Assembly: GCA_001604275.1 (NCBI GenBank)
Contig: LVBD01000047.1
Location: forward strand, 1-37,673
Length of the DNA stretch: 37,673 bases
Source: Spirochaetales bacterium Spiro_02
GTDB lineage: Bacteria > Spirochaetota > Spirochaetia > Sphaerochaetales > Sphaerochaetaceae
Reading direction: 5' to 3'
Below, piece by piece: positions 1 to 37,673 of the stretch (within the stretch, counting starts at the first letter, position 1; each line of letters starts with the position of its first letter). Made by a program: the position numbers and the translations under genes. A model generated the notes under the pieces. The model had not been told where the DNA came from. It searched no databases and saw only the letters and a list, made by a program, of their open reading frames with translations.

Positions 1-2
1 CC

Positions 3-471
3 TCCGTCGAAGACAGGATAGCACCTACTACTTTCCAACTACAGACATCCTACTTTTTTTGTCGGCAATTTGCTTGGGAAGGTGATTGTCGGATATCTGG
101 CGGATCGAACAGGAAGAGTAGGGCTGTTTGTGGCGGGCGAACTTTTCGTGACGCTGTTTCTGGTCCTCCTCGGGATAGCCCAAAGCTTTTTCCTCATCAT
201 GGCTACGGCGTTGATGCTTGGATTCCTGACGAAAGGGGCTGTCCCCATCACCAATGCGATGATCGCGGAGTCTGTAGCAGAAGACGGAACGTTTGAAGGA
301 GCGTATAGTGTCAATTCGGTGCTGATGAGCATCGCAAACACCGTCGCTCCGATCCTATTCGGAGTACTGGCCGAAACACTTGGGATTCAATCGGTGTTCT
401 TCGCTAGTGCCGTGGTCGCGGCGAGCAGTACGATCCCCGCCTTCATGCTGGTCAAGTCCAGACGATCGTGA
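3..471 (+). CDS. MFS transporter, C-terminal part, frame-interrupted at a T7 run
   Basis: This is the C-terminal half of a major facilitator superfamily transporter. From position 61 the frame gives several membrane segments and the MFS loop motif GYLADRTGR, typical of the cytoplasmic loop after a transmembrane helix, and ends at a TGA at 469-471. In the same frame there is a stop at 19-21 and no convincing start; a TTG at 70 has no ribosome-binding site. The frame starting at position 3 is open up to the seven-T run at 54-60. It would join smoothly to the main frame, reading ..QTSYFFVGNLLGKV.., if the run had six T. So the gene enters from outside the window and is broken by one extra T, or the T count is a sequencing error, or the tract is phase-variable. 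The substrate is unknown. Confidence 0.6.
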
Positions 472-573
472 GGATGTGCGTGCGCTACCAAACCCAAGCA
501 ATCCCAAGCGCATCGATTAGTGCAAGGGCAATTGCATCGGCGAGCCTACCTGCGTCTACTCCCCCGCATGTGA

Positions 574-641
574 CCCTACCAACGCCCTACCAACGCCCTA
601 CCAACGCCTGCAATCACCCTGCAATCACCCTGCAATCACCC
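574..641. repeat. Two adjacent triplets of 11-bp tandem repeats
   Basis: Positions 574-606 are three perfect copies of CCCTACCAACG. After two bases, 609-641 are three perfect copies of TGCAATCACCC. Both blocks have the same 11-bp period and copy number but different sequence. The second block ends exactly one base before the stop codon of the sugar symporter on the minus strand (642-644). The whole stretch 472-641 contains no gene that I can support. Confidence 0.9.
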
Positions 642-2027
642 TCATATGTCGAGAGCGAGGAGGCGTTCCCTGTTTTGGGATGTCTTCTCCGGTGTGAGCG
701 TATTCATCTTTGCGAATACAAGAACGCCGAACAGGAAGAAAAGAGCCGGAATCGTCGCCATATGCAAACTGATTCCCACTTGCGCGAGCGGACTGCCCGG
801 ATCTTCGGCGAAACCCGTGAATCGGTGCGTCGCCCAGAAAACGATGGCCTGACTGGCATAGCACAGCCGCATGAAAAACGCCCGGACCCCCATGACGACA
901 CCATCGTCGCGACGACCATCCTCGACGACGATCGCATCCATTACATCGGCCATGGCAGGACTCATGAACGTCCAGAAACCTCCGAAACCGATACCCCACA
1001 ACGTCATGAAAACGATGTAGCCAAGTTGCGTGCGGACGAACGTCATCGGAAACGCCGCGGCGGCCATCCAGACACACGTGATCATCAACATTTTTTGGTT
1101 GTTCTTCAACCGTTTTGCCAGACGGGTCCAGATGACGATGGACACCAACGTACCGACGAGCATCCCTGCGAAAATCGGAGTAGTGGCGCTACTGGACATA
1201 CCCAGGATATTGTCAACGACATAGTTGACGCTGCCCGTCATGCAAATGCACCCGCTCTGATAGAAGAACAGCAACAGGACGAACGCCATGAAATCCCGGT
1301 GCCTGAGCGCTTTCTTCATCATAGTGAAGAATCCGTTCTCCGCCGCGCCGAGGGCCTGCTCCATCTCGCGCTTTTTTTGGAACCTCTCGATCATCTTCCG
1401 GTTCTCCTTGATGCCCGGAAGCATCAGCAACGTACCGACGATGGTGATCGCGCCAAGGATGACCGCGCAGCGCAGATAGCTCGAACGATCTCCGTACGTG
1501 AAGAACAACGGCGGAACGATGAACCCGGAGGCGACACCGAATACCCCGATGACAGTCGAAATCGCCGCGGTCCTATGTCGTTCTTCCAAAGTCCTGAACT
1601 TGTCAGGGTAAAGACTCTGATAATTGACCTCCCACATGCTGTAGAATGCATCGAACAGGCAGATCGTCAAGAGCATCCAGATGAATACCCCCAACGGCTG
1701 GAGCCTCCCGTCCCAGCTTTCGGGGACGGCGAAAATCAGTACGAATACTACCGCGCAGAAAAGAAGGCCGATGACTATCCATGGCGTTCTGCGTCCGAAC
1801 CGCTTCGAGAACGGAGCGTTCTTGTTGGTGAAAAATCCCATGATCGGGTCGTTGACCGCATTCCAAAGGGAATACAGGATCGTGGCGACCGCTGCGAATC
1901 CGGCGGCAAGTCCGACTTCGTTCTCATAGAAGTAGAAAACGATGGCTCCATAGGCCCCTGTCAGGAATTCCGCAAGGAATTTCCCCATCCCGTAGGATGC
2001 CATGACGACTGTCTGCTTGGATTTCAT
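642..2027 (-). CDS. GPH-family sugar:cation symporter (MelB-like MFS)
   Basis: This is a 461-residue, twelve-helix transporter of the glycoside-pentoside-hexuronide:cation symporter type, which takes up sugars or glycosides with Na+ or H+. The N-terminal segment SYGMGKFLAEF, the NAVNDPIMG motif after helix 2, and the following FGRRTPWI loop are characteristic of this family. Length fits the usual 440-500 residues. An upstream extension to 2138 is open, but the start at 2025-2027 (MKSKQ) is chosen because AGAGGTGG precedes it and the family usually begins close to this point. The substrate cannot be read from sequence. It is transcribed alone, away from the GNAT gene, and ends at the tandem repeats. 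Confidence 0.88.
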   Translation of the reverse strand: MKSKQTVVMASYGMGKFLAEFLTGAYGAIVFYFYENEVGLAAGFAAVATILYSLWNAVNDPIMGFFTNKNAPFSKRFGRRTPWIVIGLLFCAVVFVLIFAVPESWDGRLQPLGVFIWMLLTICLFDAFYSMWEVNYQSLYPDKFRTLEERHRTAAISTVIGVFGVASGFIVPPLFFTYGDRSSYLRCAVILGAITIVGTLLMLPGIKENRKMIERFQKKREMEQALGAAENGFFTMMKKALRHRDFMAFVLLLFFYQSGCICMTGSVNYVVDNILGMSSSATTPIFAGMLVGTLVSIVIWTRLAKRLKNNQKMLMITCVWMAAAAFPMTFVRTQLGYIVFMTLWGIGFGGFWTFMSPAMADVMDAIVVEDGRRDDGVVMGVRAFFMRLCYASQAIVFWATHRFTGFAEDPGSPLAQVGISLHMATIPALFFLFGVLVFAKMNTLTPEKTSQNRERLLALDI

Positions 2028-2049
2028 CTTCCTGCCACCTCTTGACGGG

Positions 2050-2078
2050 ATTGTAAAAATATACAACCGGCATTGCAA
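2050..2078 (-). promoter_or_regulatory. Putative sigma70-like promoter of the GPH symporter
   Basis: On the minus strand TTGCAA (2073-2078) is followed after 17 bp by TACAAT (2050-2055). Transcription would start near 2043, leaving a very short leader containing only the ribosome-binding site. The -35 box lies within a perfect 10-bp palindrome, CATTGCAATG (2071-2080). This in turn lies between inverted AACCGG and CCGGTT half-sites, which could be an operator. Confidence 0.5.
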
Positions 2079-2222
2079 TGCTTTACCACCGGTTTTTTGC
2101 ATGGTATATTCAAAAAACATTGGTTTGATCCTTTCCATGGATGATGAAGATTCTCGGCGGCAATTCGGCCGACAGAGGTATGTCGCGTCATCCGGAGCAT
2201 ATGAATACGTCGGAGTATCAGT

Positions 2223-2771
2223 ATGATTGAATTTTCATTGTTGCCGAAAACAGGAAAAAAAGTAATCCGCAAAGCGGAGACGAGGGATCTGGACGCAATC
2301 ATGGACATCGTATGGCGGACCGTGATGCTGTTGCAGTCCGAAGGAAACATGCAATGGGGCGACGACTACCCGACGATCGACGATTTTTCCCAGGATATCG
2401 ATGACGGAACGCTGTATGTCTGCGAGACCGACGACGAAATTCTCGGCTTCCTCTGTTGCAACCAGATTCCTCCGCAGGAATATGGGACGGTGGCATGGTC
2501 CCTTCCGACCGATCCCGCGTTGATCATCCATCGGTTTGCGGTTTCTCCCGAGACGCATCGCAAGGGGATTGGTACCGCGCTGATGAAACAGGCCGAGGAA
2601 GTAGCACGTGCACAAGGCTGCAGGAGCCTGCGGACCGATACCTGTTCCCTGAACATCAGAATGCGCTTGCTGTTCGTCAAGATGGGGTATGAAAAAGTTG
2701 GGGAAGTGCATTTTGCGAACAGAACCCAGACGTTCTACTGTTTCGAGAAAATGATACCGGAGCTAAAATGA
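2223..2771 (+). CDS. GNAT-family N-acetyltransferase
   Basis: This 182-residue protein has the GNAT fold, which transfers an acetyl group from acetyl-CoA to an amine. The acetyl-CoA loop is visible as RFAVSPETHRKGIGTALM (motif A, with the R-x-x-G-x-G/A pattern) in the middle, followed by the C-terminal segment with LLFVKMGYEKVG. A tryptophan-rich N-terminal part (WRTVMLLQSEG) resembles the YjaB/RimI-like single-domain group. The ATG at 2223 is preceded by GGAG at an 8-nt distance. The substrate is unknown; small amines, peptides or antibiotics are all possible. The gene stands between the divergent sugar symporter and the diguanylate cyclase. Confidence 0.85.
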   Translation: MIEFSLLPKTGKKVIRKAETRDLDAIMDIVWRTVMLLQSEGNMQWGDDYPTIDDFSQDIDDGTLYVCETDDEILGFLCCNQIPPQEYGTVAWSLPTDPALIIHRFAVSPETHRKGIGTALMKQAEEVARAQGCRSLRTDTCSLNIRMRLLFVKMGYEKVGEVHFANRTQTFYCFEKMIPELK

Positions 2772-2813
2772 TGGAGTATTTCATGGGATGTTCCCGGCAT
2801 GAGGTCCTCCCGA

Positions 2814-2842
2814 TTGCGCCGGAACGAAACTTCCTATAGACT
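2814..2842 (+). promoter_or_regulatory. Putative promoter of the diguanylate cyclase
   Basis: TTGCGC (2814-2819), 17 bp, TAGACT (2837-2842). TATAGA at 2835 overlaps it and would give a 15-bp spacer. The -10 hexamer TAGACT is identical to the one proposed for argH. The leader would be about 40 nt. Confidence 0.4.
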
Positions 2843-2888
2843 ATGGCAAGGCAGCCGATCTGCTTCTAGAAATACCGGACGGGCGGAG

Positions 2889-4580
2889 ATGGTGAAAGGT
2901 GACAGAGCGTATTTCATTGTTCTAGTATTGTTCGTCGTTGCTTGTGTCATCGGAGCCGTGACCGTGGCCTATGCGGGGCGCACGTTCCATCTCGATGATA
3001 CGCACGTCTCTATCGATGTTCCCCGTTCCTATTCCACCGGATGGTACGATGTCTTGACGGGCGCTTCCGTGACCGGCGACGCAGCTCCCCGGGAGACTTC
3101 CGATGGATGGAGCATCTCCATTTCGAATGTCATTCCTGCCGATGTCGAACCAGGAAGCGTTTTCTGCATGTATACGAACTGGCAATCTGTCCGTATATAT
3201 CTGGAAGGAAGGCAGTTCGCATCCTATGCAACGGACAATCGATCGTCTTTCGGCTCTCTGTTCGGCAAAGTCTGGCTGTTCGTCCCCTTGCCCGACGATG
3301 CCGGAGGAAAGGAGCTGACACTCGAAATCTCATCGAAGTACGAGGAAATCAAGGTCGGGCTTACCCGGATGTTCATCGGCGACAGAAACGCGATCGCTTT
3401 CGTGATGCTCCAGAAGAATCTCCTTGCGGTCCTGTTTTTCAGCCTGACGGGGCTCCTCGGTCTCCTCTGCCTGCTGGTCGCGCTGTGGCAGGTTCGTTCA
3501 CACAGACGATACGGACAAGGGAGCTTCTTCTTCCTCGGGCTGTTCTTCCTGCTGTCGTCCGTATGGGTGATTACCGATTCTTCAGTACTTCAGTTCGTGA
3601 GTGGAAATTCGGCGATCGGCAGCCTGATTTCGGTATTCGTGTTCATATTGCTGCCGCTTCCATTGCTCCTGTTCGCCCGTTCAGTCTATCGAAACCACGG
3701 AAAGCTGCTCGTCTGGTTCTGTTTCGCCGATCTCATGCTCTTTTTCACGATCTACATCCTGTATGTTTCGAACCTCGTGGATTTCTCGATTTGTCTGCCG
3801 TTTGTCCATGTGTTCATGATCCTGGTGTCGGCGGTTCTCATCGGTACCGGACTCCGCGAGAAGATACGTTTCAAGAACGACGCGGCGTTCGCCTTGGTGG
3901 TCGGATGCTCCATCCTGTCCGTGTCGATCGTCATCTCCTTGTGGATGATCTATTCCCAGATTTTCCAGTGGTATCTGATGATCGTCATGGCTGGGCTGTT
4001 CTGTTTTGAATTCGTTTTGATCGTGGATCTCGGCCGGCGGTTTCTGATGATGATGAACGAACAGGCGAAAGTCGAAGTCTACAAGAAACTGGCGTATTCC
4101 GATTTTCTGACGATGCTCGGAAATCGAGCCGCATTCGACGATGCATTGCGACTCGCCTACGCCTCTTCCCGTTCTGCCGGAGGACCGAGCGCGCTGCTGA
4201 TTTTCGATCTGAATGAGCTGAAGCGTTGGAACGACCAGGCCGGCCATTCGTATGGAGACCTGCTGCTCAGGGATGCCGCTACGCTGCTCCGTACCGTGTT
4301 CTCTCCTGCGGGGGAGAGCTTCCGCATCGGTGGCGACGAGTTCGCTGTGATTCTGCGCAACTGTACGCTGGAGAAGGCGAGCGGTCTGCTTGCGGAACTG
4401 GAGCGGAAGATGGATGAGTATCGAGCGAAGACCGGAAAGGAACTGGTCCTCGCCTATGGATTGGCCATGTCCCGCGACGAACACGGCCGGCCGTATGCGT
4501 CCTCCTTGGAGTGGTTCAAGGTCGCCGACGAACGGATGTATGCCGAGAAGCTCAAGACCAAGGCCATGACGAGAAGCTGA
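2889..4580 (+). CDS. Membrane diguanylate cyclase with 7TM-DISM-like sensor and GGDEF domain
   Basis: This 563-residue enzyme is expected to make cyclic di-GMP from two GTP. Residues 8-28 form a transmembrane anchor. Residues 30-170 form an extracytoplasmic beta-rich domain of the kind placed before 7TM-DISM receptors. Residues 175-385 hold about seven membrane helices, and residues 400-563 form the GGDEF domain. The active site is GGDEF at 481-485, preceded by FDLNELKRWND, which binds metal and GTP. The inhibitory RxxD site expected near residues 472-475 reads SPAG, so classical product inhibition is probably absent. An upstream extension to 2799 is open, but the ATG at 2889 lies just before the first hydrophobic helix and just after GGAG, at an unusually short distance. 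The ligand of the sensor domain is unknown. Confidence 0.9.
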   Translation: MVKGDRAYFIVLVLFVVACVIGAVTVAYAGRTFHLDDTHVSIDVPRSYSTGWYDVLTGASVTGDAAPRETSDGWSISISNVIPADVEPGSVFCMYTNWQSVRIYLEGRQFASYATDNRSSFGSLFGKVWLFVPLPDDAGGKELTLEISSKYEEIKVGLTRMFIGDRNAIAFVMLQKNLLAVLFFSLTGLLGLLCLLVALWQVRSHRRYGQGSFFFLGLFFLLSSVWVITDSSVLQFVSGNSAIGSLISVFVFILLPLPLLLFARSVYRNHGKLLVWFCFADLMLFFTIYILYVSNLVDFSICLPFVHVFMILVSAVLIGTGLREKIRFKNDAAFALVVGCSILSVSIVISLWMIYSQIFQWYLMIVMAGLFCFEFVLIVDLGRRFLMMMNEQAKVEVYKKLAYSDFLTMLGNRAAFDDALRLAYASSRSAGGPSALLIFDLNELKRWNDQAGHSYGDLLLRDAATLLRTVFSPAGESFRIGGDEFAVILRNCTLEKASGLLAELERKMDEYRAKTGKELVLAYGLAMSRDEHGRPYASSLEWFKVADERMYAEKLKTKAMTRS

Positions 4581-4624
4581 TCCTCGGCGATGTGGCGCTA
4601 CATGAGTCGCCCATAAGGGCCCTT

Positions 4625-5197
4625 TTATTTCCGGTCCGGCGTATAGCGTACCACCATATGTACGACAGCCGGTTGCGCCGATTCATTGGTGATGGTGTGC
4701 TCGACATCGCAATGGTACATCAGGAAATCCCCTTTTCTGATTTCTGCGGAATTGTCACCGGCGGTGACCTTGACCGTTCCTTTGATGACGGTCAGGAATT
4801 CCTGAGTTCCCGGAAAGTGCGGTTCCGACGGAAGCGATGCATGAGGTTCGAAGGTCAGCAGGTACAACTCCAGATCCTCTACCATCGAAAGCGGCGACAG
4901 AATCTGAATCGTGACGCCATTCTTCGTCTTCTCAAGTTTCGAAGTAACCTCTGATGCCGGATTGAGAGAGAATATCCGTTTCGGCTGCGTTTCCATGTCC
5001 AGCAGATCCTGCAGCTCCACGCCAAGTCCCTTTGCGATTTTCCAGACCGTCGCGACAGTCGGATTGACTTTGTCCGACTCGATTTGGCTGAGCATGGCTT
5101 TCGAAACGCCCGACCGTTCGGACAGGACGTTGAGAGTGAGCCCTCTCGCCCCCCTGAATTTCTGGATATTCTTGCCGATCATCGGAGGATTTTCCAT
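4625..5197 (-). CDS. XRE-family regulator with C-terminal cupin domain
   Basis: This 190-residue transcription factor has an N-terminal helix-turn-helix of the XRE type. The segment RSGVSKAMLSQIESDKVNPT is the typical recognition region. The C-terminal cupin barrel (about residues 110-190) probably senses a small ligand; HFPGTQEFLTVIKGT and MYHCDVEHTITN are cupin motifs 1 and 2. Regulators of this design often control amine or amino-acid catabolic genes next to them. It diverges from the threonine dehydrogenase operon, so threonine or a breakdown product is a reasonable ligand, but that is inference. Two ATGs are possible: 5201-5203 lies only 2 nt after GAGGAG, and 5195-5197 lies 8 nt after it and is preferred. 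Confidence 0.88.
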   Translation of the reverse strand: MENPPMIGKNIQKFRGARGLTLNVLSERSGVSKAMLSQIESDKVNPTVATVWKIAKGLGVELQDLLDMETQPKRIFSLNPASEVTSKLEKTKNGVTIQILSPLSMVEDLELYLLTFEPHASLPSEPHFPGTQEFLTVIKGTVKVTAGDNSAEIRKGDFLMYHCDVEHTITNESAQPAVVHMVVRYTPDRK

Positions 5198-5269
5198 CTT
5201 CATTGCTCCTCATCCATTGGACAACGATTCCATGGGGTTCGCCTTGAGAGCGAGCCTGTTATCAAATTT

Positions 5270-5304
5270 GTTTGACATATCAAACTATGTTCAATATACT
5301 AAAC
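5270..5304 (+). promoter_or_regulatory. Near-consensus promoter of tdh-kbl overlapped by two 16-bp palindromic operators
   Basis: TTGACA (5272-5277) is separated by 17 bp from TATACT (5295-5300). The palindrome GTTTGACATATCAAAC (5270-5285) covers the -35 box. A related, less perfect copy, GTTCAATATACTAAAC (5289-5304), covers the -10 box. Their centres are 19 bp apart, close to two helical turns. This is what a dimeric repressor binding side by side on one face would use, and the divergent XRE-cupin protein is the obvious candidate. Confidence 0.75.
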
Positions 5305-5402
5305 ATATACGATATTGTATTGTGGCTCATGCCGGTTGTCAAGGCAAGTTCTGGTGACGGGCCTTTGCGCCGGAATCCTGTTCCGCGATACAGGAGGGCT
5401 CT

Positions 5403-6407
5403 GTGAAGAATATCCTGGTCATCGGTTCCCTCGGACAGCTGGGGTCGGAGATCGCCTTGGGATTGCGCCGCGAATATGGCCGCGACCATGTCGTGCTCAC
5501 CGATATCCGAGATGATGTCAACCGTCCGTTGATCGAGGGTGGCCCGTTCTATCGGGTCGATTGCCGCGATGGGGATGCGATCGGACGCATCGTGAAAGAA
5601 CATCGCATCGATACGATCTATCATCTTGCCGCGTTGCTTTCCGCGTCGGCGGAGAAGCGCCCTCTTGAAGCTTGGAACATCAACATGGGTGGACTCGTCG
5701 TGACGTTGGAGATCGCCCGCGAATGCCGTTGCGCGGTATTCACGCCGTCTTCGATCGGTGCGTTCGGTCCGTCTACGCCCAAACGCTATACTCCTCAGGA
5801 TACGATCCAGCGGCCGACATCGATCTATGGCGTGAGCAAGGTGGCGGGAGAACTTCTGTGCGATTATTACCACCATAAATACGATGTCGACACCAGGGGA
5901 ATCCGGTTTCCGGGCATCATCAGCAATCTTACACCTCCGGGAGGAGGGACCACCGATTATGCCGTTGAAATCTACTATGCGGCGGTCGAGAAGCATCACT
6001 ACGATTGTTTCTTGCGCGGCGATACCTATCTGGACATGATCTATATGCCCGACGCCGTCCAAGCCGCGATTCAGTTGATGGAGGCAGATCCCGGCAAGCT
6101 ACGGCATCGGAATGCGTTCAATGTCGCTTCAATGAGTTTCTGCCCTGAGGAACAGGCCGCATACATCCGTACCCGCATCCCGGATTTTACCATCGGGTAC
6201 GACATCGATCCCGTGCGGCAGGCGATAGCGGATTCATGGCCGGATTGCCTTGAAGATTATGCCGCGAGGGTTGAATGGGGATGGTCGCCGAAATATGATC
6301 TGGCTTCCATGACCGAGGATATGATCGTTACGATCGAGCGCCGATGTTCTCAGTCTGCGCAAGGTCGTGAACAGGAGGTGCCGAATGTTGGGAAATGTTC
6401 GAAATGA
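5403..6407 (+). CDS. L-threonine 3-dehydrogenase, NAD-dependent epimerase type
   Basis: This 334-residue Rossmann-fold protein of the extended SDR (UDP-sugar epimerase-like) family would oxidise L-threonine to 2-amino-3-ketobutyrate with NAD+. The N-terminal NAD loop is GSLGQLGSEIA (residues 8-18). The catalytic Tyr142 and Lys146 lie in IYGVSK, with PSSIGAFGP just before. That segment and the SVYG/IYG arrangement match the epimerase-type threonine dehydrogenases rather than the zinc-dependent Tdh. The next gene encodes the enzyme using the product, which supports the assignment. The start is GTG at 5403, preceded by AGGAGGG. The gene overlaps the next by 23 bp. A general sugar epimerase is the main alternative, made unlikely by the neighbour. 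Confidence 0.88.
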   Translation: MKNILVIGSLGQLGSEIALGLRREYGRDHVVLTDIRDDVNRPLIEGGPFYRVDCRDGDAIGRIVKEHRIDTIYHLAALLSASAEKRPLEAWNINMGGLVVTLEIARECRCAVFTPSSIGAFGPSTPKRYTPQDTIQRPTSIYGVSKVAGELLCDYYHHKYDVDTRGIRFPGIISNLTPPGGGTTDYAVEIYYAAVEKHHYDCFLRGDTYLDMIYMPDAVQAAIQLMEADPGKLRHRNAFNVASMSFCPEEQAAYIRTRIPDFTIGYDIDPVRQAIADSWPDCLEDYAARVEWGWSPKYDLASMTEDMIVTIERRCSQSAQGREQEVPNVGKCSK

Positions 6408-7575
6408 ATTGCGTCAATTCCTTGATTCCCTCGAATCGCAAGGGCTGGCGAAACATGAGCGGGTGCTGACGACGAGGCAGGGTGCCCATATCGGAGTGCG
6501 CGACGACAGGACGGTGCTGAACTTCTGCGCGAACAACTACCTTGGACTAGCCGACGATCCCTCTGTCGTAACCGCCGCAAAACAGGCGATGGGCCAGTGG
6601 GGGTATGGTCTTGCTTCCGTGCGATTCATCTGTGGAACGCAGGACATCCATATGGAGCTGGAGAAACGGATCAGTGGTTTTTTAGGAACGGACGATACGA
6701 TCCTGTTCACTTCCTGCTTCGATGCGAATGGTGCGGTTTTCGAACCGTTGCTCGGGCAGGAGGATGCGGTGATCAGCGACGAACTGAATCATGCGTCGAT
6801 CATAGATGGAATCCGGTTGTGCAAGGCGCAGCGGTATCGGTACCGTCACAGCGATATGTCGGATCTTCGCCGGTGTCTGACCGAAGCCGGCGATGCCCGG
6901 CGACGGCTGATCGCCACCGACGGCGTATTCTCGATGGACGGCGATATCGCCCGGCTGGGTGATATCTGCGATCTCGCCGATGAGTTCGATGCCATGGTGA
7001 TGGTCGACGATTCCCATGCCACCGGGTATATCGGGGATACCGGAAGGGGGACTCCCGAGTATTGGGGTGTGGCCGACCGGGTGGATCTGGTCACCACGAC
7101 GTTCGGCAAAGCGTGCGGAGGGGCGAGCGGAGGCTGTATCAGCGGTCGTCGGGAGTTGATCGATCTCTATCGGCAGCGTGCGAGGCCGTACCTGTTCTCG
7201 AATACGGTGGCTCCGGCGATTTGCGGCGGAACGATCAAGGTCATTGACATGCTGGAGGCGGGAAATCCGTATCGGGCGCTGACGATCGAGAACGCGCGGT
7301 ATTTCCGAAGACGGATGGAACGCGCCGGATTCGATCTCGTCAAGGGTGAGACCGCCATCGTCCCCGTGATGCTGTACGACGAAGTGAAAGCGGTCGCCAT
7401 GGCGGATGCGTTGCTCGATGAAGGCGTATATGTAATCGGGTTCTGCTATCCCGTTGTTCCGAAAGGCAGGGCGAGGATCCGAGTCCAGCTATCGGCCGCC
7501 CATGCCAAGGAGGATATCGACTACGCCGTGGACGCGTTCGTGAAAGTCGGGAAAAAAATGAGGGTGATCTCCTAG
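6385..7575 (+). CDS. kbl: 2-amino-3-ketobutyrate CoA ligase (glycine C-acetyltransferase)
   Basis: This 396-residue PLP enzyme of the alpha-oxoamine synthase family cleaves 2-amino-3-ketobutyrate with CoA to glycine and acetyl-CoA, the second step of threonine breakdown. Lys242 in TFGKACGG should bind PLP. Asp208 and His211 in DDSHATG contact the cofactor, and FCANNYLGL and ELNHASIIDG are family signatures. Length matches the usual 395-400 residues. The ATG at 6385 has AGGAGG six bases upstream and lies inside the end of the dehydrogenase gene, so translation is probably coupled. The related 8-amino-7-oxononanoate synthase is less likely because of the operon partner. Confidence 0.93.
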   Translation: MLGNVRNELRQFLDSLESQGLAKHERVLTTRQGAHIGVRDDRTVLNFCANNYLGLADDPSVVTAAKQAMGQWGYGLASVRFICGTQDIHMELEKRISGFLGTDDTILFTSCFDANGAVFEPLLGQEDAVISDELNHASIIDGIRLCKAQRYRYRHSDMSDLRRCLTEAGDARRRLIATDGVFSMDGDIARLGDICDLADEFDAMVMVDDSHATGYIGDTGRGTPEYWGVADRVDLVTTTFGKACGGASGGCISGRRELIDLYRQRARPYLFSNTVAPAICGGTIKVIDMLEAGNPYRALTIENARYFRRRMERAGFDLVKGETAIVPVMLYDEVKAVAMADALLDEGVYVIGFCYPVVPKGRARIRVQLSAAHAKEDIDYAVDAFVKVGKKMRVIS

Positions 7576-7581
7576 CGTGCG

Positions 7582-7608
7582 AAAAAGGCCATCGACACGT
7601 CCACGGCC
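7582..7608 (-). terminator. Terminator of exonuclease I gene
   Basis: On the minus strand a hairpin with GGCC arms and an internal GAC/GTC pairing (7587-7608, two mismatches) is followed directly by five T (complement of 7582-7586). It sits in the short gap between the convergent kbl and sbcB genes. Confidence 0.5.
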
Positions 7609-7609
7609 G

Positions 7610-9031
7610 TTAGTTCGTATCCGAGAAAAGGCGTGAAGACAGATCCTCTCCATATGCTTTCAAGTCTGACAGAATCACTTTCTCCTGCGGGGTGGTCTCC
7701 ACGCTCTCAAGTTTCTCAGCTATCTTTCGCTTGAAAAAGGCGAGGTTCACCTGTACGTCTCCGGGAGGATTGAGAATTCTGTTGGCGGCGAACGAGCGCC
7801 ATTGTCTGGCTTCTGCGTCGGTCAGCGTTTCCGGCCAGTTCCTGCAGACATGTCTCCAGAGCATCTGCGGACATCGCTGATCCTCGAACTTCAGATTGAG
7901 CGTCAGTTTCTGTGCAGGATCGGCGTTGCGGATCAGCGTGAACTTGCGCTGGTCCGCATCCTGGAAGAAGCCGTCTGCATAGATTCTGAAATCTGGGTCG
8001 CGGACTTGTTCGTATTCATCGCGTTCCGCGGCATTGCGGAAAAAGACAGGGAGCATCGATTCCTTCGAAAGCCGCTCATAGCGGAACATGCAGGTGTCGT
8101 AGTCGATGCCGAGTTTGATGGCGAGGTTTCCGTTCAGTACCTTCAACGGACTGATGAACGGGCATTTGTTCATGGCTATCTTCAGAACGCCGGGGAGCCG
8201 CATGATGTCATCCTGATCGGCTCGCAGAAGCGTGGCGATGTCGTTTGACAGATCGAAGCAGATGATCGAATTCGGATTGTTCGGAACGGCGGTGATCGGC
8301 ATCACGAGACGGGAACACCCGTTAGGAGATGTGCACTGGGAGGAAGTATAGAGCACCGGTTCGCCGAACGGGACCTGGAGCAGTTCCTTGACCTTCGCTT
8401 TCTTTCGAAACTCGAGAAAATAGGAAAAGAGCTTCGGTTGCTGTTCCTTGATCAACTTCGCTACCGCGATCGTCGCATTGACATCGGACAGCGCGTCATG
8501 AGCGCCTTCGTGCGATATTCCGTTCGCGGCGGTAAGCTCGGTGAGCTTGAAGGTCGGATTGCCGTTTTCTTTTTTCGGTGGCCAGGCGATTCCCTCCGGG
8601 CGTAGATCGTACGCCGCCCGTACCAGATCGATGATATCCCATCTGCTGTTGCCGTTCGCCCATTCCCGCTTGTACGGATCGATGAAGTTTCTGTAGAGCG
8701 CGTTTCTGACGAATTCATCGTCGAAGCGAATCGAATTGAAGCCTGCCACGCAAGTTCCCGGTTTTGAGAATTCCTGGTTGATGCGATCGATGAAGTCGCT
8801 TTCGCACATGCCTTTCCGCTGTACTTCCTGTGGCGTGATCCCTGTGACGAGACAGGATAACGGGTCAGGGAGGTAATCGTCGCTCAGCTTGCAGTACAGC
8901 AATACCGGCGCTCCGATCGGAACAAGATTCCTGTCGGTCCGCTGTCCTGCGAACTGCGCGATCCTGTCGTAATGGGGATTCAGGCCGAAAGTCTCGAGGT
9001 CGTACCAGAAAAAAGTTTCATTAGCGTTCAT
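7610..9031 (-). CDS. sbcB: Exodeoxyribonuclease I
   Basis: This 473-residue enzyme degrades single-stranded DNA from the 3' end and acts in recombination and mismatch repair. The DEDDh exonuclease domain is clear: Asp11 and Glu13 in YDLETFG, Asp104/Asp105 in FNSIRFDDEF, and His178 to Asp183 in HDALSDVNAT. The C-terminal half contains the SH3-like and helical regions that are specific to ExoI, including QMLWRHVCRNWPE in minus-strand translation. Length is typical (about 475). No Shine-Dalgarno sequence is visible before the ATG. TACTAT lies six bases before it, so a leaderless or very short mRNA is possible, though the matching -35 box is poor. The gene is transcribed alone. Confidence 0.95.
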   Translation of the reverse strand: MNANETFFWYDLETFGLNPHYDRIAQFAGQRTDRNLVPIGAPVLLYCKLSDDYLPDPLSCLVTGITPQEVQRKGMCESDFIDRINQEFSKPGTCVAGFNSIRFDDEFVRNALYRNFIDPYKREWANGNSRWDIIDLVRAAYDLRPEGIAWPPKKENGNPTFKLTELTAANGISHEGAHDALSDVNATIAVAKLIKEQQPKLFSYFLEFRKKAKVKELLQVPFGEPVLYTSSQCTSPNGCSRLVMPITAVPNNPNSIICFDLSNDIATLLRADQDDIMRLPGVLKIAMNKCPFISPLKVLNGNLAIKLGIDYDTCMFRYERLSKESMLPVFFRNAAERDEYEQVRDPDFRIYADGFFQDADQRKFTLIRNADPAQKLTLNLKFEDQRCPQMLWRHVCRNWPETLTDAEARQWRSFAANRILNPPGDVQVNLAFFKRKIAEKLESVETTPQEKVILSDLKAYGEDLSSRLFSDTN

Positions 9032-9105
9032 GGCAATATAGTACCATATCGGATGGGCAAGGGAAATCTCTAGCTGCCAAAAATCGTTATGCAGATGGTT
9101 TCCGC

Positions 9106-9135
9106 TTGTCTGTCCTGCCGTGTCGCGGGTATGAT
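9106..9135 (+). promoter_or_regulatory. Putative promoter of the secreted protein gene
   Basis: TTGTCT (9106-9111), 18 bp, TATGAT (9130-9135). The leader of about 36 nt carries AAGGAG at 9167-9172 and a small TCCGC/GCGGA hairpin just before it. Confidence 0.45.
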
Positions 9136-9177
9136 GGTTTTGTCCGCTACGTTTTTTGCGGAGCAGAAGGAGTTGCG

Positions 9178-9867
9178 ATGCGAACGCTTCGGCTTATGAT
9201 CACGCTCAATGCTGTGTGTCTTTTGTTGCCAGTCCAAATGATGGCATCAGATGTATATATTCCTACAACAGAAGATGTGTCGACATCGTTACAGGCTGTC
9301 ATTGATGCGACGATGTCCGCCATGGCGATATTCCTTGCGCCGTCTTCCCCGCCGCTTCCCGGTTGCGAGATCGAACGTTCCGACGACGGATCGCTACCCA
9401 GTGCGCTTCGGTTCACGGCGTCCGATCTTGCACGATATCTTCCGGTCCTGCGTCCAGATGGCGAGCACCGTGCTGGCAATTGGCTGCAGAAACTGCTGTC
9501 AAAGGCCACAGCCGCTGCGACCAGTCCATTGTCCTTCACCGCGGCAAGCCTATTGGCGAGCAACGCATGGGAGGACGGCGATGCGATCCTTGACGGAAGC
9601 ATCACCCTCTGGTTCCCCCAAGGGACCACTGTCTCGTCCTTGATGACGCTGCTGTTCAGTCCTCGCCCGGAAGAACTCGTTTCCATCGCCACGGTCGATC
9701 TCCTGTTGTCCGGTTTGCGTTTCGGCGGGCCGGTGCATCTTACGGGAATCTTTTCCATGGAGGTCCCCCAGGCGGGGGTGCTGTTCATCACTCCGTCGGA
9801 TCTCAAGGCGAACGGCTATGCCTGCCAGAGCGGAAGGATACGGATATCGGCGACGCCAAGCCTGTGA
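9178..9867 (+). CDS. Hypothetical secreted protein
   Basis: I do not recognise this 229-residue protein. It starts with a short basic segment and a hydrophobic stretch (MRTLRLMITLNAVCLLLPV) consistent with a signal peptide, probably cut near residues 21-25. The mature part is rich in Ser, Leu and Pro. It contains a pair of cysteines (in LPGCEIERS and GYACQSGRI) that could form a disulfide, and shows alternating hydrophobic strands near the end. There are no further membrane helices. The open frame extends upstream to 9106, but the ATG at 9178 has AAGGAG five bases before it. It converges on the outer-membrane barrel gene with a gap of 10 bp. Confidence 0.7.
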   Translation: MRTLRLMITLNAVCLLLPVQMMASDVYIPTTEDVSTSLQAVIDATMSAMAIFLAPSSPPLPGCEIERSDDGSLPSALRFTASDLARYLPVLRPDGEHRAGNWLQKLLSKATAAATSPLSFTAASLLASNAWEDGDAILDGSITLWFPQGTTVSSLMTLLFSPRPEELVSIATVDLLLSGLRFGGPVHLTGIFSMEVPQAGVLFITPSDLKANGYACQSGRIRISATPSL

Positions 9868-9877
9868 CGCGGAAAGC

Positions 9878-10462
9878 TTAGAACGATTGTCTGTATCCGA
9901 AGAAGAAGCCGGCAAGCCCACCGAGGGGCCAGAGCGGAAGCGGGGTGATTCCTGCGACTGTTTCCATGGAGCCTTCCTCCGATCCTATTATGGCGTAGAC
10001 CAATGGAATGACGGTACGGAAGAACAGGGATTTATCGCGGTCCGTCAGCGGGAATTCGAACATGACCTGAGGGCCGAGAGTGCTGAAGACGCAGGGTGCT
10101 TCCTCAGGGAACGAGGCGCCGAGAACGAATGAAACTCCTCCGCTGAAAATGAAGCTATCGCTTCGAGTGAATATCCTTCGATAGCCGGCTTCTACGCCGA
10201 TCGCCGTGCCTAGATCCCTGAAATACGGCCAGCCGGTTTCAAGAGGGTCCATCGAGAGCTGATACATCAGCCCGCTGATTACGCTTGAATACATTGCCAC
10301 GTCGCGTTCCGACTGTTCGCCTTCGAAGTGGAATCCTACCCCGGCTGCTACCGGAGCAATCGATACGGAGTATTTCGCCGCATGGACCGAAGCGGGGATC
10401 GTCGTCAGCAGGCAGACGATCGTAATGAACAACTTCGCAAGCCATGTCTGTCGTTTCACCAT
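9878..10462 (-). CDS. Small outer-membrane beta-barrel protein
   Basis: This 194-residue protein has a signal peptide (residues 1-28, ending PASVHAA) and a mature region of alternating hydrophobic and polar residues with repeated Gly and aromatic residues. It ends in ..GYRQSF. A terminal phenylalanine is the usual signal for the Bam outer-membrane insertion machinery. The length suggests an eight-stranded barrel. The function is unknown. AAGGAG lies nine bases before the ATG. The gene diverges from hexokinase. Confidence 0.72.
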   Translation of the reverse strand: MVKRQTWLAKLFITIVCLLTTIPASVHAAKYSVSIAPVAAGVGFHFEGEQSERDVAMYSSVISGLMYQLSMDPLETGWPYFRDLGTAIGVEAGYRRIFTRSDSFIFSGGVSFVLGASFPEEAPCVFSTLGPQVMFEFPLTDRDKSLFFRTVIPLVYAIIGSEEGSMETVAGITPLPLWPLGGLAGFFFGYRQSF

Positions 10463-10486
10463 GGAAGTCTTCTCCTTATGTCAGGT

Positions 10487-10516
10487 ATTGTATCCAACTG
10501 GTTTCGGAAAGTCCAA
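10487..10516 (-). promoter_or_regulatory. Putative promoter of the outer-membrane protein
   Basis: On the minus strand TTGGAC (10511-10516), 18 bp, TACAAT (10487-10492). The leader carries AAGGAG. Confidence 0.45.
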
Positions 10517-10541
10517 CGGATATCGCCGGAAACAGCGAAAC

Positions 10542-10570
10542 TAGACAATCGGAGGCTTTCCAACTAGAAT
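10542..10570 (+). promoter_or_regulatory. Putative promoter of hexokinase
   Basis: TAGACA (10542-10547), 17 bp, TAGAAT (10565-10570); each box matches the sigma70 consensus at five of six positions. The leader is about 35 nt and contains AAAGGAG. Confidence 0.55.
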
Positions 10571-10611
10571 GTACCCGTCAATCGAGGAAGAGAACAAAGG
10601 AGAATTGCGCC

Positions 10612-11922
10612 ATGAGCGATGTCGTTTCACGTACCGAAGCGTTCCTGCGAAACTGGAAGATCACCCCGGACGCCGTGGATATGGAGCAGGTCTGCGACCG
10701 ATTCCTGAAAGAAATGTCCGATGGTCTGGCAGGTCGGCAGGGAAGTTCGTTGCAGATGATCCCTACGTATGCAACTGAAAGCGATTCCATCGTGCCGGGA
10801 AGGAGCGTCATCGTCCTCGATGCCGGCGGTACCAATTTCCGTACTTGTCTGGTCACGTTCGATGAAAACTTCGTTCCCCATATTTCGGAATTCAAGAAAA
10901 GCGGGATGCCCGGGGTCAAGGAGGAAGTATCGGCGCGCCAGTTCTTTTCGTCGCTCGCCGACGACGTGGAGCGTTTGATCGACAGGAGCGACAGAATCGG
11001 TTTCTGCTTTTCCTATGCGGCGGACATCCTCCCGAACCATGACGGTGTTCCGCTGGTGTTCTCCAAGGAGGTGAAGGCTCCTGAAGTGATCGGCATGCCG
11101 GTCGGGGCTTCCTTGCTTGCGGAACTTGCCCGGAGGGGACATGACGTGTCGAACAAGACTGTGTCGGTGGTGAACGATACTGTGGCGACGTTGCTCGCCG
11201 GCAAGGCCGCCTCCGGAGCATCGGCGTGGGACGGTTTTATCGGGTTCATCCTGGGGACCGGGACCAATACGGCTTATTCGGAACTGAACAGCGAAATCAC
11301 GAAAGTGGATTGTGGGAATGCGGGCAGCCAGATCATCAACGTGGAGTCCGGTTCATTCGATTTCCATCTCGGGGAGATGGATGAGAAGTTCTTCGCGTCG
11401 ACGAAGAATCCTTCGGCATACCATTTCGAAAAAATGATCAGCGGCGCATATCTCGGTCCGTACAGCCATATGGTCATCAGGCAAGCTGTCGAGGAAGGCT
11501 TGTTCTCGAAGGAATTCGCAACACGGTTCGAGACGATCGAACCACTGACTACCACGACGATGAGCCATTATCTGGAGATGCCGCTGAACCTTGACTATGC
11601 GCTGGTCAAATGCGTCCATGGCAACGAGGAGGATGCCACGGCGCTCTGGATGATCCTTGATTCCTTCATAGCCAGGGCTGCGAAGCTTACGGCGGTGAAT
11701 CTTTCCGCTGCGGTTCTCAAGTCCGGTAAGGGCTCCGATCCGCGACGACCGGTGTGCATCAATGCGGACGGCACGACATACTACAAGACCGAATACCTGA
11801 AGCAGTACACGGAATATTATCTGTACGAATTCCTGCAACGAGAAAAGAAGCGCTATGTGAAGTTCGTGCGGATCGACGATTCTCCCGTCCTCGGCGCCGC
11901 CATAGCCGGCCTGATCGGGTAA
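10612..11922 (+). CDS. Hexokinase (eukaryotic-type fold)
   Basis: This 436-residue enzyme phosphorylates hexoses with ATP and feeds glycolysis. It belongs to the hexokinase_1/2 family typical of eukaryotes and of spirochaetes such as Treponema, not to bacterial Glk or ROK kinases. The first phosphate loop is LDAGGTNFRT (residues 69-78) and the sugar-binding segment is GFCFSYAADILP. The catalytic base should be Asp189 in VVNDTVATLLAG, and the second ATP motif is GTGTNTAY. The ATG at 10612 is preceded by AAGGAG; the frame upstream lacks family sequence. The gene converges on the phosphohexomutase, which probably uses its product. Confidence 0.93.
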   Translation: MSDVVSRTEAFLRNWKITPDAVDMEQVCDRFLKEMSDGLAGRQGSSLQMIPTYATESDSIVPGRSVIVLDAGGTNFRTCLVTFDENFVPHISEFKKSGMPGVKEEVSARQFFSSLADDVERLIDRSDRIGFCFSYAADILPNHDGVPLVFSKEVKAPEVIGMPVGASLLAELARRGHDVSNKTVSVVNDTVATLLAGKAASGASAWDGFIGFILGTGTNTAYSELNSEITKVDCGNAGSQIINVESGSFDFHLGEMDEKFFASTKNPSAYHFEKMISGAYLGPYSHMVIRQAVEEGLFSKEFATRFETIEPLTTTTMSHYLEMPLNLDYALVKCVHGNEEDATALWMILDSFIARAAKLTAVNLSAAVLKSGKGSDPRRPVCINADGTTYYKTEYLKQYTEYYLYEFLQREKKRYVKFVRIDDSPVLGAAIAGLIG

Positions 11923-11941
11923 GGCGCATCAGGCTGCCGGC
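11905..11941. terminator. Hairpin between convergent hexokinase and phosphohexomutase genes
   Basis: GCCGGCCTGAT (11905-11915) pairs with 11928-11941 through an 11-bp stem with a three-base bulge and a 12-nt loop. The left arm lies in the last codons of hexokinase. There is no T-tract on either side, so it is a possible bidirectional terminator of non-classical type. Confidence 0.45.
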
Positions 11942-11943
11942 GG

Positions 11944-13896
11944 TCAGCGTCGAGTGGCTGCGGTATCGGCTTGCTCGATCATGCGTCTGTGCCATTCGAG
12001 CAGGTAGTCGTGCCGTTTTTGGCAGTCTCCCTTACAATCTACGAGTACCCGGAAGACCGGTTCGGTTCCGCTGCCGCGCATCCAGATGAAGTCGGTGGGT
12101 TCCCCGGTTGCGTCGTGGAATACGATCTTCAGACCGCCTTTGCCGGCTCCTGTACGGAACGTGGAGCCGACCCCCTCGCGGCAGACCGGTCCCTCCATCT
12201 GATATTCCTTCCATGAGACGATGCCCCATTTTTCTTCGAGCTCCGCCCGCATGCGATTCCAGTCCCTGGCGAATATCCGCTCGTACTCGCCCTTGAGCTT
12301 TCCTTGGTCGGTGCATGCCACGTGCATCTTTCCTCCCTGGGAGAACGCTCCTGTGGTCGTATAGACGGGAAGACTGTCAATGATAGCCTCGATCGACGTG
12401 TTTTGGATTTTCTTTGCTCCTGTTGCACGGAACCAGGTCATCATGATTGAATCATCTCCGGACGAAGACAGGAGTTTGACCAGCGACATGATCGTATTCA
12501 TCGGGTCGCGGACTTTCGCCGGATACGTGATGTTTCCGCCATTCGAACCTTCTCCGAGAATCCTGACGACGGCTCCTTGGGAACGGAGGATTCCGGCAAG
12601 TTCGACGACATTCGCTTCGCCGACCTCCGCTCGGTGAACTTCCACGCCGAGAGCTTTGCAGATGTCGTCGATCCGCATCGAAGTCGGTCCGTTCACTGCG
12701 ATCGCCAACCGGGTTCCTTTCTCGGTCTTGCGCCGCATGTCGGACAGCTCGATGACCGCGACCAGCGCAAACACTTCCTGTGCCTCCAGAATATGCGCCT
12801 TGCCGTCCGACTGTCTGATGTAGACCAGGTTGCCCCGGTCTCCGTCGTTGTCCGGTACATAGCCGATCTGCCAGAATGTATCCGAATGGTACAGTGTTTC
12901 CAGCGTGGTTCTGCAGAGTTCAAGATTTTCCCCTTCCGGAACGATCGGATGCACGATCTGACGGGGTTTCGCGTTCATGGCATGGACGCGGATTCCGAGG
13001 GACGTGAGGAACTGGATGTCGATCGAATCCCCTCTTGCGCTGCCGTTCAGTTCCGCTACGATACCGATGGGATTGTTCTCCGTGAAGGCCTTGATTTGAG
13101 CGACCAACGTCCGCTCGTCGTCCGCATCGGACGAACCCGCTGCGGTAGCCAGCACGAACTTCCCGTATCGTTGCAGCGAACGTTGCTTCTGGCTCGGCAT
13201 CGCATCGAGCGTCCGTTCATAGGCGGCGCTGTCAAGCAGTGCGCTGAGGCGCCGGACATAGCCTTTCGCTCTTGGTTCGGAAACTAGAGCCCGCATGGTG
13301 TCCGCCAGAAGGGACGCTTCAGTGCCGGCATAGACTCCGCCGGCTTTCCCGAATTTGATGCCGTTGTGACCGATCGGGTTGTGGCTCGCAGAAATATAGA
13401 GGAACGCATCGGCTTCCTGCGGGTAGGCGGAGCTATCCGCCATGATCTCCGGTGCGGCCGCAATGAACAAATACCGTACGTTCGCGCCGCATGCGAGCAG
13501 GATCCGGTTGATGACATCTGCGAGAGCAGGACCGGTCGGACGTGCATCGATTCCTACTAGGATCGTGATAGGTCTTTGCGGTCTTTCGGGCAGTGCCGCC
13601 ATGCCGTCGCCCCAGTCCGATTCCTCGATGCTTCGATGCGAAGCGCCCGGCAACCCCAGATGTCGTGCAAGCGATAGTGCGACATATGCGGCCAGCAAAG
13701 AGTCTTCGCGGGTAATCGCCTCTGTCGCGTCTTCTTCATCGCCGCTTGCGGCGAAGACTTTCCTCCAGCCTGAAGCTGAAAGGATCATCGAAGCGAATGC
13801 CTTTTGTAAGGAGTCCTGACTAGGGGATTGGAAGTCGAGCGGATCGACCGAGGGATCCGCCACGAACAGGTTCGTGCGTTGGTCGTACATTTTCAT
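11944..13896 (-). CDS. Phosphoglucomutase/phosphomannomutase family protein
   Basis: This 650-residue alpha-D-phosphohexomutase interconverts sugar 1- and 6-phosphates. The active serine is Ser171 in SASHNPIGHNGIKFG, and the metal loop is DNDGDRG (residues 349-355). The sugar loop reads GEGSNGG, and the C-terminal phosphate loop is RGSGTEP near the end. It is longer than common bacterial enzymes (450-580) because of an N-terminal extension of about 110 residues and an insertion between domains 1 and 2. No Shine-Dalgarno precedes the ATG at 13894-13896. A promoter -10 box ends six bases upstream, so the mRNA is probably leaderless. Substrate preference (glucose or mannose) cannot be decided. 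Confidence 0.9.
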   Translation of the reverse strand: MKMYDQRTNLFVADPSVDPLDFQSPSQDSLQKAFASMILSASGWRKVFAASGDEEDATEAITREDSLLAAYVALSLARHLGLPGASHRSIEESDWGDGMAALPERPQRPITILVGIDARPTGPALADVINRILLACGANVRYLFIAAAPEIMADSSAYPQEADAFLYISASHNPIGHNGIKFGKAGGVYAGTEASLLADTMRALVSEPRAKGYVRRLSALLDSAAYERTLDAMPSQKQRSLQRYGKFVLATAAGSSDADDERTLVAQIKAFTENNPIGIVAELNGSARGDSIDIQFLTSLGIRVHAMNAKPRQIVHPIVPEGENLELCRTTLETLYHSDTFWQIGYVPDNDGDRGNLVYIRQSDGKAHILEAQEVFALVAVIELSDMRRKTEKGTRLAIAVNGPTSMRIDDICKALGVEVHRAEVGEANVVELAGILRSQGAVVRILGEGSNGGNITYPAKVRDPMNTIMSLVKLLSSSGDDSIMMTWFRATGAKKIQNTSIEAIIDSLPVYTTTGAFSQGGKMHVACTDQGKLKGEYERIFARDWNRMRAELEEKWGIVSWKEYQMEGPVCREGVGSTFRTGAGKGGLKIVFHDATGEPTDFIWMRGSGTEPVFRVLVDCKGDCQKRHDYLLEWHRRMIEQADTAATRR

Positions 13897-13902
13897 GCGG
13901 AC

Positions 13903-13931
13903 ACTATACCATGATGCTGGGCGTCCGCCAA
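13903..13931 (-). promoter_or_regulatory. Promoter placing the start of transcription at the phosphohexomutase ATG
   Basis: On the minus strand TTGGCG (13926-13931), 17 bp, TATAGT (13903-13908), then six bases and ATG. A start about seven bases after the -10 box would fall on the A of the ATG. Confidence 0.6.
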
Positions 13932-13994
13932 CTGTCCTTGCCTTTCTTGCCGTTGCACGTTACTCTTGGAGTGAAACCGGGGAGGGTGTACGCC

Positions 13995-14843
13995 ATGTTC
14001 GCCAATTGCGCGGCTATCCATGATCTGTCCTGCTATGCGAAAAGCTCCTTGACCGTCGTTTCTCCGATTCTGGAGGCGATGGGAGTGGAAGCCTGTCCGG
14101 TCCCGACTGCATTGCTCTCGACGCAAACGGATGGGTTTCCCGATTATTCGTTCCAGGATCTCACCGACGACATGAAGGATGTCTTTGCGCATTGGAATCG
14201 GATCGGTCTTTCGTTCGATGCCGTGTATACCGGGTTTCTGGGGTCTTCCCGCCAGGTTTCCCTTGTTTCCGATTTCATCGAGTCGCAGCGACACGCTTCC
14301 CATCCTCTGGTGCTGGTCGATCCTGTGCTTGGCGACGGCGGCAGTCCATACGGTCCAATGGAGGATTCGCTGATCCAGCGGATGCGTTCGCTGGTCGCCC
14401 TCGCCGATGTCATTACGCCCAATACGACCGAGACCTCCTTGTTGCTCGGCCATGAGTGGTCGACTACCGATTCTGTCGATTCCGTCCGTTCCCGGGCGAA
14501 GGCGCTGGCTACCCTTGGGCCCCGGCGTGTCGTGATCACGAGCGTGTCGCTGGCGGACTCCGATGAACGTTGTTCCGTAGCATGGTATGATCAGGATCGG
14601 GAGGATTTCGGCGTGTTCTCACATGAACGCGTCCCGGTTTCCTATCCTGGATCCGGGGATTTGTTCGCAAGTCTGCTTTGCGGGCAGCTGCTGTGGGGCC
14701 TTCCGTTTCCCGATGCCGTCAGACAGGCCGCGCTGTGGGTAGCCCGTGCCGTCGAGCGGACCTCCGCTCTCGGCTATCCGTATCGTCACGGAGTCTGTCC
14801 ATCTGCTGTGATTCCCGACGTCGTCTCCAGACGTCCTTGGTAG
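13995..14843 (+). CDS. Pyridoxal/pyridoxine kinase
   Basis: This 282-residue ribokinase-like enzyme would phosphorylate pyridoxal, making PLP. AIHDLSCYAKSSLTVVSPIL at the start matches the PdxK/PdxY substrate region, and DAVYTGFLGS and VLVDPVLGDGG follow. Asp in GSGDLFASLLCG near residue 220 is the catalytic base; the common form is GTGD, so Ser replaces Thr. TPNTTETSLLLG is the family ATP-region motif. The ATG at 13995 is preceded by GGAGGG eight bases upstream, which rules out the longer open frame from 13911. It forms an operon with the nucleosidase gene 8 bp downstream. PLP produced here would serve the PLP enzymes encoded nearby. Confidence 0.87.
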   Translation: MFANCAAIHDLSCYAKSSLTVVSPILEAMGVEACPVPTALLSTQTDGFPDYSFQDLTDDMKDVFAHWNRIGLSFDAVYTGFLGSSRQVSLVSDFIESQRHASHPLVLVDPVLGDGGSPYGPMEDSLIQRMRSLVALADVITPNTTETSLLLGHEWSTTDSVDSVRSRAKALATLGPRRVVITSVSLADSDERCSVAWYDQDREDFGVFSHERVPVSYPGSGDLFASLLCGQLLWGLPFPDAVRQAALWVARAVERTSALGYPYRHGVCPSAVIPDVVSRRPW

Positions 14844-14851
14844 GTGGCCCC

Positions 14852-15523
14852 ATGAGAGTCCTTGTCGTCGCATCGTCAGCTTCCGAATTGAGCGGGCTGG
14901 GCGTATTCTCCGACGGCGCTGATTTCATGCGGAGGATATTGCCGTGCGCTCTTGGCGAGATTGTCGGAGTCCCGGTGGGAGTCGGTCTTGTCCAGGCTGC
15001 GCTGGGGACCTGTTCCGCGATTCTCTCCTGGAAACCTGATCATGTTCTGTGCTTCGGGACGGCCGGCGCTGTCCGTTCCGATCTTGGTATCGGAGAACTC
15101 GTGGTCGCAGATGAAGTGGTACAGTTCAGCCTTGACCTCCGCAGGTTCGGCCTGGAACGGGGCAGTACGTTCGGTTCCGACGCCGGAGTTGTCGTGGGAA
15201 GTGTCCGGCCGATGCTCGATCTTCCGCAGTTGCCCGGTATCGTCAGAATCAATGGCGTGGTCGGTAGCTCCGATCTGTTCGTGACACGTCGCTGGCGCGA
15301 AGAGAATCCTTGGCTGGAGGAGGAGCTTCACGTAGCGGCCACCGATATGGAATCGTTCGCCGTGGCGGAGGCTTGCGGAAGATTTTCCATTCCATGCTGC
15401 GTAGCCCGTGTCGTGAGCGATACTGCGTCCGGACGGCGACCGAAGAACTACCGGCGGTTCCTCGACGAGATTGTGGCGGATTCGCTTGTATCGATCATCA
15501 TGTCGGTGAAGGACCGATTCTAG
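14852..15523 (+). CDS. MTA/SAH nucleosidase-like phosphorylase-superfamily protein
   Basis: This 223-residue protein belongs to the nucleoside phosphorylase/hydrolase superfamily. The best fit is 5'-methylthioadenosine/S-adenosylhomocysteine nucleosidase, which recycles S-adenosylmethionine by-products. It shows VGVGLVQAAL, CFGTAGAV and the substrate motif TDMESFAVAEAC (usual form DMEGAA), with VVSDTASG near the end supplying the catalytic Asp. Length is near the usual 230. AGGTGG precedes the ATG, eight bases after the pyridoxal kinase stop. Futalosine hydrolase is an alternative. The stop codon overlaps the stop of the opposite gene in one shared CTAG. Confidence 0.78.
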   Translation: MRVLVVASSASELSGLGVFSDGADFMRRILPCALGEIVGVPVGVGLVQAALGTCSAILSWKPDHVLCFGTAGAVRSDLGIGELVVADEVVQFSLDLRRFGLERGSTFGSDAGVVVGSVRPMLDLPQLPGIVRINGVVGSSDLFVTRRWREENPWLEEELHVAATDMESFAVAEACGRFSIPCCVARVVSDTASGRRPKNYRRFLDEIVADSLVSIIMSVKDRF

Positions 15524-15921
15524 ACCGTTCCCAATGAGAAGTCTCCGATGATCTTGTATAGGTTGCCGTCCTTGACGATATCCAGCGTTCTGTCGGGGAA
15601 ATAGGCCGGGAGCAGTTGTTTCAGATATTTGACGGCCGACGCCTCGATTTCGTCGACGTCTTCTTTTGCGACCCGCGAGAGCGTTACGATGTCGATATCC
15701 ACGATGTATCCTCTTCCTGCATTGCTCCCGTAGCCCATTGTGAACTGCGTTCCGGTCGAGAAAAGCCCGTCATAGGCCACGCTTGCGGCCTTTCCTCGTT
15801 CCATCCGGTTCGGATGCAACGGATATCGATTCCCATAGGTGTCTTCCAGATACCGGTCGAGATCGTCGCACATCGTACGAAGCGTGTCTTCGAGCTGGCG
15901 TTGCTTCGGATGCATGCTCAT
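15520..15921 (-). CDS. Conserved small protein of unknown function coupled to the patatin gene
   Basis: I do not recognise this 133-residue protein. It begins with a charged helix (residues 5-28) and has no signal or membrane segment. A strand-turn-strand segment, TMGYGSNAGRGYIVDIDIVTL, is quoted here only in part as GYGS (63-66) and VDIDIV (74-79). The spacing Gly-Ser, eight residues, Asp-Ile-Asp resembles the metal site of minimal nucleotidyltransferases, but the rest of that fold is not evident. Its ATG overlaps the TGA of the patatin gene as ATGA, so translation is coupled and the two proteins probably act together. Confidence 0.7.
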   Translation of the reverse strand: MSMHPKQRQLEDTLRTMCDDLDRYLEDTYGNRYPLHPNRMERGKAASVAYDGLFSTGTQFTMGYGSNAGRGYIVDIDIVTLSRVAKEDVDEIEASAVKYLKQLLPAYFPDRTLDIVKDGNLYKIIGDFSLGTV

Positions 15922-17300
15922 CCGTGTTTTCTCCTTCGGCTTCCGATCTTCGTCGTTTTTTCGAGCTGCCTGTTCGTGGATGACGGAAGTTGAGGAGGAG
16001 GAGGCGTTACAGAAGTTTCCAGATTATATTCAAAATTATATTCCGAATCCGGAATGGATTTCTTGTTTGAATCTTCAAGTTGTTTCTGCGCGTCGATGCG
16101 TGGAAGGACGGATCCATCGAGTCCGGTCGTCGAAGGCTCGGTGTCGGGAGGAAGCCGGACTTGGTCGAAATTCGTTCTCTTCGAGAGCTGGATGGCGAAG
16201 CCCTGCAACGCTTCGTAGTTCTCCTGGAATATCCGCTCCGCACCGTGGCTCAGCTTGTCCATCGCTACTTCGCTCGTATCGTCCAGCCGCACGTGTTCCG
16301 CACCAAGTTCTCCATGGATCCTGATGTAGTCCAGGTCCGTGATGCTTGCGGCTATCATGTCGGACGTCTGCATCTGTGACTGCGCATATATCTTCTGAAT
16401 GGGAGCGCCTTTCGCAGGGTCCACCCACCCGATGACTCCTCCGGCCTTTCCTGCATCGAAAGAAAATGTCGAAGACGCGGTGGAGAAGGAGAGGATATGG
16501 AATCGTTTTGCGTCGGGATAGAGGTGTTTCGCTTCATGGTATGCGTACAGCACTGGATTGTTCGCCACGACTCCGCCGTCGATCAGATTGAGAATTTTTC
16601 CTGTCTGGCGATCCTTGATGATTGCAGGAGAAAAAAATGTTGGTGCCGCGCTTGTGGCGCGTGCCGCCTCGCGCATGAGGAATCCGTGGCTGTCCCTGCT
16701 GGAAAGAAGAATCGGCGAAGCATGTTTCGTGTCGTAGGTCACGACCATGACCGGGATCGTGGCGTCCGACAGGGGTATGTCGTCGAACACCCGCCTGAGA
16801 AGCCGCATCAGCGGTTTTTCGTCATATTTGTCGGAAAAGATCGGGCCGAGAATCGACAATGGACGGGAGGGCCCTTTCGGGAAGATGTCCTTCCCGCTTT
16901 CCAGGTAGAGGTTCAGCAGCTGGTCGGGGTCGATGCCGTCAGGAATGACGCCGGCGACGACCGGGGGGGGATCTCCGAACAGGACACGCTTCCATGCAGG
17001 CGACGGTTCTGCTTTCTGAAAGACAGGTGTCGCCGCAGCCCCTTCCTTGCTGAGCCCGGATTTATCTGCGGGAGCCGCGAGCGCAAGCGCAAGCAGTCCG
17101 CCCGTCGATGTCCCGGCGATCAGGTCGAAATGTGCATAGAACGGTCTTTCGTCGCCAGCGTCCTGGAGCAACCGGGCGAGTTTCCCCAGTAGTACGGCGG
17201 GAACGACGCCTCGCATGCCGCCGCCATCGATACACAGTATGTACCGGTCGTCGCGTTCGTCGGCGATTTGTTGTTTTTTGCGCGTCCCCCATATGCTCAT
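15918..17300 (-). CDS. Patatin-like phospholipase
   Basis: This 460-residue protein is a patatin-family lipid acyl hydrolase. The oxyanion loop is DGGGMRG (residues 25-31), the nucleophile Ser65 lies in GTSTGG, and the catalytic Asp241 lies in DGGVVANNP. There is no signal peptide, so it is cytosolic or membrane-peripheral. The C-terminal 200 residues are helical and specific to this protein. The open frame extends to 17363, but the ATG at 17298-17300 gives the best fit; no Shine-Dalgarno is visible. Patatins of this type occur as lipid-remodelling enzymes and also as effectors of cyclic-nucleotide defence systems. No cyclic-nucleotide synthase gene is present beside it. It is coupled to the 133-residue protein downstream. 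Confidence 0.88.
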   Translation of the reverse strand: MSIWGTRKKQQIADERDDRYILCIDGGGMRGVVPAVLLGKLARLLQDAGDERPFYAHFDLIAGTSTGGLLALALAAPADKSGLSKEGAAATPVFQKAEPSPAWKRVLFGDPPPVVAGVIPDGIDPDQLLNLYLESGKDIFPKGPSRPLSILGPIFSDKYDEKPLMRLLRRVFDDIPLSDATIPVMVVTYDTKHASPILLSSRDSHGFLMREAARATSAAPTFFSPAIIKDRQTGKILNLIDGGVVANNPVLYAYHEAKHLYPDAKRFHILSFSTASSTFSFDAGKAGGVIGWVDPAKGAPIQKIYAQSQMQTSDMIAASITDLDYIRIHGELGAEHVRLDDTSEVAMDKLSHGAERIFQENYEALQGFAIQLSKRTNFDQVRLPPDTEPSTTGLDGSVLPRIDAQKQLEDSNKKSIPDSEYNFEYNLETSVTPPPPQLPSSTNRQLEKTTKIGSRRRKHG

Positions 17301-17307
17301 GACAACT

Positions 17308-17336
17308 AACATGATATATTTGCCTGCGAGGGTCAA
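17308..17336 (-). promoter_or_regulatory. Possible promoter of the patatin operon
   Basis: On the minus strand TTGACC (17331-17336), 17 bp, CATGTT (17308-17313), then seven bases to the ATG. The -10 box is poor; TATCAT nearby is better but at 14 bp spacing. If correct, this is another leaderless start. Confidence 0.3.
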
Positions 17337-17379
17337 GCAGGTTCGAACGCGCCTGTTGTACAAGGAGCGATTTTTTGCG

Positions 17380-18354
17380 ATGAATGATTCGTCGATGTCC
17401 GCCTATGAAAGCTGCATGCTCTGTCCGAATAGTTGCCATGTCGATCGGACTTCCGGAGAAGTGGGCCGGTGCGGCGAGTCCGATCGGGTGCGGGTCGCAT
17501 GGAGCGGCTTGCATCGGGGCGAGGAACCGCCGGTGACCGGCGAACGTGGGTCCGGAATGATTTTCTTTTGCGGCTGCCCGCTGCATTGCGCCTATTGTCA
17601 GAACCATCAGATTTCCGGCGGTGCGTTCGGGGGCGATCTGTCCGTCGGCATCGAGGTATCCATCGAGGAACTGGCGACGCTGATGCTCGAACTGCAACGT
17701 TTCGGAGCGAACAACCTGAATTTTGTGACGGGGACCCATTTCATCCCATCCATCGTCGCGGCGCTTCGGATCGCTCGGGAACGAGGGGTGATATTGCCGG
17801 TTGTCTGGAATTCCTCCGGCTATGAGTCAATCGAAGGGCTTGATATGATCGATCCGTTCGTAGATCTGTATCTCGTGGATGTCAAGACGTTGGATCGCGC
17901 CGTGGCGGGTAGATTCTGCGGGCTCGAGCGATATGCCGAAACCATCGAAGGGGTCATGGGATACTTGGTAAGCCATCATGACAAAACTTGCATCGATACC
18001 GATGGTCGTCTTTCCGGTATTCTCGTCCGGCATCTCATGTTCCCCGGTACCCTTGATGCGACCGTCAGATTCCTCCGTTGGTACGCCAGGACGCTGAAGT
18101 CGCATTGCTGGTTGTCCATGATGGTCCAGTTCGTCCCTCCGAAGCTCGATGTGTCGTTTCCCTCGCTTTCGGATTCCGAATACTCTCGTCTGATCGATCT
18201 GTTCAATGAACTGGAAATCGACGATGGATTCATCCAGGAACAGGGAGACGATATCAAGTGGATCCCTGATTTCACCCAAGACGAACCGTTCCCTGCGCCG
18301 TTCGCCGACGTTCTGCCATTCTTTTTGAACTTAAAGCACCGTAAATCTTATTAA
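17380..18354 (+). CDS. PflA/PflX-like radical SAM protein
   Basis: This 324-residue radical SAM enzyme binds a 4Fe-4S cluster through Cys66, Cys70 and Cys73 (CPLHCAYC) and would cleave S-adenosylmethionine to start a radical reaction. An N-terminal cysteine group (Cys12, Cys15, Cys19, Cys31; CMLCPNSC) is typical of the PflX/COG1313 group related to pyruvate formate-lyase activase. VTGTHFIPSIV and VWNSSGYES are family segments. The substrate of this group is not known to me. The ATG at 17380 lies 12 nt after AAGGAG, somewhat far; the longer open frame from 17215 overlaps the patatin gene and lacks family sequence. It diverges from the patatin gene. Confidence 0.85.
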   Translation: MNDSSMSAYESCMLCPNSCHVDRTSGEVGRCGESDRVRVAWSGLHRGEEPPVTGERGSGMIFFCGCPLHCAYCQNHQISGGAFGGDLSVGIEVSIEELATLMLELQRFGANNLNFVTGTHFIPSIVAALRIARERGVILPVVWNSSGYESIEGLDMIDPFVDLYLVDVKTLDRAVAGRFCGLERYAETIEGVMGYLVSHHDKTCIDTDGRLSGILVRHLMFPGTLDATVRFLRWYARTLKSHCWLSMMVQFVPPKLDVSFPSLSDSEYSRLIDLFNELEIDDGFIQEQGDDIKWIPDFTQDEPFPAPFADVLPFFLNLKHRKSY

Positions 18355-18374
18355 GATACATAATTGTATATATT

Positions 18375-18528
18375 AGTAAGGATCGCTTATTAAATGATGG
18401 AATCCCTTTTCTGGAGTACGGATGCTTGAGGCGAGGTTGATTGAGCGCGACCATGCCGCTGGCGGAGCGGCGAGCTTCGCTTGCCGTTCCGGCCGGTTGG
18501 GATCGTTGGTTTGTAAGTGATCCTTACT
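18375..18528. repeat. 154-bp palindromic, MITE-like element with 15-bp terminal inverted repeats
   Basis: AGTAAGGATCGCTTA (18375-18389) is matched at 14 of 15 positions by the inverse of 18514-18528. Near the middle, 18461-18475 and 18479-18493 form a second stem of 12 Watson-Crick pairs, two G-U pairs and one mismatch around a TTC loop. The right end contains the TAA stop of the UMP kinase gene. There is no open reading frame of note and no evident target-site duplication. It fills the gap between the convergent radical SAM and UMP kinase genes. It could be a small transposable element, a REP-type sequence, or a bidirectional terminator. Confidence 0.65.
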
Positions 18529-19228
18529 CAGATGCGCCGCCGATGATCGTGCCCGTGAATTCTTCGCCCCGCAGGATCGCCATCGTGTTGCCGATGTTTC
18601 TTCCGTCGGCGCAAATGACAGTGACGCCCAGCTCGCTTGCACGCTTGCTCGCGATAGGGTCGAACGGCGTGTTCTTTCCAGGTGTCCAGGTGTCTCCGAC
18701 CATTTTCCGGAAGTCAGCCCACGAAATGGCGTCCAGTGGTTTCGCGTTCTTGTCGGTGCGCGGATCGGCTGTATGGACTTTCGCGATGTTCGAGAGGTTC
18801 ACGATTTTCCGGCCTCCGAATTTTTCCGCGAGATACACTGCGTCGGTGTCTGTCGAGAAGCCGGGTTTCCAGCCAGCTGCGACGAGGACCTGACCTGTGA
18901 AAGCGATCTCCGCCGTGGGGTCTGTCACCAGGTCGTCGCGACACAAGTCGCTGTAGATGGCCCGGAGCAGCTGACCGTTGAGATGCGTCGCCTTGATTCC
19001 GATCCAGTCCTGCTCCGATGCCGACGGTATCGGAGCGATGGCGCGGTACGCCTGCTGATATGTCCGGGCCGGAGCGCCCCCCCCGCATACCAGGATGACC
19101 TGTCGTTCGGCGTCCTCGGCCAAGTATTCCCTGAGCGCGATATCGAAATCTTTCAGGAATGCGATGTCGACGGTGTCCGGGGCAATGATCGATCCGCCGA
19201 GGGAAAGAATGGTGAGTTTGTCGTTCAT
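18524..19228 (-). CDS. pyrH: UMP kinase, archaeal/spirochaete type
   Basis: This 234-residue amino-acid-kinase-fold enzyme phosphorylates UMP to UDP in pyrimidine synthesis. LSLGGSIIAP at the start and VILVCGGGAPARTYQQA are phosphate-binding segments, GFSTDTDAVYLAEKFGG binds the nucleotide, and VICADGRN is near the end. It matches the subgroup of UMP kinases known from archaea and spirochaetes rather than the common bacterial PyrH. The ATG at 19226-19228 is preceded by CAGGAG; the open frame further upstream to 19360 has no family sequence. Its stop codon lies in the right end of the palindromic element. Confidence 0.92.
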   Translation of the reverse strand: MNDKLTILSLGGSIIAPDTVDIAFLKDFDIALREYLAEDAERQVILVCGGGAPARTYQQAYRAIAPIPSASEQDWIGIKATHLNGQLLRAIYSDLCRDDLVTDPTAEIAFTGQVLVAAGWKPGFSTDTDAVYLAEKFGGRKIVNLSNIAKVHTADPRTDKNAKPLDAISWADFRKMVGDTWTPGKNTPFDPIASKRASELGVTVICADGRNIGNTMAILRGEEFTGTIIGGASE

Positions 19229-19331
19229 GGTCGTCTCCTGAATCGTTTTTTTGGCTCCGCTGGGGAGCTGTGGGGAGAGCCTGCGGCCGTTTGGTCCGCA
19301 TGATGGGCCTCCAGTTCCAAACCCGTCGGAT

Positions 19332-19360
19332 AGTGTAGCAGAAAGCCGCGCTGTTCTCAA
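19332..19360 (-). promoter_or_regulatory. Putative promoter of pyrH
   Basis: On the minus strand TTGAGA (19355-19360), 17 bp, TACACT (19332-19337). The leader would be about 97 nt. The 19229-19523 gap otherwise holds a perfect 15-bp palindrome (19485-19499) just before ssb, and I see no RNA gene in it. Confidence 0.5.
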
Positions 19361-19523
19361 TGCCTGGCGGTGTTTCCCGCCGATCGTGGCGATCGCTGAA
19401 TCAACGCTGGGTATTTCGTCTCTATATCAATGCTGAAGGGTCCGGATAGTCGGAAACAACGGTGCGTCGCACCCGTTTCGATGCAACCGGATTCCGGTTC
19501 GAGTGAGGAGGACGACGAACGGT

Positions 19524-20048
19524 ATGAACAATCTTAATTCCGTATTGATCGAAGGGAATCTGGTCAGGGATCCTGAGCGTTTCGACTATAACGGCGGGAC
19601 GATGGCCAGATTCGGAATCGGTGTGAACCGATATTATCGCAACGCGGCGAAGGAGCCTGTGAAAGAGACTTCGTTCATTACCATCCAGGCGTGGGGAGCT
19701 CTTGCCGAAGGATGTTGCAAGTACTTGCGCAAGGGCAGGGGGGTGCGCGTGGTCGGAAGATTGAAACAAATCAGATGGCTTGAAAATGGATTAGCCCGAG
19801 ATCGGCATGTTATAGTCGCAGAACATGTCGAATTCAAGCCGGAGCCCAAGGATCGGGATGATGTTTCTCTTTCCGATACTACCACCCATCGGACGGGTGC
19901 GGATACCTCATGCTCGACAACGGACAGGGATGCCTGCGAACCTGTCGTGCTGGAACAACCCCAGGAAGTGACGGATGCCCTGAGCGCTGAGGAAGCGCTC
20001 AGTCCTGAAGCACCGTCGGATTCCGACGAAGCTTCGGTACCGTTCTGA
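19524..20048 (+). CDS. ssb: Single-stranded DNA-binding protein
   Basis: This 174-residue protein covers single-stranded DNA during replication and repair. The N-terminal OB fold (residues 1-107) starts NNLNSVLIEGNLVRDPE and contains the family segments TSFITIQAWGALAE and GRGVRVVGRLKQ. A flexible acidic linker follows, and the protein ends SDSDEASVPF, a variant of the DDDIPF tip that recruits partner proteins, including exonuclease I, also encoded in this window. The ATG at 19524 has GAGGAGG 12 nt upstream. A GTG at 19503 in frame is the alternative start, but family N-termini favour the ATG. Confidence 0.92.
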   Translation: MNNLNSVLIEGNLVRDPERFDYNGGTMARFGIGVNRYYRNAAKEPVKETSFITIQAWGALAEGCCKYLRKGRGVRVVGRLKQIRWLENGLARDRHVIVAEHVEFKPEPKDRDDVSLSDTTTHRTGADTSCSTTDRDACEPVVLEQPQEVTDALSAEEALSPEAPSDSDEASVPF

Positions 20049-20071
20049 AATACCTCTCGGTGTCCGTCCGC

Positions 20072-20100
20072 AGCGTGGCGGTCGATGTGTCCGTCACGCT
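20072..20100. terminator. Hairpin between convergent ssb and cupin genes
   Basis: AGCGTGGCGG (20072-20081) pairs with CCGTCACGCT (20091-20100): nine Watson-Crick pairs and one G-U pair, with a 9-nt loop and no T-tract. The right arm touches the cupin stop codon. Confidence 0.45.
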
Positions 20101-20581
20101 ACGTGTCGGGATTCGCAGACCAATCGTCGTCGAGTGTCTTTCCGCTATATTTCTGACAGATTCCGTTCATCCGGTGCAGGTACATGTCTTCGTCCGGATA
20201 ATAGCAGGTATCCTCTTCCGGCCGTGTTCCTACATCCAAAATGAGCAGGTTCTGAGAGCTCGAGTTGTAGAACGTATGGGTTATGCCTTTTCCGGCAGGT
20301 TTTGCGAAGAAGTCGCCGGTTCCTACTTGTAGTTCCTTGTCGTTCAGTCTCAAAGTCCCGTTCCCGGACAGGATGAAAAAGAACTCTTCCTGCCGGGAAT
20401 GGCTGTGGTACTTCGTACTGTGTGCTCCCGGTGGCACGATGTCCAGATTCGCATAGAGCTGTTCGCTTCCGACGGATTTTCCGAGTTCCTTGGAGATAAG
20501 CCCAAAAGCGCCTTTCCAAATGAACTCATCCGCCACGGTATCCATCGAACCGATTCGTTTCATGTCTGTCGTGTTTGTCAT
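20099..20581 (-). CDS. Cupin-domain protein
   Basis: This 160-residue protein has a single cupin barrel. Metal-binding residues are visible in motif 1, KYHSHSRQEEFFFILSG (two His and a Glu), and motif 2, KGITHTFYN (His). Such proteins bind a metal and act as small dioxygenases, isomerases or sugar-binding proteins; nothing here decides which. The N-terminal 45 residues (DEFIWKGAFGLIS..) resemble other stand-alone cupins. The start at 20581 is uncertain because no ribosome-binding site is visible; Met7 is an alternative. It diverges from the SDR gene and converges on ssb. Confidence 0.82.
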   Translation of the reverse strand: MTNTTDMKRIGSMDTVADEFIWKGAFGLISKELGKSVGSEQLYANLDIVPPGAHSTKYHSHSRQEEFFFILSGNGTLRLNDKELQVGTGDFFAKPAGKGITHTFYNSSSQNLLILDVGTRPEEDTCYYPDEDMYLHRMNGICQKYSGKTLDDDWSANPDT

Positions 20582-20670
20582 TGTTTTGATTCGTCACCGT
20601 ATTCGGTGCCTCTTGCCGCATATGGTAGTGCATCTGCAGTTCGTCAGCAAGCCGTATCGTCCGTATGCGC

Positions 20671-20699
20671 TTGCCGATGCGAATCAGCGTCGGTACATT
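20671..20699 (+). promoter_or_regulatory. Putative promoter of the SDR gene
   Basis: TTGCCG (20671-20676), 17 bp, TACATT (20694-20699). Leader about 37 nt with GGAGG at 20728-20732. Confidence 0.4.
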
Positions 20700-20741
20700 T
20701 GTTGCGTATAGCTAATTTTTAATGACTGGAGGCATACTCAT

Positions 20742-21530
20742 ATGGACTATGGTCTTTCTGACAAGGTCGTTCTGATCACCGGAGCGACCGGAGGTATCGG
20801 GCAGGCGCTGGTACGGGCGTTCGCTCGGGAGGGTAGCCGTCTGGCTATCTCCTCGACGAAGCAGGAGAAGCTGGACAAGCTGATCCCGTCCCTTGGCCTT
20901 GCCGAAGATAGGATCGCCGGTTACGTCGTGGACGTGACTAAGGAAAACGATGTAAGACGGTTCGTCGAACAGGCGGCGGAGCGCTATGGCAGGATCGACG
21001 TCATGGTGATCAACGCTGGGGTCGAGGGGGAGAACAGGCAGATTGTCGACAGCTCGGTCGCCGACTATCAGAAGGTGCTCGACGTGAACCTGTTCGCACC
21101 GATGCTGTGCATCAAATATGCCGCTCGCGAGATGCTCAAGAACAGGCATGGTGCCATCGTGACCGTTGCATCGAACGGTAGCTTCATCGCCGCTCCAGGG
21201 ATGGGACCGTACATTGCATCCAAGCATGCGGTCGCAGGGCTGGTGAAAACGGCGGCTATGGAGCTCGGACCGCAGGGAATCCACTGCAACTATATCAGCC
21301 CCGGGGCCGTCGAGACTCCGATGATTCACCGCATCGAGAAGCGTACTCTCGGAGATTCCGCAAATGAGGAGGAGGGCGAAAAGCTATTCGCCTCGGCGTA
21401 TCTGGACAAGCGGTATGCAAGGCCGGAGGAAGTCGCCGATCTCGCTTTGTTTCTCGCATCCGACGTCTCCGCCCATATCATGGGGTCGGGAATTCGCCTG
21501 GACGGCGGACTTGCCGCGCAGAGCCGTTGA
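20742..21530 (+). CDS. Short-chain dehydrogenase/reductase (SDR)
   Basis: This 262-residue NAD(P)-dependent oxidoreductase belongs to the classical SDR family. The cofactor loop is TGATGGIG, NAG appears at the expected place (VINAGVEGE), and the catalytic residues are the Ser in TVASNGSF and Tyr and Lys in YIASK. The C-terminal ISPGAVETPM and GSGIRLDGG are standard. The cofactor strand ends VDVTKEND, the pattern of a classical NAD(H) or NADP(H) enzyme without clear preference. The substrate is unknown; 3-oxoacyl-ACP-like and sugar alcohol dehydrogenases look like this. GGAGG precedes the ATG by nine bases. A strong hairpin follows. Confidence 0.88.
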   Translation: MDYGLSDKVVLITGATGGIGQALVRAFAREGSRLAISSTKQEKLDKLIPSLGLAEDRIAGYVVDVTKENDVRRFVEQAAERYGRIDVMVINAGVEGENRQIVDSSVADYQKVLDVNLFAPMLCIKYAAREMLKNRHGAIVTVASNGSFIAAPGMGPYIASKHAVAGLVKTAAMELGPQGIHCNYISPGAVETPMIHRIEKRTLGDSANEEEGEKLFASAYLDKRYARPEEVADLALFLASDVSAHIMGSGIRLDGGLAAQSR

Positions 21531-21554
21531 AGCATTTCTGTCCCGATACAGAAC

Positions 21555-21583
21555 GACACCCCCGTGCGATACACGGGGGTGTC
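21555..21583. terminator. Perfect 12-bp hairpin between convergent SDR and uracil permease genes
   Basis: GACACCCCCGTG (21555-21566) and its exact inverse (21572-21583) enclose a 5-nt loop. The stem is very GC-rich, and neither side has a T-tract. Likely a bidirectional terminator. Confidence 0.6.
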
Positions 21584-21608
21584 CCATTGCTCAGGGCGGG
21601 GCGTTCGA

Positions 21609-22943
21609 CTATTTTTTCTTCGTGAGCAGCAGCACCGCATTGAGCAGGATACCCCAGACGGCCGCAGTGGCGATGGCAGGGAGCTCGGCTCCGAAGACGG
21701 GGATCATCCCGTTGGGGAAGGCGAACGAGCCGCCGATGCCAATGACGAGAATCGTGGAGATGACGGCGAGCGAACGGTTGTCGAACAGATCCACTTTCTT
21801 GTCGACGATGATTCCGATGCCTTGGACGGCGATTACTCCGAACAGGTACATCGACAGACCTCCGATGACAGCCTGCGGGACCGTGTTCACCACGGCGGTG
21901 AACTTGCCGAGGAAGCTGAACAGAATGGCCAGAACGCCTGTCGCGATCAGCACCGGAACGGAGAATATCTTCGTAATGGCCATGGTGGAGATGTTTTCAC
22001 CGTAGTTCGTTCCGGCAGGTCCTCCGAACAGCGAGCTGACGATATCCCCCAGACCGTCGCCGATCAGGTTCCTGCCGAGTTTATCGGCGATGGCAAACTT
22101 CTCGACTCCGCGTTTCTGCGCCAGATTGTTCACATAGATGTCGATCTGGTAGAGGTGTGCCGTCGACTCGGGAATGGTTGCGATGGCGATCGGCATGATG
22201 GCCAGCAGTGCGGAAAGTGACGGAACCGGCAGTGTGAAATGCGGAGTCTGGATGAACGATGCCGCATTGACGGCCGAGAAGTCGACCTTTCCGAGGATCA
22301 ACGCTAGGAAATAGCCGGCGATCGTACCGAAGAGAATCGGTAGCTGCCCCGCAACTCCGCGGAGCGTGACGGAGAAGATGACGGTAGCCAGCAACGTGAA
22401 GATTCCGATCGTCCAGTCCGACGAGGCCTGGCTCAACGCTGTTCCGAACAGCGATACACCGATGACCATCGCGATCGGTCCTGTGACGGTGGGCGGCAGG
22501 AACTTCTCGATTTTGTTGAACCCGACCTTCACTACAAGCAATCCGATCAGCATGGATACGAAGCCCGACATGATGATTCCGAACTGGGCCTGTCCAATCA
22601 GAACATCCGGTGCCACTCCGTCGACGATATGGCCGCCGGTGATCGACACGATCGCTGCAATGTAGGAAAAGGAACTGCCGTAGTACAAGGGGATTTTGCC
22701 GCCTGTCGCCAATATGAAGCACAACGTCGCGAAGCCGCTGGCGAAGATGGTGGTTGAGACATGGAAGCCTGTCAGCAGTGCGACCAGCACCGTGGCGGGG
22801 AACATGACGATGAATTGCTGCAGGGCAAGCAGCACGAGTCGGATGAATCCAGGTGCTTCATCCGGTAGCAATCCGTCGACCGCTCCAGCTTTCTTGAAGC
22901 CTAATGCCGCCCAGAATCCGTTTCCCTTTCCGTTTCCGCTCAT
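21609..22943 (-). CDS. Uracil permease (NCS2 family)
   Basis: This 444-residue inner-membrane transporter of the nucleobase:cation symporter-2 family probably imports uracil with protons. The family signature GGPAGTNYGENISTMAITKI is close to the UraA motif (GGP..TTYGENIG), and ATIPESTAHL carries the conserved Glu that binds the nucleobase. About 14 membrane segments are evident and the length is typical. The protein ends in LLTKKK. AAGGAG precedes the ATG. With UMP kinase nearby it supports pyrimidine salvage. Uracil is preferred over xanthine because of the YGEN motif. Confidence 0.9.
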   Translation of the reverse strand: MSGNGKGNGFWAALGFKKAGAVDGLLPDEAPGFIRLVLLALQQFIVMFPATVLVALLTGFHVSTTIFASGFATLCFILATGGKIPLYYGSSFSYIAAIVSITGGHIVDGVAPDVLIGQAQFGIIMSGFVSMLIGLLVVKVGFNKIEKFLPPTVTGPIAMVIGVSLFGTALSQASSDWTIGIFTLLATVIFSVTLRGVAGQLPILFGTIAGYFLALILGKVDFSAVNAASFIQTPHFTLPVPSLSALLAIMPIAIATIPESTAHLYQIDIYVNNLAQKRGVEKFAIADKLGRNLIGDGLGDIVSSLFGGPAGTNYGENISTMAITKIFSVPVLIATGVLAILFSFLGKFTAVVNTVPQAVIGGLSMYLFGVIAVQGIGIIVDKKVDLFDNRSLAVISTILVIGIGGSFAFPNGMIPVFGAELPAIATAAVWGILLNAVLLLTKKK

Positions 22944-23026
22944 GATCTTTCTCCTTCCGCGTCAAGGTTGCCTTCCCCCGTTCTTCCCGAGACGTCTTGA
23001 TAGTGTGTTTGTTGGAAATCTCTGGA

Positions 23027-23055
23027 ATACTATCAGTGAGCGGGACGAGTATCAA
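23027..23055 (-). promoter_or_regulatory. Putative promoter of the uracil permease
   Basis: On the minus strand TTGATA (23050-23055), 17 bp, TAGTAT (23027-23032), with a leader of about 77 nt. I see no clear PyrR-type attenuator in the leader. Confidence 0.5.
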
Positions 23056-23141
23056 GATGTCGAAGGCAAGGAGAGGAACGATATTGGGCCGTACGCTCAT
23101 CTGGCGATGTCCGGCCTTGATAATCATAACACTTGGCAATC

Positions 23142-23170
23142 TTGACCAGAACTGCTCGAAATGCAACAAT
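23142..23170 (+). promoter_or_regulatory. Promoter placing the start of transcription at the esterase ATG
   Basis: TTGACC (23142-23147), 17 bp, AACAAT (23165-23170), then seven bases and ATG at 23178. No Shine-Dalgarno is present. Confidence 0.5.
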
Positions 23171-23177
23171 TTGCCGC

Positions 23178-24176
23178 ATGAAACATAGTAGACGACCATC
23201 GGATTTCTTGATTGTATTGTGTATCTTGGCCGCTGTCTTTCTGCTCAGCGGATGCGTATCGGACAAGATGATCGCCAGAGCAGTCGCAAAGTATTTCGAC
23301 AGCAACGAACCCACTGTGCTGGTCGACGGCTATGAGCGCATCCGTGCAGGTGTATCCGCTTGGGTCGACGTGCCGTACGGCGACACATCCAAGAGCGAGA
23401 TTCTGGACGTCTACCGGCCGATGCATACCGATGCGAAACTTCCGTTGATCATCTGGGTCCATGGCGGCGCCTACATCGCAGGGTCGAAGGAACAGTCAGT
23501 CCCCTACGTGGTGATGCTTGCTGACAAAGGGTTCGTCACGGCCACGATCAACTACCAGGTGGCGCCAAAGGGAAAATACCCGTTGCCGGTCGAACAGACG
23601 GCGAAGGCCTATCGATATCTCATGGACAATGCCGAAGCATACGGCATCGATACTGATCTGGTGTTTCTCGCCGGAGATTCCGCCGGAGCTCAGATCGCTG
23701 CCCAGTTCCTAGTGGCTCAGACCTCTTTGGACTATGCGATGAAAGCCGGATTGCCGCAGGTGGTCGATGATCCGCGGACGCTGAGAGGCGCCTTGCTCTT
23801 TTGCGGCCCGTACGATATCACCAAGTTCGACAGCATGGGGGAGAACACCACGCTCTCGCGGGTGATGGAGGCGATAGCCCGCCTGTATCTGGGTGCGAAG
23901 GACTGGAGAAACTCGGAGCAAGCCCGCTTTGCATCAGTCATCGGATTCGTCACAGCCGATTTTCCTCCGACGTTCCTGACCGATGGGGATAGCTTCTCGT
24001 TCCTTGACCATGCGGAGGAATTGGATGCCAGACTGCGCTCCTTAGGAGTCGAATCCCAGCTGGTCGCGTATCCTGACGCGGGACTGGGCCATGAGTATCA
24101 GTTCTCAATGGATCTGCCTCAGGCGCTGGAGACGTTCGATGCCGTAGTATCGTTCGCAAAACGGTACGGCAGGTAA
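23178..24176 (+). CDS. Alpha/beta-hydrolase esterase lipoprotein (HSL-like)
   Basis: This 332-residue lipoprotein has a signal peptide ending in the lipobox LLSGC, with Cys26 as the acylated residue, so it sits on the outer face of a membrane. The hydrolase domain has the oxyanion motif VHGGAYIAGS (residues 94-103) and the nucleophile Ser168 in GDSAG. These mark the hormone-sensitive-lipase/BD-FAE group of carboxylesterases. The catalytic Asp lies in LTDGDSFSF and the His in GLGHEYQF. Likely substrates are short acyl esters, for example acetylated sugars. The ATG has no Shine-Dalgarno and is preceded at seven bases by a -10 box. The divergent neighbour is the uracil permease. Confidence 0.87.
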   Translation: MKHSRRPSDFLIVLCILAAVFLLSGCVSDKMIARAVAKYFDSNEPTVLVDGYERIRAGVSAWVDVPYGDTSKSEILDVYRPMHTDAKLPLIIWVHGGAYIAGSKEQSVPYVVMLADKGFVTATINYQVAPKGKYPLPVEQTAKAYRYLMDNAEAYGIDTDLVFLAGDSAGAQIAAQFLVAQTSLDYAMKAGLPQVVDDPRTLRGALLFCGPYDITKFDSMGENTTLSRVMEAIARLYLGAKDWRNSEQARFASVIGFVTADFPPTFLTDGDSFSFLDHAEELDARLRSLGVESQLVAYPDAGLGHEYQFSMDLPQALETFDAVVSFAKRYGR

Positions 24177-24314
24177 TCAGTCCGCTCAACAGTCGTATCG
24201 GATTGCGGGATGGATGGCTGAATCGTGCCGTTCCTCAGAACCAGCCACTTTATTTTTTTCAACCGAAGCTGTATGATTGCCACTGTCATCATGGATGGAT
24301 CCAGGGGGAAATGT

Positions 24315-24635
24315 ATGAGTGAAATAATCATTACCGAAGATAATTTCGAAACAGAAGTATTGCGTTCCGACAAACCTGTCCTAGTTGATTTCTGGGCGGA
24401 ATGGTGCGGCCCCTGCAAGATGATCGCGCCAGCGGTCGCCCAGGTCGCCGAGAAATATTCGGATCGGATCAAGGTGGCGAAAGTCAATGTCGACGAAGCA
24501 GCGCCCGTCGCTGCAAGATACAATGTCGTGAGCATTCCTACTCTCATGGTGTTCAAGAACGGCGAAGTCGTCGACCAGCGGATCGGAGCCGCCTCGTTGA
24601 ATGTCATCGAAGGATTCATCGGTGCCTATATCTGA
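24315..24635 (+). CDS. trxA: Thioredoxin
   Basis: This 106-residue thiol-disulfide oxidoreductase has the active site WCGPC with Cys31 and Cys34, preceded by VLVDFWAEW. The cis-proline loop is SIPTLMVFKNGE, followed by the short terminal helix. Length and all motifs match bacterial thioredoxin. The open frame begins further upstream at 24225, but the ATG at 24315 follows GGGGGAA and gives the standard N-terminus. It keeps cytosolic thiols reduced and serves reductases such as ribonucleotide reductase. It is 138 bp downstream of the esterase and probably has its own promoter. Confidence 0.96.
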   Translation: MSEIIITEDNFETEVLRSDKPVLVDFWAEWCGPCKMIAPAVAQVAEKYSDRIKVAKVNVDEAAPVAARYNVVSIPTLMVFKNGEVVDQRIGAASLNVIEGFIGAYI

Positions 24636-24723
24636 CGGACCATCGTTTTACGAAGGGGCCGGAGCGGAAGTCGGCATGGCGTTCGTGTCGTGCCGTCTGT
24701 TTCTTCATTCCTAGGAGTATTTT

Positions 24724-25698
24724 TTGGAAACGGAACAGGAGCGCTCCATCGCGCTGACCCGGACATGGCTCGTCTGTCTGGTGGCCACCCTTTGCTGTCT
24801 GCTCTGGGGAAGCGCTTTCCCTGGCATCAAGATCGGCTACCGCCTGTTTGCGATCGCTACGGAAGACACTGCCTCGCAACTCCTGTTCGCCGGATGCCGG
24901 TTCGCACTCGCGGGTTGCATGACGATTGTCATCGGTAGCGTAGTCAGACAAAAGCCGTTGGTGCCTGCCCGGACCTCCTTGCCGCACGTCTTCATTTTGT
25001 CCGCCATTCAGACCGTCGTCCAGTATCTGTTCTTCTACCTCGGCCTGGCGAGGACCTCAGGTGTCAAGTCCTCGGTCATTGGTGCTTCCAATACGTTTTT
25101 TTCGATATTTCTCGCCAGTCTGGTCTTCCGTCAGGAACGACTGACCATGCGCAAGATCGCAGGATGTCTGCTCGGGTTCTCGGGTGTCGTACTGATCAAT
25201 CTGACGGGCGACGGTATCGATCTTCACTTCGCTCCGACAGGGGAGGGGTTCATTCTACTATCCACCCTTGCATACGCGCTGTCTTCCGTATTGATCAAGC
25301 GGTTTTCGGCGAACGACGATCCGGTAACGCTCAGTGGCTATCAGTTCTTGCTCGGAGGAACCGCCCTCGCCGGTCTCGGTGCGGTTTTCGGCGGTCGACT
25401 TCGCCCTGCGGCCGATGGAGCATATCCGCTGCTCGTCTACCTCGCTTTCGTATCGGCGGTGGCATATACATTGTGGAGCATCCTCCTCAAATACAATCCG
25501 GTTTCAAAGGTGACAGTATTCGGCTTCATGAACCCGATGTTCGGCGTTCTGCTTTCCATTGTCTTTCTCGGTGAGGATTGGACCGCATTCGGTGTCCGCG
25601 GGCTTTTCGCATTGCTGTCCGTCTGTGTAGGAATCTATGTCGTCAACCGGACATCCGACGTTCGGAAAGACGGCGTTTCGCTTCTTCATCGCTCGTAG
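24724..25698 (+). CDS. DMT-family (EamA) permease
   Basis: This 324-residue inner-membrane protein consists of two EamA repeats of five helices each, the drug/metabolite transporter fold. It is typical of exporters of amino acids or metabolites. LLWGSAFPGIKIGYR in helix 1 and FFYLGLARTSGVKSSVIGAS in the first repeat are characteristic. The second repeat includes TLWSILLKYNPVSKVTVFGF. The start is the rare TTG at 24724: AGGAG lies six bases upstream and no ATG fits. The substrate is unknown. The stop overlaps the convergent lipoprotein gene by 13 bp. Confidence 0.86.
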   Translation: METEQERSIALTRTWLVCLVATLCCLLWGSAFPGIKIGYRLFAIATEDTASQLLFAGCRFALAGCMTIVIGSVVRQKPLVPARTSLPHVFILSAIQTVVQYLFFYLGLARTSGVKSSVIGASNTFFSIFLASLVFRQERLTMRKIAGCLLGFSGVVLINLTGDGIDLHFAPTGEGFILLSTLAYALSSVLIKRFSANDDPVTLSGYQFLLGGTALAGLGAVFGGRLRPAADGAYPLLVYLAFVSAVAYTLWSILLKYNPVSKVTVFGFMNPMFGVLLSIVFLGEDWTAFGVRGLFALLSVCVGIYVVNRTSDVRKDGVSLLHRS

Positions 25699-26705
25699 CG
25701 GCGGTCCGTGTTGGCTTCGCCGAACGTCGCGCCCCTGGTTTCCGTCACGAACCAATCAGAGGCGCAGTCCGTATCCGGTAGGCCGGGGACTCTCGCCATG
25801 GACCGGGTGGCTGAGGTATGCGTCGAGTCTATGCCGCACGATGCATCTGGAGCAGCCGTGTCCGCGCACTTCCAATATCCTGACGCGACAAGATGCCTGA
25901 CCATCTCCTGTAATGGCTTGCTTCCGAAGCCATCGTATGTCGTCGTTTCTCTATTGGTATAGACGACTGCGTCGACAATGGCGGCTTGCGCAGCCGGGTT
26001 TTCCGTCAGAACGAGAGCACCGTTGTTCGCAGAAAGTCCCGGCGAACCGTCTACGGCGAATGAATAGGTATGGGTACCGTCTTCGTTGCATTCCGATTGG
26101 ATCTTCGGGTGGCCCTTCCACCAGACGACGATGTAGTCTCCGGCGCAGACAGCCTGCGAAGGCAGGATGATCCTTGTATCCCAGGTGTCCAGAGGTCCGT
26201 TGGACAGGGTAGCTCCGGCTATATCTCCGTCGTCTGTCACCAGAAGTTCGGTTCTGTCTGGATTCGCATCGGTTCCTTTCGTGGTAAATTCGTTGATCTT
26301 CAGCCCCGCAAGGGTTTCGTTGCACCCCCAGCAGGGGACGGAGAACCATGTCGAGTTCCCCGCATCATCCCGGACTCTTCCTTCCACGACGAATCGTGCT
26401 CCCTTCGGAAGAAAGCGCTTTGTGGAAATCCGAATCGTAGCTCCATCTTCGGCGATCGCCTCCGGGCTTTCTCCATCGGCAAGCCAGCGGAACGAACCAT
26501 CCTGTCGCACCGGCTCGTCGAACGTGCAGACGACGCACTGGGAGGATATCGATTCGACCGACAGCACGATCGGAGGATTGCGGTCTTTGCCGATGAACGC
26601 ATCGTGCAACGGTCCGACATCGACATTGCATCCTGTCGTTCCCCAGAGAACCAGCAGACATGCCGTAGCGGCGCGCGTGAATTTCCGACAGGCTTTTCGT
26701 GCCAT
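25686..26705 (-). CDS. Lipoprotein with a lamin-tail-like domain
   Basis: This 339-residue protein has an N-terminal signal and a likely lipobox (WGTTGC, Cys at about residue 26). Spirochaete lipoboxes tolerate the unusual Thr at -2 and -3. The first half contains beta-sandwich-like repeats, with VVCTFDEPVRQDGS typical of bacterial Ig-like or SbsA-type domains. From about residue 137, LKINEFTTKGTDANPDRTEL is the opening of a lamin tail domain, a beta-sandwich found in secreted bacterial proteins. TYDGFGSKPLQEMVRHL suggests its continuation. The cysteines may form disulfides. It is probably surface-exposed; no enzyme motif is visible. AAGGAG precedes the ATG. Confidence 0.75.
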   Translation of the reverse strand: MARKACRKFTRAATACLLVLWGTTGCNVDVGPLHDAFIGKDRNPPIVLSVESISSQCVVCTFDEPVRQDGSFRWLADGESPEAIAEDGATIRISTKRFLPKGARFVVEGRVRDDAGNSTWFSVPCWGCNETLAGLKINEFTTKGTDANPDRTELLVTDDGDIAGATLSNGPLDTWDTRIILPSQAVCAGDYIVVWWKGHPKIQSECNEDGTHTYSFAVDGSPGLSANNGALVLTENPAAQAAIVDAVVYTNRETTTYDGFGSKPLQEMVRHLVASGYWKCADTAAPDASCGIDSTHTSATRSMARVPGLPDTDCASDWFVTETRGATFGEANTDRRYER

Positions 26706-26721
26706 GGTACCGTCTCCTTGC

Positions 26722-26743
26722 GACCGACGATCCGGCGTCGGTC
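26722..26743. promoter_or_regulatory. Perfect 8-bp inverted repeat ahead of the lipoprotein ribosome-binding site
   Basis: GACCGACG (26722-26729) and CGTCGGTC (26736-26743) flank a 6-nt loop. On the minus strand this forms a stable hairpin just before AAGGAG and the lipoprotein start. It could be an mRNA stabiliser, a translation control element or an operator. Confidence 0.5.
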
Positions 26744-26842
26744 ATCGTCCGTACCTATAATATGCTCAGACTGGTCGACGGTGATTCAACGTTTGGATCC
26801 GATGGAAACGGAAACGGCAGGAATGGGTACGAGGAAAAACAA

Positions 26843-26871
26843 TTGACAGGGGAATGGCAAATTCCTAGACT
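26843..26871 (+). promoter_or_regulatory. Promoter of argH with an internal palindrome
   Basis: TTGACA (26843-26848), 17 bp, TAGACT (26866-26871). The spacer contains GGAATGGCAAATTCC (26851-26865), two exactly inverted 5-bp arms, shaped like a shortened ARG-box, so arginine-dependent repression is possible. The leader of about 28 nt carries GGAGGTGG. Confidence 0.55.
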
Positions 26872-26905
26872 GCAAGGAGTCCTGACGGTGGACGCGGAGG
26901 TGGTT

Positions 26906-28279
26906 ATGTCGAAGTTGTGGCAGAAGGAATACAGTCTCGATTCCTTGATGGAAGAATTTACGGTCGGCAACGACTATATCATGGATCAGGAACTAGTGAT
27001 CGCCGACTGCCTGGCTTCGGTCGCCCACGCCCGCGGGCTGGAACGGATCGGGATTCTCTCGCATGACGAGTTGTCCGCTTTGGAACAAGGACTGCGGGAG
27101 GTCATCATCCTGAAGCGGAACGGCGAGTTCCCCATATCAAGGCAGGACGAGGACTGTCATACGGCCATAGAAGGATATCTGACCGCCCATGTGGGTGAAG
27201 CCGGAAAGAAGATCCATACCGGCAGGAGCCGGAACGACCAGGTACAGACCGCATTGCGACTGTGGATGCGGGAATTCTCCGTGCGGATGGCGCTTGAGAC
27301 GGTTGAATTTTCCCGACGTCTGCTTCAGTTCGCCCAGCGGCATGCCGAAGTCCCGATGCCAGGACGGACGCATATGCAGATCGCGATGCCTTCGTCCGTC
27401 GGGCTATGGGCGGCGGCATTCGCGGAAGAGCTGTACGACGAGGCGCAGCGGATCATGCAGCTGTCCTGGACGCTCGACCAGTCCCCATTGGGATCTGCGG
27501 CGAGCTACGGCGTGCCGCTCCCCCTCGATCGGCGTTTCACCGCCGAGCAGATGGGGTTTACAAGGGTGCAGAACAATGTGCTGTACGCAAACAACAGTCG
27601 TGGAAAATTCGAGGCTATGCTCCTGGACAGTTGCGACTATATCGCGTTGTCGATCAGCAAAATCGCCCAGGATCTGATTCTGTTCACGTTGCCTGAATTC
27701 GGATATTTTTCGCTTCCCAAGGAACTATGCACCGGTTCTTCGATCATGCCGCAGAAAAAGAATCCTGACGGACTGGAACTCGCGCGTAGCCGCAGCGCCT
27801 TGGTCTCGTCCTGCGCGACACGGGTCAAGGACATCATCAGAAGCCTGCCGTCTGGATATAACCGTGATTTCCAGGACACCAAGGAGCCGTTGATGGTCGG
27901 CTCCAGGACGACGATGCAGCTGGTACGGATCATGACCAGGATGGTCGAGGGGTTGCAGGTGCACCCCGACCGGCTGACCGAAGCCTGCGTACCCGAGCTC
28001 TATGCCACCGATGTGGTGCTCGAACGGATCCAAAGCGGAGGTAATTTCCGCGACACCTACAAGGAAGTGGGACTCCATCTGGACGAAGTGGCGAAGAAGG
28101 ATCCCGTCCGTACCCTTCTCAATCGCACCAGCGAAGGGACCACTGGCCGGCTGGGGCTTGAGGAAGCGGATCTGTTCGACAAGTTGCTCGCCGATAGCTG
28201 CCATGAGATCCTAGACGGCTGGAGCACCGTGTATGCTTCGCTTTCCGGACTCGAAGGACTGTGCGTCGTTTCGATCTGA
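26906..28279 (+). CDS. argH: Argininosuccinate lyase
   Basis: This 457-residue member of the fumarase/aspartase superfamily splits argininosuccinate to arginine and fumarate, the last step of arginine synthesis. The signature loop with the catalytic serine is GSSIMPQKKNPD (residues 277-288). TGRSRNDQV (105-113) and the general acid/base region GRTHMQIA (His156) are also typical. The ATG at 26906 has GGAGG five bases upstream; the longer frame from 26699 is not family sequence. Other arginine genes are not in the window. Length is standard. Confidence 0.95.
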   Translation: MSKLWQKEYSLDSLMEEFTVGNDYIMDQELVIADCLASVAHARGLERIGILSHDELSALEQGLREVIILKRNGEFPISRQDEDCHTAIEGYLTAHVGEAGKKIHTGRSRNDQVQTALRLWMREFSVRMALETVEFSRRLLQFAQRHAEVPMPGRTHMQIAMPSSVGLWAAAFAEELYDEAQRIMQLSWTLDQSPLGSAASYGVPLPLDRRFTAEQMGFTRVQNNVLYANNSRGKFEAMLLDSCDYIALSISKIAQDLILFTLPEFGYFSLPKELCTGSSIMPQKKNPDGLELARSRSALVSSCATRVKDIIRSLPSGYNRDFQDTKEPLMVGSRTTMQLVRIMTRMVEGLQVHPDRLTEACVPELYATDVVLERIQSGGNFRDTYKEVGLHLDEVAKKDPVRTLLNRTSEGTTGRLGLEEADLFDKLLADSCHEILDGWSTVYASLSGLEGLCVVSI

Positions 28280-28285
28280 CCTTCT

Positions 28286-28320
28286 CGATGGAGCGCCCTA
28301 TCTGCGGCGCTGAAGCATCG
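28286..28320. terminator. Hairpin between convergent argH and Na/Pi cotransporter genes
   Basis: AGCGCC (28292-28297) pairs with GGCGCT (28306-28311), and CGATG (28286-28290) pairs with CATCG (28316-28320) as an outer stem. The loop contains the stop codon of the cotransporter gene (28298-28300). There is no T-tract. Confidence 0.45.
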
Positions 28321-30016
28321 GAGTGTGCTTGACCGCTTGATGGTATGATTCTGCGATATTCGTGCAGTAATCGCCGATATGTTCGAGATGCCGCACCATT
28401 TCCAATGCGAGGAGCTCGACCTTGACATCGGCGACACCGTCGTTGAGGCGTTGCTGGATCACATCGCTCAACTCGTAGCGCCATTCATTGATTTTCTGTT
28501 CGAAGTCGTTTGCCCGCTGCATTTCCGCTTTCGTCAGCGTCTTGTCCATATGGTCGCGGATATAGTCGATGAATTCCTGGACGAGCGTTTCATAGTCCGC
28601 GAGCTTCTCCGCGATCTCGGACGAGAACTGCCATCCGTTCAGATACCGACGTTCACTGAGGATGATCAGGTTGTAGCAGCTGTCGGTGATCGATTCCAGC
28701 TCGTCGAGGACCCTGATCAGGCAGTTGATCGCCGATGCGTTGGTCGGTGTCTGGGAATCCTGCAGCATCCGGACACAGAAGTCGGACAGTTGCTCCTGCA
28801 TCTGGTCCGCATATTCTTCCATGTGCTTGAGAGCCTTCACCTCATGTCCCATGTCTACGTTCGGGTTGTTGAACACCGTGCGGTATCTGGAGAACATGTT
28901 CGACGCCAGATCCGCCATCTTGCGGATTTCGTCCCTGACTGCGAGCATGTAGATTTCGGGAGTGTCCATGAACGTGCCGCCGACGTATTGGAAATGGTAG
29001 GTGTCTTCCTCGAACTCCTCTTTCGACGGAATGAATCGTTCGATCAGCTTGGCGAACGCTCCGACGAACGGGAAGAATATCAAGGTGTTGATGACATTGA
29101 ATACGGTATGGAACATCGCCAGGAACATGGGTAGCGTCTGCTGGAGAGTGGTTCCCGTCATCGTGTAGATGTCTCCGGGAGTAATGCGGTTGACGAACCA
29201 CATCAGCGGTTTGAAGAAGATGATGGCGAGGACGCTGCCGATCACATTGAACATGATATGGGCCCATGCGGCGCGCTTGGCCGCGGTACTGGCTCCGATC
29301 GACGCCAGATATGCGGTGATCGTCGTGCCGATGTTCTGCCCGAGGACGAGCGCCGCGGCCGTATTTACTCCAAGCCATCCTTGGTAGGCCATCGTGAGCG
29401 TGATGGCCATCGTCGCCGACGACGACTGGACGATCAACGTGATGCCCATTCCGATCAGTACGCACACCAGGATCATCCCCAGCGATCCGCTGTTGAAGCT
29501 CGCCAGCCAGGAAAGGATCTCCATGTTGCCGCCGATGTCGGGCATCGAGCCTTGGAGAAACTCGAGGCCGAGGAACAGCAGCCCGAACCCGAGGAAAATC
29601 TCGGCGACATCCTTCGTCTTCACGTTCTTTGCGAACATCATCGGAAGCGCGATGGCTACCGAGGCTAGGGCGAGGGACGAGATGTCCATCTTGAAGCCTA
29701 CGATGGCGACGATCCATCCTGTGACCGTGGTTCCGATGTTCGCACCGAGAATGACCCCTATGGCGGGGACGAGGCCCATCAGCCCGGCGTTCACGAAGCT
29801 GACCACCATGACTGTCGTAGCCGACGAACTTTGGATCAGAACGGTGATCAACAGCCCTGTCAGCACCGCCATGAGTCTGTTCGACGTCATCAGGTTCAGG
29901 ATGTTCTTCATCTTGTCGCCGGTGGCTTTCTGCAGTCCTTCGCTGAGGATTTTCATCCCGTAGAGGAACAGTCCGAGGCTGCCTGCGATTTTCAGAATGG
30001 TCAGGATGATATGCAT
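28298..30016 (-). CDS. Na/Pi-cotransporter with PhoU-like C-terminal domain
   Basis: This 572-residue protein imports phosphate with sodium. The membrane part has the two inverted repeats of the family, each with a QSSSAT motif (about residues 62-67 and 198-203), with GANIGTT and GQNIGTT beside them. The C-terminal part (about residues 350-572) is helical and PhoU-like, common in bacterial NptA/YjbB-type members. Length fits the bacterial form with the PhoU domain. No Shine-Dalgarno sequence is visible before the ATG at 30014-30016, and no clear promoter could be placed. It diverges from the PRPP synthetase gene across 194 bp, where I see no RNA gene. Confidence 0.93.
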   Translation of the reverse strand: MHIILTILKIAGSLGLFLYGMKILSEGLQKATGDKMKNILNLMTSNRLMAVLTGLLITVLIQSSSATTVMVVSFVNAGLMGLVPAIGVILGANIGTTVTGWIVAIVGFKMDISSLALASVAIALPMMFAKNVKTKDVAEIFLGFGLLFLGLEFLQGSMPDIGGNMEILSWLASFNSGSLGMILVCVLIGMGITLIVQSSSATMAITLTMAYQGWLGVNTAAALVLGQNIGTTITAYLASIGASTAAKRAAWAHIMFNVIGSVLAIIFFKPLMWFVNRITPGDIYTMTGTTLQQTLPMFLAMFHTVFNVINTLIFFPFVGAFAKLIERFIPSKEEFEEDTYHFQYVGGTFMDTPEIYMLAVRDEIRKMADLASNMFSRYRTVFNNPNVDMGHEVKALKHMEEYADQMQEQLSDFCVRMLQDSQTPTNASAINCLIRVLDELESITDSCYNLIILSERRYLNGWQFSSEIAEKLADYETLVQEFIDYIRDHMDKTLTKAEMQRANDFEQKINEWRYELSDVIQQRLNDGVADVKVELLALEMVRHLEHIGDYCTNIAESYHQAVKHTPMLQRRR

Positions 30017-30175
30017 AACGCGTCAAGCCTAGCAAAAATACATTCGTCGGGTAAAGGGTTTTTCCGTTCTTTACGGCATCTTGTCGTGAAGAAAGTCGGA
30101 TTTTTCGTTTTCTGGAAGTCCCTTCGGTCGTTTTTTGCGGTCGCCGAGAATGCAGCGAAACCGCTTCGGGACCAA

Positions 30176-30204
30176 TTGAACTTTCAAGACGCTTGTTGTA
30201 TGGT
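30176..30204 (+). promoter_or_regulatory. Promoter placing the start of transcription at the PRPP synthetase ATG
   Basis: TTGAAC (30176-30181), 17 bp, TATGGT (30199-30204), then six bases and ATG at 30211. No Shine-Dalgarno is present between them. Confidence 0.55.
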
Positions 30205-30210
30205 AGCGGT

Positions 30211-31503
30211 ATGAGCATCATCAAACCCCATAAGCTCGGTATCATCGCTGGTCCGGGCTCTGAGTATTTTACCAGCAAGGTAATCAAGCACCTGCGAAGG
30301 TTGTATGTGGAGCGATATGAAAAGCTCTCCGCAACCCTTGCGAAGCGACATGGCATGACAGAGGAAGAGATTCTCAAGACCGTCATGCTGCTGGATGACC
30401 TGAACAACAAGAAAATCCCTCGGAGCAAGTGTCCCAGTACGTTCCAGTGTCCGGATTTGACGATCGACGTGAAGTATACGCGTTTCGCAAATGGGGAAGT
30501 AAAGGCGGAAATTCTCAATCCGGTGCGCGGATTGCGGATTTTCATCGTATATGATGTATCCAACCAGTCTCCGATCCGCGTGGCTGGACTGGACGAGCCG
30601 ATGAGTTTCTCGATCAACGACCATCTGATGTTCATGTTCACGACGGTCAATGCTCTCAAACTCGCAGGAGCCGATTCCGTGACGTTGGTCCTGCCCACAT
30701 ACCCATATGCGCGCCAGCACAAGAAGAGCGGGCGCGAAGCGTTGACCGCGGCGATGTTCGGTCATTTCTGCGAGATGCTCGGGGTGGATCGGATCATTAC
30801 GCTGGACATCCATAGCCGGGAGATCGAGAACAGCTTCAATACGCTGCACTTGGAGAATCTCCACGGTTCGTACCAGACGCTGATCCAGCTGCACAAGCTG
30901 ATCGATTTCAGCGATCCCGACTTGGTGGTCGTCTCCCCCGATACCGGGGCGGTCAGCCGCAACAAGTTCTATGCCCAGGCGCTGCATCGGCCGTTGTCCA
31001 TCCTCTATAAGGAACGGGATTATTCGATCGTCAGCAAGGATGCGAAGCACAGCAACATCAAGAGCGTCAACCTGTTGGGCGACGTCAAGGGCAAGACGGT
31101 GCTCATGTCCGACGATATGATCGCCACCGGCGGAACGATGATCATCGCCATGCGGGAGTTGATGAACTTCGGTGCGAAGCGGATCATCTGCATGGTGAGC
31201 CTTCCGTTCTTCAACGGGACCGCCATCGAGGATTTCGACGCCGCGTACAAGGAAGGCGTCTTCTATCGCATCATCGGTACCAATGCGGTCTACCACAGTC
31301 GGGAGCTTACCGACAAGGAATGGTTCGTTCAGGCGGATGTCACCGAGCTGTTCGCCCGGGTCATCAGCCGACTCCACCACGGGCGCCCGATCAGTCCGCT
31401 TCTTGACAATAGGAAATTCATCCAACGGCTTATTGACAACAGCCAGGCCAATCCCCAGGCTCCGTTGCCGGACGCCAGCGCTAGCGACCCGGACCGTGAT
31501 TAG
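30211..31503 (+). CDS. prs: Ribose-phosphate pyrophosphokinase, long form
   Basis: This 430-residue enzyme makes PRPP from ribose 5-phosphate and ATP for purine, pyrimidine and His synthesis. YARQHKKSGR is the ATP-contact segment (usual form YARQDRK). LDIHS is the metal-binding strand, and the ribose-5-phosphate loop is SDDMIATGGTM with residues 301-309. The canonical loop is DDMIDTGGT, so Ala replaces one Asp. The protein is more than 100 residues longer than the common form (about 315). It carries an N-terminal insertion around residues 40-80 and a C-terminal tail of about 40 residues rich in Pro and Asp. The ATG at 30211 is chosen because family sequence starts there. Translation probably begins at the very 5' end of the mRNA. 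Confidence 0.9.
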   Translation: MSIIKPHKLGIIAGPGSEYFTSKVIKHLRRLYVERYEKLSATLAKRHGMTEEEILKTVMLLDDLNNKKIPRSKCPSTFQCPDLTIDVKYTRFANGEVKAEILNPVRGLRIFIVYDVSNQSPIRVAGLDEPMSFSINDHLMFMFTTVNALKLAGADSVTLVLPTYPYARQHKKSGREALTAAMFGHFCEMLGVDRIITLDIHSREIENSFNTLHLENLHGSYQTLIQLHKLIDFSDPDLVVVSPDTGAVSRNKFYAQALHRPLSILYKERDYSIVSKDAKHSNIKSVNLLGDVKGKTVLMSDDMIATGGTMIIAMRELMNFGAKRIICMVSLPFFNGTAIEDFDAAYKEGVFYRIIGTNAVYHSRELTDKEWFVQADVTELFARVISRLHHGRPISPLLDNRKFIQRLIDNSQANPQAPLPDASASDPDRD

Positions 31504-31655
31504 TCGTTCGACTAGGGCGGTGCCGGGTTACTCAAATCGGTTTCGTCCGTCGTCTGATGTCCGGGGCCGATAGTGCTGAGCGGGCTTGCGGAAGGTGTAC
31601 GCTTCTGGGGCAGCGCGAGTATTCTCAACCAATTTGCCAGCAGGAGCTCACCATT

Positions 31656-32858
31656 ATGAAAATGTCAGATCGAATCTCAGGTTTCCAATGTTCGCCCATC
31701 AGACGGCTTGTGCCGTATTCCCGCGACGCGAGGGCGCGCGGGGTCCATGTATACCATCTGAATATCGGCCAGCCGGACATCAAGACTCCTTCGCAGGTGC
31801 TGGAGGCGGTCTCGAAGTACAATGAACCGATCATCGCATACGGAAACAGCGAGGGAATGCCGGAGCTGAGGGAGTCGCTCCCTAGGTATTACCGGACGTT
31901 CGGAGTCGATGTATCCCCGGAGGATATCCTGATCACCACGGGAGGAAGCGAGGCGTTGCAGTTTACGTTCATGACGCTATGCGACCCCGGTGACGAGGTG
32001 ATCATTCCCGAGCCGTACTATACGAACGTGGATTCGTTCGCAAGGATCGCGATGGTGAAGCTTGTTCCGATCACCAGCAAGATGGAGGATGGCTTCGCTT
32101 TGCCAGACGCCGCCCACTTCGAGGAGAAGATCACCGATCGCACCAAGGGCATTCTGCTGTGCAGCCCGAATAACCCGACCGGACATATCTATACTCCGGA
32201 CGAACTGCGTCAGATTCTCGAACTGTGCGAGCGCCATGATATTTTCCTGATCGTCGACGAGGTGTACCGAGAATTCTGCTATGACGGCAAGGATTTCACC
32301 AGCGTGCTGGCGTTCCCCGAATATGCGGACCGTGTTGTCTGCGTCGATAGTTTTTCCAAGCGCTACAGCATGTGCGGTGCGAGGGTGGGGGCTTTGATCA
32401 GCCGCAATCCCGAAGTGCTTGAATCCGCGCTGAAGCTGTCGCAGGCCCGGCTATGCCCCCCGGATATCGAACAATATGCCGCATGCGCCGCGTTGCTGAC
32501 TCCCCAGTCGTATCTGACCGAAGTGAAGGCCGAGTATGAACGGCGACGGGATTTCTTCGTCAAGGGGCTGCAGAGCATAGAAGGAGTCAAGTGCGTATCC
32601 CCCAAGGGGGCTTTCTATCTCGTCGCGGAACTTCCTGTCGACGACGCCGAGAAGTTCGCGATCTTCATGTTGAAGGACTTCGATCTGGACAAGAAGACGG
32701 TCATGTTCGCTCCCGCCGAGGACTTCTATGTGACGAAGGGCATCGGCAAGCGGCAGGCCCGTTTCGCCTATGTCCTAAATACGGAGGATCTTGGCAAGGC
32801 GATCGAATGCCTGCGTGCCGGACTGAAAGCGTATCAGAGGCATTGCAGGGTCGATTGA
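31656..32858 (+). CDS. Aspartate-type aminotransferase, class I/II
   Basis: This 400-residue PLP enzyme of fold type I transfers amino groups, with aspartate or a similar amino acid as likely substrate. The PLP lysine is Lys235 in SFSKRYSMCGARVG. SPNNPTG (residues 170-176), DEVY (201-204) and the early motif LNIGQPDIKTP are characteristic of the AspB-like group. The open frame runs from 31557, but the ATG at 31656 follows CAGGAG by ten bases and begins the family sequence. A second ATG lies two codons later. It is followed by a strong terminator. The exact substrate cannot be fixed; alanine or aromatic transaminases of the same group are possible. Confidence 0.9.
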   Translation: MKMSDRISGFQCSPIRRLVPYSRDARARGVHVYHLNIGQPDIKTPSQVLEAVSKYNEPIIAYGNSEGMPELRESLPRYYRTFGVDVSPEDILITTGGSEALQFTFMTLCDPGDEVIIPEPYYTNVDSFARIAMVKLVPITSKMEDGFALPDAAHFEEKITDRTKGILLCSPNNPTGHIYTPDELRQILELCERHDIFLIVDEVYREFCYDGKDFTSVLAFPEYADRVVCVDSFSKRYSMCGARVGALISRNPEVLESALKLSQARLCPPDIEQYAACAALLTPQSYLTEVKAEYERRRDFFVKGLQSIEGVKCVSPKGAFYLVAELPVDDAEKFAIFMLKDFDLDKKTVMFAPAEDFYVTKGIGKRQARFAYVLNTEDLGKAIECLRAGLKAYQRHCRVD

Positions 32859-32906
32859 ATAGGGTGTTTTCCGACCTTCGAAGCCTAGGCTACGGCAGGC
32901 TTCTTG

Positions 32907-32977
32907 GATATATACAAGGGCGTCGTCCGTGTTATGCATGGCGACGCCCTGCTTGTATGTATCGATTGTTTTTTTTT
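32907..32977 (+). terminator. Rho-independent terminator after the aminotransferase
   Basis: GATATATACAAG (32907-32918) pairs with 32952-32963 (11 pairs and one G-U). GGCGTCG (32919-32925) pairs with 32942-32948, with a three-base bulge between the stems. Five bases later comes a run of nine T (32969-32977). Confidence 0.8.
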
Positions 32978-32990
32978 GTTCGATGCTGTT

Positions 32991-33002
32991 ATATTGTATA
33001 TT
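32991..33002. promoter_or_regulatory. Probable GntR operator/promoter upstream of gntR
   Basis: ATATTGTATATT lies in an AT-rich stretch 41 bp before the gntR ATG, where TATTAT also reads as a -10 box. A near-identical sequence, ATATTGCATATT, lies upstream of the M20 hydrolase gene. The shared motif suggests that the GntR protein binds both sites. Confidence 0.45.
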
Positions 33003-33042
33003 ATAGCGTAGAGCGTAACAAATCGTAAATTAGGATAATGAC

Positions 33043-33708
33043 ATGCCGATACCGAAGGACAGCCAGCCATTAGTGAGACAATCCGCACAGGAAATGGTAT
33101 ACGATGTGCTGTGCGACTGGATCGTCAGCGGCAAGCTGTTGCCGGGGGAAAAGGTCAACGATATTGAATTGTCGAAGCATTTCGGCGTGAGCAGGACTCC
33201 CGTACGAGAGGCTTTGCAGTTGTTGAAATCCCAGAAACTCATTCAGTTCATCCCCGGAAAGGCTACTGTCGTTGCCGAGGTCGACAAACAAGATATCGAG
33301 AAATGCTATCGGCCGTTGGCGGTAATCCAAGCATTGGCGGCAGAGCAAGCCTGTCCTCGTTTCACTGAGGAGGAACTGCAGGAATTGGATTCTCAGCTTG
33401 TGTCGTTGATCGATGCTGATGCGCGAGATGATCTGCATGCGGCCATCTCCAGCGACATGGCGTTTCATGATCTGATCATGAAAGTCGCGGACAATGAATA
33501 CATGGCCGATTTTTCTCGTTCGATGATTCTGCATATCCAGCGGATCAAATACCACTATTTCTGTGTCGGGATGATGAGAAAGTCTTCGATTGAACAGCAT
33601 GCGAAGATCCTTGATGCGTTTCGGGCCAAGGACGGAGTTCTCGCTGCTTCTCTGATGCGTGATCATTGGCTGTTTGTCATGGATCGATGTCTGACCGAGA
33701 TCATGTAG
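33043..33708 (+). CDS. GntR-family regulator with FCD domain
   Basis: This 221-residue transcription factor has the N-terminal winged helix of the GntR family, with LSKHFGVSRTPVREALQLL as the recognition region, and a C-terminal helical FCD domain (about residues 85-221) that binds a small carboxylate. The FCD metal-binding His residues appear in MAFHDLIM and IEQHAKIL. It probably senses a metabolite of the following M20/AGCS genes, which share an operator-like motif with its own upstream region. The ATG at 33043 is preceded by TAGGATAA. It is transcribed on its own and ends with a terminator at 33742-33767. Confidence 0.9.
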   Translation: MPIPKDSQPLVRQSAQEMVYDVLCDWIVSGKLLPGEKVNDIELSKHFGVSRTPVREALQLLKSQKLIQFIPGKATVVAEVDKQDIEKCYRPLAVIQALAAEQACPRFTEEELQELDSQLVSLIDADARDDLHAAISSDMAFHDLIMKVADNEYMADFSRSMILHIQRIKYHYFCVGMMRKSSIEQHAKILDAFRAKDGVLAASLMRDHWLFVMDRCLTEIM

Positions 33709-33741
33709 GCTTATCACTCCATTACGTATCGATCCGGCCGT

Positions 33742-33767
33742 CGTCTTTCCCCTGAAAGACGGTTTTT
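33742..33767 (+). terminator. Rho-independent terminator after gntR
   Basis: CGTCTTTC (33742-33749) and GAAAGACG (33754-33761) form an 8-bp perfect stem with a 4-nt loop, followed by G and five T (33763-33767). Confidence 0.82.
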
Positions 33768-33860
33768 GATGTACAGACATCTAAATATGTTGCAATAAGT
33801 TGCAAAAAAAACTCTTGACAATTCGGAAGATGGATGACAGCATGTAGTAACTGAAATATG

Positions 33861-33885
33861 TAATATATTGCATATTGCATATTAC
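33861..33885. promoter_or_regulatory. AT-rich operator-like palindrome upstream of the M20 gene
   Basis: The segment has arms TAATAT and ATATTA around the repeated ATTGCAT unit and contains ATATTGCATATT (33865-33876), the motif shared with the gntR upstream region. Another palindrome, TTGCAATAAGTTGCAA (33789-33804), lies 60 bp upstream, followed by TTGACA (33815-33820), which could be the -35 box. I could not place a convincing -10 box. The sites lie close to the ATG and fit repression by GntR. Confidence 0.45.
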
Positions 33886-33921
33886 TGCGTGAAAACACGA
33901 ACAGCTTATGCCGGAGGAAGT

Positions 33922-35097
33922 ATGTCGAGAGAGTCGGAACTGATTTCGTTGTGTCAGGATCTGGTCAGGATTCAAAGTCTGTCTGGTCAGGAGCAGAATG
34001 TGGCTCGCTTTATTGAGAAGACGATGAAACAGCTTGGCTTCGATGAAGTATCCATTGATGCGTTCGGGAGCGTGCTCGGCGTGCTCCATGGAAAACGGAG
34101 CGGCAAATCGATCCTGTTCGATGGGCATATCGACACCGTCGATGTCTCGGACGAGACGAAATGGTCGCACCCACCTTTCGGCGCCGAAATAGTGGATGGA
34201 AAGATCTATGGTAGGGGAACGTCGGACATGAAAGGTAGCGATGCCGCTATGATTCTTGCCTCGGCTTGGTTCGCCCATGATACCGGACGTGATTTCGCAG
34301 GCGACATATATGTGTCCTGTACCGTGCACGAAGAATGTTTCGAAGGAGTTTCTTCACGTGAAATCACCAAGCGTGTCGTTCCCGATTTCGTCATCATAGG
34401 AGAAGCGACGACAACGACGCTGAAGATCGGACAGCGGGGACGAGCGGAGATCGCCGTGGAGACCGAGGGAAAGTCGTGCCATTCATCGAATCCTGAAAAA
34501 GGGGTGAACGCCGTGTATCACATGCTCGAAGTGATCGAAGCGATCCGGAAGCTGCCGCAGAATGAGCATCCTCTTCTCGGAAAGGGGATTCTGGAGCTGA
34601 CCGATATCATTTCATTCCCATATCCGGGCGCATCTGTCGTCCCCGAACGATGCAAGGTCACGTTCGATCGGCGGACTTTAGTCGGAGAAACGCCGGAATC
34701 TGTATTGGCACCGATCCGTCATGCGATCGACGATGTGAAGAAACGGATTCCCGGCCTCAAGGCCAGAGCCTATATCTCGCAAGGCAGTGAGAAATGCTGG
34801 ACGGGAGAAACCATCGCCGCGCAAAGGTTCTTCCCCGCTTGGGTGATCGATGAGGATGCCCCGTTGGTGACGAAGGCGCTGGAAGGGTTGCGGTCGGTAG
34901 GCATCGACGCTCCGTTGTCGCACTTCGCATTCTGTACCAACGGGAGCCATTTCTGCGGTGAAAGAGGAATCCCCACGATCGGATTCGGGCCGTCCAGGGA
35001 GGATCTGGCGCACGTCGTTGACGAATATATCGAAATCGATCAACTGGTCAAGGCGCAGAAAGGTTTCTACGGAATTCTCGGAAAACTCATGAAATAG
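33922..35097 (+). CDS. M20-family metallohydrolase (YgeY-like)
   Basis: This 391-residue zinc hydrolase removes or cleaves amide-linked groups from amino acids or peptides. The metal ligands are His69 and Asp71 in FDGHIDTVD, Asp102 in GRGTSDMKG, the Glu137-Glu138 pair in TVHEECFEG, and a C-terminal His in NGSHFCGERG. The sequence resembles the YgeY group of hydrolases more than classical ArgE or DapE. GGAGG precedes the ATG at 33922. It is followed 32 bp later by an alanine/Na symporter, and the GntR regulator lies upstream. The two genes probably import and hydrolyse an amino acid derivative. The substrate is unknown. Confidence 0.85.
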   Translation: MSRESELISLCQDLVRIQSLSGQEQNVARFIEKTMKQLGFDEVSIDAFGSVLGVLHGKRSGKSILFDGHIDTVDVSDETKWSHPPFGAEIVDGKIYGRGTSDMKGSDAAMILASAWFAHDTGRDFAGDIYVSCTVHEECFEGVSSREITKRVVPDFVIIGEATTTTLKIGQRGRAEIAVETEGKSCHSSNPEKGVNAVYHMLEVIEAIRKLPQNEHPLLGKGILELTDIISFPYPGASVVPERCKVTFDRRTLVGETPESVLAPIRHAIDDVKKRIPGLKARAYISQGSEKCWTGETIAAQRFFPAWVIDEDAPLVTKALEGLRSVGIDAPLSHFAFCTNGSHFCGERGIPTIGFGPSREDLAHVVDEYIEIDQLVKAQKGFYGILGKLMK

Positions 35098-35129
35098 TTT
35101 TTTGCGACGTATCGTACAAAGGAGGAAGC

Positions 35130-36536
35130 ATGGAACAGTTCTTGTCGAAGTTCGCCTCGTTTCTCTGGGGCGCTCCTGTACTTGTGCTCTTGTTCATCGT
35201 TGGCTTGATATATGCCATTCGGACACATTTTTTTCAGTTCCGCAAATTCGGGTACATCCTGAAGAATACCGGGGGTGAGATTTTCAAGAAAGGGAGTGTG
35301 AAGGGAGAGGGAACATTGACTCCGTTGCAGGCGGTTTCCACAGCGCTTTCCGGATGTGTCGGGACGGGAAATATCGCCGGTGTCGCTACTGCGATATTCA
35401 TCGGAGGCCCCGGGGCTGTCTTCTGGATGTGGGTCATCTCTCTGTTTGGCATGCTGACCAAGTGCGTCGAAGTGACGCTTGCTCAGTATTATCGGATCCA
35501 AGGGGAGGACGGAATCTATTATGGTGGACCGATGTACTATATCGAGCGAGGGCTCGGAAAGCGATGGAAGCCACTTGCTGTGATCTTTGCCGTCACTATC
35601 GTGATCGGAGGATTGGGAACCGCCGCCTTTGTCCAGCCGTATGCGATATCAAGCGCACTGCATTCCGCCTACAATGTTCCAACATGGGGCACAGTGAGCA
35701 TCGCAGCGCTTTGCTGCGGTCTCGTTCTGATCGGCGGTGTCAAGAGCATCGGAAAGTTCTGTGAAAAAATGACTCCGATCATGTGCGTGATATACGTACT
35801 TGGCGCTTTAGGCGTTCTGATCGTCAACTTCCGAAACATTCCCACCGCTTTCGCGATGATCTTCACCTATGCGTTCAAGCCGTTCGCGGCGGTGGGGGGC
35901 ATGGCGGGAGGCACGATGGCGCTCGCTATGAGTCAGGGAGCCGCCAGGGGGACGTTCTCCAACGAGGCTGGATGCGGCACATCGCCGATCACTCATGCTA
36001 CGGCCATCACTCCGCATCCGTTCAAAGAGGGAATGTATGGTTCGTTCGAAGTATTCATCGATACGTTGGTCGTCTGCACGATGACCGCTTTGGTCATCCT
36101 GTCCAGTGGAACCGACATCTGGCAGAGTGGGCTGAAGGATGTTCCGTTGACGATGGCTGCATTCGCGAGCGTTTATGGAAGAGGCGGGAATTTCCTCGTC
36201 ACTCTTGGAATCGTGCTGTTCGCATTCTCCACGATGGTCGGATGGGAAGTGAACTATGAGTCGGCGTTCTTCTATATTTTCCCAAAAAAGACGAAGACCG
36301 CGAAGATACTTTTGCGTCTGGTATGGCTGATTCCCGCATTCCTTTCTCTAGGGAGGACTCCGGAGATCGTCTGGACGGTCGTTGATATTTCTTCCGGGTT
36401 GTGGTGCATTCCGAATGCCATTGCCTTGATTTTCCTGATCAGAATTTTCATGATGGTCTATGAGGATTTCGAGCGGAAGTATATCCTCAAGACCCAGGAT
36501 CCGTCGGAACCTCTAGCTGTGGTCTGCAAGAAGTGA
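35130..36536 (+). CDS. Alanine/glycine:cation symporter (AGCS)
   Basis: This 468-residue transporter of the AGCS family imports alanine or glycine, usually with sodium. The family motifs TALSGCVGTGNIAGVATAI and SNEAGCGTSPITHA are evident, along with about eleven membrane helices. Length is typical. AGGAGG precedes the ATG by six bases. It lies 32 bp after the M20 hydrolase gene with no terminator between, so they form an operon. If the symporter brings in an acylated or modified amino acid, the hydrolase would release the free amino acid; this is inference from context. Confidence 0.92.
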   Translation: MEQFLSKFASFLWGAPVLVLLFIVGLIYAIRTHFFQFRKFGYILKNTGGEIFKKGSVKGEGTLTPLQAVSTALSGCVGTGNIAGVATAIFIGGPGAVFWMWVISLFGMLTKCVEVTLAQYYRIQGEDGIYYGGPMYYIERGLGKRWKPLAVIFAVTIVIGGLGTAAFVQPYAISSALHSAYNVPTWGTVSIAALCCGLVLIGGVKSIGKFCEKMTPIMCVIYVLGALGVLIVNFRNIPTAFAMIFTYAFKPFAAVGGMAGGTMALAMSQGAARGTFSNEAGCGTSPITHATAITPHPFKEGMYGSFEVFIDTLVVCTMTALVILSSGTDIWQSGLKDVPLTMAAFASVYGRGGNFLVTLGIVLFAFSTMVGWEVNYESAFFYIFPKKTKTAKILLRLVWLIPAFLSLGRTPEIVWTVVDISSGLWCIPNAIALIFLIRIFMMVYEDFERKYILKTQDPSEPLAVVCKK

Positions 36537-36585
36537 TGTGCCACGGTCCATTGCGGTTCCAGATACTGCACACAGGTGGGTCGGT

Positions 36586-36620
36586 TGACGTCCGGCGCAG
36601 GAATTATCCTCCGGACGTCA
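36586..36620. terminator. Strong hairpin after the alanine symporter
   Basis: TGACGTCCGG (36586-36595) pairs exactly with CCGGACGTCA (36611-36620). Inside, AGGA and TCCT pair around ATTA with a CGC bulge. There is no T-tract after it; it may be a terminator or an operator for the next gene. Confidence 0.5.
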
Positions 36621-36682
36621 GTTGCTGTGCGATAATGGCTTGTCCGATGAGCTGCAGAGTCAGTATGCCGCAAGGAGTATAG

Positions 36683-37207
36683 ATGAAAGATGCGTTCTCA
36701 GAATCATTGGTTTCGAATGCTGCGGAAAGCGAAGCCCGAGAAAAGCTGAAGTTGTATGTTCCGTTGATCGGGCTGTGGGAATTTGATTGGACGGGAAACG
36801 TCGGAGGCAGGGAGATCACAGTTCCCGGGGAATGGATTTTCTCGTGGATTCTGGAAGGCCGCGCTATTCAGGATACGTGGATTTGTCCGGCTCGGAAATT
36901 ACGGAATTCCGGCGACTATCCGCAAGGTGAATATGGTACGACCATCAGAGTCTTTGACGCTGTCCAGAACATGGTCAAGGTGTTTTGGTTCGGCCCTACG
37001 TCTTCGAACTTCAGTTTGTTCGAAGCACGCTGGCAGGACGGGAGAATCGTACAGGACGAAATCTTGGACGGTCATGGCCCTGCAACTCGTCGTGAAAGAT
37101 GGATTTTCCGTGATATCTCTGAAGATTCGTTCGTTTGGGAGTCTTTGAAATCTTCCGATGGCGAGCAGTGGAACGTGACGCAGACGGTATTGGCCAGAAA
37201 AAAGTAA
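36683..37207 (+). CDS. Hypothetical cytosolic protein
   Basis: I do not recognise this 174-residue protein with certainty. It has a helical start (residues 3-22) and then a mostly beta-strand body rich in Trp, for example GLWEFDWTGN, GEWIFSWILEGR, VFWFGPTSSNFS and FVWESLKSSDGEQW. This pattern resembles lipocalin-like or DUF1579-type small barrels, which bind hydrophobic ligands. There is no signal peptide. AAGGAG lies five bases before the ATG. It stands alone between a hairpin and a convergent gene. Confidence 0.72.
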   Translation: MKDAFSESLVSNAAESEAREKLKLYVPLIGLWEFDWTGNVGGREITVPGEWIFSWILEGRAIQDTWICPARKLRNSGDYPQGEYGTTIRVFDAVQNMVKVFWFGPTSSNFSLFEARWQDGRIVQDEILDGHGPATRRERWIFRDISEDSFVWESLKSSDGEQWNVTQTVLARKK

Positions 37208-37241
37208 AGCCGTTTCGCATGATGGTTTCATTACGTGCGAT

Positions 37242-37262
37242 ATCGGAGTCTCATTCTCCGAT
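37242..37262. terminator. Hairpin between the hypothetical gene and the YjbQ-type gene
   Basis: ATCGGAG (37242-37248) and CTCCGAT (37256-37262) form a perfect 7-bp stem with a 7-nt loop. The loop contains most of the stop codon of the convergent gene (37251-37253). No T-tract. Confidence 0.45.
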
Positions 37263-37631
37263 GATCTTGATCAAGGCGTGCTTGTCACGTTTGCCGTCCA
37301 GTTCGTAGTAGAAAATCTGTTCCCATGTGCCGAAGTCCAGTTTGCCATCGGTAATCGCCACGACTACCTCCCGCCCCATGATGGTGCGCTTGAGATGGGC
37401 GTCGGCGTTGTCCTCGTAGCCATTGTGACGGTACTGGGCGTGGGGCTTCTCGGGCGCGAGCTTCTCCAGCCAGACCTCGAAGTCGTGGTGCAGCCCGCTT
37501 TCGTCGTCGTTGATGAACACGCTGGCGGTGATGTTCATCGCGTTGACCAGCACAAGCCCCTCCTTGACGCCGCTGTGCGCGACCGCGTCCTGTACGTCTG
37601 AAGTGATATTGACTTCTATGATTCCCGTCAA
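37251..37631 (-). CDS. YjbQ/UPF0047-family protein, likely N-terminally interrupted
   Basis: This 126-residue protein belongs to the YjbQ (UPF0047, secondary thiamine-phosphate synthase) family. It contains the family core [35 protein letters not shown] and [13 protein letters not shown]. Family members are about 138 residues and have about 12 more at the start. The only start in frame is the TTG at 37629-37631, with a stop (TAA) four codons upstream. The frame open further upstream would join if the five-G run (complement of 37633-37637) had six G, giving a normal N-terminus. The codons are almost all GC-ended, unlike neighbouring genes, so recent transfer is likely. Confidence 0.8.
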
Positions 37632-37673
37632 GCCCCCTGATTAAGGAATTTGAATACCCCTAATTCATTTATA

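Follow-up and report, generated by a model that had tools for sequence, protein, structure and literature searches.

A window of 37.7 kb (37,673 nucleotides, the whole stretch of DNA analysed) from a Spirochaetales bacterium of the family Sphaerochaetaceae contains the tdh and kbl genes, a divergent gene for an XRE-cupin protein and, between them, two adjacent palindromes. It is very probable that this protein is a local repressor of tdh-kbl that would act through the paired palindromes as operators, and that in certain genera its control also reaches threonine synthesis. The palindromes are predicted to be operators and are poorly explained as chance occurrences or as mere promoter elements; the strongest evidence is comparative. 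The kind of regulator is already known, as exemplified by PsdR and DbuR, and its regulon appears to be undescribed.

The operator pair at the tdh promoter

The original prediction placed two 16-bp palindromes, 19 bp apart from centre to centre, over the -35 and -10 boxes of a TTGACA-N17-TATACT promoter, and this was borne out in its coordinates (Table 1) as well as by the conservation of the pair in relatives. Both palindromes are imperfect, with symmetric pairs at 7/8 positions in site 1 and 6/8 in site 2. No other pair with the 19-bp spacing occurs across the window. When the 199-bp intergenic region was dinucleotide-shuffled 2000 times, a 19-bp pair was never recovered, and a pair at any spacing of 16-24 bp appeared in about 0.3% of the shuffles. 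Site 2 agrees with GTTYANTATANTRAAC at 16/16 positions and is the single exact match in the 2.6-Mb genome. On a matrix derived from tdh sites it scores 24.4, vs a weak 5.3 for site 1, which fits poorly because it is tied to TTGACA. No RNA family match was found within 4400-7700. By the usual promoter spacing, the tdh start point would lie near 5307.

Table 1. Features of the tdh-kbl locus and of the divergent regulator gene in the window.
Feature	Position	Strand	Sequence or domain	Remarks
XRE-cupin regulator, 192 aa	4625..5203	-	HTH_3 PF01381 (1.9e-14) and Cupin_2 PF07883 (1e-11)	
Operator site 1 (predicted)	5270..5285	+	GTTTGACATATCAAAC	Encloses tdh -35 box; partner to site 2
tdh promoter	5272..5300	+	TTGACA 5272-5277, N17, TATACT 5295-5300	Boxes conserved in relatives
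Operator site 2 (predicted)	5289..5304	+	GTTCAATATACTAAAC; family consensus GTTCANTATANTGAAC	Encloses tdh -10 box
Regulator promoter	5314..5342	-	TTGACA 5342-5337, N17, TACAAT 5319-5314	Overlaps tdh promoter
tdh, epimerase-type (SDR) L-threonine 3-dehydrogenase	5403..6407	+	PF01370	
kbl, glycine C-acetyltransferase	6367..7575	+	NF005394 615 bits (cut-off 460), TIGR01822 606 bits (cut-off 493)	

Conservation of the sites and linkage with the regulator

Absence of the palindromes upstream of tdh in relatives that keep the regulator had been named as one observation that would count against the original prediction, and the prediction withstood this check. When 50 distinct tdh upstream regions of relatives were compared and a site was accepted at 14/16 or more matches to GTTYANTATANTRAAC, such a site was found in all 50, and a partner lay exactly 19 bp upstream of it in 36. 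In L058 and L060, tdh is preceded by arrays of three and four operators, respectively, at a pitch of 19-20 bp. Across 23 non-redundant promoters, the information content is 1.7-2.0 bits in operator columns outside the -35 and -10 hexamers (AA of site 1, and GTT.A at the 5' end and AAC at the 3' end of site 2), which are conserved as strongly as the hexamers, vs about 0-1.1 bits for the columns flanking the operator region. Therefore, the promoter alone is an insufficient explanation of the conserved sequence.

This bears on the possibility that no regulator binds the palindromes and that they arise from the overlap of two strong sigma-70 promoters, one directed rightward into tdh and the other leftward into the regulator gene. 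Both promoters look real and are conserved, and the TATA-rich -10 core is itself near-palindromic. Nevertheless, the conservation outside the boxes, the retention of the motif before other genes in Lentisphaerota and its occurrence before thrA and asd at differing gene-relative positions, almost only in regulator-bearing genomes (see below), make this explanation highly improbable.

The relatives of this genome that bear the regulator are Sphaerochaetaceae of the Spirochaetota. Among 139 genomes of the family, 39 carry both regulator and tdh, 3 the regulator only, 1 tdh only and 96 neither (Fisher p 9e-30, without correction for phylogeny). The regulator is thus found in 39/40 genomes with tdh; in the sole exception, G104, tdh lies at a contig edge, and the regulator probably falls in an assembly gap. 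At most Spirochaetota loci the regulator gene is divergent from tdh. Together with the co-occurrence, this supports the proposal that the divergent XRE-cupin protein is the natural partner of the palindromes. In four genomes with tdh and the regulator apart (L128, L106/L129, L132 and L133), it is tdh that retains the double operator.

The association reaches beyond the phylum. The Tdh of Escherichia coli is of the MDR type. In Lentisphaerota (L068, L070 and L071), the same regulator and operators are found before a Tdh of this zinc-type family (NF003808, 578 bits; cut-off 380), which is unrelated to the epimerase-type enzyme. Regulator and operator are retained while the fold of Tdh changes from SDR (Spirochaetota) to MDR (Lentisphaerota), which suggests that the pathway rather than the enzyme is sensed. 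In Victivallales (L074-L077 and L080), a relative of the regulator is divergent from a NAAT/MarC-type transporter gene, and the same paired operators precede the transporter.

It could still be that a different regulator binds the palindromes and that the XRE-cupin gene is a mere neighbour, given that binding by the XRE-cupin protein is predicted from sequence. The near-perfect co-occurrence with tdh, the adjacency kept in both Spirochaetota and Lentisphaerota although their Tdh types are unrelated and the thrA sites retained in two genomes with the regulator and without tdh (G079 and G080) speak against it, and we consider it scarcely credible.

Further sites before thrA and asd

The regulon was scanned genome-wide by pattern matching with two mismatches allowed. 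In this genome the other matches fall mostly within coding regions. The exception is GTTTGACATATTGAAC (G000:C5:43079-43094; L116:1501-1516), a site-1-like operator candidate with 2 mismatches, 14 bp before thrA, which encodes a bifunctional aspartate kinase/homoserine dehydrogenase. Since about 1.5 equal matches are expected by chance genome-wide, the weight of the site here comes chiefly from where it lies and from its being conserved in other genomes. It sits directly after an rpmB-side terminator. The thrA genes of relatives have an additional GTTCA half-site about 12 bp upstream.

Conservation was assessed with a matrix that used only tdh sites and left this genome out. Matrix sites occur 11-39 bp before thrA in 18/29 regulator-bearing genomes vs 0/10 regulator-less ones (p 0.005), and 105-145 bp before asd in 23/30 vs 1/8 (p 0.0006), the one regulator-less case being G104; both p values are uncorrected for shared ancestry. 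The regulator-bearing genomes G079 and G080, in which no tdh was detected, keep the thrA site, and G080 also keeps an asd site. In the matrix scan, thrA and asd sites were absent from several regulator-bearing genera (G027, G082 and G121-G124). Clear thrA or asd sites are largely missing from genera g6, g9, g14, g19 and g20, with a weak thrA site in G021. A TATAAT box is found about 20 bp downstream of the asd site; inspection by eye did not locate the thrA promoter. The description of the protein as a regulator of the threonine-degradation operon is incomplete, as the same operator precedes thrA and asd.

Another palindrome, TGTTAATATAATAACA, is conserved beside the operator, about 80-120 bp before asd, in L246-L268. 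It was considered as a second asd operator and dropped, as related elements precede asd in the regulator-less genomes L271 and L275. It is probably part of the asd promoter or the site of another regulator.

The XRE-cupin protein and control of its own gene

The protein combines an N-terminal Cro/CI-type HTH domain with a C-terminal cupin domain, both above the family cut-offs, and its predicted structure has five helices and a beta barrel. As expected of an XRE-cupin regulator, a palindromic site lies within the core promoter of the adjacent metabolic gene, tdh. Translation may start at the second Met, at 5197. The nearest solved full-length relative is 1Y9Q (profile E 5.9e-27; Foldseek 7e-18), which is also the best fold match. 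This Vibrio cholerae XRE-cupin protein is listed as a dimer with Zn (PMC2684688), and it shares about 27% identity with the window regulator. The pocket residues S126, H129, E135, D166 and H169 are invariant in an alignment of 40 homologues and would be suited to binding a metal or ligand. Identity with PuuR was rejected (NF007408, 48.6 bits vs a cut-off of 211 bits).

The regulator gene has its own TTGACA-N17/18-TACAAT promoter, which is conserved at almost every linked locus of the Sphaerochaetaceae and was not found at the unlinked tdh promoters (L128, L106, L132 and L133). By the usual spacing its start point would also lie near 5307, coincident with that of tdh. With a shared start point, the two promoters would point towards and overlap each other, and the regulator leader would contain both operators. 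The suggested self-control is thus plausible at linked loci, because the conserved regulator promoter starts at site 2, and a bound repressor would probably also damp its own synthesis. However, no operator was seen upstream of unlinked regulator genes, so self-control is not universal.

Proposed mechanism

We infer DNA binding, repression, cooperativity, autocontrol and an effector as follows. XRE-cupin dimers, side by side on sites spaced by 19 bp, would cover the -35 and -10 boxes of tdh-kbl and exclude RNA polymerase. The fixed spacing, and the three or four sites in L058 and L060, favour cooperative binding. As the operators lie just downstream of the regulator start point, the bound repressor could hinder initiation at its own promoter. 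A small molecule of threonine or glycine metabolism in the cupin pocket may alter DNA binding. Through the thrA site here, and asd in relatives, the regulator may act on the aspartate-threonine-glycine node beyond degradation alone. The simplest interpretation is that dimers bound next to each other occlude the core promoter, which agrees with characterized XRE-cupins (PMC7901475) and with DbuR (PMC12724383).

The sites before thrA and asd complicate release by threonine. If all targets were repressed jointly, release by threonine would raise threonine's own synthesis, which is odd, and a glycine-type signal fits better. We tentatively consider, at rather low probability, that one XRE-cupin protein represses asd, thrA and tdh-kbl; in these spirochaetes Tdh-Kbl would then form the final part of a route that supplies glycine and acetyl-CoA from aspartate, signalled by glycine or a derivative, rather than plain threonine breakdown. 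Alternatively, the protein may bind the sites as an activator, or repress tdh while activating thrA and asd. Such opposite control would be metabolically sensible with threonine as effector, and the position of the asd site upstream of a TATAAT box, like the unplaced thrA promoter, counts for this reading. Nevertheless, either variant seems unlikely, as both tdh boxes are buried in the operators, which fits occlusion, and characterized XRE-cupins are repressors (PMC7901475).

Relation to known regulators

Characterized XRE-cupins repress from core promoters via palindromes (PMC7901475, PMC12724383). For instance, DbuR of Pseudomonas putida is divergent from an amino-acid catabolic operon, as here, and represses it from a palindrome over the -10 box with a 44-bp footprint. 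Unlike the present system, DbuR has a single 20-bp palindrome of other sequence, serves a D-branched-chain amino acid operon and has no known sites at biosynthetic genes (PMC12724383). The P. aeruginosa XRE-cupins PsdR, PauR, ErfA and others are likewise local repressors, with palindromic sites in core promoters, and mostly serve one or two neighbouring metabolic targets; their operators and pathways are different, and none is described for tdh-kbl (PMC7901475).

Other regulators are comparable by their targets. ThrR of Bacillus subtilis regulates threonine synthesis genes as a repressor (Rosenberg 2016, cited in PMC8226366); the targets named there are hom-thrC-thrB, with no mention of tdh-kbl, and the comparison is one of targets, not of protein family. 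Transcriptional control of kbl-tdh in E. coli is exerted by Lrp (RegulonDB target list in PMC2374795), which, in contrast, is a global regulator. A literature search, mostly open-access, found neither such a regulator on tdh-kbl nor an operator shared by thrA, asd and tdh. For this regulator family the locus supplies a defined operator with its consensus, and a regulon, in a phylum with few described amino-acid regulators, and would tie threonine synthesis and degradation to one protein. In addition, paired or arrayed 19-bp sites, together with two promoters that face each other and start at one point, would make a compact switch.

The enzymes and surrounding genes

Assignment of tdh to the SDR-type L-threonine 3-dehydrogenases follows from its close similarity to such enzymes, which are its best solved relatives (7ol1 at 5.9e-117), and from its kbl partner. 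The likely start of kbl is the ATG at 6385 behind AGGAGG, overlapping tdh. Tdh-Kbl as the only glycine source was ruled out, since serC and glyA, which offer alternative serine/glycine routes, are both present in this genome.

In L143, L144 and L145, tdh-kbl is lost or moved, and the regulator adjoins other housekeeping-looking genes. The gene upstream of the regulator in L143 and L144 resembles, by eye, the sbcB gene that in the window (7610-9031) flanks kbl; this arrangement would fit an insertion or a loss of tdh-kbl in between sbcB and the regulator gene. On its other side in the window, the regulator gene adjoins a gene for a GGDEF diguanylate cyclase (2799-4580, + strand).
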